DNA of 64,000 bases, from contig NC_019738.1 in the NCBI RefSeq assembly GCF_000317515.1, forward strand, positions 5,978,001 through 6,042,000, read 5' to 3'. The notes beneath the pieces were generated by a model, which was not told where the DNA came from, ran no database searches, and saw nothing but the letters and a program-made list of their open reading frames with translations. Both the position numbers and the translations under genes were made by a program. The stretch's first letter is position 1. Every line of letters starts with the position of its first letter. Shown here one piece after another: positions 1 to 64,000 of this stretch. This stretch comes from Allocoleopsis franciscana PCC 7113. Lineage in GTDB: Bacteria > Cyanobacteriota > Cyanobacteriia > Cyanobacteriales > Coleofasciculaceae.

Positions 1-575
1 TCCGCAAAACTCGCCCAACGGGCAAATTGAAATTCCCCAGCGATCGAACCCCAAATATGTTCATCGGTTTGGGGGTGGCGTCCGCGATCGCGACTGATAA
101 ATTTATTCTCATCAATCTCGAACATGCTGTCGAGATAGGTTTCCTCACCCTTCCACAACACCATACAACCCTTACCCGGTTCAACCTCACCTTTGAAACT
201 GTTACCCGTCCATTCAACTTGGAACGTACATCCGGGGAGTTTCTCCAACTGTTCGGCTTGTAGGGTTTGCAAGCGTGCCAGGTCACGAGAGGCACCGTAG
301 AATGGTTTTTCGTCCTTAACTTTGTAATTTTCAATTTCGATGCGATCGCCTACCTCCATTAACTTTAATACTCGCAACCGATAAGGCTGATTCAGCGCAT
401 AGTCGTAGGCTTGTTCCAGAAAAAAACTGACTCCATCCAGCAGCGTCAGAGGCAGGGGACGCATACAAACACGAATATGGGCGAAAAACGGGGGATTAGC
501 ATACGCTTGCTCTTGATTGCTAAAATCAGCAGCCATCCAACGGGCTAAGGTGGCAATATCGGTAGAATGCGTCAT
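1..575 (-). CDS. cpcT: CpcT/CpeT-type phycobiliprotein chromophore lyase, 3' end cut by window
   Basis: The minus strand is open from an ATG at 575 to the left edge, giving about 191 residues starting MTHSTDIATLARWMAADF. The protein matches the CpcT/CpeT family as I know it: an N-terminal LARWMAADFSNQEQA segment, a HIRVCMRPLP strand, an EQAYDYALNQPYR segment and a later CTFQVEWTG..F strand. T-type lyases attach phycocyanobilin to Cys-153 of phycocyanin or phycoerythrocyanin beta subunits in the cytoplasm before phycobilisome assembly. Family members are about 195-200 residues, so only a few C-terminal residues should lie outside the window. Whether it is CpcT proper or a CpeT paralogue cannot be told without the rest and a tree. 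Confidence 0.88.
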   Translation of the reverse strand, partial: MTHSTDIATLARWMAADFSNQEQAYANPPFFAHIRVCMRPLPLTLLDGVSFFLEQAYDYALNQPYRLRVLKLMEVGDRIEIENYKVKDEKPFYGASRDLARLQTLQAEQLEKLPGCTFQVEWTGNSFKGEVEPGKGCMVLWKGEETYLDSMFEIDENKFISRDRGRHPQTDEHIWGSIAGEFQFARWASFA

Positions 576-702
576 TAATTATTTCTCAGAATTCTCATCA
601 AACTTTATCAATAATTGTAAAACTCAGACTGGCTAAGGGAGGAGCAAGAGAATAGGAGAAGATTGTGATCGCCCAAAAGACACCGACAAAACGTACACTA
701 CA

Positions 703-2250
703 TTACGACAACTTCGTCAACAACCCCAAAAACCGCTTAGTATTCGGCGTGAGCAACGTGCGACGATAAGCATCCGCCGCCTTCTTAATCCCTTCCGCCT
801 GAGTAGGATAAGGATGAATCACACCACTTAACCGGCTCAAACCCACCTTACCCACAATTGCCGTCGTCACTTCCGAAATCATCTCACCCGCATGACGAGC
901 TACAATCGTCGCCCCCAAAATCTGATCCGAACCCTTCCGGTGCAGGATTTTAACAAACCCTTCCTCCTCACCATCTGCGATCGCTCGATCCACCTGACTT
1001 AAAGGAATGGCGATTGCCTCTACCGCAATCCCCTTTTCCCTCGCTTCCCATTCATACAATCCCACATGGGCAACCTCTGGGTCAGTATACGTGACCCAAG
1101 GCATCACCAAACTACTCAGTTTAGAACGTCCTAAACCAAACGGTGAAAACAAAGTATTTTTAATCACAATCCGTGCCGCCGCATCCGCCGCATGAGTAAA
1201 CTTCCAGTTCATGCAGATGTCGCCTGCGGCATAAATTCGGGGGTTCGTCGTTTGCAGGTAATCATTCACCTTCACCCCTTGCTTCTGGTCGTACTCTACC
1301 CCAACTGCATCTAAATTCAGCCCTTCCACATTAGGAGCACGTCCGACACCCACCAAAATTTCATCAACCGTAATCGACTCCTCCTGACCCTGATGGGTAA
1401 AATAGACTGTCTTACCTTCACTCGACTTGACTACCCGCTTCACTTCAGAACCCAGCACCAAGCGAATTCCTTCCCGAATAAACACCTTCTGAACAACTTC
1501 CGCCGCGTCGGCATCCTCTTTATTCAAGATATGAGAACTGCGATGGAACAATACCACCTCACTCCCCAAACGCCGAAACGCCTGAGCTAATTCGCAATCA
1601 AGGGGGCCACCCCCAATCAATGCTATACAGCTTGGTCGTTCGGTAAGGGAAAAAACACTTTCATTCGTCAGATACCCCGCCTCTTCCATCCCCTCAATCG
1701 ATAATCGTGCTGCCCTAGCCCCCGTCGCAATCACCGCTTTCTTAAACCGGAGAGTCTCACTCCCCACTTCAATCGTGTTGTCACTCAAAAAACGACCACT
1801 ACCCAAAAAGACATCAACCCCAAGCTGTTGGAAACGTTCCGCCGAATCATGAGGACTAATACTTGCCCGGATTCTACGCATCCGTTGCATTACGGCAGGA
1901 AAATCAACTTGAATCTCTTCTGGGACATGCACCCCGTAGTTTTTTGCTTCTCGCATCTCGGCAACCACACGAGAAGATCGAATCATGCACTTGGAAGGCA
2001 CGCACCCCACATTCAAGCAATCCCCACCCATTAGATGCTTTTCAATCAAAGCAACTTTCAAACCCAAGCCTAAACCCGCCGCACCTGCCGCCACGACTAA
2101 TCCAGCCGTACCCGCGCCAATCACCACTAAGTCGTAACAGCTAGCGGGTTTAGGATTAACCCAATCCGGTGGATGAACGTGAGAAACCAATGTCTGGTTA
2201 TACTCATCCATCGGTGCGACGGTAACATTCTCGAATGCTGAATTTGACAT
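703..2250 (-). CDS. MerA-like FAD-dependent pyridine nucleotide-disulfide oxidoreductase
   Basis: This 515-residue flavoprotein belongs to the dihydrolipoamide dehydrogenase/mercuric reductase family. The FAD-binding glycine motif GAGTAG is at about 45-50, the redox pair is in CLNVGC (C78, C83), the NAD(P) motif is IGGGPLDCELA, the second FAD motif is YAAGDI, and the dimer-interface catalytic His is in HPYPTQAE (about H479). It lacks the C-terminal Cys pair and the N-terminal HMA domain that true mercuric reductases use to bind Hg(II), so the substrate is unknown. The gene lies 127 bp downstream of a TVP38/TMEM64 membrane protein on the same strand. The two families often sit together or are fused in bacteria, which suggests joint function. 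No role in mercury resistance can be claimed. Confidence 0.9.
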   Translation of the reverse strand: MSNSAFENVTVAPMDEYNQTLVSHVHPPDWVNPKPASCYDLVVIGAGTAGLVVAAGAAGLGLGLKVALIEKHLMGGDCLNVGCVPSKCMIRSSRVVAEMREAKNYGVHVPEEIQVDFPAVMQRMRRIRASISPHDSAERFQQLGVDVFLGSGRFLSDNTIEVGSETLRFKKAVIATGARAARLSIEGMEEAGYLTNESVFSLTERPSCIALIGGGPLDCELAQAFRRLGSEVVLFHRSSHILNKEDADAAEVVQKVFIREGIRLVLGSEVKRVVKSSEGKTVYFTHQGQEESITVDEILVGVGRAPNVEGLNLDAVGVEYDQKQGVKVNDYLQTTNPRIYAAGDICMNWKFTHAADAAARIVIKNTLFSPFGLGRSKLSSLVMPWVTYTDPEVAHVGLYEWEAREKGIAVEAIAIPLSQVDRAIADGEEEGFVKILHRKGSDQILGATIVARHAGEMISEVTTAIVGKVGLSRLSGVIHPYPTQAEGIKKAADAYRRTLLTPNTKRFLGLLTKLS

Positions 2251-2377
2251 GGGTAGTTAAGAAAAAAAGAGGCTTCCTCTTCCCGGTTGGATGGGTTATT
2301 TGATTCACCGCGTTCTCCCCAATCCTAGAGCATGGAAATCGTACCTCTTAAGATTTTGAGGACAACAACGGTAGGAA

Positions 2378-3097
2378 CTAAGAAACTTTCTCTTCTAAAG
2401 CCTTCCGAGCAATTCGAGTGACAAAAACCGTAACCGCAACCGTGGCGACAAAACCAATAATCCTCATCGTCCACTCTATAGCAGAGTTGCTCGGCTGAGC
2501 TGTGGTACCAATCAGGGCACAGGCACCCGCCAAGGAACCGAGGTAAACGTACATTACTGTACCCGGAATCATACCCAGGAAGCCCAGGAGATAGTCTTTG
2601 GAGGAAACTCCCGTAATTCCCAGAGCATAGTTCAACAAGTTAAATGGAAAAATGGGAGAGAGCCGCGTTAAAAAAACAATTTTGAATCCTTCTTTACCCA
2701 CAGCCTCGTCAATTTTACGAAATTTTTCATTGCCTGCGATTTGCTTGTAAACCCAATCCCGTGCTAAGTACCGTCCGATGAAGAAAGCGGCAGTGGCTCC
2801 CAGCACGGCACCGATGAAAACGTAGAGTGAACCCCAGACGACACCAAAGATTGCGCCGCCTCCGAGGGTAACAATTGAGCCAGGTAAGAAAGCTACCGTA
2901 GCAATAATATAGAGTGCAATATACGCGATCGCTCCCACACGACCCAGATTGTTAATCCTTGCCAATGTGTTCCGCAACATGTCCTGGAGATTGAATCCCC
3001 TAGCAGCAGAAGATGTCTCTGCTAAGGCTGGATGGGTAGCAATCCCAATGGCGATGCCAACTGCCAGTAGCGTTAATCCAAACAGCTTGAGAAACAT
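2378..3097 (-). CDS. TVP38/TMEM64 (DedA-like) family membrane protein
   Basis: The integral membrane protein has an N-terminal signal-like helix (FGLTLLAVGIAIGIATHP, possible cleavage after ALA) and the SNARE-associated/TVP38 core: FLPGSIVTLGGGAIFG, then FFIGRYLARDWV, then FLTRLSPIFPFNLLNYALG. The F/LP..G and R..P..P.N..NY motifs are the family hallmarks. Related proteins are lipid scramblases or transporters in the inner membrane. I prefer the ATG at 3097, preceded by a purine-rich AGAAGAG. An in-frame ATG at 3145 would add 16 residues and has no ribosome-binding site. It is probably co-transcribed with the MerA-like flavoprotein downstream. Confidence 0.87.
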   Translation of the reverse strand: MFLKLFGLTLLAVGIAIGIATHPALAETSSAARGFNLQDMLRNTLARINNLGRVGAIAYIALYIIATVAFLPGSIVTLGGGAIFGVVWGSLYVFIGAVLGATAAFFIGRYLARDWVYKQIAGNEKFRKIDEAVGKEGFKIVFLTRLSPIFPFNLLNYALGITGVSSKDYLLGFLGMIPGTVMYVYLGSLAGACALIGTTAQPSNSAIEWTMRIIGFVATVAVTVFVTRIARKALEEKVS

Positions 3098-3145
3098 GAT
3101 CACTCTTCTGCTCAAGGATTGACGTTTTATCAGGTTGTGCGTCAT

Positions 3146-3858
3146 AACTTGATTTTATTTTGTTGAGGTTGCTCGATCTCAATACTAATGTCTTGAAATC
3201 AAGGATTACATTGCTTGCTCATTGAGCCTAATTCCTTTTTACTAGGATACTGCTCCTGAATCCGAATACAGGACTTACTTTTGTATTCTTTCCCGTCAGT
3301 TCATTTATTTCTTATCTATAGATATTAACGACTTTAATTTTTGGGTACGATTAAAAGATATTAAATTCCTGTCAGAGAATTTTTGTTTATCAAATTTATC
3401 AGACTCAGTCATCCTGCAAAAGCATAATATTTGGCTTGGTGGCTAGATTGACCAGGGATTGATTAGGTATAAATTTAAAAAATCAGATTACCAGATAAAG
3501 TTTAAAGTAATAATTGAATCAAAAATATAAGCCTTAATAGTAATATCTGTTTCAGAAACAACTTCAAGAAAACGGTTAAGTTTTAAACAAAACATTAATT
3601 ACATCACTTAAATTTGAACAAAAAATACAGAGATAAACGCTATCCGCTTGTAGTTATTTTTGGTATCTGGTAGATTCAAAGCCATAGGTTCTAGAAAGAA
3701 CTCGCAGGACATAGAATATTGACAAGCATTCGCTCCGGAGAGCCTGAAGGTCAATTGTTTCCTAAGAGACTCAAGAGATACAATGAGCAGCCTGAGCCTG
3801 ATTAAGGCTAACTCAATCGCTTTTTTGGCAACCACTAGATACAGAGTTTAAGAATACG
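3146..3858. other. long AT-rich intergenic region
   Basis: About 710 bp separate two divergently transcribed units. The stretch is AT-rich with many TAA/TTA triplets. A 75-codon minus-strand frame at 3608-3835 has an unconvincing composition and I do not call it. I see no RNA gene or clear hairpin. The promoters of both flanking units should lie here, but I cannot place them. Confidence 0.5.
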
Positions 3859-4140
3859 ATGCAAAGTGCTGACAGTTTCACTCAAGTTACCTTTCACTAC
3901 CAGAGTGGTGAAACAGAATCCTTTGATATTCCCCAAACTCCAGAAGCTTTCCAGATGCAACTCGATGGCTTACTCAACCAAGACTGGTTGACCCTGCACT
4001 TGTTTGATAGCACGGTTGTCATTCATACGGCCCAAGTTGTGAAGATAGAAGTGAAACCGCCCTTGCTCGAAATCCAAGGGAATGGTGTTCTCACCGATGT
4101 CCAGCGAGTGACACCACTGACGCATGGAGCCAAGCTCTAG
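3859..4140 (+). CDS. hypothetical protein, 93 residues
   Basis: This is a small soluble acidic protein with alternating strands (TQVTFHYQSG, VVKIEVKPPLLEIQG), beginning MQSADSFTQVTF. I do not recognise a named domain. Its base use and strand-rich pattern look like a real gene. It lies immediately ahead of the DUF362 gene: the longest DUF362 frame overlaps it by 17 bp, and the preferred DUF362 start is 52 bp downstream of its stop. The two are probably one transcript. Function is unknown. Confidence 0.7.
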   Translation: MQSADSFTQVTFHYQSGETESFDIPQTPEAFQMQLDGLLNQDWLTLHLFDSTVVIHTAQVVKIEVKPPLLEIQGNGVLTDVQRVTPLTHGAKL

Positions 4141-4192
4141 AAATGGAGGCTGGAAAGATGATTCAACCGAACTTCACGATCTAAATAAAATC

Positions 4193-5152
4193 ATGTCTAC
4201 GGTTAGTTTAATTCGTGCTGATTCCTATAATCGGCAGCAACTGCGCTCCTCCTTAGAAACCTTGCTGGAACCGTTAGGAGGAATGGGCGCTTTTGTGAAA
4301 CCGGGCAATCGCGTCCTGCTCAAGCCCAATCTTCTCACCGGTGGGCGTCCCGGCAAAGAATGCATCACTCGTCCGGAACTGGTTTACACTGTCGCTCAAT
4401 TGGTACAAGAAGCAGGAGGCAAACCCTTTTTGGGAGATAGCCCTGCTTTTGGGAGTGCTTGGGGGGTTGCCAAGGCAAATGGCTATCTGCCGCTGATGGA
4501 AGAACTCAACTTACCCATCGTAGAATTTCACGGTCAGCGTTACGAAACAGCGAGTACAACCTTCAACCATCTGCGCCTGTGCAAAGAAGCTATGGACGCC
4601 GATGTCGTGATTAACCTGCCTAAGGTGAAGTCTCACTCGCAGTTAACCATCACCTTGGGCGTCAAGAACTTATTCGGCTGTGTCCCTGGCAAAATGAAAG
4701 CCTGGTGGCACATGGAAGCGGGGAAGGATGAACAACGTTTTGGGGAAATGTTGGTGGAAACGGCACGGGCGATTAATCCCGACTTGACGATTCTCGATGG
4801 TATCATCGGTCATGAAGGAAATGGCCCTAGTGCAGGCGAACCGCGATCGCTGAATATCTTGGGGGCGTCTTCCGATGTCTTTGCCCTGGATCGCGCCATA
4901 CTAGACATCCTCAATGTTGACCCATCCCTCGTTCCCACCGTAACCGCGAGTCAACGATTAGGGCTGTGTCCACAACTGAGGGAGATGGATTTTCCCCACC
5001 TGCAACCCATGGAACTGCAAGTGATGGATTGGAGACTTCCTGATGCTTTAGTCCCGCTTGATTTTGGGATGCCTCGTGTAATTAAGTCTACTTTTAGACA
5101 TCTGTACATCCGCTTGATCCAAGAACCCATCAAAGCTTATGCCGAAAGGTAG
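4193..5152 (+). CDS. DUF362 domain-containing protein
   Basis: The 320-residue protein carries the DUF362 fold: VLLKPNLL, then TRPELVYTVAQLVQEAGG, GDSPAFG, VINLPKVKSHSQLTITLGVKNLFG and ILDGIIGHEGNGPSAGEP. The LPK.K.H....T..VKN.FG block is the family signature. There is no ferredoxin-type CxxCxxC segment, unlike longer DUF362 proteins. The family has no settled biochemical function. The frame is open back to 4124, but the 23-residue extension (hydrophilic, S/D/N-rich) would overlap the upstream gene. The start MSTVSLIRADSY at 4193 fits the family better. The downstream hairpin at 5243 probably ends the transcript. Confidence 0.88.
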   Translation: MSTVSLIRADSYNRQQLRSSLETLLEPLGGMGAFVKPGNRVLLKPNLLTGGRPGKECITRPELVYTVAQLVQEAGGKPFLGDSPAFGSAWGVAKANGYLPLMEELNLPIVEFHGQRYETASTTFNHLRLCKEAMDADVVINLPKVKSHSQLTITLGVKNLFGCVPGKMKAWWHMEAGKDEQRFGEMLVETARAINPDLTILDGIIGHEGNGPSAGEPRSLNILGASSDVFALDRAILDILNVDPSLVPTVTASQRLGLCPQLREMDFPHLQPMELQVMDWRLPDALVPLDFGMPRVIKSTFRHLYIRLIQEPIKAYAER

Positions 5153-5242
5153 TTGACAAGAAGTCAGTTTTGTAAACCTCGTTACAACGAAAACCAAAAT
5201 CTGCACCGTAAGCTTGTACTACCCTCCGATTGCTTAATCACG

Positions 5243-5269
5243 CCGCCCTATTTCTAGAGGCGGTTTTTT
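5243..5269 (+). terminator. rho-independent terminator after the DUF362 gene
   Basis: CCGCC with CTA on the left pairs with TAG and GGCGG on the right (one bulged A, TTTC loop), followed by a run of six T. It lies about 90 bp past the DUF362 stop. Confidence 0.8.
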
Positions 5270-5526
5270 ATTAAGTGTGACGGGAATCTCCAGTTAATCT
5301 GGCAGTCGAGATCAAAAATTTTAGGTTGAGACCGAAAATTCCACCTCTTTCACAGGTAGGAAGTTAAGCGGTCAGTCGATCTCTCTAGCTGTACTTCTTT
5401 GAGATTGTTTTCTAGAAGACAATTAAAAAGAGATAAATCGCTAAAATGAAGTACATGGGTGAGAAATAAAACTCTTTCCTTTGCTTTTCATTACCATTTG
5501 ACCGAGTTTCAGTCAAAAAATTTTTT

Positions 5527-5712
5527 ATGGAATCCAGTAGTCCGTCTGCCAACACTTCTGATCCCCATCCCTATAGGTGGGCAGAGTTTATGGGAGCGGT
5601 AATTGCTTTATTAACCTTGACATTACCTCTGTTCGTCATCGCTCATTACTCTTCAAGCGGAGTGGATGTTCTGCAACAGACGACTTACTCGCTACCCAGG
5701 CCAGAAAAGTGA
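5527..5712 (+). CDS. small single-pass membrane protein, 61 residues
   Basis: The ORF starts at an ATG just after a T-rich tract and encodes a hydrophilic N terminus (S/P-rich, 20 residues), one clear transmembrane helix (FMGAVIALLTLTLPLFVIAHY) of about 21 residues, and a short polar tail. The composition is typical of a real small membrane protein and not of a random frame. I do not recognise a family. It stands alone between a terminator and ppa. Function is unknown. Confidence 0.6.
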   Translation: MESSSPSANTSDPHPYRWAEFMGAVIALLTLTLPLFVIAHYSSSGVDVLQQTTYSLPRPEK

Positions 5713-6077
5713 TTCCACAGATAGCTTAAATCACACCATAGCAATGCAGGACTCAAAACATCCCCCCTGGTTATAGACCTAAATCGGGGGAGTTACAGAA
5801 AAATACCGACGGGTGCTAGTGGTTAGCTCTAAACTAGCTTGGTTTTCAGTGGCAACGGCTGTTTGAGATTGACCGATGCCGAGCCAAACTTATGAAGATT
5901 TGAAAAAGATTCGCTCTTTAGGCAGTGGGAATCTGATCAACCACAAGCCGGTCGTACCTGTCTTCGCTTAGAATGCTACACGGGGGTTGGTCAAAGCCTA
6001 CTCCTGGGGTTACCTGTGGCAAAAAGTATTTGATTGCAAGGCTCCCCCAATCTGCTGTGTCGCTTAAAAATTCTGTA
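5713..6077. other. intergenic region upstream of ppa
   Basis: About 365 bp without a supported gene. It contains a C-rich/G-rich inverted pair (TCCCCC near 5760 and GGGGGA near 5787) with a long loop, which could be a weak terminator for the small membrane protein gene. The ppa reading frame is open back to 5973, but that part does not resemble the family. Confidence 0.4.
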
Positions 6078-6617
6078 ATGGATTTATCACGCATTCCGGC
6101 TCAACCTAAACCAGGTCTGATCAACGTTCTGATTGAAATTCCAGCGGGTAGTAAGAATAAGTACGAGTTTGACAAAGACTTACAAGCCTTTGCACTAGAC
6201 CGTGTACTTTATGCTTCTGTGCAATATCCGTATGACTACGGGTTCGTGCCTAACACATTAGCGGATGATGGCGATCCGCTCGATGGTATGGTATTGATGG
6301 ATCAACCGACGTTTCCAGGGTGTGTCATTGCCGCACGACCGATTGGGATGCTAGAGATGATTGATGGAGGCGATCGCGACGAAAAAATTCTTTGTGTTCC
6401 CGACAAAGACCCGCGCTACACCCATGTCAAATCTCTTCAAGACATCGCGCCGCATCGATTGGAGGAAATTGCTGAATTTTTCAGGACTTACAAAAACCTA
6501 GAAAAAAAAGTTACAGAAATTTTAGGCTGGAAAGATGTCGGGCACGTCATGCCACTGGTAGAGAAGTGCATCCAAGCCGGTAGCGAGAAAGGAAGAGATT
6601 CAGACGCCGAGTCCTAA
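6078..6617 (+). CDS. ppa: inorganic pyrophosphatase, class I
   Basis: This soluble cytoplasmic enzyme hydrolyses pyrophosphate to two phosphates and so drives biosynthetic reactions forward. The family signature [11 protein letters not shown] with its metal-binding aspartates is present, as are [20 protein letters not shown] and the [13 protein letters not shown] helix. From the ATG at 6078 ([13 protein letters not shown]) the length is 179 residues, the usual size. The longer frame from 5973 adds 35 residues without similarity to the family, and I reject that start. The tail after [10 protein letters not shown] is short and acidic. Confidence 0.95.
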
Positions 6618-7028
6618 ACCTAAATGGGTAAGGGATAAGCGTTTTTGAGAGGGCGTAGGAGCAACTGCGATGTCTCTATCCCTGAGTGACGCGCAATCTC
6701 TCTCCATCTTTCGCCCTCCATATCCAATTTGTGACGGAACTCACAGGTTATGTTCCTTCAAGAACGCTAAAATTAACTGACCTAACAAAAACTTCCTGAC
6801 CAAGACCAAGGGTGCTAGAAAATTTAACGTAGGGGAAGTGCGGAATCTGAATGGTTGTTGTACGACATTACCCTACGTAATTTCTTATCTTAGTAAATAT
6901 GTGACCTCTGCCCCTTTGAACCCAAAGCCCTAGTCACCCACACAGCGATGCCCGTTCTATCTGACTCTCATTTAGTGGAAATCTGCTGCTGTGAAGCGTT
7001 GCTAATCCAGGCTAACTAAATTGTAACA
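6618..7028. other. intergenic region with an 8-bp inverted repeat
   Basis: About 410 bp with no supported ORF. ACGTAGGG at 6827-6834 and CCCTACGT at 6871-6878 form a perfect inverted repeat around a 36-base spacer. It may be a regulatory hairpin or a remnant of a dispersed repeat. There is no T-tract beside it. Confidence 0.4.
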
Positions 7029-7934
7029 ATGCCAGATTTCCAGCCAGCGGCACCAACCCCACGTATATCGAATGATAGAGCCGATATGGTAACTGGCTCT
7101 AGAGATGATTTTGTCGTTCAATTTTGGGGCGTTCGAGATAAAATTTCCACTCCGGGAAAAGAGACAATCCGTTACGGGGGCAACACATCCTGTGTTGAAA
7201 TACGGGTTGGCAACAAACGTCTGATTTTTGACGGCGGTACCGGGTTACGGTTGTTGGGCAATAATTTGCTCAAAGCGATGCCCGTGGAAGCTTACATCTT
7301 CTTTACTAATTGCCATTGGGACAGCATCCAAGGATTTCCCTTTTTCATCCCCGCCCTTCTTCCAGGCAACTGCTTTCATATTTACGGAGCAGAGGCATCT
7401 GATGGAACCTCGATGGAACAGCGGCTGAGTCGCCAGATGCTCGGTCCCAATTTTCCCGTTCCCCTGCAAGTGATGCGCTCGGAGCTGAAGTTCTACGAGC
7501 TGGTGTCTGGCATGACTATCTTATTGGACGATGTGACCGTTGAGACCGTCTTTCTCAACTACTCACACAGGGCAATGGGTTATCGAATCACTTGGCAAGG
7601 ACGTTCAGTGGTCTACGCCATGGATCGCGTCTGCTACCAGGATCACATCGATCAAGCACTGCTCCATCTAGCACGGCAAGCCGATTTGCTGATTTTGAAA
7701 GCTCCTCATTCCTTCTTAGAGGGTGGCGTCTCATCTTCGTCACGGCTCTGGAAAGACAGCCTTTGGCAGACAGGGATTGAAACAGCAAAAGCAGCGGGCG
7801 TTAAACGAATCGTCATGTCTCGCTACAACCCCGACTATGATGATGACTTTCTCGATCAGGTAGAAGAGCAAGTTAGGTCTGTTTTCCCCAATGACTTCCT
7901 AGCTCGCGAGGGCATGATTGTGCCCATAGCCTAG
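7029..7934 (+). CDS. MBL-fold protein with degenerate metal site
   Basis: The 301-residue sequence follows the metallo-beta-lactamase layout of phosphodiesterase/RNase Z-like hydrolases: VQFWGVRDKISTPG, RYGGNTSCVEIR, LIFDGGTGLRLLGN, then the segment where the family has THxHWDHIQGxPFF. Here that segment reads TNCHWDSIQGFPFF, so the first and last histidines are Asn and Ser. A downstream HDPxHDDDFLD-like segment reads YNPDYDDDFLDQVEE, without histidines. GYRITWQGRSVVYAMD is retained. The fold is therefore recognisable but most metal ligands are missing, so catalysis as a classical MBL hydrolase is unlikely. A binding or regulatory role is inferred only. The frame is intact and full length, so it is not an obvious pseudogene. 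Confidence 0.85.
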   Translation: MPDFQPAAPTPRISNDRADMVTGSRDDFVVQFWGVRDKISTPGKETIRYGGNTSCVEIRVGNKRLIFDGGTGLRLLGNNLLKAMPVEAYIFFTNCHWDSIQGFPFFIPALLPGNCFHIYGAEASDGTSMEQRLSRQMLGPNFPVPLQVMRSELKFYELVSGMTILLDDVTVETVFLNYSHRAMGYRITWQGRSVVYAMDRVCYQDHIDQALLHLARQADLLILKAPHSFLEGGVSSSSRLWKDSLWQTGIETAKAAGVKRIVMSRYNPDYDDDFLDQVEEQVRSVFPNDFLAREGMIVPIA

Positions 7935-8211
7935 TGAAAGAAGGCAGGAGGTAGAAGGCAGGAGGCACAAGGAAAAAGGTAAAAAAGTTTGTACAGTCAG
8001 CTTTTTAACCTTTTCAACTAGATTGTTATTTTTGCCAGCGTGTTTAGTTCAGCGAAAAAAACATAGTTTTGGAACTCTGATTTAAGCGCCTAAACCATTT
8101 CTCATGCCCTAACTCCCTATTTGGGTGGAGTAAGACTTGTCCATCGGTTTTGTTCACGGCTGAGAATAGGGCAAGATCTCATATAAGTTTTTTAATTGGT
8201 GATCTTGCATA

Positions 8212-9063
8212 ATGGACTCCCCTTTTGTCGTTTCTGCTGAATACCTTAGGGAACATCTAGATGACCCGCAAGTGGTGATTGTGGATTGTCGCTTCGTACT
8301 TACTGAGCCAGATGTGGGTCATCAACAGTATCTAGAGAGTCACATCCCAATGGCTCACTATCTTGATTTAAATCAAGACCTATCCGCACCTGTGGGGCTT
8401 CATGGTGGGCGTCACCCGTTGCCAGATATCGATGAACTAGCGCAGAAATTAGCTGCCATGGGCGTGAATTTTCAACAAACTTTAGTCGTCGCTTATGATA
8501 ATTCTCGCTTGGGTTTTGCCGCACGTCTGTGGTGGCTACTCCGTTACATGGGACATGACCAGGTTGCCTTGCTCAATGGGGGCTGGACGGCATGGCAAGC
8601 AGCGGGATACCCGGTTACAGAGGTTTTACCTCCAACACCCGTACCAGGGACGTTTGTACCGCAAATACGCTCGGATTGGTGGGTGGATATTGACACCTTC
8701 AAAGTTCGTAAAGATTTACCCGGTGTGGTAGTAGTCGATTCGCGGGAGCGCGATCGCTATTTAGGGAAACGAGAGCCGATTGACCCCATCGCTGATCATA
8801 TACCCGGTGCCGTTAATTACCCTTGGCAAGACGTGACCGATGTTCAAGGGTATCTGCACCCAATCGATAAGCAACAACAGCGATGGCTTGATGTCACAAC
8901 GCAAAAAGAAATTATTGTTTATTGTGGTTCTGGAGTCACCGCCTGTGTCAATCTCCTCTCCTTAGAATTGGCTGGGATTCATACCGGCAAGCTCTATGCA
9001 GGGGGTTGGAGTGACTGGTGTTCTTATCTAAATCCCCCACAAGCCTCCCAATCAAGTGATTGA
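8212..9063 (+). CDS. thiosulfate/3-mercaptopyruvate sulfurtransferase (tandem rhodanese)
   Basis: The 283-residue protein has two rhodanese domains. The N-terminal, non-catalytic one (VVIVDCRF, HIPMAHYLDL, GRHPLPD, VVAYDNSRLGFAARLWWLLRY) is followed by a catalytic one (VVVDSRERDRYLG, DHIPGAVNYPW) with active-site Cys238 in YCGSGVTACVN. The CGSGVT loop is closer to 3-mercaptopyruvate sulfurtransferases than to thiosulfate-specific enzymes (CRKGVT). It would transfer sulfur from mercaptopyruvate or thiosulfate to thiol acceptors or cyanide in the cytoplasm. The gene appears monocistronic. Confidence 0.92.
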   Translation: MDSPFVVSAEYLREHLDDPQVVIVDCRFVLTEPDVGHQQYLESHIPMAHYLDLNQDLSAPVGLHGGRHPLPDIDELAQKLAAMGVNFQQTLVVAYDNSRLGFAARLWWLLRYMGHDQVALLNGGWTAWQAAGYPVTEVLPPTPVPGTFVPQIRSDWWVDIDTFKVRKDLPGVVVVDSRERDRYLGKREPIDPIADHIPGAVNYPWQDVTDVQGYLHPIDKQQQRWLDVTTQKEIIVYCGSGVTACVNLLSLELAGIHTGKLYAGGWSDWCSYLNPPQASQSSD

Positions 9064-9472
9064 GTATCTCTCTACATTCCGCTCGTCCTCGACCACTTCT
9101 ATGAGTTCAAGCGGAATATCTAGCCTGAAATTTTTTGAATAATCTCATATCGTGCTGGGTTGCTGAGGAGAGTCCACTCAGAACTACAATTTAAATGTAA
9201 ATTTAATAAAGTACTTCCGCAGCAGACTTCACTGTGTGCTGACCAAATATACTTAAGTTCAAGTTATCCTGTTAGCCAACCATGCTTTTAGGTTTATCGC
9301 CTGAGGGTGATTTAAAGGGAGGAGTTGAAAAAATGAAGTAAAAAGAAGGAGAACCCTTAAGGGTTATCGCTTTAACGTAACTATTAGCAAATGATTAAAT
9401 AAAAGTTGCTAAAATAAGAAGTTCAATTAAATTCACTAAAACTATTAGGTCTTAGTTTATATGCCATGCCCC
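9064..9472. other. AT-rich intergenic region
   Basis: About 410 bp with no supported ORF or RNA gene. It becomes strongly AT-rich towards the NYN gene, as expected for a promoter region, but I cannot assign -35/-10 boxes with confidence. Confidence 0.4.
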
Positions 9473-9979
9473 ATGAACCGTCTGTCTATTTTTGTAGACG
9501 GGAACAATATGTTCTACGCTCAACAAAAAAACGGCTGGTTTTTCGATCCAAGAAGGGTATTAGATTACTTCAAAGGTGAGCCAAACATAACATTAGTCAA
9601 CGCCTTTTGGTACACCGGATTAAAAGACCCTCAAGACCAGCGAGGATTTCGAGATGCCTTAATCAGCCTTGGTTACACCGTCCGGACAAAAATTCTCAAA
9701 GAATATTACGATGATAATTCCGGTCGTTATTCTCAAAAAGCTAATTTAGATATAGAAATTGTTGTCGATATGTTTAATACAGTAGATCAGTACGATAAAG
9801 TGATTCTTTTTAGTGGAGATGGTGATTTTGAACGAGCGATTGAATTACTACGCTCAAAGAATACACATATTACAGTCGTCTCAACCGAGGGAATGATTGC
9901 CAGGGAATTAAGGAATGCAACTGACCGTTACATCGATTTAAATGAAATCCGAGAACGGATTGAAAAAATTGACTATTAA
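9473..9979 (+). CDS. NYN-domain (LabA/DUF88-like) protein
   Basis: The product is 168 residues from the ATG at 9473 (MNRLSIFVDGNN); an in-frame ATG four codons earlier is possible. NYN/PIN-like nuclease acidic residues are visible: D9 in FVDGNNMFY, D93 and D99 in NLDIEIVVDM, and D116/D118 in LFSGDGDFERAI. The SGDGDF motif is the hallmark of the LabA/DUF88 group. Some members are implicated in RNA metabolism and, in Synechococcus, LabA affects circadian output. Whether this is LabA itself is unclear, because cyanobacteria carry several paralogues. The predicted role is a metal-dependent ribonuclease or RNA-binding regulator. Confidence 0.88.
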   Translation: MNRLSIFVDGNNMFYAQQKNGWFFDPRRVLDYFKGEPNITLVNAFWYTGLKDPQDQRGFRDALISLGYTVRTKILKEYYDDNSGRYSQKANLDIEIVVDMFNTVDQYDKVILFSGDGDFERAIELLRSKNTHITVVSTEGMIARELRNATDRYIDLNEIRERIEKIDY

Positions 9980-10057
9980 ATATAATTGAGTAAAAAATAA
10001 CTTCTATCTTATATAGATTGAGGACAATTAACTCTTCATTTTTTGCCAAACCGAGCT

Positions 10058-11731
10058 ATGAACAAGCAACCGCAAACAGACCGCATTATTATCTTTGACA
10101 CCACCCTCCGGGATGGGGAACAGTGCCCCGGAGCAACCCTAAATGTAGACGAGAAGCTGGTGATTGCGCGGCAACTAGCGCGTCTGGGAGTTGATGTGAT
10201 TGAGGCGGGTTTCGCTTTTGCTAGCCCCGGAGATTTTGAAGCGGTGGAAAAAATTGCCAAAGCCGTGGGGACAGAAGATGGCCCGGTGATCTGTAGTTTG
10301 GCAAGAGCGATTAAAGCCGATATCCAAGCCGCAGCGGCAGCGATTAAACCAGCCGCTAAGGGGCGAATTCATACCTTTATCTCGACTTCAGACATTCACC
10401 TGGAATACCAACTCAAGAAATCCAAAGCCGAGGTACTGGCGATCGCCGAGGAAATGGTTGCGTATGCCAAAAGCTTCGTGGATGACGTGGAATTCTCAAC
10501 CATGGATGCCACGCGCACCGATCCAGAGTACCTTTACCAAGTGCTAGAACGGGCGATCGCAGCCGGTGCCACCACGATCAATATCCCCGATACCGTGGGT
10601 TACACTACCCCAAGCGAATTCGGGGCACTGATTAAGGGCATCAAAGACAACGTCCCCAATATTGACCAAGCGATTATTTCCGTCCACGGGCACAATGATA
10701 TCGGCTTGGCGGTGGCGAACTTCCTGGAAGCTGTGAAGAATGGGGCGAGGCAGTTGGAATGTGCAATCAACGGCATCGGTGAACGGGCGGGAAATACTGC
10801 TCTAGAAGAAGTGGTGATGGCGCTGCACGTGCGGCGGCAGTATTACAACCCCTTCTTGGGACGCCCTGTGGAGTCAGAAGCCCCCCTGACAAACATTGAC
10901 ACGCGGCAGATTTATAAAACCTCTCGCTTGGTATCCAACCTCACCGGGATGTTGGTGCAGCCGAACAAAGCCATTGTGGGAGCCAATGCCTTTGCTCACG
11001 AATCAGGGATTCATCAGGATGGGGTGCTCAAGAACCGGCTGACTTACGAAATCATGGATGCCCAGTCCATTGGTTTGACGGAAAATCAGATTGTCTTGGG
11101 CAAACACTCCGGGCGCAATGCCTTCCGCACTCGCTTGCGGGAACTAGGGTTTGAGCTTTCGGAAACCGAGTTGAATAAAGCGTTTATCCGCTTCAAAGAA
11201 CTGGCAGATAAGAAAAAAGAAATTTCTGACTGGGATTTGGAAGCGATCGCCAATGATGAAACCCAACAAACTCCAGAACTGTTCCACTTAGAATTAGTAC
11301 AGGTCTCTTGTGGCAATCAGGCGCGTCCGACCGCCACCGTATACCTGAGAAACCCAGCAGGTGAAGAACTGATGGATGCGGCGATCGGTACCGGCCCCGT
11401 GGATGCGGTGTACAAAGCCATTAACCGGGTGGTGAATGTCCCCAACGAGTTGATTGAGTTTTCTGTGCAGTCCGTAACCAAGGGTATTGATGCCATGGGA
11501 GAAGTGACCATTCGCTTGCGGCACAATCATCGGGTATTCTCCGGTCATGCTGCCAACACCGATATCATTGTTGCCTCTGCTCAAGCCTATGTGAACGCCC
11601 TCAATCGGCTGTATGGATCATTGCAAGGCGACCAAACCCTACGGATTGGGCGTGGGGAAAGCAGTATGAATGAATCAGGGGTAACAGAAGAATCCGTTGT
11701 TGTTCAGGGTTCGATGGTTAATCAACAGTGA
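10058..11731 (+). CDS. leuA: 2-isopropylmalate synthase
   Basis: This enzyme catalyses the first committed step of leucine synthesis, condensing acetyl-CoA with 2-oxoisovalerate. The DRE-TIM barrel signature is in [15 protein letters not shown] near the N terminus, the HxH metal site is in [15 protein letters not shown], and HQDGVLKN and the ESGIHQ region are conserved. The C-terminal LeuA allosteric domain (about 400-530) is present, so leucine feedback is expected. I start at ATG 10058 (MNKQPQTDR, 557 residues). The frame extends to an ATG at 10043, five codons earlier. A slightly divergent, polar C-terminal tail (after [11 protein letters not shown]) is common in cyanobacterial LeuA. Confidence 0.95.
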
Positions 11732-11822
11732 TTGATTTCCTAACAGAGGAAGAAATGTGACGCCTTGCTACACTTCGTGAGAGCAATTTTTAGCCTTTTG
11801 GTATCGGAACAAGCCTGAGACT

Positions 11823-14519
11823 ATGCCAAATCGCCGATTTCGCCTAGAAGTTCGCCAACAACTTCTAGTGGATGCGGGACTGCTAGCGTTGCTAGCGTTA
11901 ATGATCATCATTATCACCACGGCCTACATCTCCAGTGAGCATAACTTTCACTGGTGGATTGACTGGTATGCACGAACTCTGGATATTGTCACAACCGGGC
12001 GTGAATCTCCAGGTGAGGCGATACAACGGGTTCAGCAGTCTTTGATCGCAGAGCGCAATCGCCTGTTCACCCTGCCGTTGATTCCATTTATTTTGGTCTT
12101 CGGCAGTTCCCGCCTGGTTTATGAAATCGCTCTAGCACTGGTTTATCTGCTGCCCTTTGCCTTGGTGATGGGAGCGATCGCCACCCAGCTCATCCGGGCA
12201 CATTCGCGCCCGGTTTTTTGGGCAACCGCATTTTTAACCTTACTCATCCCCGTGAGCTGGATACCCACATTTATGGGCATTCCAGACACTGGGGGAGCGG
12301 TTTTTTTGGGTCTGGCAACGTTCTTTTACTTGCAGGATGTCAGACTCAAGACAGGGTGGCGAATTCCTCTGATCGGATTCTTGATTGGGGCGGCGATTTT
12401 GTTGCGCCGTCCCTTCGTCTACGCAGGCGTAACGTTCCTCGGAGCCATCACGTTACAAGCTTTACTCTTCTTCATCGCTGAGGTAGGAAAAGCGTCACTC
12501 CAAGAAGTGAATGAGAAACAGGTGCTATCTCTGAGAGAAAGCCTCAACCCCATCGTCCAACCCTGGAGGTGGCTGCGATCGCGGGTGGGGAGGAGAGAGT
12601 CTCTGAACTATCGCTTAGCCTCTGTTTCCACCTACTTAGCTGCCTTCGCGCCTTGGCTGTGGCGAGAACCGACGACAACGGGGGGGCACAATACCCATGC
12701 CATGGCGTGGCGGAATTTGCTGTTGGCTGGTGTGCGGATTGCTCTGATTGGAGCTACAGTGCTGGCTACGTTATGGATTGTCGCACCACAGTTTACCTAT
12801 GCCGCCTTAACCACAAATTACAAAAACCTCTACACTTCTTGGAGCTTACCCTTTAGTGACATTTTCAACTTATACGCCTCATTCTATGGCTGGGGAACGT
12901 GGCTATTAGTGCTACTGGGGTTTTCGGCAAGTCTTTTAACTCGGAGTTTACCGTTAACCGGTGTGAGCTTAGTGGGGTTGTCCGGTGTCTTATCCCTGAG
13001 TGTATGGCTGGTTGTACTACGGTACGGTAACGTCTTTTATTCGTTACAAGTCACACCGTTCATCGTTATCGGGTTGGTTGCCTTGATCTGGACAACTTGG
13101 ATCAGGCTGAGGGGGAAAAGGCGATCGCTCCTGTTAGGGGTGATGGGTGGCTATTTAGTGGTTAACTTCATGGTTGGATTAGCTCCAATTGGGACAATGA
13201 GCCGTGTTTTTCATCCCTTGTTTGCCCTCAACATGCCTCCCTTGGTGCGTACAGACTATGATGAGGTCGTTCGATTGGTCAACTCCCTACGTCAACTGAC
13301 TCCTGAAGGAGAGCCGATTTTAGTGGTAGGTTTTCAACGGCTTCAGTTGACAGGAAATATGCTGCGATCAGCGGAGTACCTCCTCTACCCTGAAGAGGAT
13401 CGGGTTTTAAACACCTTGCCTGCGCCTGAAGTGGACTCTCGTGATTCTTATCCCTTAGAGGAAATGGTGGAGGCGCAGTATGTGGTGGTTCCCAGTCGGT
13501 TGCCGGCTTATTCAAGTAACCCCGCTCAAAATCCTGCGGTTGGGGAATGGCTACCTAATCAAGAAAACGATGTTGTTAACGTGGTGTTTGATGCGTTTAC
13601 GCAAAATTGGGAGTTTGCCCAAGACTTTCGACGCCTCCCGACAGAGTTTCAGTTTGAGAACGGGGTTGTTGTGAATATTTACCAGCGACTTCGTCCCACG
13701 TCTCTGGCGACAGCGGTGCGAACCCTCCACGCCATGCAGCAACAAATTGGTGAACGACCCGGTTCCCAGGGAAATTGGATTATTCTGAGTCAGTGGTTAC
13801 ACAACACAACTGTGAGGCAAAACTCAGGCAATCGGTATAAAGTGGTTGCTTTTCGTCGCGATTACCCTTGGGGTGAGGAGGAGAGAACTTACCGATTGTT
13901 TGAATCCACATCGTTAGTGAAAGCACTGGGTTTGCCATCCCCCTCTGGGCGTAGAGCCAAGACCTTATCATCTTCGGCACTCTCTGTCGAGCGATCGCCA
14001 AACGGACGCGATCGTACGGTTCGGGGAACCTTGGCTTCCAACGTGGCAACGTCTCAGGAACGAGGAGGAACGTTAGAAGCGCCAGATTCATCATCCTTCC
14101 CCTTGCCCAAACTGCGTCTCGTTAGAGCGCTGAGGAATCAAGGATTAGAACAGCCGAATACGGCTCTACCCGATCAAGAAGCCAGGGAAGACCGTACTCA
14201 GCAGCTAGGCACATCCTTACTTTATCTCGGCCCACTGACAGACCAAGCCAAAGTTTCGGGTGTGATCGATTACCTGGATCAAGCTTGTGTTGGCTCCTCT
14301 CTACGAGTGGCAATGCTGGATAAAGAAGGTGACATCGTGAGTTCAACAGAAAGTGCCTATCGTCATACTCCCGAAAAAAGCACCAAATTTGACCTATCCG
14401 TTCGGGGTCAAGATTCAGCCTATCTCTTATTGAATATCCTGAACTACGATCAAAATGATTTAGTGAACTCCTGCACGCTCCAAATCAATCCCTTGACCGT
14501 ATTCAACCCCAAATCGTGA
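11823..14519 (+). CDS. large multi-pass membrane protein, glycosyltransferase-39/ArnT-like
   Basis: The 898-residue protein has about ten hydrophobic helices in the first 470 residues (for example LLALLALMIIIITTAYI, FILVFGSSRLVYEIALALVY, FWATAFLTLLIPVSWIPTF, TVLATLWIVA, GVSLVGLSGVLSLSVWLVVL) and a long soluble C-terminal half. The HNFHWWIDWYARTLD segment after the first helix, with acidic residues in the first luminal loop, resembles GT-C transferases that use polyprenyl-linked sugars. I see no decisive motif, so the enzymatic call is inference. The region around residues 700-780 is Ser/Arg/Pro-rich and looks like an unstructured linker. A methyltransferase gene follows 76 bp downstream, and the two may act together on a surface glycan or lipid. 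Confidence 0.7.
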   Translation: MPNRRFRLEVRQQLLVDAGLLALLALMIIIITTAYISSEHNFHWWIDWYARTLDIVTTGRESPGEAIQRVQQSLIAERNRLFTLPLIPFILVFGSSRLVYEIALALVYLLPFALVMGAIATQLIRAHSRPVFWATAFLTLLIPVSWIPTFMGIPDTGGAVFLGLATFFYLQDVRLKTGWRIPLIGFLIGAAILLRRPFVYAGVTFLGAITLQALLFFIAEVGKASLQEVNEKQVLSLRESLNPIVQPWRWLRSRVGRRESLNYRLASVSTYLAAFAPWLWREPTTTGGHNTHAMAWRNLLLAGVRIALIGATVLATLWIVAPQFTYAALTTNYKNLYTSWSLPFSDIFNLYASFYGWGTWLLVLLGFSASLLTRSLPLTGVSLVGLSGVLSLSVWLVVLRYGNVFYSLQVTPFIVIGLVALIWTTWIRLRGKRRSLLLGVMGGYLVVNFMVGLAPIGTMSRVFHPLFALNMPPLVRTDYDEVVRLVNSLRQLTPEGEPILVVGFQRLQLTGNMLRSAEYLLYPEEDRVLNTLPAPEVDSRDSYPLEEMVEAQYVVVPSRLPAYSSNPAQNPAVGEWLPNQENDVVNVVFDAFTQNWEFAQDFRRLPTEFQFENGVVVNIYQRLRPTSLATAVRTLHAMQQQIGERPGSQGNWIILSQWLHNTTVRQNSGNRYKVVAFRRDYPWGEEERTYRLFESTSLVKALGLPSPSGRRAKTLSSSALSVERSPNGRDRTVRGTLASNVATSQERGGTLEAPDSSSFPLPKLRLVRALRNQGLEQPNTALPDQEAREDRTQQLGTSLLYLGPLTDQAKVSGVIDYLDQACVGSSLRVAMLDKEGDIVSSTESAYRHTPEKSTKFDLSVRGQDSAYLLLNILNYDQNDLVNSCTLQINPLTVFNPKS

Positions 14520-14595
14520 ATAAGGATGCATTTTTTGCCTGAAATTTCTAACTGATCCTTGTAAAATCATTTAGCAAAAGTGTGCTGAAAACGAA

Positions 14596-15396
14596 ATGTT
14601 AGACGAAACCTTGGAAAAAGAGCGACGCTTCCATGATAATTGGGCTGCCGCTATTGATATAGATGGAATTCGGGTTGCTGACTATTTTGAAGCTTGTACC
14701 GCTCCCGAAAATCGCTTTATTCTACGGCAGATGGGAGACATCCGAGGTAAGCGGCTATTAGATTTGGGATGTGGTGCGGGTGAAAATAGTGTTTATTTTG
14801 CCAAACAAGGGGCGCATTGTGTAGCGACCGATTATTCACCAGGAATGGTAGAAGTGGCGCTCAAGTTAGCGGCCTCGAATGGAGTCAAAATTGAAGGATG
14901 CACTGCCAATGCAATGGCGTTGGATTTTCCAGATAACACCTTTGATTTAATCTATGCCTCCAATTTATTACACCATATCCCAGACCCCAAAATCGCTTTG
15001 AAAGAAATGCACAGAGTCCTAAAACCGGGTGGAAAAGCCTGTTTTTGGGACCCATTAAAGCACAATCCGGTGATTAATGTCTATCGCCGCATAGCGACTG
15101 AAGTGCGTACTGAAGATGAAATGCCGCTGGATATTAATATTGTTAATTACATCCAATCTTTATTTTCCGAAACCGCTTACGATACCTTTTGGATAGCCAC
15201 ACTTTGGATTTTCTTGCGCTTCTATTTGGTAGAAAAAGTTAACCCTAATCAGGAGCGTTATTGGAAGAAAATCATTTTGGAGCAAGAACGATTAGCACCG
15301 ACCTATTTGCGATTGGAACAATTCGATAATTTCTTGAAGAAACTACCATTGATGAAACGTTTGGCTTGGAATTTAGCTGTGGTAGCAACGAAATAA
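14596..15396 (+). CDS. class I SAM-dependent methyltransferase
   Basis: The 266-residue protein has a Methyltransf_11/25 core: motif I LLDLGCGAGENSVYFAK (residues ~52-68), an acidic residue ending strand 2 in CVATDYSPGM, motif II-like FDLIYASNLLHHIPD and KEMHRVLKPGGKACFWDP. The C-terminal 90 residues contain a hydrophobic stretch (FWIATLWIFLRFYLVEK), which suggests membrane association. This family methylates small molecules, quinones, lipids or sugars. Substrate is unknown. It sits directly after the GT-C-like membrane protein gene. Confidence 0.88.
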   Translation: MLDETLEKERRFHDNWAAAIDIDGIRVADYFEACTAPENRFILRQMGDIRGKRLLDLGCGAGENSVYFAKQGAHCVATDYSPGMVEVALKLAASNGVKIEGCTANAMALDFPDNTFDLIYASNLLHHIPDPKIALKEMHRVLKPGGKACFWDPLKHNPVINVYRRIATEVRTEDEMPLDINIVNYIQSLFSETAYDTFWIATLWIFLRFYLVEKVNPNQERYWKKIILEQERLAPTYLRLEQFDNFLKKLPLMKRLAWNLAVVATK

Positions 15397-15413
15397 GTAT
15401 CGTAACGTAAGGT

Positions 15414-15476
15414 GTAGGGGCACGGTATTTCAAATATTCGGTCACAGCCAAAATGTTAGTCTTGTCATGCCCCTAC
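15414..15476. repeat. inverted repeat GTAGGGGCA...TGCCCCTAC
   Basis: A 9-bp perfect inverted repeat flanks a 45-bp spacer. A related compact copy lies at 59319-59347. Such GTAGGGGCA hairpins are dispersed in cyanobacterial intergenic DNA. Confidence 0.65.
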
Positions 15477-15525
15477 CTACCTCTGTAAAACTAAATCCGC
15501 ATCTATAATCTTTTATATTGTCTTT

Positions 15526-15632
15526 TATAGCTATAGCCATAACGGTTGGGACTTTCTTTAACAGCCCAAACGACCACATAGCAGTTAAAAACCCTTCTGC
15601 CCTGTGTCATGTGCCTTTTGCCTTTTGGTATA
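15526..15632. repeat. dispersed intergenic repeat, copy 1
   Basis: The segment starts TATAGCTATAGCCATAA, contains GGACTTTCTTTAAC and ends in a CTTCTGCC/CCTTTTGCC tract. It matches 36726-36826 over its whole length with scattered mismatches and one gap. It looks like a non-coding repeat joined to a TGCC-type short tandem repeat. Confidence 0.7.
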
Positions 15633-15888
15633 TCCTTTTGGTATATATTGTTTATTTTCTCTTGTTCTTTCCTCTACAAACGCTGTGCCTCTGTGATTTT
15701 TTCTCAAAAAAGATTGACAACAGTATCCTTCTTGTTGCTGCCGTAAATAGGGGTTTAAGATTAGGGTATTTTTATTGAAGGTAGAAAAAACAGGTTCCTT
15801 TATCAGGAAAAAAAATCTTTATATTCTACAGCCAAACTAAGGTATATGAGGTTAGAATCGTGTTCGTTTATCTCATAATTGACGTTAT

Positions 15889-16317
15889 ATGTCTAGAGGC
15901 TCACGAGAACAAGAAGTACTCAGTAATAAGTTTGGAACAATTACAGACAAACGACTGATATTTCTGAGCAAGAAAGATTTATTTCAGAACGGGACTCGCG
16001 AAGAAATGCCCCTTAATCAGGTGGTTTCTGTGCGTTTTTATCAGCAGAAATCTTTTGTGGCTATTCTTATAGGTAGCATTGGTATATTGGTTTCCCTCGT
16101 ATTGGTTTCTTTAGTACGGGGTAATTTAGTTACACTTATGCTTGGCGCTCTCATTATAGCCTTGTGTGTTTGGATTGCTTACTTAGGATTTGCAGGCTTT
16201 CCCACAGTCGCGGTTACCACTGTCGAAGGTAGAATTACTCATGCTAGGGGTTGGCCTAATGATAAGAGTGAAGCAAAAGCGTTTGCGCTAGTTTTGCGGG
16301 AAAAAATTGGTGCTTAG
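15889..16317 (+). CDS. PH-like (bacterial pleckstrin homology) membrane protein
   Basis: The 142-residue protein has a predicted membrane hairpin of two helices in the middle (VAILIGSIGILVSLVLVSLV and a segment around LGALIIALCVWIAYLGF). The flanking soluble parts resemble a bacterial PH-like domain: NKFGTITDKRLIFLSK with the usual T..RL.F.S strand pattern, MPLNQVVSVRF, and after the helices VAVTTVEGRITHARGWPNDK..A.AFALVLREKI. Function is unknown; such proteins are thought to be envelope or stress associated. The domain call rests on pattern and not on a search. Confidence 0.7.
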   Translation: MSRGSREQEVLSNKFGTITDKRLIFLSKKDLFQNGTREEMPLNQVVSVRFYQQKSFVAILIGSIGILVSLVLVSLVRGNLVTLMLGALIIALCVWIAYLGFAGFPTVAVTTVEGRITHARGWPNDKSEAKAFALVLREKIGA

Positions 16318-16772
16318 AGTAGTTTTTATACACTAACTGCTGTATCAAGCTATAGCAGCCTTCTTTGATTTGTGAACTTAACGGGTTTGAACCCCAGAGA
16401 CACAGACAGAAGAGGAAGAAGAGAGAGTTGAGAAATTCACGACTCAAATAGAATTGCTATGGTGTAGTGCATTGCAAAATTATCTAATTCCCATCTTTTG
16501 ACAGGGATTGAGGTAGGGGAAGAAGCGTAACTGGCTGTTATGCAATTGGCTGTGTAGCTAGTTTTTCTTAGAGTATAGGATTTTTCAGCACTCACTCCAG
16601 CCGACTGAGGTGCTTTAGGGAATTGTCAGTGGCTATCTGAAGCCTCGCTGTTAAAAGTCAGCGTATTTACGGAGCTGTTAAAGATTAGTTTCTAAATTTA
16701 GGTGTATTCTCGGATGTAGAACTAATTGATAAATTTTATCATGAGTTTTAAAATTTAAACTCAGTAAAACCT
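16318..16772. other. intergenic region
   Basis: About 455 bp with no supported ORF, no convincing RNA gene and no T-tract hairpin that I can see. The last 80 bp are AT-rich and probably hold the promoter of the next gene. Confidence 0.4.
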
Positions 16773-17246
16773 ATGGAACCGTTTATCGTTCAAGGCACAA
16801 TTAAGCTAGCAGAAGGTATCTACTATCTCCTTACAGATACAACAGAATATCATCCAGAGCGTCTGTCGGGAAACATGCTTTCTCTATTTCAAAACTTTAA
16901 GAGTTCCTATGACTCCAAAAACACAACTCATTTGAGCCGACTATTGTCTGATTCTTACTCAGGTTCTTTGTATCAAGCCAAAACCAAGGCTACTTTCATC
17001 CAAGTATTAAAGCCAATGTTTGATCTACTTCCAAAGTTTTTATATCCTAGCCTAAGTATAAACATCTATCAAATAACAAAAGATAGTGACTCAGTATTTG
17101 GTTTAATTATAAACTTTAAAAGTAATGTCAAAATGGCTTTTATCCCTCTTGCTTCTATTGACTCAGGTCAAATTTACGTTGAGGCTCGTCCTGAAGGTGA
17201 ATATCGTATCTGGAGAATTACGTGCATTGACACAATAAATAGCTAA
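16773..17246 (+). CDS. hypothetical protein, 157 residues
   Basis: A soluble protein starting MEPFIVQGTIKLAEGIYYLL. The helix-then-strand order (NMLSLFQNFKSSYDSKNTTHLSRLLSDSYSG, followed by strands SLSINIYQITKD, FGLIINFKS, EYRIWRITCID) recalls NTF2/SnoaL-like folds, but this is only a shape impression. I recognise no named family. It lies 66 bp upstream of recQ on the same strand and may share its transcript. Confidence 0.6.
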   Translation: MEPFIVQGTIKLAEGIYYLLTDTTEYHPERLSGNMLSLFQNFKSSYDSKNTTHLSRLLSDSYSGSLYQAKTKATFIQVLKPMFDLLPKFLYPSLSINIYQITKDSDSVFGLIINFKSNVKMAFIPLASIDSGQIYVEARPEGEYRIWRITCIDTINS

Positions 17247-17312
17247 AAATATCCTAACGAAGTTTTTTATATTTAACAGCTCTGAATTGGGTTTAAGCAT
17301 CTACTACTCATC

Positions 17313-18776
17313 ATGAACACTTCTACAACAACATCCTGGAACAATGTCCGCGCCGCCTTCAAAAATATTTGGGGATATGATGATTTTCGATTCCCCCAAG
17401 GTGAGATTATTCGTAGTCTTTTAGAAAAACAAGATGCCCTGATTGTCCTACCCACAGGTGGCGGCAAATCGATTTGTTTTCAACTTCCAGCACTCCTCCA
17501 AACAGGATTAACATTGGTAATTTCTCCACTTGTTGCACTGATGGAAAATCAGGTGCAGGAATTACATCAACTGAAGTTACCAGCAGCCCTTTTGCATAGT
17601 GAATTGCCAACCCACCAACGACGGCAAACGCTTCAAGCTTTGGAACGTCAGCAGTTACGATTACTCTACCTATCGCCGGAAACTTTATTGAGTACACCCG
17701 TATGGGAACGGTTGTGTCAGCCACAGCTTAAGATTAATGGGTTGATATTAGATGAAGCACACTGTTTGGTGCAATGGGGTGATACCTTTCGACCCGCTTA
17801 TCTACGTTTGGGTGCAGTACGACCCGCTTTACTTAAATGTAAGCCAGCAGGAACAAAAATTAGCATTGCTGCCTTTACAGCAACGGCTGACCCCATTGCC
17901 CAACAAACAATCCGCAATGTCTTGCAATTACAACAGCCAAAACCTTTTTTAATTAGTCCCTATCGGCAAAATTTAAACCTCAAAATTCAAATTGTCTGGA
18001 CTCCTAGAGGACGCTGCCAGCAACTATTAAAATTTATTCAAGCACGACAGAAGCAAACAGGCTTAGTCTATGTTCGTTCCAGACGGGAGAGTGAAGAATT
18101 AACGGAATGGTTGGGTTCTTTGGGTTATGCAACAGCGGCTTACCATGCGGGATTGAGTCCTGAAGAACGTCGCGCTATTGAAGCCAGTTGGCTAAGTGGA
18201 AAAAGTCAATTTGTAGTTTGCACTTGTGCGTTTGGGATGGGTATCAATAAGCCTGATGTTAGATGGGTGGTGCATTATCAATCCCCTCAGTTGTTATCAG
18301 AGTATATCCAGGAGGTTGGCAGAGGGGGACGGGATGGTAAACCTTCTGACGCTTTGACGTTGATCAGTGAACCAACTGGATGGTTAAATCCAGAAGATAA
18401 GCAGCGACGTGAGTTTTTTGTTGATAAAATGCGATCGCAATATCAAGATGCCCAGCAGTTGGTGAAGAAATTGCCACCTCAAGGGGATGTGGCAACGATA
18501 GCTAAGCAATATCGCGACGGTGCAATTGCTCTGGCTCTCCTTCACAGTGCGGGACAATTAGAATGGAAAGATCCTTTTCATTATCGCAAACGGGCTTCAG
18601 GAACCTCTCAATCTCTCGCCCAGTTGAGTGCGGCACAGGAGAAGGTACAAAAGCAGATGACTCAATATTTAAACACTCGTGAGTGTCGTTGGCAATTTTT
18701 GTTAAAGGCGTTTGGTTTTAATGAGGAAGCGGCTGGATTTCGCTGCGAAAATTGTGATAATTGTAGTTGCCGATAG
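17313..18776 (+). CDS. recQ: RecQ-family ATP-dependent DNA helicase, short form without HRDC
   Basis: This is a 3'-5' superfamily 2 DNA helicase for replication repair and recombination. Visible motifs are motif 0 FRFPQGEIIRSLL, Walker A LPTGGGKSICFQLPAL (Lys52), Walker B LILDEAHCLVQWG, the aromatic-rich loop after DEAH, motif III AFTATADP, motif IV GLVYVRSRRESEEL, motif V VVCTCAFGMGINKPDVRWVVH and motif VI QEVGRGGRDGK. The zinc-binding region is compact: CRWQFLLKAFGF ending in CENCDNCSCR. The protein ends there, at 487 residues, so the winged-helix and HRDC domains of E. coli RecQ (about 610 residues) are reduced or absent, as in several cyanobacterial RecQ paralogues. Confidence 0.93.
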   Translation: MNTSTTTSWNNVRAAFKNIWGYDDFRFPQGEIIRSLLEKQDALIVLPTGGGKSICFQLPALLQTGLTLVISPLVALMENQVQELHQLKLPAALLHSELPTHQRRQTLQALERQQLRLLYLSPETLLSTPVWERLCQPQLKINGLILDEAHCLVQWGDTFRPAYLRLGAVRPALLKCKPAGTKISIAAFTATADPIAQQTIRNVLQLQQPKPFLISPYRQNLNLKIQIVWTPRGRCQQLLKFIQARQKQTGLVYVRSRRESEELTEWLGSLGYATAAYHAGLSPEERRAIEASWLSGKSQFVVCTCAFGMGINKPDVRWVVHYQSPQLLSEYIQEVGRGGRDGKPSDALTLISEPTGWLNPEDKQRREFFVDKMRSQYQDAQQLVKKLPPQGDVATIAKQYRDGAIALALLHSAGQLEWKDPFHYRKRASGTSQSLAQLSAAQEKVQKQMTQYLNTRECRWQFLLKAFGFNEEAAGFRCENCDNCSCR

Positions 18777-18890
18777 GAAGTGTCTGTACAGTTTATGATT
18801 AACCAACCGTAAAGGGTAAAGAAAAGAGAAATAAGAGATAGATAGACTGAATTTTTTTCTAGATAACAGTTTGCTTTTCCCAGGCTAGAG

Positions 18891-20285
18891 TTAACTTCCC
18901 AAACCGCATCTGCCATTGGGAAGTACTGTTGTCCAATTCTTCTTGACTAGGGCTAGTTGTGCTTCAGTAATGATGGCATTTGAGAGGTTAGCGCCACACA
19001 GATTGGCTCCTTTGATATTAGCATTTGATAAATTAGCCTCACACAGATTGGCTCCTTTGAGATTAGCTTTGGAGAGATAGGCAAAGCGGAGATCTGCACC
19101 TTGCAAGTCAGCTCCTGACAAATCGGCATTACTAAAGGAGGTCCCACCTAAATTGGCATTTCGTAAATTCGCTTGATTTAGGTTAGCCTGTCCAAAATAA
19201 GCATCTGATAAATCGGCTCCCTGAAAATTGGTTTTTGCCAACTTAGCGCTATAAAAAAGCCCTCCAGATAAGTTGGCTTCCTGCAAATTCAATCCACTTA
19301 TATTCCGAAAGGCAAAATTTCTCTCTCCGTTTTTATACGCTTCTAAAAGTAAATGACTCTTGGCGTCTAACGAGTCAATAGCGTTTAGAACTTCCTGAGC
19401 CGATTGATAGCGATAACGGACAGAAGGTTCTAACATTTTATTCAAAACTTCAGTAAACTGGTCACTGATTTGAACGTAGGGTTGCCAAACCATTTGACAG
19501 GTTGTCGGCTCATAAGGAAAGTGGGTTGGTAGTTTACCCGTCAATAAATAAATGCAAGTAACGCCTAGTGCATAAATATCGCTAGCAAAAACCGGTCGCA
19601 TGGCTATTTGCTCTGGAGGAGCAAAGCCTTGAGTGCCGATGGAAGTATCTGTCCAAGTGGTTTGCTCTGAACTATTCTCAGGATCATCTTGGCAATTTTT
19701 AACCGCACCAAAGTCAATCAAAACCAGTTGTTTATCTTGCTGGCGACGAACAATGTTGCTGGGTTTAATATCCCGGTGAATCAACTTTTGGCTATGGATA
19801 AATTCCAGTACTGGCAGAAATTCAATCAAAAATTGCTTCACCTCAGCTTCACCTAGGGTTCCAGACTGTCGGATTTCTTGCCGTAGGGTTAAGCCGTTGA
19901 TATACTGCTCCACAAAGTAAGGGGGGTGAGCCTCTTCACAGTATTCCAGTAGCTGTGGCACTTGGGGATGATTGCCAATTTGTTTTAGGGTTTCAGCCTC
20001 TCGCTTAAACAGCACCTGTGCCATTTCTATAATGTGCAATTCCGATGTTGTCGGATGCAGTTGCTTGATCACACAATGGGGATGATTCGGTAAAGACTCA
20101 TCTTGAGCTAAAAACGTGACACCAAATCTGCCCCGCCCCATCATTTTGATGATACGATAGCGCTCTTTAAAGGCTTTGCGCTCGACGCAATCGCGCAGGA
20201 ACAGTTCGGAGCGACAATCTTGACAGATATCAATGTGCATGAGATTTTTAGGATGAGAACAGTCCGGATTTAGGCAGTAGCTCAA
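18891..20285 (-). CDS. serine/threonine protein kinase with zinc-ribbon-like N terminus and pentapeptide repeats
   Basis: The 464-residue eukaryotic-type kinase opens with four cysteines (C4, C9, C21, C24), followed by the kinase domain: glycine loop MGRGRFGVTFLA (49-60), Lys74 in CVIKQLHP, catalytic loop HRDIKPSN (170-177), DFG at 191-193 and APPEQ. Residues from about 330 form A(D/N)LxG-type pentapeptide repeats (NLSGAN, ADLSDAYF, ADLQGADL). The order Cys-motif, kinase, pentapeptide matches Synechocystis SpkB, which is implicated in oxidative-stress and motility signalling. The equivalence is an inference from architecture. The gene is convergent with recQ. Confidence 0.92.
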   Translation of the reverse strand: MSYCLNPDCSHPKNLMHIDICQDCRSELFLRDCVERKAFKERYRIIKMMGRGRFGVTFLAQDESLPNHPHCVIKQLHPTTSELHIIEMAQVLFKREAETLKQIGNHPQVPQLLEYCEEAHPPYFVEQYINGLTLRQEIRQSGTLGEAEVKQFLIEFLPVLEFIHSQKLIHRDIKPSNIVRRQQDKQLVLIDFGAVKNCQDDPENSSEQTTWTDTSIGTQGFAPPEQIAMRPVFASDIYALGVTCIYLLTGKLPTHFPYEPTTCQMVWQPYVQISDQFTEVLNKMLEPSVRYRYQSAQEVLNAIDSLDAKSHLLLEAYKNGERNFAFRNISGLNLQEANLSGGLFYSAKLAKTNFQGADLSDAYFGQANLNQANLRNANLGGTSFSNADLSGADLQGADLRFAYLSKANLKGANLCEANLSNANIKGANLCGANLSNAIITEAQLALVKKNWTTVLPNGRCGLGS

Positions 20286-20796
20286 TGAGCGTTACTGATT
20301 CAACGTCTCCCCCGCTGCGACTAAAGCTTGTGCTTTCAGCACCCGGCTTAACGCGATCGCTGTCATTACTAAATGCACCACCGAAGTTCTTCTCTTTCTA
20401 GCCAGTCTTTGCCAGAAATTTGTTGTGAAACGAGAAGAGCTTTTTTTCACCCGCTACTCAGGTGTCAATGACTCAATATATTATCGATAGCAACCCAATC
20501 TTTGTAAAGCTTCCATAAAGATAGCTTCATTTTATATGAAGCCTTGATGAAGTTAGTCTCTCGACGTTTTTGAGTGAGTTGGAACTGGCGCATTGCCACA
20601 AGTTCAAGGTTGATGATTGGCTAACGCTGGCTAGAATTTATCCAAACATTGCATCATCTTCCTTTGTGTACATTATCGTAGCCTAAGAGTTTCCCTCCTT
20701 CTGTCCAAAGGAGGGAATTGATCAATAGGCTCACCTTGAGTTGCCTTGCCGCCTCTAATGTTTGTGAGAAGCAAGAACAACTGAATCGGGATGTCC
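20286..20796. other. intergenic region with a strong 10-bp hairpin
   Basis: About 510 bp lie between the kinase start and the end of the petN unit. TTCCCTCCTT at 20691-20700 pairs perfectly with AAGGAGGGAA at 20708-20717 around a 7-base loop. No T-tract follows on either strand. It lies about 80 bp past the 3' end of the petN unit and could be an mRNA 3' end-stabilising or processing hairpin. No gene was seen in the rest. Confidence 0.55.
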
Positions 20797-20931
20797 TTAC
20801 AGTTTTTTATCCCGATCGCGACGACGGCGATCGCGCCACTCAGCCGCCGTTAAGTACACGACACCCACACTGACTAAGGCCAATAGTCCTAGGGTCGCAA
20901 AAAATAGAACCGTTACAAAAGGACTTTCCAC
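20797..20931 (-). CDS. small membrane protein downstream of petN, 44 residues
   Basis: A GTG at 20931, six bases after the petN stop, opens a 44-codon frame ending TAA at 20797-20799. The product has one transmembrane helix (VTVLFFATLGLLALVSVGVV, residues ~6-25), then YLTAAEW and a strongly basic, charged tail rich in Arg and Asp. The tight spacing to petN and the clean membrane-helix-plus-charged-tail design argue for a real gene. I recall similar small proteins in cyanobacteria but cannot name it. It may be a thylakoid protein accessory to the cytochrome b6f complex, which is inference from position only. Confidence 0.72.
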   Translation of the reverse strand: MESPFVTVLFFATLGLLALVSVGVVYLTAAEWRDRRRRDRDKKL

Positions 20932-20937
20932 AATGCT

Positions 20938-21027
20938 CTAAAAACCGTTGCGACCCCAAACAACCATTGCAATTGACCAAGTGAACAGCACCAGTACGGA
21001 AACCCAACCCAATGACAAAATATCCAT
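20938..21027 (-). CDS. petN: cytochrome b6f complex subunit VIII (PetN)
   Basis: The 29-residue product starts [13 protein letters not shown] and ends [13 protein letters not shown]. This is the near-invariant PetN sequence of cyanobacteria and plastids, a single transmembrane helix at the periphery of the cytochrome b6f dimer that is needed for its assembly. ATG is at 21027 and TAG at 20938-20940. Gene callers with a length cutoff miss it. It is the first gene of a two-gene unit and is divergent from the membrane protein gene at 21107. Confidence 0.96.
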
Positions 21028-21106
21028 AGCGATATATAAAACTACACAATGATTCTAAGGCTTATGATAATTCAATTTGAGCCATCTTTAACTTCAGATA
21101 AAAATT

Positions 21107-21571
21107 GTGAACAAGTCTTCTAATCTAATGATTGAGCGCATCGAATCTCTGAAAGCTGGTACTCTCGCCGCTTTGTCATTTACCATGGCTTACAGCTTCA
21201 CTGTGGTGGGCAATCGTTGGGTGCTAGCCCGGTTTTTTGAGACACTTACTTCCTTCCCCATGACGACGACACTCGAACTGGGGGTCAAAATCGCCGTGGC
21301 TGGGTTCAGTGGCTTTTTGTTTGGCGTCACCTACCGTTATGTGATTCGAGAGGATCAAAATCCTCACCTCAAGGATGGGGCTGTCTTAGCCTTTGGGTTA
21401 GTGCGGGCATTAGCGCCTGTAGAGGGGCAGCCAAATCTGGCTGACGCGATCAGCTTATTGGGTGTCCTAGGAGTGGAGAGTCTTTTATGTTTTGGTTTTG
21501 CCCGTCTCATTCTGGATTGGGCACTCCAGCGCCACTGGATTAAACCCTTTAAGTCAACGTCTGTCCTTTAA
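21107..21571 (+). CDS. conserved hypothetical membrane protein
   Basis: The 154-residue protein has three to four hydrophobic helices (LAALSFTMAYSFTVV, LGVKIAVAGFSGFLFGVTYRYVI, LLGVLGVESLLCFGFARLILD) with a polar connecting loop REDQNPHLKDG. The helix-loop pattern GFLFGVTYRYVIR...AFGLVRALAPVE is familiar from cyanobacterial hypothetical proteins but has no assigned function. The start is GTG at 21107; an ATG at 21128 is an alternative. It is divergent from petN with only 79 bp between the starts, so the two may share regulatory DNA. Confidence 0.8.
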   Translation: MNKSSNLMIERIESLKAGTLAALSFTMAYSFTVVGNRWVLARFFETLTSFPMTTTLELGVKIAVAGFSGFLFGVTYRYVIREDQNPHLKDGAVLAFGLVRALAPVEGQPNLADAISLLGVLGVESLLCFGFARLILDWALQRHWIKPFKSTSVL

Positions 21572-21627
21572 TGTTTGGCTGACCCTATCTTTAGTTTCGG
21601 TTAACGACTAAAAGTCCTCCATCAGGA

Positions 21628-21723
21628 TTAGGAATAGTTGTTGAACAGAAGCGCATTAAATAGAGCAGCAATGCACAAACCAGTGAGTATGAGCACAAGT
21701 ATGTTTATCATAGATAGTCCCAT
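21628..21723 (-). CDS. candidate 31-residue single-helix membrane peptide
   Basis: ATG at 21723 and TAA at 21628-21630 frame a peptide that is almost entirely one hydrophobic helix (MINILVLILTGLCIAALFNA) ending in LLFNNYS. TAGGGA lies about ten bases before the ATG and could serve as a ribosome-binding site. The size and design are those of small thylakoid or cytochrome-complex subunits, but I do not recognise it as any known Psb, Psa, Pet or Ndh subunit. A chance hydrophobic frame cannot be excluded. Confidence 0.4.
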   Translation of the reverse strand: MGLSMINILVLILTGLCIAALFNALLFNNYS

Positions 21724-21875
21724 TTTTGTGTCCCTAACAAAATAATAGCTTAATAATGTCTTTAGGGTTGAAAGCCACTTATTGGGTTAATCAAGGATGG
21801 TCATAAGGTTCACTCGTAATTTCGAGCGTCTTAACAGCCGTCAGACCTAAACAGTGGCTGATTTTTATTTTTGGT

Positions 21876-21910
21876 GGAAAAAAAGTTCCCCACTAAAAAA
21901 AGGGAGTGGG
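21876..21910 (-). terminator. possible minus-strand terminator after the SDR gene
   Basis: Read on the minus strand, CCCACT and AGTGGG form a 6-bp stem with a 10-base loop, followed by GAAC and then a run of T. It lies about 110 bp beyond the SDR stop. The offset T-tract makes it a moderate candidate. Confidence 0.5.
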
Positions 21911-22020
21911 CTTCACTTAGGGAGGTGAACCCCTTCAGGAAACCGAGTCAGTGATGGAAGTAAAAGTATTCTGCGTTTGGTAGGATGAGCCGCCTAACAC
22001 ACCCTACCTCTTAATCCTAT

Positions 22021-22698
22021 TTAATTGAGCGTTAGTACCTCAAACTCCGGATTGCCATACATCTGTGTCCGATCAATCGCTGAAAGAATTTTATGATTGG
22101 CAGCATCAGCATCCAAACATTGGCACACCAACTGTGCGACATCTGCACGGTGAATGGTTCCAGCGACTTTGTAGTCTTCCGTTAGCACGCCATTTCCGGT
22201 TGCGGGTTCTGACTTTAATCCACCCGGTCGAATCACAGTGTAAATGAGTCCACTGGCAATTAAATATTTCTCTGCCTGCTCTTTTTCGAGCAAAACAGGT
22301 TTCAACGTTTCCAGCGCTTGCGGCGGTATGGCAACAACACTTTCCCCACTGCCAATAGAAGAAACCAGGATGAACTTTTGCACCCCCGCCTTCAGAGCTG
22401 CATCAATTAAATTTTTATTCCCCAGATAGTCCGCTCGTTCACCATCTTTGGGTAAGCCCCCAATCGTACTGATCACAGCAGAGATGGGTTCATCTCCTTG
22501 GATTGCCTGTTCCATCGCTGCTGCATCTAGGGCATCTCCCATGACCACTTTGATTCCCATCGCCTCTAGCTCCGAGCGAGAATCAGGCGATCGCAGCAAT
22601 GCTTTGACTTTCTTACCTTGTTCGGTCAGATATTTAGCAATTTCTCGACCAACGCCCCGACTGGCACCAGCCAGAAAAATGTAAGACTCACCTGTCAT
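22021..22698 (-). CDS. atypical short-chain dehydrogenase (NAD(P)H-binding)
   Basis: The 225-residue protein starts with a Rossmann motif LAGASRGVGREIAKYL (about 9-24), followed by KVKALLRSPDS, VVMGDALDAAAME, VISTIGG and FILVSSIGSGE. It is an atypical SDR of the NAD(P)-binding/NmrA-like group: the Tyr-x-x-x-Lys catalytic pair is not in the classical place, although EQAEKYLIASGLIYTVIRPGGL is conserved as in plant Tic62-like proteins. Likely a redox-sensing or small oxidoreductase role. Substrate is unknown. Confidence 0.85.
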   Translation of the reverse strand: MTGESYIFLAGASRGVGREIAKYLTEQGKKVKALLRSPDSRSELEAMGIKVVMGDALDAAAMEQAIQGDEPISAVISTIGGLPKDGERADYLGNKNLIDAALKAGVQKFILVSSIGSGESVVAIPPQALETLKPVLLEKEQAEKYLIASGLIYTVIRPGGLKSEPATGNGVLTEDYKVAGTIHRADVAQLVCQCLDADAANHKILSAIDRTQMYGNPEFEVLTLN

Positions 22699-22913
22699 GC
22701 TCAGTTCCTTATTTATTGGACTAAACCCTATTTTATCGAGTTTACCGAACCAAAAATATTGCAGTTTTCCGTACTTCTCTGGAAATTAAAATCGGTTCGG
22801 AAATCATGATTAAATGAGTCGTTAAAACCGAATTTATGTGCTGTGCTTTATCAATAAAATGAAAATCAAAGGCAAGAAAAACAAATCTGCAACGTGGAAT
22901 CGAGGTAACAGTT

Positions 22914-23366
22914 ATGGCATTAGTTCGTTGGAATCCCTGGAGAGAGCTTAACACCCTGCAAAGCCAAATCGATCGCTTATTTGATGACACCCTAACCCCC
23001 GCTCCCAGTTGGGAAAGAGGCTTATTGAGAGTTCCTCCGGCTGAGATAAAAGAAACAGAAGAGGCGATCCATCTGAAGCTAGAAGTTCCAGGACTAGACG
23101 CAAAAGACCTGGATGTACAAGTTACAGAAAATGCCGTTTCTATCAGCGGTGAGCGTAAGTCAGAAACAAAAACTGAAGAAAGCGGGAAAACCCACAGCGA
23201 ATTCCATTACGGCAAATTCCAGCGTGTGATTCCCTTACCGGCTCGGATTCAAAATACCAACGTCACAGCAGAATACAAAGACGGAATTCTGAATCTGACA
23301 CTCCCCAAAACAGACCAAGAGAAGAATAAAGTTGTCAAAGTAAATCTAGAGCAATCCGTTGCCTAA
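22914..23366 (+). CDS. hspA: Hsp20/alpha-crystallin small heat-shock protein
   Basis: The 150-residue chaperone begins MALVRWNPWRELNTLQSQ, the standard N-terminal segment of class A bacterial sHSPs. The alpha-crystallin domain spans about 40-140: VPPAEIKETEEAIHLKLEVPG, ENAVSISGERKSE and the closing AEYKDGILNLTLPK (the A..xxGxLxLxxPK signature). It holds unfolding proteins in an oligomer and protects thylakoids under heat and light stress in cyanobacteria. It is monocistronic with its own terminator. I do not find a CIRCE element in the 215 bp upstream. Confidence 0.95.
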   Translation: MALVRWNPWRELNTLQSQIDRLFDDTLTPAPSWERGLLRVPPAEIKETEEAIHLKLEVPGLDAKDLDVQVTENAVSISGERKSETKTEESGKTHSEFHYGKFQRVIPLPARIQNTNVTAEYKDGILNLTLPKTDQEKNKVVKVNLEQSVA

Positions 23367-23426
23367 ATTACTGAAATTAATTCGCTGTAACTCATTCTTC
23401 TAGGGAGTAAAAATAATCCCACCTTT

Positions 23427-23459
23427 AAATCCGATTGCTCTGATGCAACCGGATTTTTT
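23427..23459 (+). terminator. rho-independent terminator after hspA
   Basis: AAATCCG and CGGATTT pair around an inner TTGC/GCAA stem with one mismatch, followed by a six-base T run. The hairpin lies 60 bp past the hspA stop. Confidence 0.85.
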
Positions 23460-23628
23460 ATGAGCAACTTCAACTCCTATTATTTCCGTTGGCATCGGAA
23501 TCAACTAAAATTGGGGTACAAAAACTCCGCGCACCTCTGCGTAACCCTTTGCGTCCTCTGCGTTAAAAAACATACCATTGCGATGCCAACGGATTCCCTA
23601 TCACTTGATTGATGAAAAAAAGCTTCAA

Positions 23629-26600
23629 TCAAAGATTGAGACAAAGCTGAACATACTCAACTTGTTCACCTAAATCCGCAGCCCCTGCTGTATCATCCAC
23701 CCATTTTGAATTCGGATAAAGCCGCTGATCAGAAATATCTAAAAGCTGAGAGCCAAACGCTAACCATTGTTGAAATACCTCAAAGCGACCATCTTCAGGA
23801 TGAACCACTTGATACACTCGTACCCGATTTAACCGCTTGCTCTCACGACCGATACACCGGATACCATAGCCGATTTTATCCAAAAGGCGTCTAATAATAA
23901 TGATCGGAGTCGCATTTTGTGCCAGTCCAATTCCCAAAGTCGTCTTGATCGCAGCACGGTTAGAAAGGGCCAATTTCGCCATTGCCTTCAAGTCTTCATC
24001 CGTACTTCTTAACTCTCGTCCCTGATCTTCCAGCAACACCGGAACCCCTAAAAGTTCCATGGTGCCAATCGTGGCTCCCAATTGGGAACGGTTGAAATCT
24101 GGCAGGAAGATACTACCACCCCCCAACTCAATTAGGCGACGCGCAAAAGCGGCATCCCGTTGAGCCAAATAGTCCCGCCCCAAGGTGAGAAAGTAATGAA
24201 GTAACAGCTTAAAGTACCAGCCCTCGTCATCCTTGGCGACCAATGGAGGCGTAACCGGTATACCATAGCGCAACTTTAACTCATGCTTGCGAAGTGCCCG
24301 TCGTTGGAATGGAGTTTTGACCAACTGTTTTTGTAGCGATTGATACTGACGTACACTGAGATCTGGGGCGTAGGCGATCGCTTCACACTCTGCCTGATAA
24401 TTTTGGTTTCTTACCGCCGCGATCGCCATTGTCAGCGAATTCGTTTCACTTTCAGCCTCATCCCCATCCAATTTTAGATTTTGGATGTTGGATGTTGGAT
24501 TTTTCGCTAACCGCTCAGCCCCTACCTTTCCTAAGCCACAATCTTTCAAGGGAGCTTCAACGATATGATGACCTTCCGCTAGCAGTGCTGCCAGCACAGA
24601 TTCTCGGTACTTGTGCATCGAGGCATTATGCCGAACCGCCATCTTAGCCCAACACAACAGAGATTCTGCCTGAAACCCCATCTCCAAATCATCCAAGGCA
24701 TCAAAGTCCGATTGCTGTAATAACTTAATATTGAGCTGCGTCAGACTTTGCCCCGATGTGAGCAACCCAGGAATTGAAGTCGAACCATTGCCAACCCGAT
24801 TAAAACCATAAGCTGCCACCCACAGACATCGAGGCACATTTTCACGCACTCGTCCTAGCGCCTGACGCACTGAGTTCTCACTTTGAATTCCTTGAGCGAT
24901 ACCCCAAACCGAGGTGAAATGCCCTCGCAGATCAATACTCACTCCCGTTTCAATCGCCGGACTCGCTAAGACAATGTCATAATTCGGCAAAACCTGATTT
25001 AGGTTGCTCATGCATCCATAAGCCGGATGAGATGGCTCGGCTAGGGATTCCGCATCAATCCGCAGTATCTTGGCTGTGGGGAATCGCTGTTGCAGGTAAG
25101 CTTCCAACGTGCAAGTCCCCCACTGACTCCCCCGTTTCTGAGCCGAGAGACAGACAAAGGGTTTTCCCCCGTCTTGAATGTGCCGTTCCAAGTCTTGCAC
25201 CAATCGTTCTGGCTTATTTTCTGTGTAGTGATGAACCTGCCAGGATTCACTCGCTCCGGGTTTCCAATCATTCTGAACAATCAAGGGTTGGAGAGGAACG
25301 CCTGATAGAGAAATCAGGTAATCCATCGAGATGTCACTCAAGTCAGCATCGGCGACAAAAACCTGTCCTTCGCCCCCCAATACATTCTGCATCAAGGTTT
25401 TCAGCGATTTGAGGATAGCCACCCGATTGTTACTACAGGTACTAGAGTCCAACCCATGCCACAAAACTTGCTCGACTTCATCAATAATCACCACCCCATC
25501 CGACCAGTTGAGAGCCTCAAATTGAGCTTGAGAGGTGGGATGCAGGGAGTCAATGCAAAGACCGTACCCTAATGCTGTACCGGAGTCTGAGCAACGCACC
25601 TCAGTAATATAGTTGAGTCCGAAACGTTGGCATAGAGACTCCACCAGGCGCACTCGATGACCAATCACCAAAACCCACTGCTTGCGCTCTAGGGCTTCTT
25701 TGACAATACCTTCTAAAAACTGGGTCTTACCCGTGCCTTTGGGAGATTTGATGCCAATCAGTTTGGCGTCCTTCGGTATAGAAAGTTCTCCCAGATAGCG
25801 TTGATTGAGCTGTACATCAGCCAGATAAGTCAGGCGAGACAAAGATTGCGCTTTCCAAGTATCGAGCGGTACTGCCCTCTCGTAAGCTTCGTCTAATGCC
25901 GCTTGACCGTTTTCCGCAATGAGGTCATCAATTCCTTTCCCTTGTTCTGGATTCCAAGTGATAATCTTGACAGAACATTTTTTTTGTGTTAATAGATAGC
26001 CCAATTGTCGGATGGCGGCGTTGACGGCCTTGATGGCAGTGGGTTTTGTGTCTTGGTCGAAGGCAATATAAATGGTTCTCCCTGGGGTTGCCAGTTTGAG
26101 TAACTGGGGGATGAGACGAGACTTGCCGATGCGATTCCCCTCATTGTCTCGTGGCACGCGATAGCCACCGAATACTCCTGGTAATGCGACCGCAGCATAA
26201 CCCCCTGTGAGTAATGACCCGGCCTTTTTGGCTCCCTCGGTAATGCACAAGGGAATTTCCGGGTGTTCGATCAGCCACTGCCAAAAGCCAAAATCCGGTT
26301 GATTGGCGTCGATTGCTGCGGGTAGCACGGGGATTTGGTAGCGATCAGCAATGCGCTGCCATAGGTGAAGCGGAACGCGCAGCGCAAACAATCCTGTGGG
26401 TGCTAGGGGAGGATGTTCATACTTAATTAACTTTCCAGCATTCACACTACGACGAGGCACACTAGGTTTAAAACAGCCCCAGAGGTCGTCTTCACCCGTG
26501 AGTAGGTCAATCCCGGAACACCACCAACCTCCCTGTTCTGTGTGTTCATAACGCTTGAGGATGTGGTGGCTCACTCGACCATCATTCCGTCTTTGTAGTG

Positions 26601-26736
26601 CATCGGCGTAAAGTAAATAGTCGGATGGGCAAGAGCCGTTTAAAGGTATAACGTTAAGGCGGGTTAGCTGGTCATCGACAGCAGCGGCGTCCCACTCTTG
26701 GAGATAATTCACAGTGTTGGCGATCGTGTTGGTCAT
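23629..26736 (-). CDS. plasmid-type replication protein, CyRepA1 family (DUF3854 primase-like plus helicase)
   Basis: The 1035-residue protein combines a DUF3854/Toprim-like N-terminal half with a helicase-like half. The Toprim acidic residues are visible: E167 in CITEGAKKAG, and D227/D229 in YIAFDQDTKP. The Walker A loop is SPKGTGKT (331-338), a DExx-type Walker B is in VVIIDEVEQV, and an arginine-finger-like QALGRVREN follows. This order matches the cyanobacterial plasmid replication protein family named CyRepA1, known from the Synechocystis plasmid pSYSA. The family acts at a plasmid origin. Here the gene sits among core chromosomal genes, with no partition or resolvase genes beside it. 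A short tandem repeat has entered the frame at 24465-24502 (residues ~745-758). Confidence 0.85.
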   Translation of the reverse strand: MTNTIANTVNYLQEWDAAAVDDQLTRLNVIPLNGSCPSDYLLYADALQRRNDGRVSHHILKRYEHTEQGGWWCSGIDLLTGEDDLWGCFKPSVPRRSVNAGKLIKYEHPPLAPTGLFALRVPLHLWQRIADRYQIPVLPAAIDANQPDFGFWQWLIEHPEIPLCITEGAKKAGSLLTGGYAAVALPGVFGGYRVPRDNEGNRIGKSRLIPQLLKLATPGRTIYIAFDQDTKPTAIKAVNAAIRQLGYLLTQKKCSVKIITWNPEQGKGIDDLIAENGQAALDEAYERAVPLDTWKAQSLSRLTYLADVQLNQRYLGELSIPKDAKLIGIKSPKGTGKTQFLEGIVKEALERKQWVLVIGHRVRLVESLCQRFGLNYITEVRCSDSGTALGYGLCIDSLHPTSQAQFEALNWSDGVVIIDEVEQVLWHGLDSSTCSNNRVAILKSLKTLMQNVLGGEGQVFVADADLSDISMDYLISLSGVPLQPLIVQNDWKPGASESWQVHHYTENKPERLVQDLERHIQDGGKPFVCLSAQKRGSQWGTCTLEAYLQQRFPTAKILRIDAESLAEPSHPAYGCMSNLNQVLPNYDIVLASPAIETGVSIDLRGHFTSVWGIAQGIQSENSVRQALGRVRENVPRCLWVAAYGFNRVGNGSTSIPGLLTSGQSLTQLNIKLLQQSDFDALDDLEMGFQAESLLCWAKMAVRHNASMHKYRESVLAALLAEGHHIVEAPLKDCGLGKVGAERLAKNPTSNIQNLKLDGDEAESETNSLTMAIAAVRNQNYQAECEAIAYAPDLSVRQYQSLQKQLVKTPFQRRALRKHELKLRYGIPVTPPLVAKDDEGWYFKLLLHYFLTLGRDYLAQRDAAFARRLIELGGGSIFLPDFNRSQLGATIGTMELLGVPVLLEDQGRELRSTDEDLKAMAKLALSNRAAIKTTLGIGLAQNATPIIIIRRLLDKIGYGIRCIGRESKRLNRVRVYQVVHPEDGRFEVFQQWLAFGSQLLDISDQRLYPNSKWVDDTAGAADLGEQVEYVQLCLNL
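24465..24502. repeat. short tandem repeat inside the CyRepA1-like gene
   Basis: The tract carries tandem TTGGATG units and an ATTTTAGATTTTGGATG core. The repeat type is a common intergenic element of cyanobacteria. Here it is in frame and encodes NPTSNIQNLKLDGDE, a polar loop that adds no stop. Confidence 0.7.
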
Positions 26737-26975
26737 TGAGGCTCAAGCCTAAATACACTACATCTAGTGGGTAAGCTAAAGCTTTTAGAAAAGGAACACC
26801 AATTATAGAGCGTGTTGAGCAACACCTGGAAGGATGGTCGATCTCATACGCCCAGATTCACCATTAGGCTGGTGAATTCTCTTAATCTTGCTTTTTGAGG
26901 TAAGACGTGATAGTTTTCGTGTAATTAATACGGTATTCCGACTGAATTATCGTAGATTAAATCCAGGGAACTCCC

Positions 26976-27182
26976 ATGAGCAAGGTAGATTTGGGCACAC
27001 TAGCCTGTCGGCACTGTCGGCATTACCGAATAGAAGGACGGCGGGGCGGATACTGTCAGCTTTTTTGTGGCAGAGTCCGGGGCTTTTGGTCAGCTTGCTC
27101 TCTCGTCGTTCCACCCTTCGCACCTTCTTGGGAAGCACTGGAAAACAGCACAAGGACACAGCCACAACTTTTACAGAAGTAA
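26976..27182 (+). CDS. small Cys-rich protein conserved in cyanobacteria, 68 residues
   Basis: The start is ATG at 26976. The product reads [20 protein letters not shown], then [10 protein letters not shown], then [10 protein letters not shown], and ends with a proline-rich [11 protein letters not shown]. The order CxxCxxY..EGRRGG.C...VxGxWxACxL is one I recognise from small unannotated cyanobacterial proteins, so coding is likely. Five cysteines could bind zinc or an Fe-S cluster. It ends 49 bp before cysE on the same strand, which may reflect co-transcription with cysteine synthesis. Function is unknown. Longer frames overlap this one in other phases and I treat those as shadows. Confidence 0.78.
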
Positions 27183-27231
27183 CTTTTTCTTTTTAATTCA
27201 CTTCAAACAATCACCCTTACCTCAACGGAGT

Positions 27232-27966
27232 ATGCTGCTCACTGAATTGCGAACAATTTATGAGCGTGACCCAGCGGCACGTAACTGGCTGGAAGTTTTA
27301 TTTTGTTATCCCGGAGTACAAGCGCTTTTATTTCACCGAGTGGCACACTGGCTACACAACATGAATATGCCTTTTTTGCCTCGCTTCATTTCTCATCTCA
27401 ATCGCTTTTTCACAGGAATTGAGATTCACCCCGGAGCCAACATTGGCAAGGGTGTGTTTATCGATCATGGGATGGGGGTGGTGATTGGTGAAACGGCGAT
27501 TGTCGGGGATGGAACCGTCATTTATCAGGGTGTGACGCTAGGGGGGACGGGCAAGGAAACGGGAAAGCGCCATCCCACTTTAGGCAGAAATGTCATTGTG
27601 GGAGCAGGTGCCAAGGTCTTGGGCAATATCCAAATCGGCGATAATGTTCGGATTGGTGCAGGGTCTGTAGTCTTGCGAGAGGTGCCCTCTAATCGCACAG
27701 TTGTAGGAATTCCAGGTCGGATTGCTGATCAATCCAGGGAAGCTGTGAATTTTTTCAACCCTGAATACCTACCCGATGTAGAAGCGCAGGTGATTCGAGT
27801 CTTATTTGACCGGATTAAATCTTTAGAGATGCAAATTGAGAGTTTGAAGGCTCAATCGGCTTCCTATCCAGCGCCGCAAAGACTACAAAGACTAGAAGAT
27901 TCCCCCCATTTATTAAAGGAGGGCGATCGCTTGATTGAAGAATTTTTAGATGGTGCTGGCATATAA
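27232..27966 (+). CDS. cysE: serine O-acetyltransferase
   Basis: This enzyme acetylates L-serine with acetyl-CoA to give O-acetylserine, the first step of cysteine synthesis. It is a left-handed beta-helix hexapeptide transferase. The [24 protein letters not shown] segment carries the catalytic Asp/His, followed by [14 protein letters not shown] and repeats such as [23 protein letters not shown] start at ATG 27232 ([19 protein letters not shown], 244 residues), preceded by GGAG. The frame is open to 27067, but that part is out-of-frame overlap with the Cys-rich gene. A charged C-terminal tail (ending [11 protein letters not shown]) is present. Confidence 0.95.
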
Positions 27967-28063
27967 TACCTTTCGGCCTGTGAATCGCTACATCTGGATC
28001 TCACAAAAGGTGAGGATGGTAACAAATCGGTGATAATAAGATGAGATACCCCCATCAAAAGTG

Positions 28064-28069
28064 TATAAT
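28064..28069 (+). promoter_or_regulatory. candidate -10 box (TATAAT) of rpsD
   Basis: A perfect TATAAT lies 46 bp before the rpsD start. No good -35 box is seen 16-18 bp upstream, so the assignment is tentative. Confidence 0.4.
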
Positions 28070-28114
28070 TATAGTTTTGGGTATACTTAGTCAGGACACA
28101 AAAGAGGGAATTAT

Positions 28115-28723
28115 ATGTCGCGATATCGAGGCCCGCGTCTGCGGGTTGTGCGCCGTCTAGGCGATCTACCGGGTTTGACTCGCAAAACGCCCCGCCGCGC
28201 CTACCCACCGGGTCAGCATGGTCAAGCTCGCAGAAAGCGCTCCGAATATGCGATTCGACTGGAAGAAAAGCAGAAACTCCGCTTTAACTACGGCATTACC
28301 GAAAAGCAGTTGTTACGTTACGTGCGTAAGGCACGTCGGGCAACCGGTTCAACGGGTCAATCCTTGCTGCAAATGTTGGAAATGCGGCTAGATAATACAG
28401 TCTTCCGCATGGGCATGGCGGGCACGATTCCGGCTGCTCGTCAGCTTGTGAATCATGGTCATGTGACGGTCAATGGCCGGGTCGTGAATATTCCCAGCTA
28501 TCAGTGCCGTCCGGGAGAGGTGATTGCGGTCAAAAACACTGAACGCTCTAAGCGCCTAGTCCAACAAAACTTAGAATATCCGGGACTTGCCAACCTTCCC
28601 AGCCATCTAGAGTTTGACAAAAACAACCTCACCGGTAAGGTCAATAGTGTTATTGATCGTGAGTGGGTGGCTCTGCAAATTAACGAACTGCTGGTGGTTG
28701 AGTTCTACTCACGGAAAGCCTAA
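28115..28723 (+). CDS. rpsD: 30S ribosomal protein S4
   Basis: The 202-residue primary 16S rRNA-binding protein starts [20 protein letters not shown]. The S4 RNA-binding domain is at about 90-155 ([32 protein letters not shown]). The N terminus is the non-zinc form, as in other cyanobacteria and plastids. The gene stands alone, away from the alpha operon, as is normal in cyanobacteria. GAGGG lies about ten bases before the ATG and is a good ribosome-binding site. Confidence 0.97.
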
Positions 28724-28825
28724 TGGGTTGAAGGTTGAAAGGTTGAATGTTGAAGGTTTTTTTGTGTTGAAAGTTGAAAGGATGGAATAGACTTCTGGCA
28801 AAAATACAAACTACCCCACCCCAAT
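28724..28825. repeat. TTGAAGG/TTGAAAGG short tandem repeats
   Basis: Imperfect 7- to 8-base units TTGAA(A)GG recur from 28731 to 28785. The complementary form (CCTTCAACCTGCAA) lies at 28977-29005. These are typical cyanobacterial short tandem repeats with no coding potential. Confidence 0.7.
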
Positions 28826-28922
28826 CCTCACTAAAGCTCCGGTCCCCTTACCAAGGGGAGGGGGCAAGATTTCAAGGGTTTTCCCCCTTTATAAGGGGAA
28901 TTAAGCCGGAGCTTTAGTGAGG
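28826..28922. repeat. 97-bp MITE-like element with 17-bp terminal inverted repeats
   Basis: CCTCACTAAAGCTCCGG at 28826-28842 is the exact inverse of 28906-28922. Inside, CCCCTTA and TAAGGGG extend the pairing, so the whole element can fold into a long hairpin. It has no ORF. I see no obvious target duplication at the ends. It could be a miniature transposable element or a bidirectional hairpin between rpsD and moaA, which converge here. Confidence 0.75.
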
Positions 28923-29012
28923 AGGTAGATTCGACTTTTGCAAGAGTGTTTAATGTCGAAATTTCACTCTAATCACCTTCAACCTGCAAACCTTCAACCT
29001 GCAACCCGATGA

Positions 29013-29999
29013 CTATCCTCCGATTTGCGACATGGTACGGGTGTAAGTCCCCGTTGTTCCAGAGTCTCGTTGCTTGAAGTTAATCTCTGGTTTAATCATG
29101 AGCAAATGTCTGACTTGCGCCCTAAGATCAACCGGATCAACTCCGGTACGAAGGGCGGTTTTGAGGTTAATCTGATTCGATTCATTGAGCAGACAAGGGC
29201 GTAACCAACCGTCGGCAGAAAGGCGCATTCGGTTGCAGCGATCGCAAAAACATTCCGACATCTGACTGATAAATCCGAGAGTTCCCAAAGCACCGGGAAT
29301 CTGGAAAACATCAGCAGGGCCATTACCACGAATGGTTGATTCTGTCAAACCGAAAACCTCACGGATGCGCTGCCGCAATTCTTCAGATGGCACCCAAGCG
29401 CGTTCGCCAAAGAGTTTGTCATTGCCAATGGGCATAAATTCAATAAACCGGACGTGCCAGTGGCGGTCAATCGTCAGGGCGGCTAAATCGAGAACTTCTG
29501 GGTCATTAACGCCCGGAATGACTACGACATTCAGCTTGAGGGGGTCAAAACCGACGCGGTGAGCGGCTTGAATCCCCTCCCAAGTTTGCTCCCAACGGGA
29601 ACGCCCCCGATTACCGATAATTTGGTCAAAGGTTTCTGGGTTGAGGGAGTCGAGGCTGATATTGATGCGACGCAAACCCGCATCATACAGGTTTTGTGCC
29701 ATGCCTGCCAGGAAAAAGGCATTGGTTGTCATCGCTAAATCTTCGGTTTGGGGAAGAGAGGCGATCGCACTCACCAAATCCACAACACCGGGACGCAGCA
29801 ACGGTTCACCCCCGGTAAGGCGAAACTTGCTAAATCCCACAGGGATGAAGACTTCTTTGAGTAACGTCAGCAGTTCCTCATTCGTCAGCAATTCTTGCCG
29901 TAGGATGTAGTCAAGCTCTGCTCCCTCCGGCATACAGTACTGGCATCGGAAGTTACATCGGTCAATGAGGCTGATACGGAGATAATCTACCTGGTTCAT
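29013..29999 (-). CDS. moaA: GTP 3',8-cyclase (molybdopterin biosynthesis)
   Basis: This radical-SAM enzyme converts GTP to the 3',8-cyclo intermediate in molybdenum cofactor synthesis. The N-terminal cluster motif CNFRCQYC gives C15, C19 and C22. The second 4Fe-4S cluster is ligated by Cys residues in [13 protein letters not shown] and [18 protein letters not shown] and the C-terminal GG dipeptide needed for activity are both present (IGG at the end). The length of 328 residues is normal. Other moa genes are not adjacent. Confidence 0.96.
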
Positions 30000-30171
30000 A
30001 TTGGCTTTTGAGGACGCTCGTCTGTCAACCGTCTGGGACTAGCAACACTGAGTTTATTATCGAAAATTCCTCTTGCTCATGACCTCAATCTATGTATTGA
30101 TTATGCCTAAGAAAGCAGATCAATTATGGTTATGAGTCGGTCGGCATTAATACTTGCGCTCGCATCGCTTC

Positions 30172-30831
30172 TTAGAGACTATCTGGATCGATATTCAATT
30201 CACGCAATTTCGCCGCCAATCGTTCAGCACGTTGGGCTTCTTGTTCGGCACGTTGGGCTGCTAATTCCCGTTGTTCCTCCAATTCCAAATAAGAAAGGAA
30301 CTTTTGTCCATCGGGTCGATATAACTCTAACCCTTCTTCTGTTAATTCAAATCGAACTCCTAAGCGAGGACTAACCCAACCTGACATCGGTTCGATTACT
30401 TCTAATAATCCTTCAATTCGTTGCCAACCCGTCAATTCTTTGTCATCTGGATCGTAGAGGTAATATTCTTCTACTTCGTAGCGATTATAAAAGGCTAGTT
30501 TTTTAGCCATTTTTGTCTGGCTATCGCTGTACGAGCGGATTTCAAAGACGACTTGTGGAGGGATATTATTCTCTTTCCATTGGAGATATGAACGTCTATC
30601 TCCTTTGGGTCTGCCAAAGACTACCATCGTATCAGGGGCTTGGCAAATTCTGTTATTGCCTTCAACGGGATACCAAAGTAAGTCACCTGCAATGAATACA
30701 TTGGGGTCATCTTTAAACAGAGCATCACAACCTCCCTTGATTGTTGTAATCCATTGGTACTGGATTGTGCTGTCTGCCATTGGTTGACCGTCGCTGGAGG
30801 GGTAAATTATTTCTTCTGTAGTGAGTTTCAT
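30172..30831 (-). CDS. Uma2 family endonuclease-like protein (DUF820)
   Basis: The protein is 219 residues from ATG 30831 (MKLTTEEIIYPSSDG); an upstream ATG at 30846 adds five. The PD-(D/E)xK-like Uma2 core is visible: APDTMVVFGRPKG, QVVFEIRSYSD, KMAKKLAFYNRYEVEEYYLYDPD. The last 40 residues are a charged coiled coil (EEQRELAAQRAEQEAQRAER) ending in LRELNIDPDSL, a tail common in cyanobacterial Uma2 proteins. The family is very numerous in cyanobacteria and of uncertain function. Some members are thought to be mobile-element associated nucleases. It is the last gene of the minus-strand block starting with the NACHT gene. Confidence 0.88.
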   Translation of the reverse strand: MKLTTEEIIYPSSDGQPMADSTIQYQWITTIKGGCDALFKDDPNVFIAGDLLWYPVEGNNRICQAPDTMVVFGRPKGDRRSYLQWKENNIPPQVVFEIRSYSDSQTKMAKKLAFYNRYEVEEYYLYDPDDKELTGWQRIEGLLEVIEPMSGWVSPRLGVRFELTEEGLELYRPDGQKFLSYLELEEQRELAAQRAEQEAQRAERLAAKLRELNIDPDSL

Positions 30832-30853
30832 AATATTCAAACACAAAAGTTGT

Positions 30854-31297
30854 CTACTTGATCATGCGCTGTTGTGCTGCTGGCGATGGATATCTACCAA
30901 CTTCTATTAAAGTCTGTCGATCTAAAATCCGGTCTTCGTTGTTAAACTCTAGAATTCGTGTTGTTACTTCTCCAATGTCTGTGAGGGGTTGAATTACAGC
31001 TTCATCGAGTCGGAAGTGTTCTCCCCAAAAGTCTCGACGTGGGTTGAAAAAACGGACAAGTTCTCCAGTGCGCCAAACTATTGACCCTAAATCAGTACCT
31101 TTCTGAAGGTTACAAAAAATACAGGCATAAGCGAGGTTATCTTCTGTTGTAACTCCACCATGCTTCACGCTGATAATGTGGTCAACTTGATAACTTGAAG
31201 ACCTATCTGCTTCTGCAATTAGGCAATATTCACAGATGCGATCAGCACGTTCAGCAACTAAATGCCGCAGTTGTTCACTAATATAAGGACGAGGCAC
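30854..31297 (-). CDS. HNH endonuclease
   Basis: The 147-residue protein has a complete HNH domain: a first zinc-knuckle CEYC, VDHIISVKHGGVTTEDNL (catalytic DH and later N) and a second knuckle CIFCNLQKG. The C-terminal part (TGELVRFFNPRRDFWGEHF...) is typical of the cyanobacterial group that pairs with a small helical protein. Metal-dependent DNA cleavage is expected. The gene is 8 bp downstream of the 84-residue protein gene and lies 22 bp before the Uma2 start, so translational coupling is likely. Confidence 0.92.
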   Translation of the reverse strand: MPRPYISEQLRHLVAERADRICEYCLIAEADRSSSYQVDHIISVKHGGVTTEDNLAYACIFCNLQKGTDLGSIVWRTGELVRFFNPRRDFWGEHFRLDEAVIQPLTDIGEVTTRILEFNNEDRILDRQTLIEVGRYPSPAAQQRMIK

Positions 31298-31305
31298 TTG
31301 AATTA

Positions 31306-31560
31306 TTATTCAGCTTGAATGTACGTATAAGCTCGTGCTTTTGCCAGAGTCATTATATGCTCTAGTGTGAGAAAATGGTCTAATTCTCTCTTTTCCTCTG
31401 GTGTCAATTCGCCCGTTTGGTGTCTGTAAACCAGGTCTTCTAGACGTTCTTGTGCTGCTGTTGATAGTTTAAAAGCGATAACGCTTTGCGGAGTGGTTCC
31501 AGCAGCAATGAATTCAATCATTTCATCGTAGACTTTGGTTGTCTTTACAGATGTCGTCAT
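31306..31560 (-). CDS. 84-residue helical protein paired with the HNH gene
   Basis: The protein begins MTTSVKTTKVYDEMIEFIAAG and has a segment LSTAAQERLEDLVYRHQTGE followed by LTPEEKRELDHFL, which I associate with small cyanobacterial proteins encoded next to HNH nucleases. It looks all-helical and has no visible DNA-binding motif. The arrangement (small protein first, nuclease second, 8 bp apart) resembles a toxin-antitoxin order, but no toxin-antitoxin family is recognised. A control or adaptor role for the nuclease is inference. Confidence 0.75.
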   Translation of the reverse strand: MTTSVKTTKVYDEMIEFIAAGTTPQSVIAFKLSTAAQERLEDLVYRHQTGELTPEEKRELDHFLTLEHIMTLAKARAYTYIQAE

Positions 31561-31585
31561 GAGTTTATCTCTCTTTTTTATAATT

Positions 31586-32389
31586 TTAAGCCTCTATTTT
31601 TGCCAATTTCTTGTTAGCAAACTCCCGCACTTTCTCATCTGGGTCATTTTCTGCTCTGTCCTGCAAGAGGGGTAGAGTCTGGGGATGGTCGGGATATTGC
31701 TTGATAATGGCATCAAGTGCTACTTGCCGAGGGTTGTTTTCCCAGTTCTCTTTACGTTCAAAGGAGTCATTGAGGGCGCAGTTGCACAAAAATTCAAACA
31801 TCCAAGGCTCATTCTTCCAGCCACGGGCTAACTCCCGCACTAGAAAACTTCGCACTCTCCAATCTGGATCATTTTTTGCTCTGTCGCGCAACAGTGGTAG
31901 AGTCTGAGGATGATCAGGATATTGATTGAGGATTGCCGTTAGGGCTGCATACCGAGGATGATTAAACTTCCAATATTTCTCATACGCCCAATCATTAAGA
32001 ACTGTACAATCCTGGCGCTTGAAAGGATCGTTGACAGCACACTCGCACAGAAATTCAAAAATACCAGTTTCGTGTTTCCAACCTTTACTTAGTTCCTGCA
32101 CCGCTGTTCGTCGTAAACTTGAAACTGGATCAAACTGAGCACAAGTTTTAAGTAAAGGTAGGGTATCTGGGTCATCTTTCCAGCCTTCTGCTAACGCTAG
32201 TATTGCACCGTATCGCACATTCATATTCTCATCAAACAAAGCGTAATCTTTTAACCAGACTAAAGTTTTTAAATCCTCTTTCCATCCCCTAGCTATCTCT
32301 ATCACTGCTGTTGAATGTTCCCCCTTTGAATTGTTACCACTCAATGCATATTTTTCAGCCATTTTAATATTTTTTGGTCTTCTCTCCAA
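31586..32389 (-). CDS. HEAT-repeat ORF, probable C-terminal part of the NACHT protein
   Basis: The frame (TTG at 32389; first ATG at 32362) encodes HEAT-like repeats of about 45 residues with a shared core GWK..P.TL.LL...A..D (AEGWKDDPDTLPLLK, SKGWKHETGIFEFLCECA, ARGWKNEPWMFEFLCNCA). The NACHT ORF upstream ends in the same kind of repeat, cut by a stop: WREDQKILKWLKNMH. Joined through a -1 shift at the A5 run (32351-32355) the text becomes WLKKYALSGNNSKGEHSTAV, which aligns with the next repeat WLKDYALFDENMNVRYGAI. I therefore think the two ORFs are one protein. The frame has no start signal of its own that I can see. Confidence 0.85.
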   Translation of the reverse strand: MERRPKNIKMAEKYALSGNNSKGEHSTAVIEIARGWKEDLKTLVWLKDYALFDENMNVRYGAILALAEGWKDDPDTLPLLKTCAQFDPVSSLRRTAVQELSKGWKHETGIFEFLCECAVNDPFKRQDCTVLNDWAYEKYWKFNHPRYAALTAILNQYPDHPQTLPLLRDRAKNDPDWRVRSFLVRELARGWKNEPWMFEFLCNCALNDSFERKENWENNPRQVALDAIIKQYPDHPQTLPLLQDRAENDPDEKVREFANKKLAKIEA

Positions 32390-34770
32390 GTCCTGGCAAT
32401 TGCTTTAACTGCTCGACTGCGAATTCCCACAATTAGCATATATTCTTCAGTTCCTACCGTTTCGTAATATCCATAAGCAGCGATTTTTTTCAGGTGATTG
32501 AGTAACTGAGTAGCGATATTTGTTGAGAGATTCCTCACCTCTGAAAGACACTCAGCCGCCAAAAATAGATTGATAAACTTTTGTGCTTCGCCATCCAAAG
32601 CCATCAAATACTCAATAATTTCCCCTGCAAAGCTAGTATCAATCATTCCGGCAATCAACCGCAGCACTTCATGCCAAGACTCATCCTGCCAGTGCTTGCC
32701 AAAAACTTCCGTTTTGAGTTCTTCAAGCGTCAAACCCCCTTCAAGTCCGCGTTTCCCAAACCGATCAACAAACTCCGAAGCACAGAAGTATTCTAAAAAC
32801 GTCCGATGCACAAACCCATAGGAATCACCACCCAGAAAACACAAAATAAAGTTGCGACTCCGTAGTTGTTCAACCAGCAACCTGGCAACCGTTCTCGCCT
32901 CACTGACTTCTATACTTTTCAAATAACCAGTCAGAATCTTTTCTAAATCCTCCCCCCGAATCAGATTACCCGCCAAACCCTGATCTGCGGCTTGCATAAA
33001 GTAGGCAACCTGACGCAGCATCGCCTGCTTATCCTTATAATCAATCGCAACCGAATCAATTCTCGGATGTTCTAGTAATTTCTGCTCCACATCCCACTGA
33101 TGCAGCAAAACTCGCGACGCTTGATTGTACAGTTCCGGTCTATCTCTGGGTAATTCTTGATTGCGGTTCAAAATCGCCATCATCGTCAGCAGCAGGGGAT
33201 TTCCCGCCAGTTCCCCAATCGCTGAAGACGTTTTAATTGCCTGTTGCAGTCGCTCCCGTTTTCTAACTTTATCTGCCTCATCGGTAAACGTTAACTCATG
33301 CCATCGATGGATAAAATCCTGAATTTGCTCTGACTCTAAATCTTGCAGCATGAAGTGACGAAACTGGGCATCTCGCAGCCGTTGCGGCTTGTAGCCAATA
33401 ATGCGAGAAGTCAAAATTACCCGCACATTGGGATAATCATTCGTGAAGCGATGGATATCAGTAATTACCTCCTCCCGTTGCACCGGATCGAATACCTCAT
33501 CCAATCCATCAAACATCACCAAAACTTTGCCAGATTTGAGGCGTTCGTGGAGTTCATGTTGATTGAGGCGACAAATAACGCTGCCTTTGTGGCAGAATTC
33601 GAGAAAATCTTTGCATTGTCCAGAGTTGCGATCGCGACTATAACTCCGCAATTCAATCAGCAACGGAATCGGCTGAGAAATAACATTATTGAGGGGCGTT
33701 CTTGCCCAATTCAACGCGATGTATTGCAACAACGTAGACTTCCCAGAACCTGGGTCGCCCAAAATTACAATGTAGTTGCACCCTGCATTTACCCCCCCTA
33801 GCCCCCCCTTGTTAAGGGGGGGAACCGGAACAAAATCTTGCTTCTGTCCCTTACTAAGAGAGAGCGAATCTTGCTCCCCCCTTACCAAGGGGGGCTGGGG
33901 GGGTAATCGATCGCTCTGAAGGTCATTAACAACATCCAAAACCGATCGCACAGGCTGTTGATAATAAACCTGCTTGTATCGTTCCCACTCCTGTGGGTCA
34001 AATTCTGCCTCAAGTTCATTACTTTCCCTCAGCCGTTTTTGATGTTCTTTAGGAATCTCGTAAACTTGATGTAAAAAATCCTGGCATTCGCGTACATTTT
34101 GTGCTATAAATACTTGCCATACCTTGAGTTTTTCTCGATAATCATAAACAGTCGTATCTAAACTATCTAAATTAAGATTGGCATATCGCTCTCGAATTCC
34201 TTCCTGATATCGCCGCAAGTCAAATTCAGGAACAATTCCAGCAAGCTCTTTAGTATTTTTCGCTGTTGCTTCAATATTTTGTGAGTCCAGGATAGCGCGT
34301 AACTGAGGTGACTCCCGGATAATGGCTTTAACTTTATTGAGATAAGGCTTATTAACTTGTTTCCAGCTAAAATCATCCGGCAGAGGTAACAAGTTAAGCT
34401 CATGCCAGATTTTTGCTAATTTCTTCGTATCTAAACCTTGGCAATCATCTTTAAAAGCGCTTCCCAGAACCTCTTTAACAGATTTATTTTTAAGAAACTG
34501 CTTTAACGGTTCAGTATACTGCTTTTGTTCTGCCTCAGAAAGGTCTGCAACTTCCAACTGCTGCTGCACCAGTTGCAGAAATTCTTTAATCGCTTTGCCG
34601 ATCGCAATATTTACAGGTTCTTTGTCGGGTAGAAGAACGTGTTTCAGCGAATCTTTGAGGAAGTCTTTGGCAAAATCTTTAGCGGCATCCTTTGCCAAGT
34701 CTTCGAGAATGGGCTTAAAAATAAATCCAACAGTTTGAGCAACTCCCCAGGCAACTAATAAGTCCACCAT
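32341..34770 (-). CDS. NACHT-domain STAND NTPase, C terminus frameshifted
   Basis: The 809-residue ORF has an N-terminal helical domain with amphipathic repeats (DLAKDAAKDFAKDFLKD), Walker A GDPGSGKST at about 338-346, Walker B in VLVMFDGLDEV, the sensor/arginine region ILTSRIIGYKP, and winged-helix-like segments up to about 700, ending in HEAT-like repeats. This is the architecture of bacterial NLR-like proteins (bNACHT), several of which act in anti-phage defence by oligomerising after sensing a signal. Residues ~289-327 are an inserted repeat-derived segment. The ORF ends in a premature TGA (see the HEAT ORF). The promoter should lie in 34771-34907, where a dispersed hairpin repeat also sits. 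Function in defence is inference. Confidence 0.9.
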   Translation of the reverse strand: MVDLLVAWGVAQTVGFIFKPILEDLAKDAAKDFAKDFLKDSLKHVLLPDKEPVNIAIGKAIKEFLQLVQQQLEVADLSEAEQKQYTEPLKQFLKNKSVKEVLGSAFKDDCQGLDTKKLAKIWHELNLLPLPDDFSWKQVNKPYLNKVKAIIRESPQLRAILDSQNIEATAKNTKELAGIVPEFDLRRYQEGIRERYANLNLDSLDTTVYDYREKLKVWQVFIAQNVRECQDFLHQVYEIPKEHQKRLRESNELEAEFDPQEWERYKQVYYQQPVRSVLDVVNDLQSDRLPPQPPLVRGEQDSLSLSKGQKQDFVPVPPLNKGGLGGVNAGCNYIVILGDPGSGKSTLLQYIALNWARTPLNNVISQPIPLLIELRSYSRDRNSGQCKDFLEFCHKGSVICRLNQHELHERLKSGKVLVMFDGLDEVFDPVQREEVITDIHRFTNDYPNVRVILTSRIIGYKPQRLRDAQFRHFMLQDLESEQIQDFIHRWHELTFTDEADKVRKRERLQQAIKTSSAIGELAGNPLLLTMMAILNRNQELPRDRPELYNQASRVLLHQWDVEQKLLEHPRIDSVAIDYKDKQAMLRQVAYFMQAADQGLAGNLIRGEDLEKILTGYLKSIEVSEARTVARLLVEQLRSRNFILCFLGGDSYGFVHRTFLEYFCASEFVDRFGKRGLEGGLTLEELKTEVFGKHWQDESWHEVLRLIAGMIDTSFAGEIIEYLMALDGEAQKFINLFLAAECLSEVRNLSTNIATQLLNHLKKIAAYGYYETVGTEEYMLIVGIRSRAVKAIARTWREDQKILKWLKNMH
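33790..33906. repeat. in-frame palindromic repeat inside the NACHT gene
   Basis: The plus strand holds two CCCCCTTGTTAAGGGGG- or CCCCTTACCAAGGGG-like palindromes. Translated on the minus strand they give the repeat-derived words PPQPPLVRGEQ and PVPPLNKGGLGG, which I know as peptides arising when this intergenic cyanobacterial repeat enters genes. The insertion keeps the frame and lies just before the nucleotide-binding domain. Confidence 0.8.
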
Positions 34771-34846
34771 AATACCCGCGTCTGCCTAACTCGGTTGATT
34801 CTCGGAGTATAACTAATTGCTTGAGTTCAATACTCAGGCTGAATTC

Positions 34847-34892
34847 AAGTCCGCCTACGCGGACTTCGTTTGTGGACGCGCGACTTTAGTCG
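34847..34892. repeat. dispersed hairpin repeat AAGTCCGC..GCGGACTT and CGACTTTAGTCG
   Basis: AAGTCCGC (34847-34854) pairs with GCGGACTT (34859-34866) with a CTAC loop, followed by a second small hairpin CGACTTTAGTCG (34881-34892). This two-hairpin arrangement is a familiar dispersed repeat of cyanobacteria. It sits between the NACHT start and the MFS gene's 3' end. Confidence 0.7.
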
Positions 34893-34907
34893 TTAGGCGT
34901 TTTGGCT

Positions 34908-36464
34908 CTACTTAAGGCGATTGGCTAATCCTACAGCTTGAATCAGCACCGTTTGAGGTCTAAAACCTAAAAGTAAATCATTCTTGCGAACCCGATTGAA
35001 CGATAAGCCAAACGCTAACTTAACTTCACGCCAAGCATGAATCAACGGCTGAGAGCGATGTTCCCGGACAAACACCAACGGCAACAAGGCAAGCAATCGT
35101 AAAACCGCAGAAAGAGCAAATAAGCCAGCTAAGCCACCTAGACTCGGTATTTGAGCGAGAAACCCTCCGGCTGTGGTTCCCAGTGCTCCACTCACCCCCG
35201 TAATAGCAGCCGCGATCGCAAAATAACCGGCTTGATTGCGTAAAGGTGCCACACTCATCTGCATATTGTGCATACTCAGATCGATCGCCGCCCAAGTACT
35301 CCCTCGCAGCACATGAATCAGGGGCAACCCAATCCACACAGAAGCAGGGTTCGCTCCCGTCGCCAGCCAGAAAATAGGCGTCACTGCCACCAAAATTCCC
35401 ACTGAGAGTAAAATCGGTCGATTCCCAATCCGATCCGCCAACTTTCCCCATACCATCAGCATCAGCAGGTTCGCGCCAGCCGTTAAGCTGCTGTAAAGCG
35501 TGACTAAGCTGACATCCAGATGCAAATTATCCAACATATACAAGGAATAAAACGGCGTGCTGAGGTTAACCGCAAACGTCCAAGTCCCGAAGTAGAGCAG
35601 AAATATCAAGAAGTTGGTATCCTTAAACCACCGAGTGGCTAGCTCATTGGAGTCACCACGAGAGACACATGACGACTCTGGAATCGGGGCTTGAGGATTC
35701 ACATCCCTCATAAACCACTGAAAGACCAAACTGAGCAGACCGGCGACAATGCCTAAAGATAAAACAATGCCGTAACCTTGAATCGCCCCACCTTTCCAGC
35801 TAGATACTCCCCATCCCATTAAGGGCACGCAGATCAGATTCATTAAATTGGCGGCACTATTGCGAACGCCAAAATATCGCCCCCGTAACTGCCGAGGCAC
35901 CAACGCCGCCATCCAACTAAACCAAGACGCACTGCCGAGTGAACCCAAGACATGGGTGACAAAAACAACTCCTAATGTCCAGATTAGAAGTTGGTGGTGT
36001 TCGCTGGGAGAATCATTCACGCCTGCCATTAATACCAACAGAATCACCCACAACAACCGCGACGACCCAAAAATAAAAAGACTGTACCAGTGACGACTCG
36101 TAGTGCGATCGCCCAAATAGGCTCCTAGGGGTTGGAGCAAGTTAACAAACATGGGAATTGACGAGAGTAAGCCAATTTCCACACTCGTTGCACCCAGTTC
36201 CAGTAAAAAGTTCGTTAGCAGCACACCCGTCGTGACGCTGCCAAAAAATGTAGCAAATACTCCATCTAAAGTCGATGCTCGGAGCGTTGTCCGAACCGAT
36301 TTCTTCGGAATCGCCAGAGGAGGTGTGGGCAAGAGTACTTCTGATAAGGCTCTGTTATCTGAAATGTCTATGGCTGAAAGCGGGCTTATCTCTTTTAGGG
36401 TGCAATCGGCGGTGTTTCTAACCATGCTGGGTAATTGACCGGCTAAAGCTCTCGGCGTGTACAA
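34908..36464 (-). CDS. MFS transporter
   Basis: The 518-residue protein has about 12 predicted helices and the MFS loop segments GVLLTNFLLELGATSVEIGLL and WGKLADRIGNRPILLSVG (the loop 2/3-like D-R-x-G-x-R/K motif). The first 60 residues are hydrophilic and probably cytoplasmic. An in-frame ATG at 36425 (MVRNTADC) is a possible shorter start. I cannot name the substrate. It is monocistronic and on the same strand as the NACHT block upstream. Confidence 0.88.
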   Translation of the reverse strand: MYTPRALAGQLPSMVRNTADCTLKEISPLSAIDISDNRALSEVLLPTPPLAIPKKSVRTTLRASTLDGVFATFFGSVTTGVLLTNFLLELGATSVEIGLLSSIPMFVNLLQPLGAYLGDRTTSRHWYSLFIFGSSRLLWVILLVLMAGVNDSPSEHHQLLIWTLGVVFVTHVLGSLGSASWFSWMAALVPRQLRGRYFGVRNSAANLMNLICVPLMGWGVSSWKGGAIQGYGIVLSLGIVAGLLSLVFQWFMRDVNPQAPIPESSCVSRGDSNELATRWFKDTNFLIFLLYFGTWTFAVNLSTPFYSLYMLDNLHLDVSLVTLYSSLTAGANLLMLMVWGKLADRIGNRPILLSVGILVAVTPIFWLATGANPASVWIGLPLIHVLRGSTWAAIDLSMHNMQMSVAPLRNQAGYFAIAAAITGVSGALGTTAGGFLAQIPSLGGLAGLFALSAVLRLLALLPLVFVREHRSQPLIHAWREVKLAFGLSFNRVRKNDLLLGFRPQTVLIQAVGLANRLK

Positions 36465-36831
36465 AAGAAATCCTTTTGAACGATAGGGGGTGGATTGCTA
36501 GGGAAGCATCGTTCAAGGGAAAGATCTATTTCTCAACACTTTGCAACCTAGAGCAATATTTAGCAAGAAGATTTTGAAACAAGTAAATTAATTTAGTGTT
36601 CTATAAAAATTGCTTAACACACAGCTCAACCGATAGCCTGAGATTGTTGCTCTAAAGATGGGTACGCCAAAAAGTTCTCAAGATTGATATCAAATCGGCT
36701 TTAGAGCGATCGCTATACTTCTTTCTATAGCTGTCGCCATAAAGTTTAGGACTTTCTTTAACGGACGAGAGCGACCACTCACCAGTAATAAACCTTCTGC
36801 CCTCTGCCCTCTGCCCTTTGCCTTCTCCTAT
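36465..36831. other. intergenic region with dispersed repeat
   Basis: About 370 bp between divergent MFS and cbiD genes. The repeat at 36726-36826 fills the right part. I looked for a cobalamin riboswitch before cbiD and saw no clear conserved core. Confidence 0.5.
36726..36826. repeat. dispersed intergenic repeat, copy 2
   Basis: It starts TATAGCTGTCGCCATAA and contains GGACTTTCTTTAAC, then ends in CTTCTGCCCTCTGCCC units. It matches 15526-15632 over its length and runs right up to the cbiD start at 36832. A tandem TGCCCTC/TTTGCC tract forms its end. Confidence 0.75.
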
Positions 36832-38001
36832 ATGACAACTTCCCCACCTCGTGCTGGATACACCTTACCCGTTTTTGCTTGTGCTGCTGCTCTTGCCGCA
36901 TTGCATCGGTTACGTCAACGGCAACCTCTAAATACAGTACTTGTGGATTTAATTGACCCCTCTGAAACAATAGAAATTCCGATTGAGCAAGTGGCGGAAA
37001 TTCGAGCAGGAATGGCGCTAGCGATCGCACGTTCCCAACCGGGTGATAACCTGGATCTCACCCGCAATACCCCAATTTGGACCGTAGTCGAATGGGGAAG
37101 AGTAGAGCAAACTGAACCGATTTGGTTAGTCGGTGGTGAGGGAATAGGACGACAGTTGAACGCTGGAGGGAAAGCGGCAATCTATGCTTATGCCGAGCGA
37201 TTATTCCAAGACAATCTGAGGCGGCAACTGGCACCGGAGGAAAAAATTCAGGTGACAATTATCCTACCGGAGGGGCGTCAACTGGCGGAACGTACCTCGA
37301 ATGCAGCCTTTGGAGTTGTCGAAGGACTCTCCCTGCTGGGGACGACTGGCATTTCCCAACCCCTAAGTGCTCCGGGACAATTGGAAGCATTCCGCGAGGA
37401 ATTACAACACAAAGCCAGTCAAATCAAGAATCAGCAACAACCTGCCAATGACCGATTACCCATTACCCATTACCCAACCTTAGTATTCTGTGTGGGGGAA
37501 AATGGCTTAGATTTAGCGCAACAGTTGGGTATTAATCGAGAACAACTGATGAAAACTGCCAATTGGCTGGGGCCAATGTTGGTGGAAGCCGGGTTGCAGC
37601 AAGTCCCTGCCATTTTGTTGTTTGGCTACCACGGCAAGCTGATTAAACTGGCGGGTGGGATTTTTCACACTCACCATCACCTTGCTGATGGACGGCTAGA
37701 AATTCTCACGGCTCACTGCGCTAAGCTAGGTCTACCCCCATCAGTGTTACAGGAGGTTTTTGCTAGTACAACAGCGGAAGCGGCGCTGAAGTATCTGCGG
37801 AAATGGGATGCTAGAAGCGGCAGCCATTGGGTGGAGCAGGTTTACAGCTCAATTGCCTCTACCATTGATGCTCGCTCCCAAGACTATATCCGCAAGCACA
37901 GTGAACAAAACGTTCATGTCGGTTGTGTGCTGTTTGATCGCGATCGCCAAATTATCGCTTGTAGCGAAACAGGTACCGCGTTATTATCGCAATTATGCTA
38001 A
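36832..38001 (+). CDS. cbiD: cobalt-precorrin-5B C1-methyltransferase
   Basis: The 389-residue protein belongs to the CbiD family of the anaerobic cobalamin pathway: it starts SPPRAGYTLPVFACAAALAAL, then shows LGTTGISQPLSAPG, a glycine-rich VGENGLDLAQQLG, and FGYHGKLIKLAGGIFHTHHHLADGR with conserved histidines. The start methionine is MTTSPPRAGY. The family length is about 360-390. A heptamer repeat TTACCCA x3 (37456-37476) lies in frame in a divergent surface loop (PANDRLPITHYPT). No neighbouring cob/cbi gene is seen. Confidence 0.93.
   Translation: MTTSPPRAGYTLPVFACAAALAALHRLRQRQPLNTVLVDLIDPSETIEIPIEQVAEIRAGMALAIARSQPGDNLDLTRNTPIWTVVEWGRVEQTEPIWLVGGEGIGRQLNAGGKAAIYAYAERLFQDNLRRQLAPEEKIQVTIILPEGRQLAERTSNAAFGVVEGLSLLGTTGISQPLSAPGQLEAFREELQHKASQIKNQQQPANDRLPITHYPTLVFCVGENGLDLAQQLGINREQLMKTANWLGPMLVEAGLQQVPAILLFGYHGKLIKLAGGIFHTHHHLADGRLEILTAHCAKLGLPPSVLQEVFASTTAEAALKYLRKWDARSGSHWVEQVYSSIASTIDARSQDYIRKHSEQNVHVGCVLFDRDRQIIACSETGTALLSQLC
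37456..37476. repeat. TTACCCA heptamer tandem repeat in cbiD
   Basis: Three perfect TTACCCA units. The inverse form TGGGTAA recurs at 59274-59296. Heptanucleotide short tandem repeats are a known cyanobacterial feature. Confidence 0.85.
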
Positions 38002-38132
38002 CTTTGTATGAATCTTTACAGACTTAAACGATAGAAACTCTAGGGTTTCAATTAATCTGTTTACCGCAATATACGTTCGCTGCTCATTAGAAGGCTTTGG
38101 CAGCGAATTGTTTGCACAATTACACAATTTCT

Positions 38133-39776
<1,644 letters not shown>

Positions 39777-39810
39777 AAATCTGTAGGACTGCTTTTAGAT
39801 TGATCTCATT

Positions 39811-39846
39811 AAACCCGCTCTCACCCCTGAGTAGGGCGGGGTTTTT
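39811..39846 (+). terminator. rho-independent terminator after guaA
   Basis: AAACCC plus GCTCT on the left pairs with AGGGC and GGGTTT on the right (one bulged G), followed by a short T run. It lies 35 bp past the guaA stop. Confidence 0.75.
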
Positions 39847-40020
39847 GAGCGGTGGTAGCAACCCACCCGAACAAAACTCATGGAACAGGCTACACGCACG
39901 TTCAGGAAAATGGTGTATTGAGACAAAAATAGCGTAAGTCCTGAACAAACTCCCCGAAAAAGTCAGAGCAAGCCATACACTCATGGCATTATACAAAATC
40001 ACAGACAAGGGGAAGTAATC

Positions 40021-40749
40021 ATGAATATAGACGAACTCCTAAGACAATATGCCGCCGCAGAACGAAATTTTGCCAATGTCGAGTTAACGGCGGTGGATTT
40101 GCGAGAAGCCAACTTAGTGGGTGCCAATCTCAGTGGTGCAAATTTGAGTCAGACGGATTTGCGAGAAGCAAGGCTAGGGCAAGTCAACCTGACTCACGCT
40201 AATCTTAGTGGTGCTAATCTGAGTGAAACCATTCTCTGGGGTACAGACTTCAGTGACGCCAACTTACGCCAAGTGGAGTTGCGAGAGGCAGATTTGAGTG
40301 GCGCGAAGTTAATCCAAGCTGATTTAGAAGCAACCACCTTGACGAAGGCATGTCTGCGGGGAGCCAATTTGAGTCGTGCTAATCTTTCCCAGGCCATACT
40401 ATTTGAAGCCGATTTACGTCCTAGCTCAGATCAACAGACTGATTTGGGATATGCGAATTTGAGCGGGGCAAATTTGAGTTATGCCAACCTGAGTGGAGCG
40501 TTATTGCACGGAGCAAAACTAGATGGTGCTAAACTTTGCAGAGCCAATTTAGGCGTTCGCAGCTCCGATCAATCCTACCAGACTAACCTGAGTGAGGCTA
40601 GTTTAGAGGGAGCCGATTTGAGCTTTGCCGATTTGAGTGGGGTCAATTTGTTTAAAGCCAATCTGCGGAACGCTGACCTCACCCAAACTAACCTCAAGAA
40701 TGCCAACCTGCAAGGGGCTATTATGCCCGATGGCAGTATTCACGATTAG
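40021..40749 (+). CDS. pentapeptide-repeat protein
   Basis: The 242-residue protein is built almost entirely of tandem A(N/D)LxxA pentapeptides (for example ANLSGANLSQTDLREARLG, ANLSYANLSGALLHG), which fold into a right-handed square beta-helix. There are two short breaks (RPSSDQQTDLGY at about 140, GVRSSDQSYQTNLSE at about 180) where loops leave the helix. No signal peptide is present, so it is cytoplasmic or lumenal only by an unknown route. The function of most such proteins is not known. ttcA follows 55 bp downstream. Confidence 0.92.
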   Translation: MNIDELLRQYAAAERNFANVELTAVDLREANLVGANLSGANLSQTDLREARLGQVNLTHANLSGANLSETILWGTDFSDANLRQVELREADLSGAKLIQADLEATTLTKACLRGANLSRANLSQAILFEADLRPSSDQQTDLGYANLSGANLSYANLSGALLHGAKLDGAKLCRANLGVRSSDQSYQTNLSEASLEGADLSFADLSGVNLFKANLRNADLTQTNLKNANLQGAIMPDGSIHD

Positions 40750-40804
40750 GCGAAGAAGTCTACACCGTTCAGAAAATGTCTTTTAATCGGCTTCGGGGGT
40801 CAAT

Positions 40805-41614
40805 ATGGACACAATTAAGGTTCGCCACTCCAAAACCCTCAAAAAGTTGCAAACTCACCTACGCCGTTTAGTTGGTCAAGCCATCCACGATTACAACATG
40901 ATTGCGGATGGCGATCGCATCATGGTATGTCTGTCGGGTGGCAAGGATTCCCACACCTTACTCGACCTCTTGCTGCTCCTCCAGCGTAAAGCCCCCGTCA
41001 AGTTCGATATCTTAGCGGTGAACTTAGACCAGAAACAGCCTGGTTTTCCAGCGCATGTGCTACCAGAGTATTTAGAATCTCTTGGCGTATCGTATCGAAT
41101 TATTGAAGAAGATACTTTCAGCATTGTGCAACGGGTGATTCCTGAAGGAAAGACCATGTGCGGTTTATGTTCGCGCTTGCGTCGTGGCATTCTCTATCGC
41201 GTAGCCAGTGAAGAGGGGGCAACCAAAATTGCCCTCGGTCACCATCGGAATGATATTGTAGAAACCTTATTTCTCAATATGTTCTATGGCGGACAACTGA
41301 AAGCCATGCCACCCAAACTCTTAAGTGATGACGGCAAGCATGTGGTTATCCGACCGTTGGCTTATTGCTCGGAGCAAGACATTGGGGATTATGCCGCCGC
41401 TAAACAGTTTCCCATTATTCCGTGTAAACTTTGCGGCTCTCAGGAGAACTTGCAGCGAGTCCAAATTAAGCAGTTATTGCAACGTTGGGAAGAAGAATAT
41501 CCAGGACGAACGGAGAGTTTATTCCATAGTATTCAGAATGTTACGCCTTCTCACCTTGCTGATACTCAGCTCTTTGATTTTGCTAATTTAAATGTTCAGG
41601 GTTGTGATGACTGA
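40805..41614 (+). CDS. ttcA: tRNA 2-thiocytidine synthetase TtcA-like ATP-PPase
   Basis: The 269-residue protein carries the PP-loop SGGKDS at 44-49, which activates the target base, and two CxxC pairs (C119/C122 in [12 protein letters not shown] and C207/C210 in PCKLCGSQ) that ligate an Fe-S cluster in Ttc[20 protein letters not shown] and [16 protein letters not shown] are hallmarks. TtcA makes 2-thiocytidine at tRNA position 32. The length is slightly shorter than E. coli TtcA (311 residues), mainly at the C terminus. Confidence 0.92.
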
Positions 41615-41625
41615 AAATTGGGAAT

Positions 41626-41997
41626 TTAGGTAAGGTCAAGAGCATTTTGCTTTAATTGAGCCAAAGAAACATATTCCAAGGCTAATGCATGGGTGGCTGA
41701 CAAAACGACGGGTGGAGCAACGCCAGCATCCAAAGCTTCCTTCCAGCGTGAGGCGCACAAACACCAGCGATCGCCGGGTTTCAAACCGGGGAAATTAAAG
41801 GCTGGCACTGGCGTACTCAAGTCATTTCCGCTGGATTGCGTGAAGGCTAGGAATTCTTCTGTCATTTGGGCACAGACGATGTGTGCGCCGATGTCACCCG
41901 CTCCCGTGCTGCATTTTCCATCGCGGTAAAATCCGGTCATCGGGGATGTACAGCAACTTTTTAGTTCTTCCCCAAGGACGTTTCTAGCATTAGTCAT
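41626..41997 (-). CDS. DUF2237 family protein
   Basis: The 123-residue protein has the family elements NVLGEELKSCCTSPMTGFYRDG, then CAQMTEEFLAFTQSSGNDL, GLKPGDRWCLCASRWKEAL and TLALEYVS-like ALALEYVSL. Conserved cysteines C15/C16 and the CLCASRW segment suggest metal or redox binding. Function is not established. It is convergent with ttcA (11 bp between stops), and an ArsC-like gene lies upstream on the same strand. Confidence 0.9.
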   Translation of the reverse strand: MTNARNVLGEELKSCCTSPMTGFYRDGKCSTGAGDIGAHIVCAQMTEEFLAFTQSSGNDLSTPVPAFNFPGLKPGDRWCLCASRWKEALDAGVAPPVVLSATHALALEYVSLAQLKQNALDLT

Positions 41998-42041
41998 AAC
42001 AACAGCTTCTCTGCAAAATACTCTCCATAAAATGATGCCAC

Positions 42042-42407
42042 CTAATTTCGAGATACTCCCAATTTTTCGCGCATCACATCCTCTTTCTCTCTAAACCCAA
42101 CAAACACCGCCGTTCCATCCTTGACAAAAAGCGGTCGCTTGAGCAACATCGCATCCTGAGCAAACGCCTCAATCCACTGCTCATCTGTCCAAGCGTTCTT
42201 CTTGTCACCCAACGCCCGATAAGACTGTCCGGAGGTGTTCCGCATCGGTTTAGCTCCCAAAACTTCCACCCAACGTTGAATCATCTCACGGGTTGGTGGC
42301 TTTTCCTTGGTATTAATGAACTCATACGCAATAGCATTATCTTCGAGCCACGTAAACGCCTTCTTACAGGTTCCGCAGTTGGGTATTCCGTAGACTTGGA
42401 TAGACAT
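42042..42407 (-). CDS. ArsC/Spx/YffB-family thioredoxin-fold protein
   Basis: The 121-residue protein has the thioredoxin-like start VYGIPNCGTCKKAFTWLED with a CxxC pair (C10, C13) and the family's later RNTSGQSYRALGDKK and LLKRPLFVKDG segments. ArsC-type arsenate reductases use the first Cys; Spx-like members bind RNA polymerase in Firmicutes. Cyanobacteria use other arsenate reductases too, so the role here is open. The gene lies 44 bp upstream of the DUF2237 gene and the two may be co-transcribed. Confidence 0.88.
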   Translation of the reverse strand: MSIQVYGIPNCGTCKKAFTWLEDNAIAYEFINTKEKPPTREMIQRWVEVLGAKPMRNTSGQSYRALGDKKNAWTDEQWIEAFAQDAMLLKRPLFVKDGTAVFVGFREKEDVMREKLGVSRN

Positions 42408-42900
42408 CAGGCTGGTTAATTAATCACAACGGCTATGCTATGCACCAATATTTTCCTACTATTTCACCCTAAGTAGTGCCCACCCTTTCCAGAAACACGA
42501 GGGGGGAGTATTGACCTTACGGTCTTTGATTTTCAATGACTCTATCGCTATTAAAAGTTATATGCCCTGTTTGAGGCCGTCACAGGTTACAGAGCAGACG
42601 TAGGGGCTTCATCAGTTAAAGCTTAGAGCAAGATAGCGTAACGTTTTGTTAGGCTGCCGCATCAGAGGCGACACTGAGTAAAAAATATTAACCATTTAAT
42701 AGCCAAATAGCGATTAAACATTGTATAGTTTTTTCACGGCGATTTGTCCTGTTGGGGTTGCAGTGGAAGCAAGACACGCTGGCGGTACAGATGCAACCTT
42801 TTTTCACGAAGTAAAAACGTCCCCATCAGGTTAAATTTTAAATTTTCGTCAAACAACAAACTCAAACAATTGTCCTTTTGATTTACATAGCCTTGAAATT
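42408..42900. other. intergenic region upstream of hemF
   Basis: About 490 bp between divergent genes. No ORF, RNA gene or terminator is evident. The last 150 bp are AT-rich. Promoters of hemF and of the ArsC-like gene should lie here. Confidence 0.4.
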
Positions 42901-43950
42901 ATGACAACGACTTCGACTCCAAACCTATCTCTCACAAACTTTCTACCACCTGCTGATGCAAAACAGAGAGTTAGCCAGTGGATGCGACAAATCCAAGATA
43001 AAATTTGCCAAGGTCTAGAAGAACTTGATGGTGTCAGCCAGTTTCGCCAAGATGAGTGGCAACGGGAAGAAGGCGGTGGTGGAGGGCGATCGCGCGTTAT
43101 CCGTGATGGGGATGTTTTTGAACAGGGGGGAGTGAACTTCTCGGAAATTTGGGGTTCTCAACTGCCCTCCTCAATTTTGATTCAACGTCCCGAAGCAGCG
43201 GGACATGAATTTTATGTTACAGGCACTTCAATGGTGCTACATCCCCGCAATCCTTACATACCCACCGTTCACCTCAACTATCGCTACTTCGAGGCGGGGC
43301 CGGTTTGGTGGTTTGGCGGAGGTGCTGATTTAACACCTTACTATCCCTTTGCCGAGGATGCTGCCCATTTCCACTCCACCCTGAAACAAGCTTGTGATGC
43401 TCACCATGCCGAATATTACCCAGCGTTTAAGCGTTGGTGTGATGAATATTTCTACTTAAAACATCGCCAAGAAACACGAGGCGTAGGGGGCATCTTTTTC
43501 GATTATCAAGATGGTCGAGATCAACTGTATCGCGGCTTTGATCCCCAAGGACTAGCGGCAGCTTACAGTAATGAACTAGGAAACTTAGCACCACGCAGTT
43601 GGGAAGACTTGTTTGCTTTTGTCCAATCCTGTGGTGATGCCTTTTTACCCGCTTACGTGCCGATCGCACAACGGCGGCGGACGAGGGAATATGGTGAGCG
43701 CGAACGGAATTTCCAGCTCTATCGTCGCGGACGTTATGTGGAATTTAACCTAGTTTATGACCGAGGTACGATTTTTGGACTGCAAACCAACGGACGTACC
43801 GAGTCTATTTTAATGTCCTTACCGCCACTTGTGCGTTGGGAGTATGGCTATCAACCCGAACCCAATACACCGGAAGCTGAGTTGTACGAAACGTTTTTGA
43901 AGCCTCAAGATTGGGCGAGTTGGACTCCAGATTCATCTTCCAAAGGATGA
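42901..43950 (+). CDS. hemF: oxygen-dependent coproporphyrinogen III oxidase
   Basis: The 349-residue aerobic enzyme decarboxylates coproporphyrinogen III to protoporphyrinogen IX for haem and chlorophyll. The family motifs are [40 protein letters not shown] (conserved His and Asp), [19 protein letters not shown] and GIFFDYQDG. The C terminus [20 protein letters not shown] is conserved. The N-terminal 30 residues are divergent. It is one of the enzymes that needs O2, and cyanobacteria often also have hemN. No neighbour is functionally linked. Confidence 0.97.
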
Positions 43951-43966
43951 AATGAAGTGAGAAGAT

Positions 43967-43996
43967 AAAAAAAAGAGAGCCACCAAGGCGACTCTC
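43967..43996 (-). terminator. minus-strand intrinsic terminator between hemF and the peroxiredoxin gene
   Basis: On the minus strand GAGAG-T-CGCC pairs with GGC/CTCTC (8-9 bp stem, small loop) directly followed by eight T. On the plus strand there is no T-tract. No annotated minus-strand gene lies upstream, so it may end an unannotated small RNA (see next entry). Confidence 0.65.
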
Positions 43997-44066
43997 CCGA
44001 TCATCAGGGTGCATCTACTAGTCTTATTATGGTCTTTGGGGGTGAGGGGTGTCACCCCCTGTCAGT
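43967..44066 (-). ncRNA. candidate small RNA, about 100 nt
   Basis: On the minus strand a hairpin GGGGGTG...CACCCCC (44038-44059) is followed by about 40 unpaired bases and then the intrinsic terminator at 43967-43996. A TAAAGAT sequence near 44070-44080 could be its -10 box. No ORF of size fits. This is a structure-based guess: hairpin, spacer, terminator, with no other minus-strand gene nearby. It would run antisense to the space between hemF and the peroxiredoxin gene. Confidence 0.4.
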
Positions 44067-44178
44067 TATCTTTAACAAAACTTAAAATAGCGGGTCTAGT
44101 AGCTGTGGGTCAGTCCTGTTCTAATGATTGAGTCGAAAGATTGTAAACTTATGTTAAGTTCCTAACTTACATTTGGTT

Positions 44179-44736
44179 ATGATTTCTCGTCGCACTGTTG
44201 TGAGTATTCTCTTGGCGAGTTGCCTTACCCTCCTAATGGGGTTGAATTTCACGCCGACTGCCCAAGCCCTCGGCGGTAAGCTACCTGCCATCAATGAACC
44301 TGCACCAGAGTTTACACTGCCCACAAATACGGGCGATGGTAACGTGTCACTGTCTGACTATCGCGGCAAGTGGGTTGTTCTCTATTTTTACCCTAAAGAT
44401 TTCACCTCTGGTTGCACGTTAGAAGCGCGTCGATTTCAGCAAGATTCGCCCAAATACATGGAAAGAAATGTGCAGATTCTGGGCGTTAGTGCTGACGATG
44501 TGGAGTCTCACGCCGAATTTTGTGATTCCGAGGGTTTGAAATTTCCTCTTCTTGCCGATACCGATGGCGAAGTGAGCAAGGCTTATGGTTCCTGGATGGG
44601 CTTCGTTTCCCTGCGCCATACCTTTATCATTGACCCGAAAGGAACCCTACGCGAGGTATTTTTGGGCGTGAGACCGGCTATTCATAGCACCGAAGTGTTA
44701 GCACGTCTGGATGAGTTGCAAGTGAAATCTTCTTAA
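44179..44736 (+). CDS. exported peroxiredoxin (PrxQ/BCP-like)
   Basis: The 185-residue protein starts at ATG 44179 (MISRRTVVSILL...); TTG at 44173 is less likely. A signal peptide is clear (hydrophobic core VSILLASCLTLLMGL, cleavage near AQA), so it acts in the lumen or periplasm. The peroxidatic Cys79 is in KDFTSGCTLEARRF. The usual resolving Cys five residues later is Arg84; Cys115 (HAEFCDSEG) may resolve instead. It reduces H2O2 or alkyl hydroperoxides with thiol partners. It is preceded by the candidate minus-strand RNA. Confidence 0.93.
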   Translation: MISRRTVVSILLASCLTLLMGLNFTPTAQALGGKLPAINEPAPEFTLPTNTGDGNVSLSDYRGKWVVLYFYPKDFTSGCTLEARRFQQDSPKYMERNVQILGVSADDVESHAEFCDSEGLKFPLLADTDGEVSKAYGSWMGFVSLRHTFIIDPKGTLREVFLGVRPAIHSTEVLARLDELQVKSS

Positions 44737-44744
44737 TGGGTAGA

Positions 44745-45659
44745 CTAAACCACCGCTTTCGTACTAAATCTCCCCAGGTTTTTTAGCGCATCTAAAAAAG
44801 CATAAACCGCTGGAGTGTGAAGGGCATTGGTGAGAACGGCTGTCCCAATAATCCTTTGTAAAGGAATGGGTAGGCTGCATACTTGAATTCCTGGGGGTAA
44901 GGGTTCGGCAGCCAGTCGAGGAAGAATAGCCGCTCCTAAATTTTGCGTCACCATACTGACAATTGTTGAATCTTCCCGAACTTCATAGGCAATTTTTAAC
45001 GGGTATTCTGCCGTCCTCAAATGGTTACGAATTCTGAGCGAGCAACTATTAGTAGCAGGCACAATTAAGGGATAGGCGGCTAACTGCTCCCAAGTAATCT
45101 TAGGGTTTCTAAACCCTGAGTTGGGTGGGAGCAAGGCAACGTAGTCATCTCGTAGCAGTTCCCAAGTTTCAAATTCTTCTCCAGAGGGAAGATAGGTAAA
45201 GCCAATATCAGCATGGCTTTCGCGCAACGATTGTTCCACCCCAGTAAAATCGTCAAACTCAGTAATCGCCACCATAATGGCTGGGAATTGGCGACGGAAC
45301 CGGGCAATTACGCTGGGTAAAATATGGGTTGCCACACTGCGAAAAGCAGCAATTCGCACCTGTCCCCCATGTAAGCCTTTTTCCCGATTGGCTTCTTTGA
45401 TGATTCCTTCTAAAAGTTGCAGGACTTGACGTGACTGAGCAATCACCCGTTCACCGACAGGTGTTGGATGTGCTCCGTGACGCCCTCGCGAGAGCAACAG
45501 TACGCCCAATTCATCTTCTAGGTTGGCGATCGCATGGCTGATGGCTGACTGGGATAAATCCAAGTGTAGAGCAGCCTCACTAAAATTATTGTGGTCTGCT
45601 ACCGCCACTAAGGCACGTAATTGAGAAATTTTTAACTTATAGGGATTGATTCTATCCAT
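44745..45659 (-). CDS. LysR-family transcriptional regulator
   Basis: The 304-residue regulator has a winged-helix at 1-65 (KISQLRALVAVADHNNFSEAALHLDLSQSAISHAIANLE) and a LysR substrate-binding domain (about 90-300). The gene diverges from the EamA transporter gene, with 365 bp between starts, the classical arrangement in which a LysR protein controls the divergent gene. Inducer is unknown. Start ATG 45659 (MDRINPYKLK). Confidence 0.93.
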   Translation of the reverse strand: MDRINPYKLKISQLRALVAVADHNNFSEAALHLDLSQSAISHAIANLEDELGVLLLSRGRHGAHPTPVGERVIAQSRQVLQLLEGIIKEANREKGLHGGQVRIAAFRSVATHILPSVIARFRRQFPAIMVAITEFDDFTGVEQSLRESHADIGFTYLPSGEEFETWELLRDDYVALLPPNSGFRNPKITWEQLAAYPLIVPATNSCSLRIRNHLRTAEYPLKIAYEVREDSTIVSMVTQNLGAAILPRLAAEPLPPGIQVCSLPIPLQRIIGTAVLTNALHTPAVYAFLDALKNLGRFSTKAVV

Positions 45660-46024
45660 AGGAGTTCGGCTAACTATCTATAATTTTTTGCCACAGCCAT
45701 GAAAATATTCTTTATTTTTTCTATCAATTCTATTCATATAAACTATGCATGGCATGTTTTGCTAAGCAATTTAAGCCTAATTAATCTGGATTTATCAGAG
45801 TTAATGATGAATTAACTTTCCCTAATCCGTTGTACAGCAAACAACACTGAGACTACTGTATCTTTTTAAAATCTCATAGTTTGAGGGATTAAAAATCACC
45901 CAGTCAGGTGAATGAATCGGGCGATTTGGCTATAAAGAACGAGCAGGTTTTCCTACAACGCTTGATATGACTGGGACGCTTTGAGGGATTTTGTTTCAAC
46001 ACCATTGGATTAACAGCGACTACA
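45660..46024. other. divergent promoter region of the LysR and EamA genes
   Basis: A 365-bp AT-rich space between divergent genes that probably carries the LysR operator. I could not single out a trustworthy T-N11-A palindrome. No gene is visible. Confidence 0.45.
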
Positions 46025-46042
46025 ATGTTCTTGAATTTTCCG

Positions 46043-46939
46043 ATGACAAACTTCAATGGAGAACTAGCGGCTTTAGGTGCCGCCTTTTTGTGGGCGCTGT
46101 CTGCGGTAATTTACGCTCACCTCGGTCAAAAGGTATCGCCGCTAGCCCTCAATTTGAGCAAAGGCGTGATTGCGATCGCCTTGATTGCCTTAACTCTGAT
46201 TGTGCAAGGCAACTACTGGCCGGCGGACATGAATGGGGTTGCTTTAGGATGCCTGCTATTAAGCGGTGTGGTTGGCATTGGTTTAGGCGACACCTTTTAC
46301 TTTGAGGCGTTGAACCACTTGGGAGCCAGACGAACTCTGTTACTAGAAGCCTTGGCTCCCCCTTTATCCGCTTTCATCGCCCTAGTTTTTTTGCGGGAAG
46401 CTTTGAGTTTAGGAGCTTGGATGGGCATTTTTCTCACCGTCTTGGGAGTGTCTTGGGTGATTAGTGAGCGGGTGCCGGGAACTACCGTTAACGCCGAAAA
46501 CCCCCTTCGAGGCGTTGGTTTTGCCCTCGTGTCAGCGTTGGCACAGGCAAGCGGAGCCGTTTTATCCCGTGCGGCTTTGGCAGACACAGCCATTAGCCCT
46601 TTATGGAGTACACTATTGCGCCTAATGGGTTGTGTTGTGGTATTGCTATTGTGGATACCGTTTAAACAGGGGTCTCAAGCTGCGTTTAAACCATTGCAAT
46701 CTAAACAATTATTAGGCATTATTATCATCACGGCTTTGTTCAGCACTTACTTAGGGATTATGCTGCAACAAACAGCCTTGAAATATACCGCAACAGGAAT
46801 TGCTCAAGCGCTTCTTTCCACCAGTCCTTTATTTGTTCTACCGATGACGATCAGTATGGGTGAAATCGTTAGTCCTAGAGCGTTTTTGGGGGTGTTGGTT
46901 GCACTGGGAGGGATTGGGTTGTTGTTTGGTTATCAATAA
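46043..46939 (+). CDS. EamA/DMT-family transporter
   Basis: The product is 298 residues from ATG 46043 (MTNFNGELAALGAAF); an in-frame ATG at 46025 would add six. It has ten predicted helices in two EamA repeats (first: AALGAAFLWALSAVIYAHLG... ALNHLGARRTLLLEALAPPLSA; second: RGVGFALVSALAQASGAVLSR... TALKYTATGIAQALLSTSPLF). The family exports metabolites or amino acids. It is probably regulated by the divergent LysR gene. Substrate is unknown. Confidence 0.9.
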   Translation: MTNFNGELAALGAAFLWALSAVIYAHLGQKVSPLALNLSKGVIAIALIALTLIVQGNYWPADMNGVALGCLLLSGVVGIGLGDTFYFEALNHLGARRTLLLEALAPPLSAFIALVFLREALSLGAWMGIFLTVLGVSWVISERVPGTTVNAENPLRGVGFALVSALAQASGAVLSRAALADTAISPLWSTLLRLMGCVVVLLLWIPFKQGSQAAFKPLQSKQLLGIIIITALFSTYLGIMLQQTALKYTATGIAQALLSTSPLFVLPMTISMGEIVSPRAFLGVLVALGGIGLLFGYQ

Positions 46940-47015
46940 CAGTACTCCCAGCGCTAACCTTGAACAAAAAAGCGGACGGCAATGGTGTGAGTTGAAGGGT
47001 TAATCAACTTGACGC

Positions 47016-47690
47016 TTAACGTAAATTCTCTGGAACTTTCTCAGGAATAACCCAAGAATAAACGGTATGTACGCGATTGGGGCCTTGCACTTGTACAGTT
47101 TGTTCCGGCTTCCAGTCGCCCATATCGAAGTCATGGGAAACAATCCGAGTTCCTGGCTTGAGTTGCTCAAACAGCATCGGTCGTAGTTTTACATTGAGTT
47201 CAGGCAGCAGGTAAAGTGTGACAACGCTGGCATTGCTGATATTCGTCTGAAACAAATCTTGTTGCAGAAACTGGACGCGATCGCTAACACCCGCCTTCTG
47301 GGCATTTTGATTCGCCTCTTGGATCAGTTCTGGGCGAAGTTCTACCCCAAACCCCTGTGTGCCAAACTTTTGCGCGGCTGTAATCGGAATTCGTCCGTCA
47401 CCACTGCCGAGGTCGTACAAAACATCATCTTTCCCAACTTTCGCCAGTTCTAACATTTTCTCAACCACTTCATCGGGTGTTGGGACATAGACGACATCCG
47501 GTTCCCGTTGTGGAGTTGGAGCTTCAGCAACTGGAGTTGGGACATTGGCGGTAGAGATTGGAGTCTGAACATTCGCTTCCGGTTGTTGAGTTGGAGGAGC
47601 GACAGCGGATGGCTGAGCACATCCTGTTAGTAAGACACTACTAGCACTCAAACTGGTTGCGGCTAACAACAACATGCGGTGTAATTGCAT
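47016..47690 (-). CDS. lipoprotein with class I SAM-dependent methyltransferase domain
   Basis: The 224-residue protein begins with a lipoprotein signal (hydrophobic MLLLAATSLSASSVLL, lipobox LTGC, Cys24), then a Pro/Thr-rich linker, then a methyltransferase core (DVLYDLGSGDGRIPITAAQKFG, then FGVELRPELIQEANQNAQKAG, and VVTLYLLPELNVKLRP). An exported SAM-dependent enzyme is odd because SAM is cytoplasmic. Cyanobacterial relatives with the same design exist, as far as I recall. It may be a periplasmic protein that retains the fold without activity, or a membrane-tethered enzyme. Confidence 0.88.
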   Translation of the reverse strand: MQLHRMLLLAATSLSASSVLLTGCAQPSAVAPPTQQPEANVQTPISTANVPTPVAEAPTPQREPDVVYVPTPDEVVEKMLELAKVGKDDVLYDLGSGDGRIPITAAQKFGTQGFGVELRPELIQEANQNAQKAGVSDRVQFLQQDLFQTNISNASVVTLYLLPELNVKLRPMLFEQLKPGTRIVSHDFDMGDWKPEQTVQVQGPNRVHTVYSWVIPEKVPENLR

Positions 47691-47737
47691 CGTTAGTTAC
47701 TCCTTAAAAGTGGGTTAAATCGTCGTGATTGCTCTGC

Positions 47738-49111
47738 TCAAGCCGGTCTACGCCGCATCCATAGCAACACAGGTACACCTGCCGCTACTACAGCAACACC
47801 TACCATGGCTCCAATCCCGGTATAAGCAAGGCTGGAGTAGAGCAAATAAGCACAAATGCAGCAAAATAAAATGGGAGTCAAAGGGTAAAGCGGGACACAG
47901 AAGGGTCGAGGAACCTGGGGTTCTTTTGCCCGCAAGACTAACAGGGATATTCCCGTCAGTAAGAAAAAGAACCAGAAGACAGGAGCCGTGTAGTCTACCA
48001 TCGTCTCAAAGCCTTTACGGGTGAGGCTACCTAACAACACCAATGCCAAAGCGATCGCACCTTGTACCCATAAGGCTTGGGTGGGTGTATTGGCTCGGTG
48101 GTGCCAGCGTCCGAGGTAGGAGAAGAGGGAAAAGTCTTGTCCTAAAGCGTAGTTAGTTCTCGCCCCCGTAAAAATCGTGGCGTTCATTGAACACAAGGCT
48201 GTAACCGTAATCAACAAACTGATGAATACGGCACCCGGTTCACCCATAACCCGACGCATCAAATCGGCAGCCACGGCTTGAGATTGTTGCATCCCTGCCA
48301 GTCCCAATCCGTGCAGGTAAGCGAAGTTTACTAACAGGTAAATGCTGCTGATGATACCAATGCTCACCAACAGTGATCGGATCATATTGCGTTTCAGGTT
48401 CTGCAACTCTGCCGAGATATAGACGGCTTCATTCCACCCCCCATAAGACAGCAGCACAAAAACCAGGGCTAAACCTAGGTTTCCTGAAGAAGAGGTAGGC
48501 GCTGGCGGTACTATGGGTGCAGCGCCGGGAGTCCCCAAAAGGCCAACCGCAATTAACAACAGTAAGCCGAGGACTTGTATTGTGGCTAACCCATTTTGTG
48601 TCCACTTTCCTTGTCTCACGCCGAGGAGATTGAGTCCTGTAAAAAGCGCGATTGCCATTGCGGCATAAATAGAGGGTGAATACATCCCCAGTGGCAATAT
48701 TTGTGAGGCATAGTCGCCAAACACAAAGGCTAAAAGTGCGATCGAGCCTGTTTGCAATACCATCATTCGTGCCCAGGCAAACAAGAAAGCGATCGGCTTG
48801 CCAAACGCACGCATCAGGTAATGGTAGTTACCACCAGGGTGGGGATACGCTGTCGCCAATTCGGCATAGCAGAGTGCTCCAACCAAGGAGATTGCACCCC
48901 CTAATAACCAGATCAATATGACTCCACTGACACCTCCAGCATTAGCTGCAACTAAGGCTGGAGTTTCAAAAATACCAGCACCAATGACAATCCCAACGAT
49001 CAGGGCAACCGCATCGACAAAAGCCAGGGATGGCTTAGGTACGATTCCTTGACGGGTTGGGACAGCAAGATTATTTAATCGAGTATTCACATTCGGCTTA
49101 CGTAAAGACAT
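47738..49111 (-). CDS. APC-family amino acid permease
   Basis: The 457-residue permease has about 12 helices: the first contains GIVIGAGIFETPALVAANAGG, the APC signature with the G-x-G-I/V-F unwound segment, followed by WLLGGAISLVGALCYAELATAYP. The rest agrees with the family (FTGARTNYALGQD, TPTQALWVQGAIAL). It takes up amino acids or polyamines by proton symport. Substrate is unknown. It lies 47 bp upstream of the lipoprotein methyltransferase gene on the same strand. Confidence 0.93.
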   Translation of the reverse strand: MSLRKPNVNTRLNNLAVPTRQGIVPKPSLAFVDAVALIVGIVIGAGIFETPALVAANAGGVSGVILIWLLGGAISLVGALCYAELATAYPHPGGNYHYLMRAFGKPIAFLFAWARMMVLQTGSIALLAFVFGDYASQILPLGMYSPSIYAAMAIALFTGLNLLGVRQGKWTQNGLATIQVLGLLLLIAVGLLGTPGAAPIVPPAPTSSSGNLGLALVFVLLSYGGWNEAVYISAELQNLKRNMIRSLLVSIGIISSIYLLVNFAYLHGLGLAGMQQSQAVAADLMRRVMGEPGAVFISLLITVTALCSMNATIFTGARTNYALGQDFSLFSYLGRWHHRANTPTQALWVQGAIALALVLLGSLTRKGFETMVDYTAPVFWFFFLLTGISLLVLRAKEPQVPRPFCVPLYPLTPILFCCICAYLLYSSLAYTGIGAMVGVAVVAAGVPVLLWMRRRPA

Positions 49112-50179
49112 GATTGCTAGCCTGGAAGCAAGAGGGCTGGAATTTGTGTAATGAAGAACCCGTCAATTAGGAATTGATTTCAGCGATTTAGGTCGCGTCA
49201 AACTCCAGACCTGGGTTTGATATTAAAAAAATGTTACAAGTTAAAGCCTCTGTCTTTAGCTAGAGTTCAGAGACAAATTAACATGACTTTTGTCATGCCT
49301 TAATTCATCGAGATTTCGGACGGAAGGATGTCAAAAAGTAGGATAAGCGATGATTGCTGATGAAAGGGCAAAATCTAATCAGATTGTCACTTTTTCGTCA
49401 CATTTTCAAGTACTTTTCAGATTAAAAATTACTGATACATCGAAGTTGTCTGCTTTGTTGGTTGGGAAAATTTGATGTTTATAAATAATATATTTTTCTT
49501 GCTTATACACAGTTGCGGTCAAACTTAGTAGTTTCTCTTTGTCCTCATCTCCCCATCCAACCGAGCTACTATCTTTGAATATAATTGGGTATGAATATAG
49601 CGGTTCTCAAATAAGTGGATTACACTCAAATTCTGCCCTTTGCCCTCTGCCTTCTGCCTTAAAGCCAACTACGTTGTACCTCACCAAATAGAGAAACGCT
49701 ATACTATCCTCTTTCTCTTCCTTGCCCCTTTTTTGCCTGCTTAAAACTATTGATACAACTTTGAATGGCATCCTTTGCTGTTCCCCCCAATAGACGCGAG
49801 TCAAGGGTAAGATTGAGAAAAATTAAACAGGGTTGTCACTGAGCTAGGGATTAAGTTAAGGTAGCGCACAGCCTACAACAGTAGTTAGATAAATTCTGGG
49901 GCTGGGTTGCATCTCATATCTGCCAATGTCCTTTCAGCCAATCAGTACAGAATGAGTGTCCTAGGATTTTTTGCTCAGCTTTCCAATCATTGACGTTTTT
50001 AAGATGGGTTGATATCCGATTCATGGATTAGGGCAAGACTGCCCTCAATTTAACTTTCAATAAATGAAGGAACTGAATCGTTATAGGCAAACTCTCAATT
50101 TTGCCTAAATTATGATTTCTGGAAGCTGCATTTAATCATTAAATAGCTACCTTCTGCTTGCGATGTCTCTGTCTTGAAA
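49112..50179. other. long intergenic region with short tandem repeats
   Basis: More than 1 kb separates the APC permease from the sugar-binding protein gene. It holds a CATGAC-TTTT-GTCATG palindrome at 49282-49297, an AT-rich stretch with a TATAAATAATATATTTTTC tract near 49480, and TGCCCTCTGCCTTCTGCC-type repeats at 49622-49662. The minus-strand frame at 49607-49804 translates these repeats and is rejected. No gene or RNA is recognised. Confidence 0.5.
49622..49662. repeat. TTTGCCCTCTGCC-type short tandem repeat
   Basis: Tandem 7-base units around TGCCTTC/TGCCCTC. Related tracts lie at 7940-7972 (complementary strand), 15595-15632, 36780-36826, 53412-53442 and 53621-53660. Confidence 0.7.
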
Positions 50180-51496
50180 ATGAACAAAATCAATACATTA
50201 GGAAGAAGTCTGAAGAAAGTTGGTAAAAAAATTAGATTTTATGGTTTTTGGGGATTAATTGTTTCCTGTATTCTCATCTCTCAGTTCTGGGGTCAACCTG
50301 CACTGACACAGGAATCGGTAACCATCACCGCCCTAATTAATGCTGGGGAAGTTTCATATTGGAAGGAATTAATCGTCAAAGATTTCGAGAAAGAAAATCC
50401 AGGTATTCATCTGGAGATTATTGAGGCACCTAACGCCACAGATTTGACAGAAAACCTGTACACAGCGGCTTTCATCCTGGGTGACTCGCCCTATGACCTA
50501 GTTTACATGGATGTAATCTGGACAGGTAAATTTGCGGCGGCTGGGTGGCTTTTAGACCTGAGCGATCGCATGTCTGAGGACGAGTTGAAAGTCTTTATGG
50601 ATAAGGATGTGGAGGCGGGACGTTACAAAGGCAAGCTATACCGAATTCCACTCCGTTCCGATGCTGGAATGCTCTACTATCGTACAGATTTATTGGAACA
50701 AATTGGAGCTAAGCCGCCAGAAACCTTTGAAGATTTAATTAAAACTTCTCAACAATTGCAGGAGAAAAAAGCAACTCGTTGGGGTTATGTCTGGCAAGGT
50801 GCTCAATACGAAGGATTGCCAGCGATGTTTGTCGAAATCATCGAAGGTTTCGGTGGCTTTTGGGTGAATTCAGAGACCAACGAAGTTGGACTTGATCAAC
50901 CAGAGGCAATTAAAGCAGTTGAGTTTTTACGCAGCGCGATCGACAAAAATATCTCTCCTCCTGGAGTCATAAGTTACCGAGAAGAAGACACCCGACGTTT
51001 ATTTGTAAGTGGTGAATCAGCATTTTTGCGGAATTGGCCTTATGTTTGGGCGACTGCGAATGAACCGAGTTCAGAAATTAAGGGCAAGGTTGGGATTAAA
51101 CCCATGGTTCATATTCCAGGTGCAAAAAGTGGGGCTTGCTTAGGGGGTTGGGGGATGGGAATTGCCAAAACTTCTAAACATCCTCAAGAAGCTTTGAAAG
51201 CCATTCAGTACTTTACCAGCAAAGAAGCACAGCGTCGGTTCACGTTGGAAACCGCGAGTATTTCCAGCAGACGGGATTTATTTAGCGACCCAGAGATTAT
51301 TGCTAAATATCCTCACTATCCAAAATTCCAAAAATTAGTAGAAAGTGCTGTCTTACGTCCACCCATTGCTCAGTATGCCCAAGCTTCTGATATTTTGCAG
51401 CGCTACCTCAATGCTGCCCTCAGTAATAGAAGCCTCAGTGTGGAAAAAACGATGAAAGCGGCAGCGAATGAAACACGTAATTTGCTAAAGAGTTAA
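50180..51496 (+). CDS. sugar ABC transporter substrate-binding protein
   Basis: The product is 438 residues from ATG 50180; TTG at 50174 is possible. The N terminus is a long signal sequence (basic NTLGRSLKKVGKKIRF, hydrophobic FWGLIVSCILISQFWG). The mature protein is a family 1 extracellular solute-binding protein: ITALINAGEVSYWKELIVKDFEKENPG, YDLVYMDVIWTGKFAAAGWL, FAAAGW-type core and the C-terminal SKHPQEALKAIQYFTSKEAQ. It is related to MalE/TreS-type binders of di- or oligosaccharides. The two permease genes follow in the same direction. Confidence 0.92.
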   Translation: MNKINTLGRSLKKVGKKIRFYGFWGLIVSCILISQFWGQPALTQESVTITALINAGEVSYWKELIVKDFEKENPGIHLEIIEAPNATDLTENLYTAAFILGDSPYDLVYMDVIWTGKFAAAGWLLDLSDRMSEDELKVFMDKDVEAGRYKGKLYRIPLRSDAGMLYYRTDLLEQIGAKPPETFEDLIKTSQQLQEKKATRWGYVWQGAQYEGLPAMFVEIIEGFGGFWVNSETNEVGLDQPEAIKAVEFLRSAIDKNISPPGVISYREEDTRRLFVSGESAFLRNWPYVWATANEPSSEIKGKVGIKPMVHIPGAKSGACLGGWGMGIAKTSKHPQEALKAIQYFTSKEAQRRFTLETASISSRRDLFSDPEIIAKYPHYPKFQKLVESAVLRPPIAQYAQASDILQRYLNAALSNRSLSVEKTMKAAANETRNLLKS

Positions 51497-51589
51497 AGGT
51501 TGCAAGTTAGCTAATTGCCGGCTATACAGTGATTCAACTCTTTAACTTCAACTATTCTTCAGATTTTCAACTTTTAACCTTCAACCCCA

Positions 51590-52498
51590 ATGAAAGCCGA
51601 CCCCATCCGCTTACAAGAACAAAGGACAGGCTGGCTCATGCTAGCCCCTGCTTTGCTGTTACTATTACTGGTTTTTGCTTATCCCATTTTGCGCTCATTT
51701 GGCTTAAGTTTGTTTACGCAAAATTTGGGGACACAGCTACAACCCATCTTTTCCGGTTTAGACAATTACATGCGGATGGTGGGGGATGGGCGCTTTTGGC
51801 AAAGTCTATCTAACACCATCCTGTTTACCTCAGTATCCGTTGCCCTGGAACTGATTTTTGGCATGGCGATCGCATTAATTTTAAATCCTGCCTATCACGG
51901 ACGGGCATTAGTCCGAACTGTTGCCCTCTTACCTTGGGCATTACCCACCGCCCTTCTAGGACTCGCTTGGACATGGATTTTTAATGACCAATTCGGGGTT
52001 TGGAATGACATCTTGATGCGTTTGGGCATCATTCAAACTGGAATCAACTGGTTGGGAGATCCCATAACCGCTATGATGGCTGTCATTGCTGCCGATGTTT
52101 GGAAAACTACGCCCTTTATTAGTATTTTGCTTCTTGCCGGTTTGCAATCAATTCCTGAAGACCTTTACGAAGCTCATGCGATCGATGGTGCAACACCTTG
52201 GCAAAGTTTTACCACCATCACACTGCCCCTATTAATGCCGCAAATTTTAATAGTATTGCTGTTCCGTTTTGCGGGAGCTTTTGGGGTTTTTGACCTGATC
52301 CAAGTCATGACAGGAGGTGGGCCTGGGGGAGCTACTGAAGTGGTATCTCTCTATATCTATGCCACAGTCATGCGCTATCTAGATTTTGGTTATGGTGCAG
52401 CTTTAGTTGTGGTGACATTTTTATTTCTAGTCGCTGTCGTATTGACAGGTAGTTTCTTCCTCAATCAATATCGTGCCAATATTTCTGGCATCAATTAA
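51590..52498 (+). CDS. sugar ABC transporter permease, MalF type
   Basis: The 302-residue permease has six predicted helices and the EAA loop LQSIPEDLYEAHAIDGATPWQSFTTITLPLL that docks the ATPase. The helices include LMLAPALLLLLLVFAYPIL and VLLFRFAGAFGVFDLIQVMTGG. It forms the channel with the next permease. The start is MKADPIRLQEQRTGWLML. It begins 93 bp after the binding-protein stop, over a space with TTCAAC-type repeats. Confidence 0.94.
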   Translation: MKADPIRLQEQRTGWLMLAPALLLLLLVFAYPILRSFGLSLFTQNLGTQLQPIFSGLDNYMRMVGDGRFWQSLSNTILFTSVSVALELIFGMAIALILNPAYHGRALVRTVALLPWALPTALLGLAWTWIFNDQFGVWNDILMRLGIIQTGINWLGDPITAMMAVIAADVWKTTPFISILLLAGLQSIPEDLYEAHAIDGATPWQSFTTITLPLLMPQILIVLLFRFAGAFGVFDLIQVMTGGGPGGATEVVSLYIYATVMRYLDFGYGAALVVVTFLFLVAVVLTGSFFLNQYRANISGIN

Positions 52499-52526
52499 TA
52501 GTAATCCATAAAAAATGGCATAGTTT

Positions 52527-53405
52527 ATGACTGCAATTCCCGATTCTCCAGCCCCGAAACTTCAGGCCGAAAAAATCAATATTCTCAAGCAGGTTATCTT
52601 GCCCTTGGGCATCTTATTGCTGTTAATCTTTTGCCTTGCGCCGATTCTCTGGCAATTACTTACATCCATTAAGATTAATAAGGATATCTCCGCTGTTCCC
52701 AACGTCTATATTCCTAGCGAGTATACGTTCAAGCACTATATTGATTTATTCCTGCGTCGTCCTTTTGCTCGATATATCTTTAATAGTTTCTTTGTTTCCC
52801 TTATCTCTACATTTCTCTGTTTAGCAATTGGGACACCCGCAGCTTACGCTCTGGCACGCTTACGCCTTCCCGGTGAAAATATTATCCTATCCGGCATTTT
52901 ATCGATTACTTTATTTCCCTTCGTCCTCTTCTTCCTGGGATTACTAGAAGTTATCCAAAGACTCCATCTAGGCAACAACTATTTGGCTTTAATTATTCCC
53001 TATATAGCAATTAATTTACCTCTAACTATTTCGATTATGCGGAGTTTCTTTCTCCAGCTCCCCGTCGAATTAGAAGATGCGGCTAAGGTTGATGGTTACA
53101 ACACCTGGCAAATGTTGACTCAAATTCTGCTGCCGATGACGGTTCCGGCGCTGGTAACAACTGGGGTACTGACTTTTATCTTTGCCTGGAATGAGTTTAT
53201 TTTCGCCCTCACGTTTATTACCCGTGAATCGATGAAAACCATTCCTGTTGCTACCGCTCAATTAGGTACGACATCCGTATTTGAACTTCCCTATGGTGCC
53301 ATTGCCGCCGCCACAGTTTTGGGGACGTTACCTTTAGTATTGCTTGTGCTTTTCTTCCAACGGCGAATTGTTCAGGGTTTAACGGCAGGCGCAATTAAGG
53401 GGTAA
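52527..53405 (+). CDS. sugar ABC transporter permease, MalG type
   Basis: The 292-residue second permease shows the EAA loop PVELEDAAKVDGYNTWQMLTQILLPM, helices such as GILLLLIFCLAPILWQLLTSI and the conserved FAWNEFIFALTFI. It pairs with the preceding MalF-type protein. The usual ATP-binding gene (malK/ugpC) is not next to it; one from elsewhere is presumably shared. The transported sugar is unknown. Confidence 0.94.
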   Translation: MTAIPDSPAPKLQAEKINILKQVILPLGILLLLIFCLAPILWQLLTSIKINKDISAVPNVYIPSEYTFKHYIDLFLRRPFARYIFNSFFVSLISTFLCLAIGTPAAYALARLRLPGENIILSGILSITLFPFVLFFLGLLEVIQRLHLGNNYLALIIPYIAINLPLTISIMRSFFLQLPVELEDAAKVDGYNTWQMLTQILLPMTVPALVTTGVLTFIFAWNEFIFALTFITRESMKTIPVATAQLGTTSVFELPYGAIAAATVLGTLPLVLLVLFFQRRIVQGLTAGAIKG

Positions 53406-53448
53406 GCCCAAATCTGCCCTCTGCCGTCTGCCTTTTGCCTTTTCTTAC

Positions 53449-53620
53449 ATCTTGCAGCAGTTGCAATAACCCGCCAGGGAATTAATTCCCTGGCTAATAG
53501 ATCAAGTCGTCTTTATACGACTGAGTCGGAATTTCAGTCCATTTTAATGGACTTGGGCTACTCGCTGTAGAAATTAATTTCTTGGCAGGTGTGTAGACCA
53601 AATTGAGAATGGTGCAAGAT
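53449..53620. repeat. 172-bp structured repeat, copy 1
   Basis: It starts ATCTTGCA and ends TGCAAGAT, an 8-bp closing inverted repeat. Inside are a GCCAGGGAATTAATTCCCTGGC palindrome, a GTCGT..ACGAC hairpin, TCCATTTTAATGGA and GAAATTAATTTC. It matches 59383-59554 with only two mismatches and no gap. It lies between the sugar permease and O-methyltransferase genes. It looks like a mobile or folded RNA element without an ORF. Confidence 0.85.
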
Positions 53621-53690
53621 CTGCCTTTTGCCCTCTGCCTTCTGCCTTCTACCTACTCCTGCCCAGAACGCTGCGCGAACTGCCTTTTGC
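53621..53690. repeat. TGCCTTC/TGCCTTTTGCC short tandem repeats
   Basis: Directly after the 172-bp element the DNA repeats CTGCCTTTTGCCCTCTGCC-type units, as in several other intergenic places of this window. Confidence 0.65.
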
Positions 53691-53702
53691 TATAACCTAA
53701 AC

Positions 53703-54368
53703 TTACGGACGCTTGAGGGCTAGAGTGAGTCCATCGGCAATCGGAACCAGGCTCAGCGTTACCCGTTGATCTTGGTATAACTTCTGGTTAAAAGCGCGAA
53801 TTGAGTTAGTTTGATTATCTTTTACCTGGGAGTCCGCAACTCGTCCTGACCACAGAACATTATCGATCGCAATTAGACCACCAGGGCGAATTAACTCCAG
53901 CGATCGCTCATAATACTTTTCATAATTCGCCTTATCCGCATCAATAAAGGCAAAATCAAAGGTTCCTGCCTGTCCGTTGCTGAGGAGTTCATCCAAGGTT
54001 TCCAGTGCAGGTGCTAATCGTAAATCAATCTTATCGGCTACCCCAGCCGCCTCCCAGTAACGACGCGCAATCGTGGTGTATTCCTCACTCACATCACAGG
54101 CGACCATTTTCCCATCGGGGGGTAGTGCCATCGCCACACACAGGGAACTGTAACCCGTAAATACCCCAATTTCCAATGTTTTTGTCGCACCCAGCAATTG
54201 CACCAGCAGCGTCATAAATTGACCTTGTTCCGGCGAAATCTGCATCACCGCCCTCGGCAGATGGGCGGTTTCCTCCCGCAGTTGCCGGAGAATATCTGAC
54301 TCTCGCACAGAAACGGATAAAAGGTAATCGTAGAGTGGAGAATCAAGCCCAAGAGTCTTTTTTGTCAT
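53703..54368 (-). CDS. O-methyltransferase (caffeoyl-CoA OMT-like)
   Basis: The product is 221 residues from ATG 54368 ([16 protein letters not shown]); the frame is open to 54395, with nine extra non-family residues. The class I methyltransferase core shows [20 protein letters not shown], then [21 protein letters not shown], then [28 protein letters not shown] and [15 protein letters not shown] with the metal-binding Asp/Asn residues of this family. It would methylate catechol-type or other hydroxylated substrates in the cytoplasm. The 3' end faces the repeat element. Confidence 0.93.
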
Positions 54369-54420
54369 GATGGGTGAGGAAAAAAAGATAACCACTGCTT
54401 ATCCTATCGTTTGAAGTGCT

Positions 54421-54861
54421 ATGCATAGAGCCGCCAGATTAATCGTAAGCCTTGTTTTAATAGCGATTTTATGGGTTGGGCTGACTGCTTGTGGGGCAAA
54501 TACGCCCCCCCTGGGACTGGCACCGAATAAGCAATTGGTGCAAAAAGCGATCGCTCTCCAAATCAATCAAACCCAAGAACGACTCACTCAACGGTTGCAA
54601 TCTATCCCCCCCCAAATTAAAATCACTCAGGTTAAACTCAAACAATTAGAACCTTTGTTTCTGGATGATTTAGCCACTTTTCACATCTGGGGTACCTACA
54701 GCTTTAAAGTGAACTTACCTTCTCAACAGCTTCCTCAACAACAACGTCCTTTTGATGTCTACTTGCAACGGCAGCCGGAAGGTAAAACTTGGCGTCTGGT
54801 TATACCTGATCGTATGGGCAATAGTTCCCCAGTTAGTTGGCGCACTTATGTGATTCCTTAA
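54421..54861 (+). CDS. conserved lipoprotein of unknown function
   Basis: The 146-residue protein has a lipoprotein signal (RLIVSLVLIAILWVG, then lipobox LTAC, Cys24). The mature part has a helical stretch (QLVQKAIALQINQTQERLTQRL) followed by strands and ends in PDRMGNSSPVSWRTYVIP. The pattern is that of lipoproteins found across cyanobacteria, but no function is known. It is divergent from the O-methyltransferase gene by about 50 bp. Confidence 0.85.
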   Translation: MHRAARLIVSLVLIAILWVGLTACGANTPPLGLAPNKQLVQKAIALQINQTQERLTQRLQSIPPQIKITQVKLKQLEPLFLDDLATFHIWGTYSFKVNLPSQQLPQQQRPFDVYLQRQPEGKTWRLVIPDRMGNSSPVSWRTYVIP

Positions 54862-55162
54862 CCTGAAATCTTGCATCAGTTGCAACAACCGCCAGTGGTT
54901 TTAACCACTGTCTCATAGCTCGCATTCGTCTTCATACGACAGGATAATCATTTCAGTCCATTTCATCAATGGACTTGAGCTATGACGCAAGAAATTAATT
55001 TCTGGGCGGGTGTGGAGGCAAACTTGAGAATGGTGTCAAGATGTCAGTAACCCGAAACAAAGGTCATGTTCAGGCTCGGTGGTTACTTTACAAATCAATC
55101 AGTGACAATTCTGTCAATAAATTGACAAATATTGTAGTATTGCAGCCTTTGTAGAGGTTACC
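54862..55162. other. intergenic region carrying repeat copy 3
   Basis: The 300 bp before the sensor kinase consist mostly of the third copy of the structured repeat (54868-55042). The following 120 bp are AT-rich (AATTGACAAATATTGTAGTAT) and should hold the kinase promoter. Confidence 0.6.
54868..55042. repeat. 175-bp structured repeat, diverged copy 3
   Basis: It starts ATCTTGCA and ends GTCAAGAT. Relative to copies 1 and 2 the hairpin CAGGGAAT/ATTCCCTG becomes CAGTGGTT/AACCACTG, so both arms changed together. TCGT..ACGA, TCCATTT..AATGGA and GAAATTAATTTC hairpins are kept. The paired changes support a conserved fold. Confidence 0.8.
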
Positions 55163-57760
55163 ATGGCACTCAGCCGTTTGCCTGAGCCGTTTCTTGTTTG
55201 TGAGCAAATTCTTGACTGCATTGGAGCGATCGCACTTGGCATTACTCAAGCCCAATCCTTAAACACGATTCTGAACACAGCCGTTGAGGAAGTACGGAAA
55301 ATCCTTCAGACGGATCGAGTCCTGATTTATCGCTTCCAGTCTGACGGGAGTGGTGTTGTAGTGGTTGAGTCGGTTGATGTGAACTGGACATCCATACTGA
55401 ACCAAACCCTAGATGATTCTTGCTTTGCCAACCACTGGGCAGAGGCTTACAACTCCAGTCAATTCAGGGCTATTGAAGACATTTATACCTGTGAGATTCA
55501 GCCCTGTTACCTTGAATTTCTAGCTCAGTTGCAAGTCCGGGCAAACCTGATAGTTCCCATCCTGGCAAACCCTCCGATGCCACAATCTAACAGGCAAAAT
55601 CCCTTATGGGGATTGCTCATAGCTCATCATTGTTCCAGTGATCGGTCTTGGCAGCCATTAGAGGTAAAATTGCTGCAACAAGTAGCCATGCAAGTGGCGA
55701 TTGGCTTTGCCACCACCCAAAGGGCGATCGCCATTGGGCAAACTCAAGCAGTTGATTCGTGGCACACAGAAGCAATCCAACGGCAAGAGGTACAAGCTAA
55801 ACTGCAAGCCAGTCAGGAATTTTTGCACAGCATCTATGAGGGTGCAGCCAATTCAATTTTTGTGGTTGATGTACTGCCATCCGGTGAGTTCCGTTTTGCG
55901 GGATTAAATCCAGCCCATGAGCAATTAACTGGACTACGCCGCCAGGACATCGTAGGCAAATCACCGGAACAAGTCCTGCCTTCGACGGCGGCGGCGGCGG
56001 TTTCTGCCAACTATGCTCGCTGTGTTGAAGCGGGTACCACAATTTCTTACGAAGAGTGCCTGCCCTTCCAAGGCAAAGAGGCTTGGTGGCTCACTACCCT
56101 TACCCCACTAAGAGATGCACAGTCTAGGATATATCAGTTAACCGGCACCAGCATCAATATTACAGATCGTAAGCAGGCCGAAGAGAAACTCACCCGACAA
56201 AAGGAGTTTCTGCGTAATGTCATCGATACGAACCCAAACTTGATTTTTGTCAAAGATTGGGAAGGAAGGTTTACGCTGGTCAATCAAGCCCTAGCGAACA
56301 TGTATTGCACAACGGTTGAAGGCCTAACCGGAAAGACGGATACAGATTTTAATTCTAATCCCGCAGAAGTCGAGCATTATCTTCACGATGATCGGCAAGT
56401 CATGAATTCGTTGCAATCCAAGTTCATTCCTGAAGAAACCCTCACCTCTCGAACTGGAGAAGTTCATTATTTACAGACGCTCAAGAAGCCGCTGATATCA
56501 CCCGATGGTAAGGCGCGTTATGTGCTTGTCACGGCAACAGACATTACGGATCGCAAACGAGCTGAACAGGAACGCGATCGCGAAGTCGCCGCCAAGCATC
56601 GCCTGTTTGAACAAATTGAACAGCAAAACCAAACCTTGGAAGCCAAAGTGCGTGAGCGCACGGCACAACTAAGTATTGCCAATGAGCAGCTACAGCAGGA
56701 GGTAAGGGAGCGCAAGCGGATAGAAGAGGCTTTACGTGAAAGTGAACAACAGTTCCGTCAAATCTTCCAAGATGCTTCCATTGGCATGGCGCTCACCGAC
56801 TTTCACACTCATCAATTCATACAGGTGAACCCAGCCTGGTGTCGGTTACTGGGATATTCTGCATCAGAAATCGTATCTCTGACGTTTGACCAAATCACCC
56901 ATCCCGATGATTTGCCGCAAGATTTGTACTACTTAGAGCAACGTGATCAGGGTAAGCTCGACAGCTACCGCCTAGAAAAGCGCTATTTCAAGAAAAATGG
57001 TGAACTCATCTGGGCAAATCTTACGGTGACAGTTCTCAGAGAGCAAGAGGGTTTGCCCAAGTTTACCCTAGCCATGATTGAAGATATTACGGAGCGTAAG
57101 CAGGCAGAAGAGCTGATTCAAGCTTCCTTGCTCGAAAAAGAAACCCTGCTCAAAGAGATTCACCACCGCGTCAAAAATAACTTACAGATTATCTCCAGCC
57201 TACTCCGCTTGCAATCCAGGCAAATTAAAGACCAGTGGACTCTGGAATTGTTCAAAGAGAGCCAAAACCGAGTGCAGGCCATGGCGTTGATTCATGAGAA
57301 GCTTTATCAATCGTCTAACTTAGCTCAAATTGACTTTCAGGAATATATCACAACCCTCGTTGAGCATTTATGTCGTTCTTACGACATTCATCAACCCGCT
57401 ATCACGATTAAAATCAATGTGAAGCCAGTTCCACTCCCTATTGATACAGCGATACCCTGTGGTTTGATTATTAATGAACTGGTGAGTAACTCTCTCAAGT
57501 ACGCCTTTCCTGGGAATCAAGGGGGTGAAATTTGTGTTAACCTTCAGTTCAAAGCGTCGCCATTGAACGCGCCAGTACATAGAGAGCAGTTTATCCTAAC
57601 CATCAGTGATAATGGCAGGGGTTTGCCAGAAGACTTAGACTTTCGCAACACTCGCTCACTTGGGTTACAGTTGGTGTGTCGATTGGCTAAGCAGATAGGA
57701 GGTAGCCTAGAACTCAGCCGCAGCCAGGGAACTGAATTTAAGCTCATATTTGCCTTATGA
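55163..57760 (+). CDS. GAF-PAS-PAS-PAS sensor histidine kinase (HisKA_2)
   Basis: The 865-residue kinase starts with a GAF domain (about 20-180). It has the cyanobacteriochrome-like text DRVLIYRFQSDGSG, then QPCYLEFLAQLQVRANL (Cys115 followed by Tyr), then LLIAHHCSSDRSWQ. Three PAS domains follow (about 220-340, 350-470, 535-650), separated by a coiled coil (EQIEQQNQTLEAKVRERTAQL). The kinase core is HisKA_2: H668 in EIHHRVKNNLQIISSLL, then HATPase with NELVSNSLKYAFPG and DNGRGLP. Whether Cys115 binds a bilin is unknown. The REC-histidine kinase gene follows and is a likely partner. Confidence 0.93.
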   Translation: MALSRLPEPFLVCEQILDCIGAIALGITQAQSLNTILNTAVEEVRKILQTDRVLIYRFQSDGSGVVVVESVDVNWTSILNQTLDDSCFANHWAEAYNSSQFRAIEDIYTCEIQPCYLEFLAQLQVRANLIVPILANPPMPQSNRQNPLWGLLIAHHCSSDRSWQPLEVKLLQQVAMQVAIGFATTQRAIAIGQTQAVDSWHTEAIQRQEVQAKLQASQEFLHSIYEGAANSIFVVDVLPSGEFRFAGLNPAHEQLTGLRRQDIVGKSPEQVLPSTAAAAVSANYARCVEAGTTISYEECLPFQGKEAWWLTTLTPLRDAQSRIYQLTGTSINITDRKQAEEKLTRQKEFLRNVIDTNPNLIFVKDWEGRFTLVNQALANMYCTTVEGLTGKTDTDFNSNPAEVEHYLHDDRQVMNSLQSKFIPEETLTSRTGEVHYLQTLKKPLISPDGKARYVLVTATDITDRKRAEQERDREVAAKHRLFEQIEQQNQTLEAKVRERTAQLSIANEQLQQEVRERKRIEEALRESEQQFRQIFQDASIGMALTDFHTHQFIQVNPAWCRLLGYSASEIVSLTFDQITHPDDLPQDLYYLEQRDQGKLDSYRLEKRYFKKNGELIWANLTVTVLREQEGLPKFTLAMIEDITERKQAEELIQASLLEKETLLKEIHHRVKNNLQIISSLLRLQSRQIKDQWTLELFKESQNRVQAMALIHEKLYQSSNLAQIDFQEYITTLVEHLCRSYDIHQPAITIKINVKPVPLPIDTAIPCGLIINELVSNSLKYAFPGNQGGEICVNLQFKASPLNAPVHREQFILTISDNGRGLPEDLDFRNTRSLGLQLVCRLAKQIGGSLELSRSQGTEFKLIFAL

Positions 57761-58164
57761 ATGAGTTAGTAACATTCTCCCCCATGGCATAGCTTGAGAC
57801 TTTTCAGATCTGCTATCTCAGAAAAACAATATTAAGATATAATTAATGTCTTCGCCGCTTGGCTGTTTATGGCTGGGCCATCTTCCAACTCCTGCATTTA
57901 ACAATTAAGTGAAGAACAACCGTCTAACAGGAGTTTTCTAACAACTAGCTACCCAATCTCTGGCAGTAATGGGTAATTGATGAAAAGTGAGCAGGCGAGT
58001 TCGTTAATACCTTCAACATTGAGCATTCAACATTTAACGTTCAACGTTCAATGTTCAGCATTTACCTGAATAACTCCAAGCCTATGGCTAATAACTAATG
58101 ACCAATGACCAGCCAATCTTATTTGGCACACAAGAATAGAAACGGTAACTGCTTTTTATCATTT
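57761..58164. other. intergenic region with AACATT/TTCAAC repeats
   Basis: About 400 bp between two signalling genes. It contains CTTCAACATTGAGCATTCAAC-like and TTTAACGTTCAACGTTCAATG units (58010-58060) and AATGACC repeats just before the next gene (58090-58115). No ORF is supported. The next gene's frame extends to 58105, but the extra part covers repeat DNA. Confidence 0.6.
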
Positions 58165-59265
58165 ATGTCCAAAGCTAAAATCTTGGTAGTAGAAGACGAA
58201 GAAATTGTTGCCTTCGATATTGAGAGCACCCTCAAAGACTTGGATTACGAAGTTCCATCTGTGGTTGCCTCAAAAGAAGAAGCGATCACCTTCGCGGCTG
58301 CAATTCAGCCAGATTTAGTGCTGATGGATATCATGCTTCAAGGTAGTATGGATGGGATTGAAGCCGCTCAAGAAATTCGGAGCCGCTTCAATATTCCTGT
58401 GGTTTATCTGACAGCCTACGCCGATAGCCATACACTTCAACGAGCTAAGATAACCGAACCTTTTGGTTACGTACTCAAACCGTTTGAAGAAAAAGAATTA
58501 CAGACTACTATTGAAATTGCGCTGGGTCGTCATAAAGCGGAAGAAAGGATACGTCAGGCATTAGCGAAAGAACAAGAGATTAGCGAACTAAAATCCCAAT
58601 TTATCTCCATGGCTTCCCATGAATTTCGCACGCCTTTGGCAACTATCAACTCTTCAAACGACCTTTTACAGCGTTATTGTCGGGATTCGATGGATGCGAA
58701 AAAAAGCAAACATTTTTATCAAATTCAAACCTCAGTCGCTCAAATGATCCAATTACTGGATGATGTATTGCTTATTGGTAAAGCGAATGCCGGAAAACTG
58801 GAATTTAAGCCAGCTCCCCTAAATTTACTAGAGTTTTGTCGCCGATTAATTGAAGAGCTACAGCTTAATGCTGGCAGGCAGCATAAAATTTCCTTCACCA
58901 GTCATGGAGAATGTACCCATGTCTGTATGGATGAGAACCTGCTGCGGCGAATCTTAACGAATCTGATCTCGAATGCGATTAAGTACTCCCCTCAAGGAGG
59001 AAAAATTATTTTTGAACTTGCCTATAAAGATAAAATAGTGGTCTTTGATATTCACGATCAGGGTATTGGTATTCCTGTAGACAGTCAAAAAGAACTGTTT
59101 ACTCCGTTTTACCGAGCTGCCAACGCCAGTAAAATCAAAGGGACAGGGCTAGGACTCTCGATTGTCAAACGATGTGTAGACTTACATCACGGTCAGATTT
59201 GTGTAAAAAGTGAGGTAGGCTTGGGCACAACCTTTAGCGTTACGCTGCCACGAGTGAGTGGTTAG
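58165..59265 (+). CDS. response regulator fused to histidine kinase (REC-HisKA-HATPase)
   Basis: The product is 366 residues from ATG 58165 (MSKAKILVVEDEEIV). The receiver domain at 1-125 has acidic pocket EDEE, phosphoacceptor D55 in LVLMDIMLQG and Lys in YVLKPFEEKEL. A short linker is followed by HisKA with H152 (FISMASHEFRTPLATINS) and an HATPase domain (LTNLISNAIKYSP, DQGIGIP, GTGLGLSIVKRC). The order REC-HK is reverse to hybrid kinases and typical of phosphorelay receivers in cyanobacteria. The gene follows the GAF-PAS kinase and probably receives its signal. Confidence 0.94.
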   Translation: MSKAKILVVEDEEIVAFDIESTLKDLDYEVPSVVASKEEAITFAAAIQPDLVLMDIMLQGSMDGIEAAQEIRSRFNIPVVYLTAYADSHTLQRAKITEPFGYVLKPFEEKELQTTIEIALGRHKAEERIRQALAKEQEISELKSQFISMASHEFRTPLATINSSNDLLQRYCRDSMDAKKSKHFYQIQTSVAQMIQLLDDVLLIGKANAGKLEFKPAPLNLLEFCRRLIEELQLNAGRQHKISFTSHGECTHVCMDENLLRRILTNLISNAIKYSPQGGKIIFELAYKDKIVVFDIHDQGIGIPVDSQKELFTPFYRAANASKIKGTGLGLSIVKRCVDLHHGQICVKSEVGLGTTFSVTLPRVSG

Positions 59266-59318
59266 TTAGGTAATGGGTAATTGGTAATGGGTAATGGACT
59301 CATTGACCACCAGTTTTT

Positions 59319-59347
59319 GTAGGGGCACGATATGATCATGCCCTTAC
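59319..59347. repeat. GTAGGGGCA hairpin, short copy
   Basis: GTAGGGGCA and TGCCCTTAC form a 9-bp stem with one G-T pair or mismatch. It corresponds to the copy at 15414-15476. Confidence 0.6.
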
Positions 59348-59382
59348 CTGCTCTTTATCCCGCTCAAAATCCCTTTACTTAC

Positions 59383-59554
59383 ATCTTGCAGCAGTCGCAA
59401 TAACCCGCCAGGGAATTAATTCCCTGGCTAATAGATCAAGTCGTCTTCATACGACTGAGTCGGAATTTCAGTCCATTTTAATGGACTTGGGCTACTCGCT
59501 GTAGAAATTAATTTCTTGGCAGGTGTGTAGACCAAATTGAGAATGGTGCAAGAT
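59383..59554. repeat. 172-bp structured repeat, copy 2
   Basis: It is 172 bp, identical to 53449-53620 except at two positions, one of them in the loop of the GTCGT..ACGAC hairpin. It is closed by ATCTTGCA and TGCAAGAT. It sits just downstream of the SLH-protein stop. Confidence 0.85.
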
Positions 59555-59560
59555 CTGAGT

Positions 59561-60868
<1,308 letters not shown>

Positions 60869-61339
60869 CGTGTCTCTCTGTTGAAAAATCAAGATTATGC
60901 TTTTGTGTAATGGAGTAATTTCTCTGTTCAAACTATTTGATGAACCTCATCCTCAAAAGTTTCCACAGTTGCTAGATGTCATTGTTTTGATTTCTCTTTC
61001 TTAAGAACTGTTAAGGTTGAGAGATGAGTGTGAAACTTGCTATCACGATCTCCCGTCTCTGTAGCGATTAACCCTGTTGGCAGAATCAAATCGATAGTAA
61101 GAGGCAACATGGGAGCGTCGGAGTAAACATACCACATCCTGACCGTCTAACCTCCGGTCAAGCTGGGCTGTTGTTGTGACAATTTGAAAAATGTCCACTC
61201 CCCAGGGAAGGGCAAAGGTGGTTTTGGACGATATTGACCAAACTCCGGTGTGAGACTCTAACAACCAGCACAACTTGACATACTATCGCTATCACAGTTC
61301 GTCAGGATAATGCTATGTTTTCTATTGAGACTGACCCAA
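60869..61339. other. intergenic region
   Basis: About 470 bp between divergent genes. A minus-strand frame at 61043-61273 has poor composition and is rejected. TTCTTAAGAACTGTTAAGG near 61000 is a small palindromic patch. Nothing else is recognised. Confidence 0.4.
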
Positions 61340-62110
61340 ATGTACTACAACTTTATCGGTTTCAGTTTCGGACTTGGCGTTCTAGTTTTGTTGGCGTTTG
61401 GGGTGCTGCAATGGTTGCATGTACCAGCGGGTAGCTTTATCGATTGGGTGATTGCGATCGCAATTTTCGAGTGGCTGCTGGTGATTGTCACGGTGCCGTG
61501 GAATATACATTTTGATGCCAAAGCGGTGTTGGATGAGGCGGCGGCGTCTGCACAAAAAGAGATTAAGGTCGATCAGAAGCAGGTCGAGTATGCCAAGGTA
61601 GTCGCCAAGCGATCGCTTATTGTTGCTATTACCCTGCATTTACTTTCAGCCGCCGGACTTTATACCCTTGCCGCTACGGGTATTAGTGTAGTGGGTTATA
61701 TCAGTTCCGGTGCTGCGTTGCTCCTTACCATTCTGCGTCCAGCGATACGAACTTATGAATATCTCGCCACTCGCTTAGCGATGATTCGGCAGGAATTGAC
61801 GTATCCCAGAGAAGATATTTGGGAACTGCGAAACCGCTTTACTATTCTAGAAGAAACTGTTAAGCGCATCGAAGAGCAACTCGATCCAGAAGAACCTTAC
61901 TCTTGGGTAGCTACGAATCAACATTTTCAGGGAGAGACTCGCAAAGAGTTAGCTCAGCTAGCGACATCGATTGAACAGTTACGAGCCACCAACGAAGCTC
62001 AACACGAGCGTCTTTCGAGAGAAGCCCAAAATGCGATCGCGCAGCTAACCACAGATGGGCAATTTCTTGACCATGTTCGCGAAATTATCCGCTTTTTCAA
62101 GACGGCTTAG
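61340..62110 (+). CDS. membrane protein with C-terminal coiled coil
   Basis: The product is 256 residues from ATG 61340 (MYYNFIGFSFGLG); ATG 61310 is a possible start adding ten. Four predicted helices (IGFSFGLGVLVLLAFGVLQ, DWVIAIAIFEWLLVIVTV, LIVAITLHLLSAAGLYTL, VVGYISSGAALLLTILR) are followed by a charged helical tail (RFTILEETVKRIEEQLD and later SIEQLRATNEAQHERLSREA). The protein is conserved-looking but has no named family. A scaffold role at the membrane is only a guess. Confidence 0.8.
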   Translation: MYYNFIGFSFGLGVLVLLAFGVLQWLHVPAGSFIDWVIAIAIFEWLLVIVTVPWNIHFDAKAVLDEAAASAQKEIKVDQKQVEYAKVVAKRSLIVAITLHLLSAAGLYTLAATGISVVGYISSGAALLLTILRPAIRTYEYLATRLAMIRQELTYPREDIWELRNRFTILEETVKRIEEQLDPEEPYSWVATNQHFQGETRKELAQLATSIEQLRATNEAQHERLSREAQNAIAQLTTDGQFLDHVREIIRFFKTA

Positions 62111-62245
62111 ATTGTAGTTAGTAGTTATTCTTGAATTTTAGTAACAACTGTTGTTTGTAGCCACGCTTTAGCGCTAACGTGATCTACGAGTTAAAAGGGT
62201 GCTGAAAACTTTGATTCGCTAGTTTTCTACTATTCAGGGGAACAG

Positions 62246-64000
62246 ATGAAAAAGGTTAGCTTAGCACTTGCTGTCTTTGACTGGGTTGCTGCGATCGCTT
62301 CTGGCGCTGTGCTTTGCACAGTCGCACATCAGCCACTGTACGCACAAACCATTACTCCAGCTTCTGATGGCACGGGTACGGAAGTTATTCCTAATGGCAA
62401 TGGCTTTGACATCGACAAGGGTTCCCGTTCCTCAGATGGTGCCAATCTTTTCCATAGTTTCCAGCAATTTAGGTTAGATGCTGGGCAAGTGGCTAACTTT
62501 GTTTCGTCTCCTGAAATTCGCAATATCTTGGGGCGGGTTGTTGGGGGGAATCCTTCGATAATCGATGGTTTAATTCAGGTGACTGGAGGCAATTCTAATT
62601 TATTTTTAATGAACCCCGCAGGGATTGTTTTTGGAGCGAATGCCTCGCTGAATGTGCCTGCTGCGTTTACGGCGACAACGGCTACAAGGATTGGTATTGG
62701 TGAAAATAATTGGTTCAATACTTTTAGTAGTAATAACTATAATTTGTTAATTGGAACTCCCAGCCAGTTTGCATTTGATATCGCTCAACCTGGAGTAATT
62801 ACTAATGCAGGTTCTCTGGTAGTGCAAGAAGGGCAGAGTTTAACTTTAGTGGGCGGTAGTGTAACGAACACGGGTGAAATTATAGCACCCTTGGGCGATA
62901 TTACTATTGCTGCTGTGCCAGGTGAAAACTTGGTGAAAATTAGTCAAACTGGACATGTGTTGAGTTTGGAGATTTCACCCGACACCACCGCAGATGGACA
63001 GGTATTGCCGATTCAGCCACAAGATTTACCTGCAATGCTAACAGGGAATAGTGGTCATGTCCTTAACCAAGGGCAAGTATTAACGAATAGCAGTACAAAC
63101 AATGGCGGCGATATTAGTATTGCCGGTCGAGTGGTGGAGAATCGCGGTGAAATTGCTGCCAATGGTAGCCATGGTGGTAGTGTTCGGATCAACACCATAA
63201 ATTTACTCGATAGTGGTGCTATTCGTGCCAATGGAACGACGGGAAATGGTGGGGAAATTGGGGTTAATTACACGGGTACGGTAATTCAGACAGCAACAGC
63301 CCAGACTGAGGCGAAGGGTAATACTCAGGGAGGAGCGATTGTATTTAATGGCACAGTTAATTCAGTTCTAACGACTTCTGGAACCTTGGATGTGACAGGA
63401 GAAGTAGGGGGTTCTGTGCATTTATTTGGGCAAGATTTGCGGTTGTTTGCTACCAAGATAGATGCCACTGGAAACAGTGGCGGTGGAGAGATATTAATTG
63501 GCGGGGACTATCAGGGGCAAACGCAAGGAACAATTAATGCCCAAAATACATTTGTCAATCATGCCAGTATTTTCTCCGCAGATGCTTTAACGAATGGAAA
63601 TGCTGGGATGGTGGTTGTGTGGTCAGACCAAAAGACCAGTTTTTATGGCAATATCACAGCAAGAGGAGGCAGTCTGGCTGGGAATGGCGGCTTGATGGAA
63701 GTTTCTAGTAAGAATGAACTGGTGTTTGGTGGTATGGCGAATGCTAGTGCTGCCAACGGACAGGCAGGACAATTGCTGCTTGACCCTAAAAATATCACGA
63801 TTGATGACAGTGTGAGTAGCAGTTCTTTTCAACTGCTTGACCCGAATCCGTCTGCTGGCAATGGATTTGGTTCGAGAACTGCGGTGTTGAGTAATGGCAA
63901 CATTGTTGTGTCTTCGGTTGGTGATGACTTAATGGCTCAAAATGCGGGTGCGGTTTATTTGTTCAATCCCAACACGGGAGCACTGCTAGGGAGTATCAAT
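62246..64000 (+). CDS. two-partner secretion exoprotein (haemagglutinin-type), 3' part outside window
   Basis: ATG 62246 follows AGGGG at good spacing, and the frame stays open to the right edge for 585 codons. A signal peptide (VSLALAVFDWVAAIASGAVLC, ending near YAQ) is followed by the TPS/filamentous-haemagglutinin N-terminal domain: FHSFQQFRLDAGQVANF, IQVTGGNSNLFLMNPAGIVFG (the NPxG-type signature) and a beta-helix rich in NGG/GNGG turns. Near the edge GNGFGSRTAVLSNGNIVVSS resembles FG-GAP-like repeats. It should be exported by a TpsB outer-membrane partner that is not in the window. Binding partner is unknown. Repeat length and C-terminal domains cannot be judged. Confidence 0.93.
   Translation, partial: MKKVSLALAVFDWVAAIASGAVLCTVAHQPLYAQTITPASDGTGTEVIPNGNGFDIDKGSRSSDGANLFHSFQQFRLDAGQVANFVSSPEIRNILGRVVGGNPSIIDGLIQVTGGNSNLFLMNPAGIVFGANASLNVPAAFTATTATRIGIGENNWFNTFSSNNYNLLIGTPSQFAFDIAQPGVITNAGSLVVQEGQSLTLVGGSVTNTGEIIAPLGDITIAAVPGENLVKISQTGHVLSLEISPDTTADGQVLPIQPQDLPAMLTGNSGHVLNQGQVLTNSSTNNGGDISIAGRVVENRGEIAANGSHGGSVRINTINLLDSGAIRANGTTGNGGEIGVNYTGTVIQTATAQTEAKGNTQGGAIVFNGTVNSVLTTSGTLDVTGEVGGSVHLFGQDLRLFATKIDATGNSGGGEILIGGDYQGQTQGTINAQNTFVNHASIFSADALTNGNAGMVVVWSDQKTSFYGNITARGGSLAGNGGLMEVSSKNELVFGGMANASAANGQAGQLLLDPKNITIDDSVSSSSFQLLDPNPSAGNGFGSRTAVLSNGNIVVSSVGDDLMAQNAGAVYLFNPNTGALLGSIN

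Follow-up and report, generated by a model that had tools for sequence, protein, structure and literature searches.

A frame-broken NACHT gene, an HNH toxin-antitoxin-like pair and a Uma2 gene: a probable mosaic in Allocoleopsis franciscana PCC 7113

A compact minus-strand block in the cyanobacterium Allocoleopsis franciscana PCC 7113 carries a broken NACHT gene, a gene for a small helical protein, an HNH nuclease gene and a Uma2 gene. We lean towards reading this block as a mosaic, in which a STAND immune gene has interchangeable toxin-antitoxin (TA) neighbours and the modules are inherited separately, rather than as one fixed defence system. What is new is an apparently unnamed HNH toxin-antitoxin-like family, to which the small and HNH genes would belong and which is linked to NACHT genes repeatedly but loosely. 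The window, that is, the whole stretch of DNA analysed, comprises 64,000 nucleotides of contig NC_019738.1 (positions 5,978,001 to 6,042,000) in a genome of 7.97 Mb and 9 contigs. The block consists of four genes, the first of them broken, rather than five, and its features, in window positions, are as follows.

32341..34770, minus strand: 5′ part of the NNH2-NACHT-HEAT gene, 809 aa (Pfam NNH2 1.8e-67, NACHT 1.8e-15); homologues are longer single ORFs
34153..34701, minus strand: NNH2 (NACHT N-terminal helical domain 2), residues 24-206 (PF22734, 1.8e-67)
33778..33912, minus strand: in-frame repeat insert in the linker before NACHT, residues 287-331
33295..33774, minus strand: NACHT NTPase domain, residues 333-492 (PF05729, 1.8e-15)
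32348..32356, minus strand: shift of the reading frame by one base at a short run of As, from frame -3 to -2 relative to eight homologues
31586..32389, minus strand: out-of-frame HEAT-repeat 3′ part of the broken NACHT gene, 267-aa ORF (HEAT_2, 2.8e-18)
31306..31560, minus strand: 84-aa protein, all-helical in the AF2 prediction and, from its pairing with the HNH gene, a probable antitoxin or inhibitor of the HNH protein
30854..31297, minus strand: HNH nuclease, probable toxin, 147 aa (HNH, 1.7e-11), with conserved HNH and CxxC residues
30172..30846, minus strand: Uma2 (PD-(D/E)XK-like) gene, 224 aa from a TTG start (Uma2, 4.3e-15)

The ORF coordinates and Pfam searches bore out the first-pass annotation in its description of five minus-strand ORFs, with their spacing, frames and motifs. 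The 809-aa and 267-aa ORFs overlap by 49 bp, and gaps of 25 bp and 8 bp separate the 267-aa ORF from the 84-aa ORF and the latter from the HNH gene; the Uma2 gene follows the HNH gene after 7 bp when counted from the TTG start, or 22 bp from the in-frame ATG at 30831. Both the P-loop NACHT NTPase domain and the NNH2 N-terminus are present in the 809-aa ORF, and the Uma2 protein exceeds its curated cut-off (PF05685, 56.1 bits vs 27), while the 84-aa protein gave no Pfam match above a curated cut-off. Promoter and terminator scans of the block came out near the shuffled expectation. The spacer between the MFS gene and the NACHT gene (34771-34907) contains a short palindromic-looking repeat (cgaagtccgcgtaggcggactt).

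The NACHT and HEAT ORFs had initially been listed separately; both are indeed present, but alignment to homologues makes them the two pieces of one split gene. When eight homologues were compared directly, the alignment followed frame -3 as far as the 809-aa ORF extends and then frame -2 through the 267-aa ORF, and the same eight homologues are single ORFs of 955-1349 aa in their own genomes. The 267-aa HEAT ORF also aligns to the C-terminal part of the NACHT proteins of loci L037, L038 and L039. These alignments join the 809-aa and 267-aa ORFs into a single NNH2-NACHT-HEAT gene whose frame changes by one base near 32,350, close to the junction of NACHT and HEAT. The C-terminal sensor repeats are not in the same polypeptide as NACHT in the window, whereas they are in frame in the homologues; since each homologue compared is one uninterrupted ORF, the HEAT end, which is the presumed sensor, has probably been lost from the window NACHT protein. 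A sequencing error is a possible source of the frameshift. Programmed frameshifting is not favoured, as none of the compared homologues changes frame and, by eye, the site does not look like a canonical slippery heptamer. At the other side of the NACHT domain, homologues found in the order-level search match residues 1-286 and resume at about residue 332, so that the 45-residue linker 287-331 is absent from them. This segment (33778-33912) is an in-frame, iterated G/C-run repeat of the CCCCCC...GGGGGG type, copies of which occur across the genome.

The small and HNH genes, as judged from gene order, are a two-gene module of their own, conserved on the same strand with a short gap. Among 291 genomes of the order, 150 matched the small protein and 95 matched the HNH protein at E <= 1e-30. 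The small gene lay directly upstream on the same strand at 90 of the 124 HNH matches in these related genomes (median of 18 nt between aligned ends), a count for which the listed small matches reach down to an E of about 7e-10 only, and other nearby arrangements of the two genes were seen at just 2 of the 124. When only the best 40 of the 124 HNH matches are considered, 37 have a listed small gene upstream, and one of the three exceptions (G265) has it at a longer gap. Most of these pairs occur without a NACHT gene. The pair is also present in Chloroflexi, Acidobacteria and Cyclobacteriaceae, and the small gene alone was matched in a Lokiarchaeota MAG. Cyanobacterial plasmids yielded 18 small-gene records, at least 17 of them with an HNH gene directly behind, usually annotated as 'hypothetical protein' and 'HNH endonuclease', whereas phage genomes yielded no HNH relative at 1e-10. 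The A. franciscana genome itself holds three more pairs (L034, L035 and L036, on G000 C1 near 5157058, 5253046 and 186899), in which the small protein is longer, 120-128 aa, and no related NACHT gene is adjacent in the stretches read.

The two genes do not decay alike. At 80 loci found through the small gene, 43 HNH genes were intact and 21 were broken or partial; another 11 loci had no HNH gene, and at 5 it is cut off by the end of a contig. The small gene thus stands without an intact HNH partner at 32 of the 80, in a sample where its own intactness is partly built in and where synteny within g13 and within Nostocales inflates locus counts. Because such a sample favours intact small genes, the HNH side was examined as well, and there an HNH gene without the small gene is rare. 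A small gene kept beside a broken or missing HNH gene, with HNH rarely alone, is in terms of gene content the pattern of an antitoxin and its toxin. Both genes are under purifying selection, with median dN/dS values of 0.21 (small) and 0.15 (HNH), and the catalytic and zinc residues of the HNH protein are conserved: C22, C25, H40, N54, C59, C62 and N63 are kept in 95% or more of 48 intact pairs. Across these same 48 pairs the pairwise identities of the two proteins co-vary (Mantel r 0.72, 0 of 2000 shuffles), some of which shared descent alone would give. Several pairs adjoin HicA/HicB, ParE/RelE or DUF433-DUF5615 genes. The first-pass annotation had proposed the small protein as an adaptor or inhibitor, and it is the inhibitor part of that proposal that fits the pairing and the asymmetry. 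When the window pair is compared with those of g13 loci L073, L142 and L157, the HNH proteins are 80-82% identical and the small proteins only 45-49%, a mismatch which suggests that one partner of the pair was replaced. In Microcystis (L229-L231), a shortened small-HNH pair is surrounded by DUF433, DUF5615 PIN-like and nucleotidyltransferase genes in one array.

For the 84-aa protein of the window, AF2 predicts four helices (pLDDT 87). A fold search returned no PDB match below E 0.5, the best being VIA with Z 5.6, which is not enough for a helical protein, and in the short form no antitoxin fold or DNA-binding domain was recognised. TAL-effector matches of the small-protein profile were judged to be a repeat artefact. 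Longer paralogues, mostly of 111-128 aa and including the three in this genome, have an extra N-terminal segment; one of 18 such long forms matches the CopG-like RHH_5 family, weakly (6.7e-04), and the AF2 model of a long form, of low confidence at the N-terminus, is without the strand. No named or curated family was found for the small protein, and with the HNH nuclease it apparently constitutes an unnamed family of the toxin-antitoxin type, as far as gene pairing and decay tell.

How far does the NACHT gene belong with this pair? A NACHT-HEAT gene is followed by the small-HNH pair at 24-29 bp in L037-L039, L073, L142 and L157, and at about 70 bp in L175; the HNH gene of L037 is a remnant only. 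The close arrangement recurs in other genera and families. Many Nostocales loci have HicAB or RelE-type genes between the NACHT gene and the pair, and most NACHT relatives are without the pair altogether. On a FastTree phylogeny of 86 NACHT rows, having the pair as neighbour falls in separate clades and needs 10 changes, 7 of them forced by starred branches; the rows were chosen partly through the small gene, and the tree shows repeated gain or loss rather than frequency. We also took 59 genes that had been found through NACHT and had enough downstream sequence, and identified the nearest ORF on the same strand within 400 bp behind each. This ORF was the small gene in 6, Uma2 in 6, HicA in 2, HicB in 1 and DUF433 in 1, although several of these 16 cases are one syntenic locus in one genus and the independent number is lower, by our reading about 6 to 8. 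As a control, 93 other genes from the same loci had 47 such ORFs, and none of the 25 families listed for these was TA or Uma2; about 50 further families fall outside those 25, so a few TA or Uma2 genes are possible among them. TA or Uma2 genes fill the slot behind NACHT more often than they follow neighbouring genes. The HNH gene is nevertheless broken or absent at 15 of the 27 assessable NACHT-linked loci, and examples such as L178/L037 (1002 aa) and L215 (1218 aa) have a long NACHT ORF without a break; this speaks against an essential role of HNH as effector of NACHT.

The Uma2 gene is probably an independent neighbour, to judge from where its relatives lie. There are 88 Uma2 matches in this genome, and the nearest relatives of the window copy (94%, 85%, 84% and 79% identical) stand away from NACHT, small and HNH genes in the stretches read, the closest of all being solitary. 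However, NACHT genes accompanied by a Uma2 67-76% identical to that of the window are common in g13, where L073, L142 and L157 hold all four genes. The gene order thought at first to be a single set is conserved elsewhere in part: NACHT with the small-HNH pair recurs, and a fixed set of four proteins including Uma2 is not supported. The surrounding site also differs between species. In the sister species G133 the MFS-side and moaA-side flanks are found at 93% DNA identity on different contigs (L154 with the MFS-guaA side, L155 with the moaA-rpsD side) and the block is absent; no clean empty site was seen there. By this comparison of flanks, the site is rearranged between the sister species and the locus is variable.

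The most direct competing explanation is one integrated defence system, in which the NACHT/HEAT protein would sense infection and act through the HNH nuclease, an effector kept in check by the small protein. The close spacing of NACHT and the pair in several clades speaks for it, as do the four-gene loci of g13 and the precedent of the Microcystis orthocaspase MaOC1, which acts on an adjacent TA pair by cleaving its antitoxin (PMC7935541) and indicates that such control of TA is possible in cyanobacteria. However, most NACHT relatives lack the pair and most pairs lack NACHT, the HNH gene is broken or absent at more than half of the assessable linked loci, with an unbroken NACHT in examples such as L178/L037 and L215, and the window NACHT gene is itself frameshifted. 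We consider this explanation unlikely, and the original proposal of one block or operon is not supported as a fixed four-gene set, since NACHT, the pair and Uma2 mostly occur apart. A looser version, which we would call quite improbable, makes NNH2-NACHT-HEAT an immune platform that swaps downstream TA plug-in effectors (small-HNH, HicAB, RelE-type, DUF433-PIN, Uma2), the STAND protein detecting infection and the toxin then being released.

It is rather doubtful that the pair is instead a stand-alone nuclease unit of defence or restriction, with the small protein as a positive partner such as a DNA-recognition or assembly subunit. The HNH protein does match PtuB profiles, weakly (best 3.7e-07), and pairs do adjoin NACHT genes, but many loci retain the small gene without HNH, known TA units share arrays with the pairs and an ATPase partner is missing from most loci. 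Decay would explain the frameshift and the repeat insert in NACHT, and the absence of the block from the sister species, with flanks on different contigs, could be taken the same way; the block would then be debris, a pseudogenised NACHT gene with chance neighbours and no present function. That the small, HNH and Uma2 ORFs are intact, that dN/dS is well below 1 in relatives and that the neighbourhood recurs make this very improbable.

Under the mosaic reading, the first module would be an NNH2-NACHT-HEAT STAND gene, by kinship an oligomerising infection sensor, with its HEAT end cut off by the frameshift. The second would be the pair, in which the upstream 84-aa helical protein may bind and neutralise the HNH nuclease; if the small protein were lost, the HNH protein would be freed to cut nucleic acid and growth would stop. 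The third would be the Uma2 gene, unrelated to the others. That TA units collect behind NNH2-NACHT genes would most simply be put down to read-through expression and addiction favouring their staying; alternatively, they are possibly dispensable auxiliary effectors.

Each module has known relatives. Like the bacterial NLR-related antiphage (bNACHT) proteins, for example bNACHT25 (PMC12169576), the window protein has a central NACHT, a C-terminal repeat region and the STAND logic of N-terminal, NACHT and sensor parts. Unlike bNACHT25, it has a helical NNH2 N-terminus in place of a PD-(D/E)XK nuclease, the nucleases of the window are separate genes and its HEAT sensor end has fallen out of frame; the sensing of phage by NACHT has been established with other bNACHT proteins (PMC12169576) and not with that of the window. 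The pair resembles type II TA systems (HicAB, ParDE/RelBE, VapBC) in having two genes with the small one first, a spacing of about 10-25 bp, an occurrence on plasmids and chromosomes, an antitoxin-like small gene that is kept when the nuclease decays, and a place in TA arrays. It differs from them in that HNH is absent from the toxins of the 2009 survey (0 mentions, PMC2701414) and that the small protein is in no curated antitoxin family, its inhibition of HNH being one that we infer. Septu (PtuA-PtuB) likewise has an NTPase gene near an HNH gene, but the window has NACHT/STAND instead of the PtuA ATPase, an extra small gene and a weak HNH-PtuB match; the best PtuA match of the NACHT protein (0.0012) covers the P-loop only (residues 332-356). 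The Uma2 protein has the PD-(D/E)XK-like domain of its family (COG4636), which is very abundant in cyanobacteria and described as a likely solo toxin there (PMC2701414), and the window copy shows nothing unusual, following HNH as in some g13 loci. A search of open-access papers turned up no NACHT-small-HNH system. If our reading is right, a very common cyanobacterial pair, also found outside cyanobacteria, would be an unnamed TA-like family, and TA modules standing repeatedly behind NACHT would raise a testable question: do bacterial NLR-type proteins command these modules, or do the modules ride along? Near the block, on the minus strand at 23629-26736, lies a gene for a 1035-aa protein, the start of which is conserved near moaA in G133 (L155).

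Follow-up and report, generated by a model that had tools for sequence, protein, structure and literature searches.

Palindromic repeats in Allocoleopsis franciscana form a mobile MITE family with a likely DDE transposase mobiliser

Three folded repeats lie in the window, the whole stretch of 64,000 nucleotides from Allocoleopsis franciscana PCC 7113 that was analyzed here, at positions 53449-53620, 54868-55042 and 59383-59554. One of their stems reads either CAGGGAAT/ATTCCCTG or CAGTGGTT/AACCACTG, with both arms altered together, which raises the question of whether the repeats are kept as an RNA or are mobile DNA and, if they are mobile, what moves them. The initial annotation had given these positions, the compensatory stem and the lack of any gene-sized ORF inside the elements, and all were confirmed. 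Its common closing sequence held with one amendment, an extra base in the second copy (GGTGTCAAGAT), and the elements extend approximately 5 bp further on both sides than it had drawn them.

Window copies, inverted ends and empty sites

Copy 1 (53444..53625, plus strand) is 182 bp long including the outer bases of the inverted ends (TIRs), and its 3' terminal bases are degenerate (CTGCC). It carries four hairpins: H1 (53473..53494), a 22-bp perfect palindrome, GCCAGGGAATTAATTCCCTGGC; H2 (53506..53521), GTCGT..ACGAC; H3 (53536..53553), AGTCCATTTTAATGGACT; and H4 (53564..53586), GCTGTAGAAATTAATTTCTTGGC. Copy 2 (54863..55047, plus strand, 185 bp) reads CTGAAATCTTGC...GATGTCAG, and copy 3 (59378..59559, plus strand, 182 bp) reads CTTACATCTTGC...GCAAGATCTGAG. 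Copies 1 and 3 are 99% identical and, as annotated, differ at two positions.

The window was compared with G001, a genome of the same genus whose corresponding region is colinear and about 88-95% identical. Base-exact empty sites were found there for two of the copies. At copy 2, the window reads TTCCT-TAAC-element-TAAC-CCG and the congener TTCCT-TAAC-CCG, which defines a 4-bp target duplication (TSD), TAAC, at 54859..54862 and 55048-55051. The upstream ORF (54421-54861) takes its stop codon from the TAA of this duplication, and the position of copy 2 is such that the duplicated TAA restores the stop of that preceding gene. Copy 3 is flanked by TTTA at 59374..59377 and 59560-59563, detected in the TSD survey as well as at the empty site, where the congener has a single TTTA. 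The exact empty sites of copies 2 and 3 show that window copies have been mobile. No recognizable element was present at the position of copy 1 in the region comparison with G001, but the flanks are of low complexity and the junction is inexact; the candidate 4-bp duplication at this copy, TTTT (53440..53443 and 53626-53629), is likewise low-complexity and weak. Heptamer-like runs, TGCCTTC/TGCCTTTTGCC, flank copy 1 on both sides (53415-53654) and resemble short tandem repeats common in cyanobacteria. Elsewhere in the window, at 60177-60327, a degenerate 6/12-bp repeat encodes a Gly-Ser/Thr linker in a minus-strand ORF (59561-60931).

The search of the whole genome and its relatives that the annotation had suggested revealed a dispersed family. 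In the A. franciscana genome (G000, 7.97 Mb, 9 contigs), 54 BLASTN matches collapsed into 41 separate places, spread over both strands, and family matches were present in 36 of 57 genomes, a set comprising this genome and relatives from genus to order. When copies were oriented and compared with their flanks, similarity extended at both ends as far as the TIR, CTNASATCTTGCACC. The 10-bp end core, ATCTTGCACC, occurs 82 times in the A. franciscana genome compared with three times for the reversed control.

Exact duplications were surveyed in 138 TIR-bounded elements, a number that includes pairs from overlapping ends; 28 had a 4-bp and 47 a 6-bp duplication, whereas shuffling gave means of 3.3 and 1.8, respectively, and each length from 7 to 10 bp was seen once at most. 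The 6-bp target sites read TTNNAA. Among 107 TIR-bounded elements with the same ends, duplication lengths were bimodal, with 5 bp rare; 4 bp was commoner in the A. franciscana genome and 6-bp TTNNAA commoner elsewhere. In the congener, hairpin H3 of one copy has itself been invaded by a further copy, with duplication of the 6 bp TTTCAA, and the matching A. franciscana copy is empty at this point. Many elements have inserted into the middle of a different palindrome (AGTCNN-TTNNAA-NNGACT), which is often one of the hairpins of their own kind of element, to give nested palindromes (L033, L067, L141, L152, L155, L157, L165, L176, L178 and L189). In the 5' flanks of L008, L027 and L030, and beside the minus-strand elements of L081 and L100, the outer flank TTTGCTGTGAGCAACAGTTCATGGAGAGTCTTGCACC (or its variant TGAGCTAGCGCTCAC) is joined to the TIR; this repeated flank is apparently another end type. 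By size (182-185 bp, below 500 bp), lack of a transposase ORF, copy number, TIRs, and TSDs with an empty site, the repeats are MITEs.

Transposases and interiors between the ends

A scan of GTDB genomes with the longer end returned at least 117 stretches, and among the matches listed all records were cyanobacterial except for one Gracilibacteria MAG. The ORF-bearing version that the annotation had proposed to look for was found in other cyanobacteria, where the same ends bound insertion sequences of 1.2-1.6 kb encoding a DDE transposase of ~375-400 amino acids. At L194, two ends 1,388 bp apart enclose a 373-aa ORF; L134 and L225 are organized alike, with ORFs of 398 and 388 aa whose products are 50% and 48% identical to the L194 transposase. 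The L194 protein matches DDE_Tnp_1 (PF01609) with 48.9 bits (cut-off 23, E 9e-13), and D98, D179, E275, R271 and K282 are invariant across the three aligned proteins, giving a DDE triad with the R-(3)-E-(6)-K signature. All three proteins match IS701 and IS4 models of NCBIfam, the nearest being IS701_3, IS701 and IS4_1, at about 42-66 bits and below their cut-offs of 115-170; for IS701, NF033540 scored 53.6-65.7 bits against 150 and NF049999 45.8-64.2 against 170.

A profile built from the three transposases matched in 24 of the 57 genomes. At nine loci found with this protein profile, without use of the ends (L248-L254, L272 and L274), the same inverted ends flank the gene with 0-2 mismatches. 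Because the end scan and the protein profile converge, transposase and ends are linked from two directions, and the MITEs share their ends with autonomous insertion sequences in other genomes (L194, L134, L225 and L248-L254). That the element is non-autonomous and depends on an unseen protein to move it, as the annotation proposed, is upheld by the TIRs, the TSDs, the exact empty sites and these ORF-bearing versions.

The A. franciscana genome itself gave no match to the transposase profile. It contains 31 DDE_Tnp_1 matches, and no TIR pair flanks the transposase at the 30 with loci; in the congener, only a broken transposase fragment was found. This leaves the window copies as orphans, unless something unrecognized moved them. 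The IS701-like elements of the genome were rejected as mobiliser since their ends are unrelated. Seven near-identical copies of one such element (L121-L127, ends ACTGGAGATTAGACTACGA) are present, and it has apparently been active recently. In the 57 genomes, several of them drafts, at least five cores were found in about 4 of the 14 with a good transposase match (E<1e-20) compared with 21 of the 43 without. An intact transposase is missing from most genomes rich in the core, and two of the core-rich genomes, G012 and G014, have 60-74 ends each, none of which form a convergent pair at the spacing of a complete insertion sequence.

Different interiors occur between identical ends in the A. franciscana genome: C/G-rich elements of ~113 bp and, at L067, a 174-bp element with other hairpins. 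The C/G-rich elements are a second MITE type with an unrelated interior, CCCCTCCCCAGCCCT...GGGGGGTTAGGGGGGT (L063:2452-2564, L081:3981-4093, L104:2566-2679 and, on the minus strand, L100 near 2533). In G033, the hairpin core lies within other ends (GTCAACTTAAGG). Element ends are independent of the interior. The G033 cores between GTCAACTTAAGG...TTAAGTTGAC are at L047, L331, L334, L336, L342 and L343, and several of those with GTCAACTTAAGG ends lie in turn within a palindrome that begins TAGGGGCGCAA. At L096:2546-2752, the H2 loop contains an insertion of 27 bp (GTTCGCGTTAGCGTTCCCGAAGGGTA-like) that resembles the very small dispersed repeats of cyanobacteria. It is possible, although speculative, that the core of four palindromes functions as a unit in its own right, captured by unrelated ends, used as a landing site and kept palindromic by arm-to-arm correction, and that it acts either as a cruciform-forming DNA array or as a module from both strands. 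If so, the hairpin covariation would arise without any RNA.

Taking this evidence with that on the hairpins (below), we consider it probable that the repeats are MITEs moved in trans by an IS4/IS701-like DDE transposase and that their arms change together mainly through palindrome maintenance at the DNA level. The transposase, encoded elsewhere or formerly present, would recognize the inverted ends CTNASATCTTGCACC(ATTCTCAAT) and move the element in trans, generating a 4-bp or a 6-bp TTNNAA-like target duplication. The interior consists of four clustered palindromes, each perfect or nearly so, in which template switching could overwrite an arm with a copy of its partner and turn the loop around; selection for cruciform-forming or symmetric sites may contribute. 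We infer that such a transposase moved these particular window copies; counting against this reading are its absence from the A. franciscana genome, the lack of a good match to it in most core-rich genomes, the occurrence of the core within other ends in G033 and the slight excess of long-range pairing over its controls.

Covariation and strand symmetry of the hairpins

Folded as a single strand, the repeat was far more stable than its dinucleotide shuffles (z -6.05 and -3.78), but the opposite strand folded equally well (z -6.19). An alignment of 58 copies showed standard pairs in 94.3% of the cells of the four local hairpins compared with 81.9% after shuffling, with a covariation score of 0.350 against 0.122. 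The covariation that the annotation expected in a larger alignment was thus present: 22 of 35 pairs had changed on both sides, and none of 500 shuffles scored as high. Long-range helices joining the element halves, TIRs included, were only weakly above controls (0.126 compared with 0.099), and RNAalifold predicted local hairpins with no long-range helix. Linkers and loops are not conserved.

Mismatch classes do not distinguish the strands. Among distinct stem sequences from 167 copies, a count of stems rather than of evolutionary events, there were 84 G.T and 73 A.C mismatches (p 0.42); copies were oriented by their best profile match, and wrong orientation would blur an asymmetry. The acceptor arms of tRNAs from the same genome, used as a control, gave 29 G.T and 2 A.C. 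The excess of G.U over A.C that marks strand-specific structured RNA was therefore not seen in the repeats. Among the loops are reverse-complement partners (TT/AA, TC/GA and AAAGC/GCTTT), several of them on identical arms. Across 68 close copy pairs, 54 changes were paired and 154 affected one arm only, and in 12 hairpins at least two paired positions had changed; hairpin alleles may spread by recombination between copies. Template switching between the arms of inverted repeats is known to homogenize the arms and invert the spacers (PMC8604942). The strand symmetry, in G.T and A.C counts and in loop inversion, together with the local covariation, argues against a strand-specific RNA. The pattern is as expected if template switching maintains the palindromes at the DNA level, or if selection acts on both strands; a strand-specific functional RNA is not needed to account for it. 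Of the annotation's proposed selection for an RNA (or DNA) fold, the covariation stands, and the RNA fold, given strand-symmetric and local pairing, is not established.

In the main rival reading, selection acts on transcripts from either side and thereby preserves the hairpins, the MITEs serving as bidirectional mRNA-end structures or terminators at gene 3' ends. Because the orientation of the insertions relative to genes is mixed, selection for RNA on both strands would leave a symmetric pattern as well, so this model, too, predicts equal G.T and A.C counts, and it accords with the strong hairpin covariation and with the stable folding known for MITE transcripts (PMC10969869). Ten A. franciscana copies lie between convergent genes, 3 between divergent and 17 between tandem genes; the window baseline is 7 convergent and 9 divergent, and since this baseline is small the convergent bias is not significant. 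However, the perfect palindromes lack a following U-tract, the two terminator-like matches inside copies use the H2-H3 linker, and loop inversion and non-conserved linkers favor DNA processes. We regard transcript selection from both strands as unlikely.

A riboswitch- or ribozyme-like RNA acting from one strand and spread as a repeat is considerably less probable still. Its merits are the fold (z -6.05) and the covariation of the four hairpins, but the antisense strand folds equally well, wobble asymmetry is missing against a clear tRNA control, long-range covariation is slight, linkers and loops are unconserved, and no Rfam family matched.

Segmental duplication or the recombination leftovers that the annotation had set against its own reading might be suspected from the near-identity of copies 1 and 3, 6 kb apart, but is very improbable given unrelated flanks and the 41 dispersed places, and the exact empty sites with TSDs refute it for copies 2 and 3.

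HEARO/omegaRNA elements (RF02033) are structured, dispersed and occur in cyanobacteria, but the annotation's suggestion of an ORF-less member moved by IscB-type machinery shares only this general picture with the repeats and is extremely improbable: the window gave no Rfam HEARO match that reached the gathering score, and the surroundings of the first two copies gave none at E<=10, TIRs and TSDs are present on both sides, and ORF-bearing versions encode a DDE transposase rather than IscB. HEARO and the other Rfam families, none with a match, were rejected.

Relation to known elements and significance

MITEs, including cyanobacterial ones, are already known (PMC10969869 and PMC3733652). Like Correia/NEMIS, RUP, ERIC and Nezha, the present elements are 100-300 bp long and intergenic, lack an ORF, have TIRs and TSDs, fold into hairpins and are probably mobilized in trans (PMC10969869 and PMC3733652); the likeness to the cyanobacterial Nezha is drawn at the level of general description. 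They differ in their four palindromes with pervasive arm-by-arm covariation, in a core common to elements with other ends and in insertion into each other's hairpins. The mobiliser resembles IS701/IS4 (DDE_Tnp_1) in its PF01609 match, its nearest NCBIfam models and the 4-bp TSDs at several copies, but its NCBIfam scores are below cut-off and its TIR is unlike those of the IS701-like copies in the A. franciscana genome. Small dispersed repeats and REP-like palindromes of cyanobacteria, as far as PMC3733652 relays Elhai 2008, are also short and repeated across genomes; here, by contrast, the palindromes are fixed parts of a TIR-bounded unit of ~180 bp, and no RAYT-type mobility is needed. From HEARO/omegaRNA the family differs in lacking a covariance-model match and in having DDE-type ends with a TSD. 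Outside subscription journals and ISfinder, no paper on this MITE family was found; searches on the end sequence returned only unrelated, primer-type papers, and those combining HEARO and cyanobacteria nothing relevant. We therefore consider the family new within the known MITE kind, with an unusual interior.

What appeared to be an RNA element is thus a clear mobile DNA family with a likely mobiliser identified, and many such cores lie in cyanobacterial intergenic DNA. The strand-symmetry test, comparing G.U with A.C and looking for loop inversion, helps to separate RNA from palindromic DNA. Caution is warranted, as strong covariation of paired bases, which is usually taken to prove that an RNA is conserved, can also come from mobile DNA that is palindromic.
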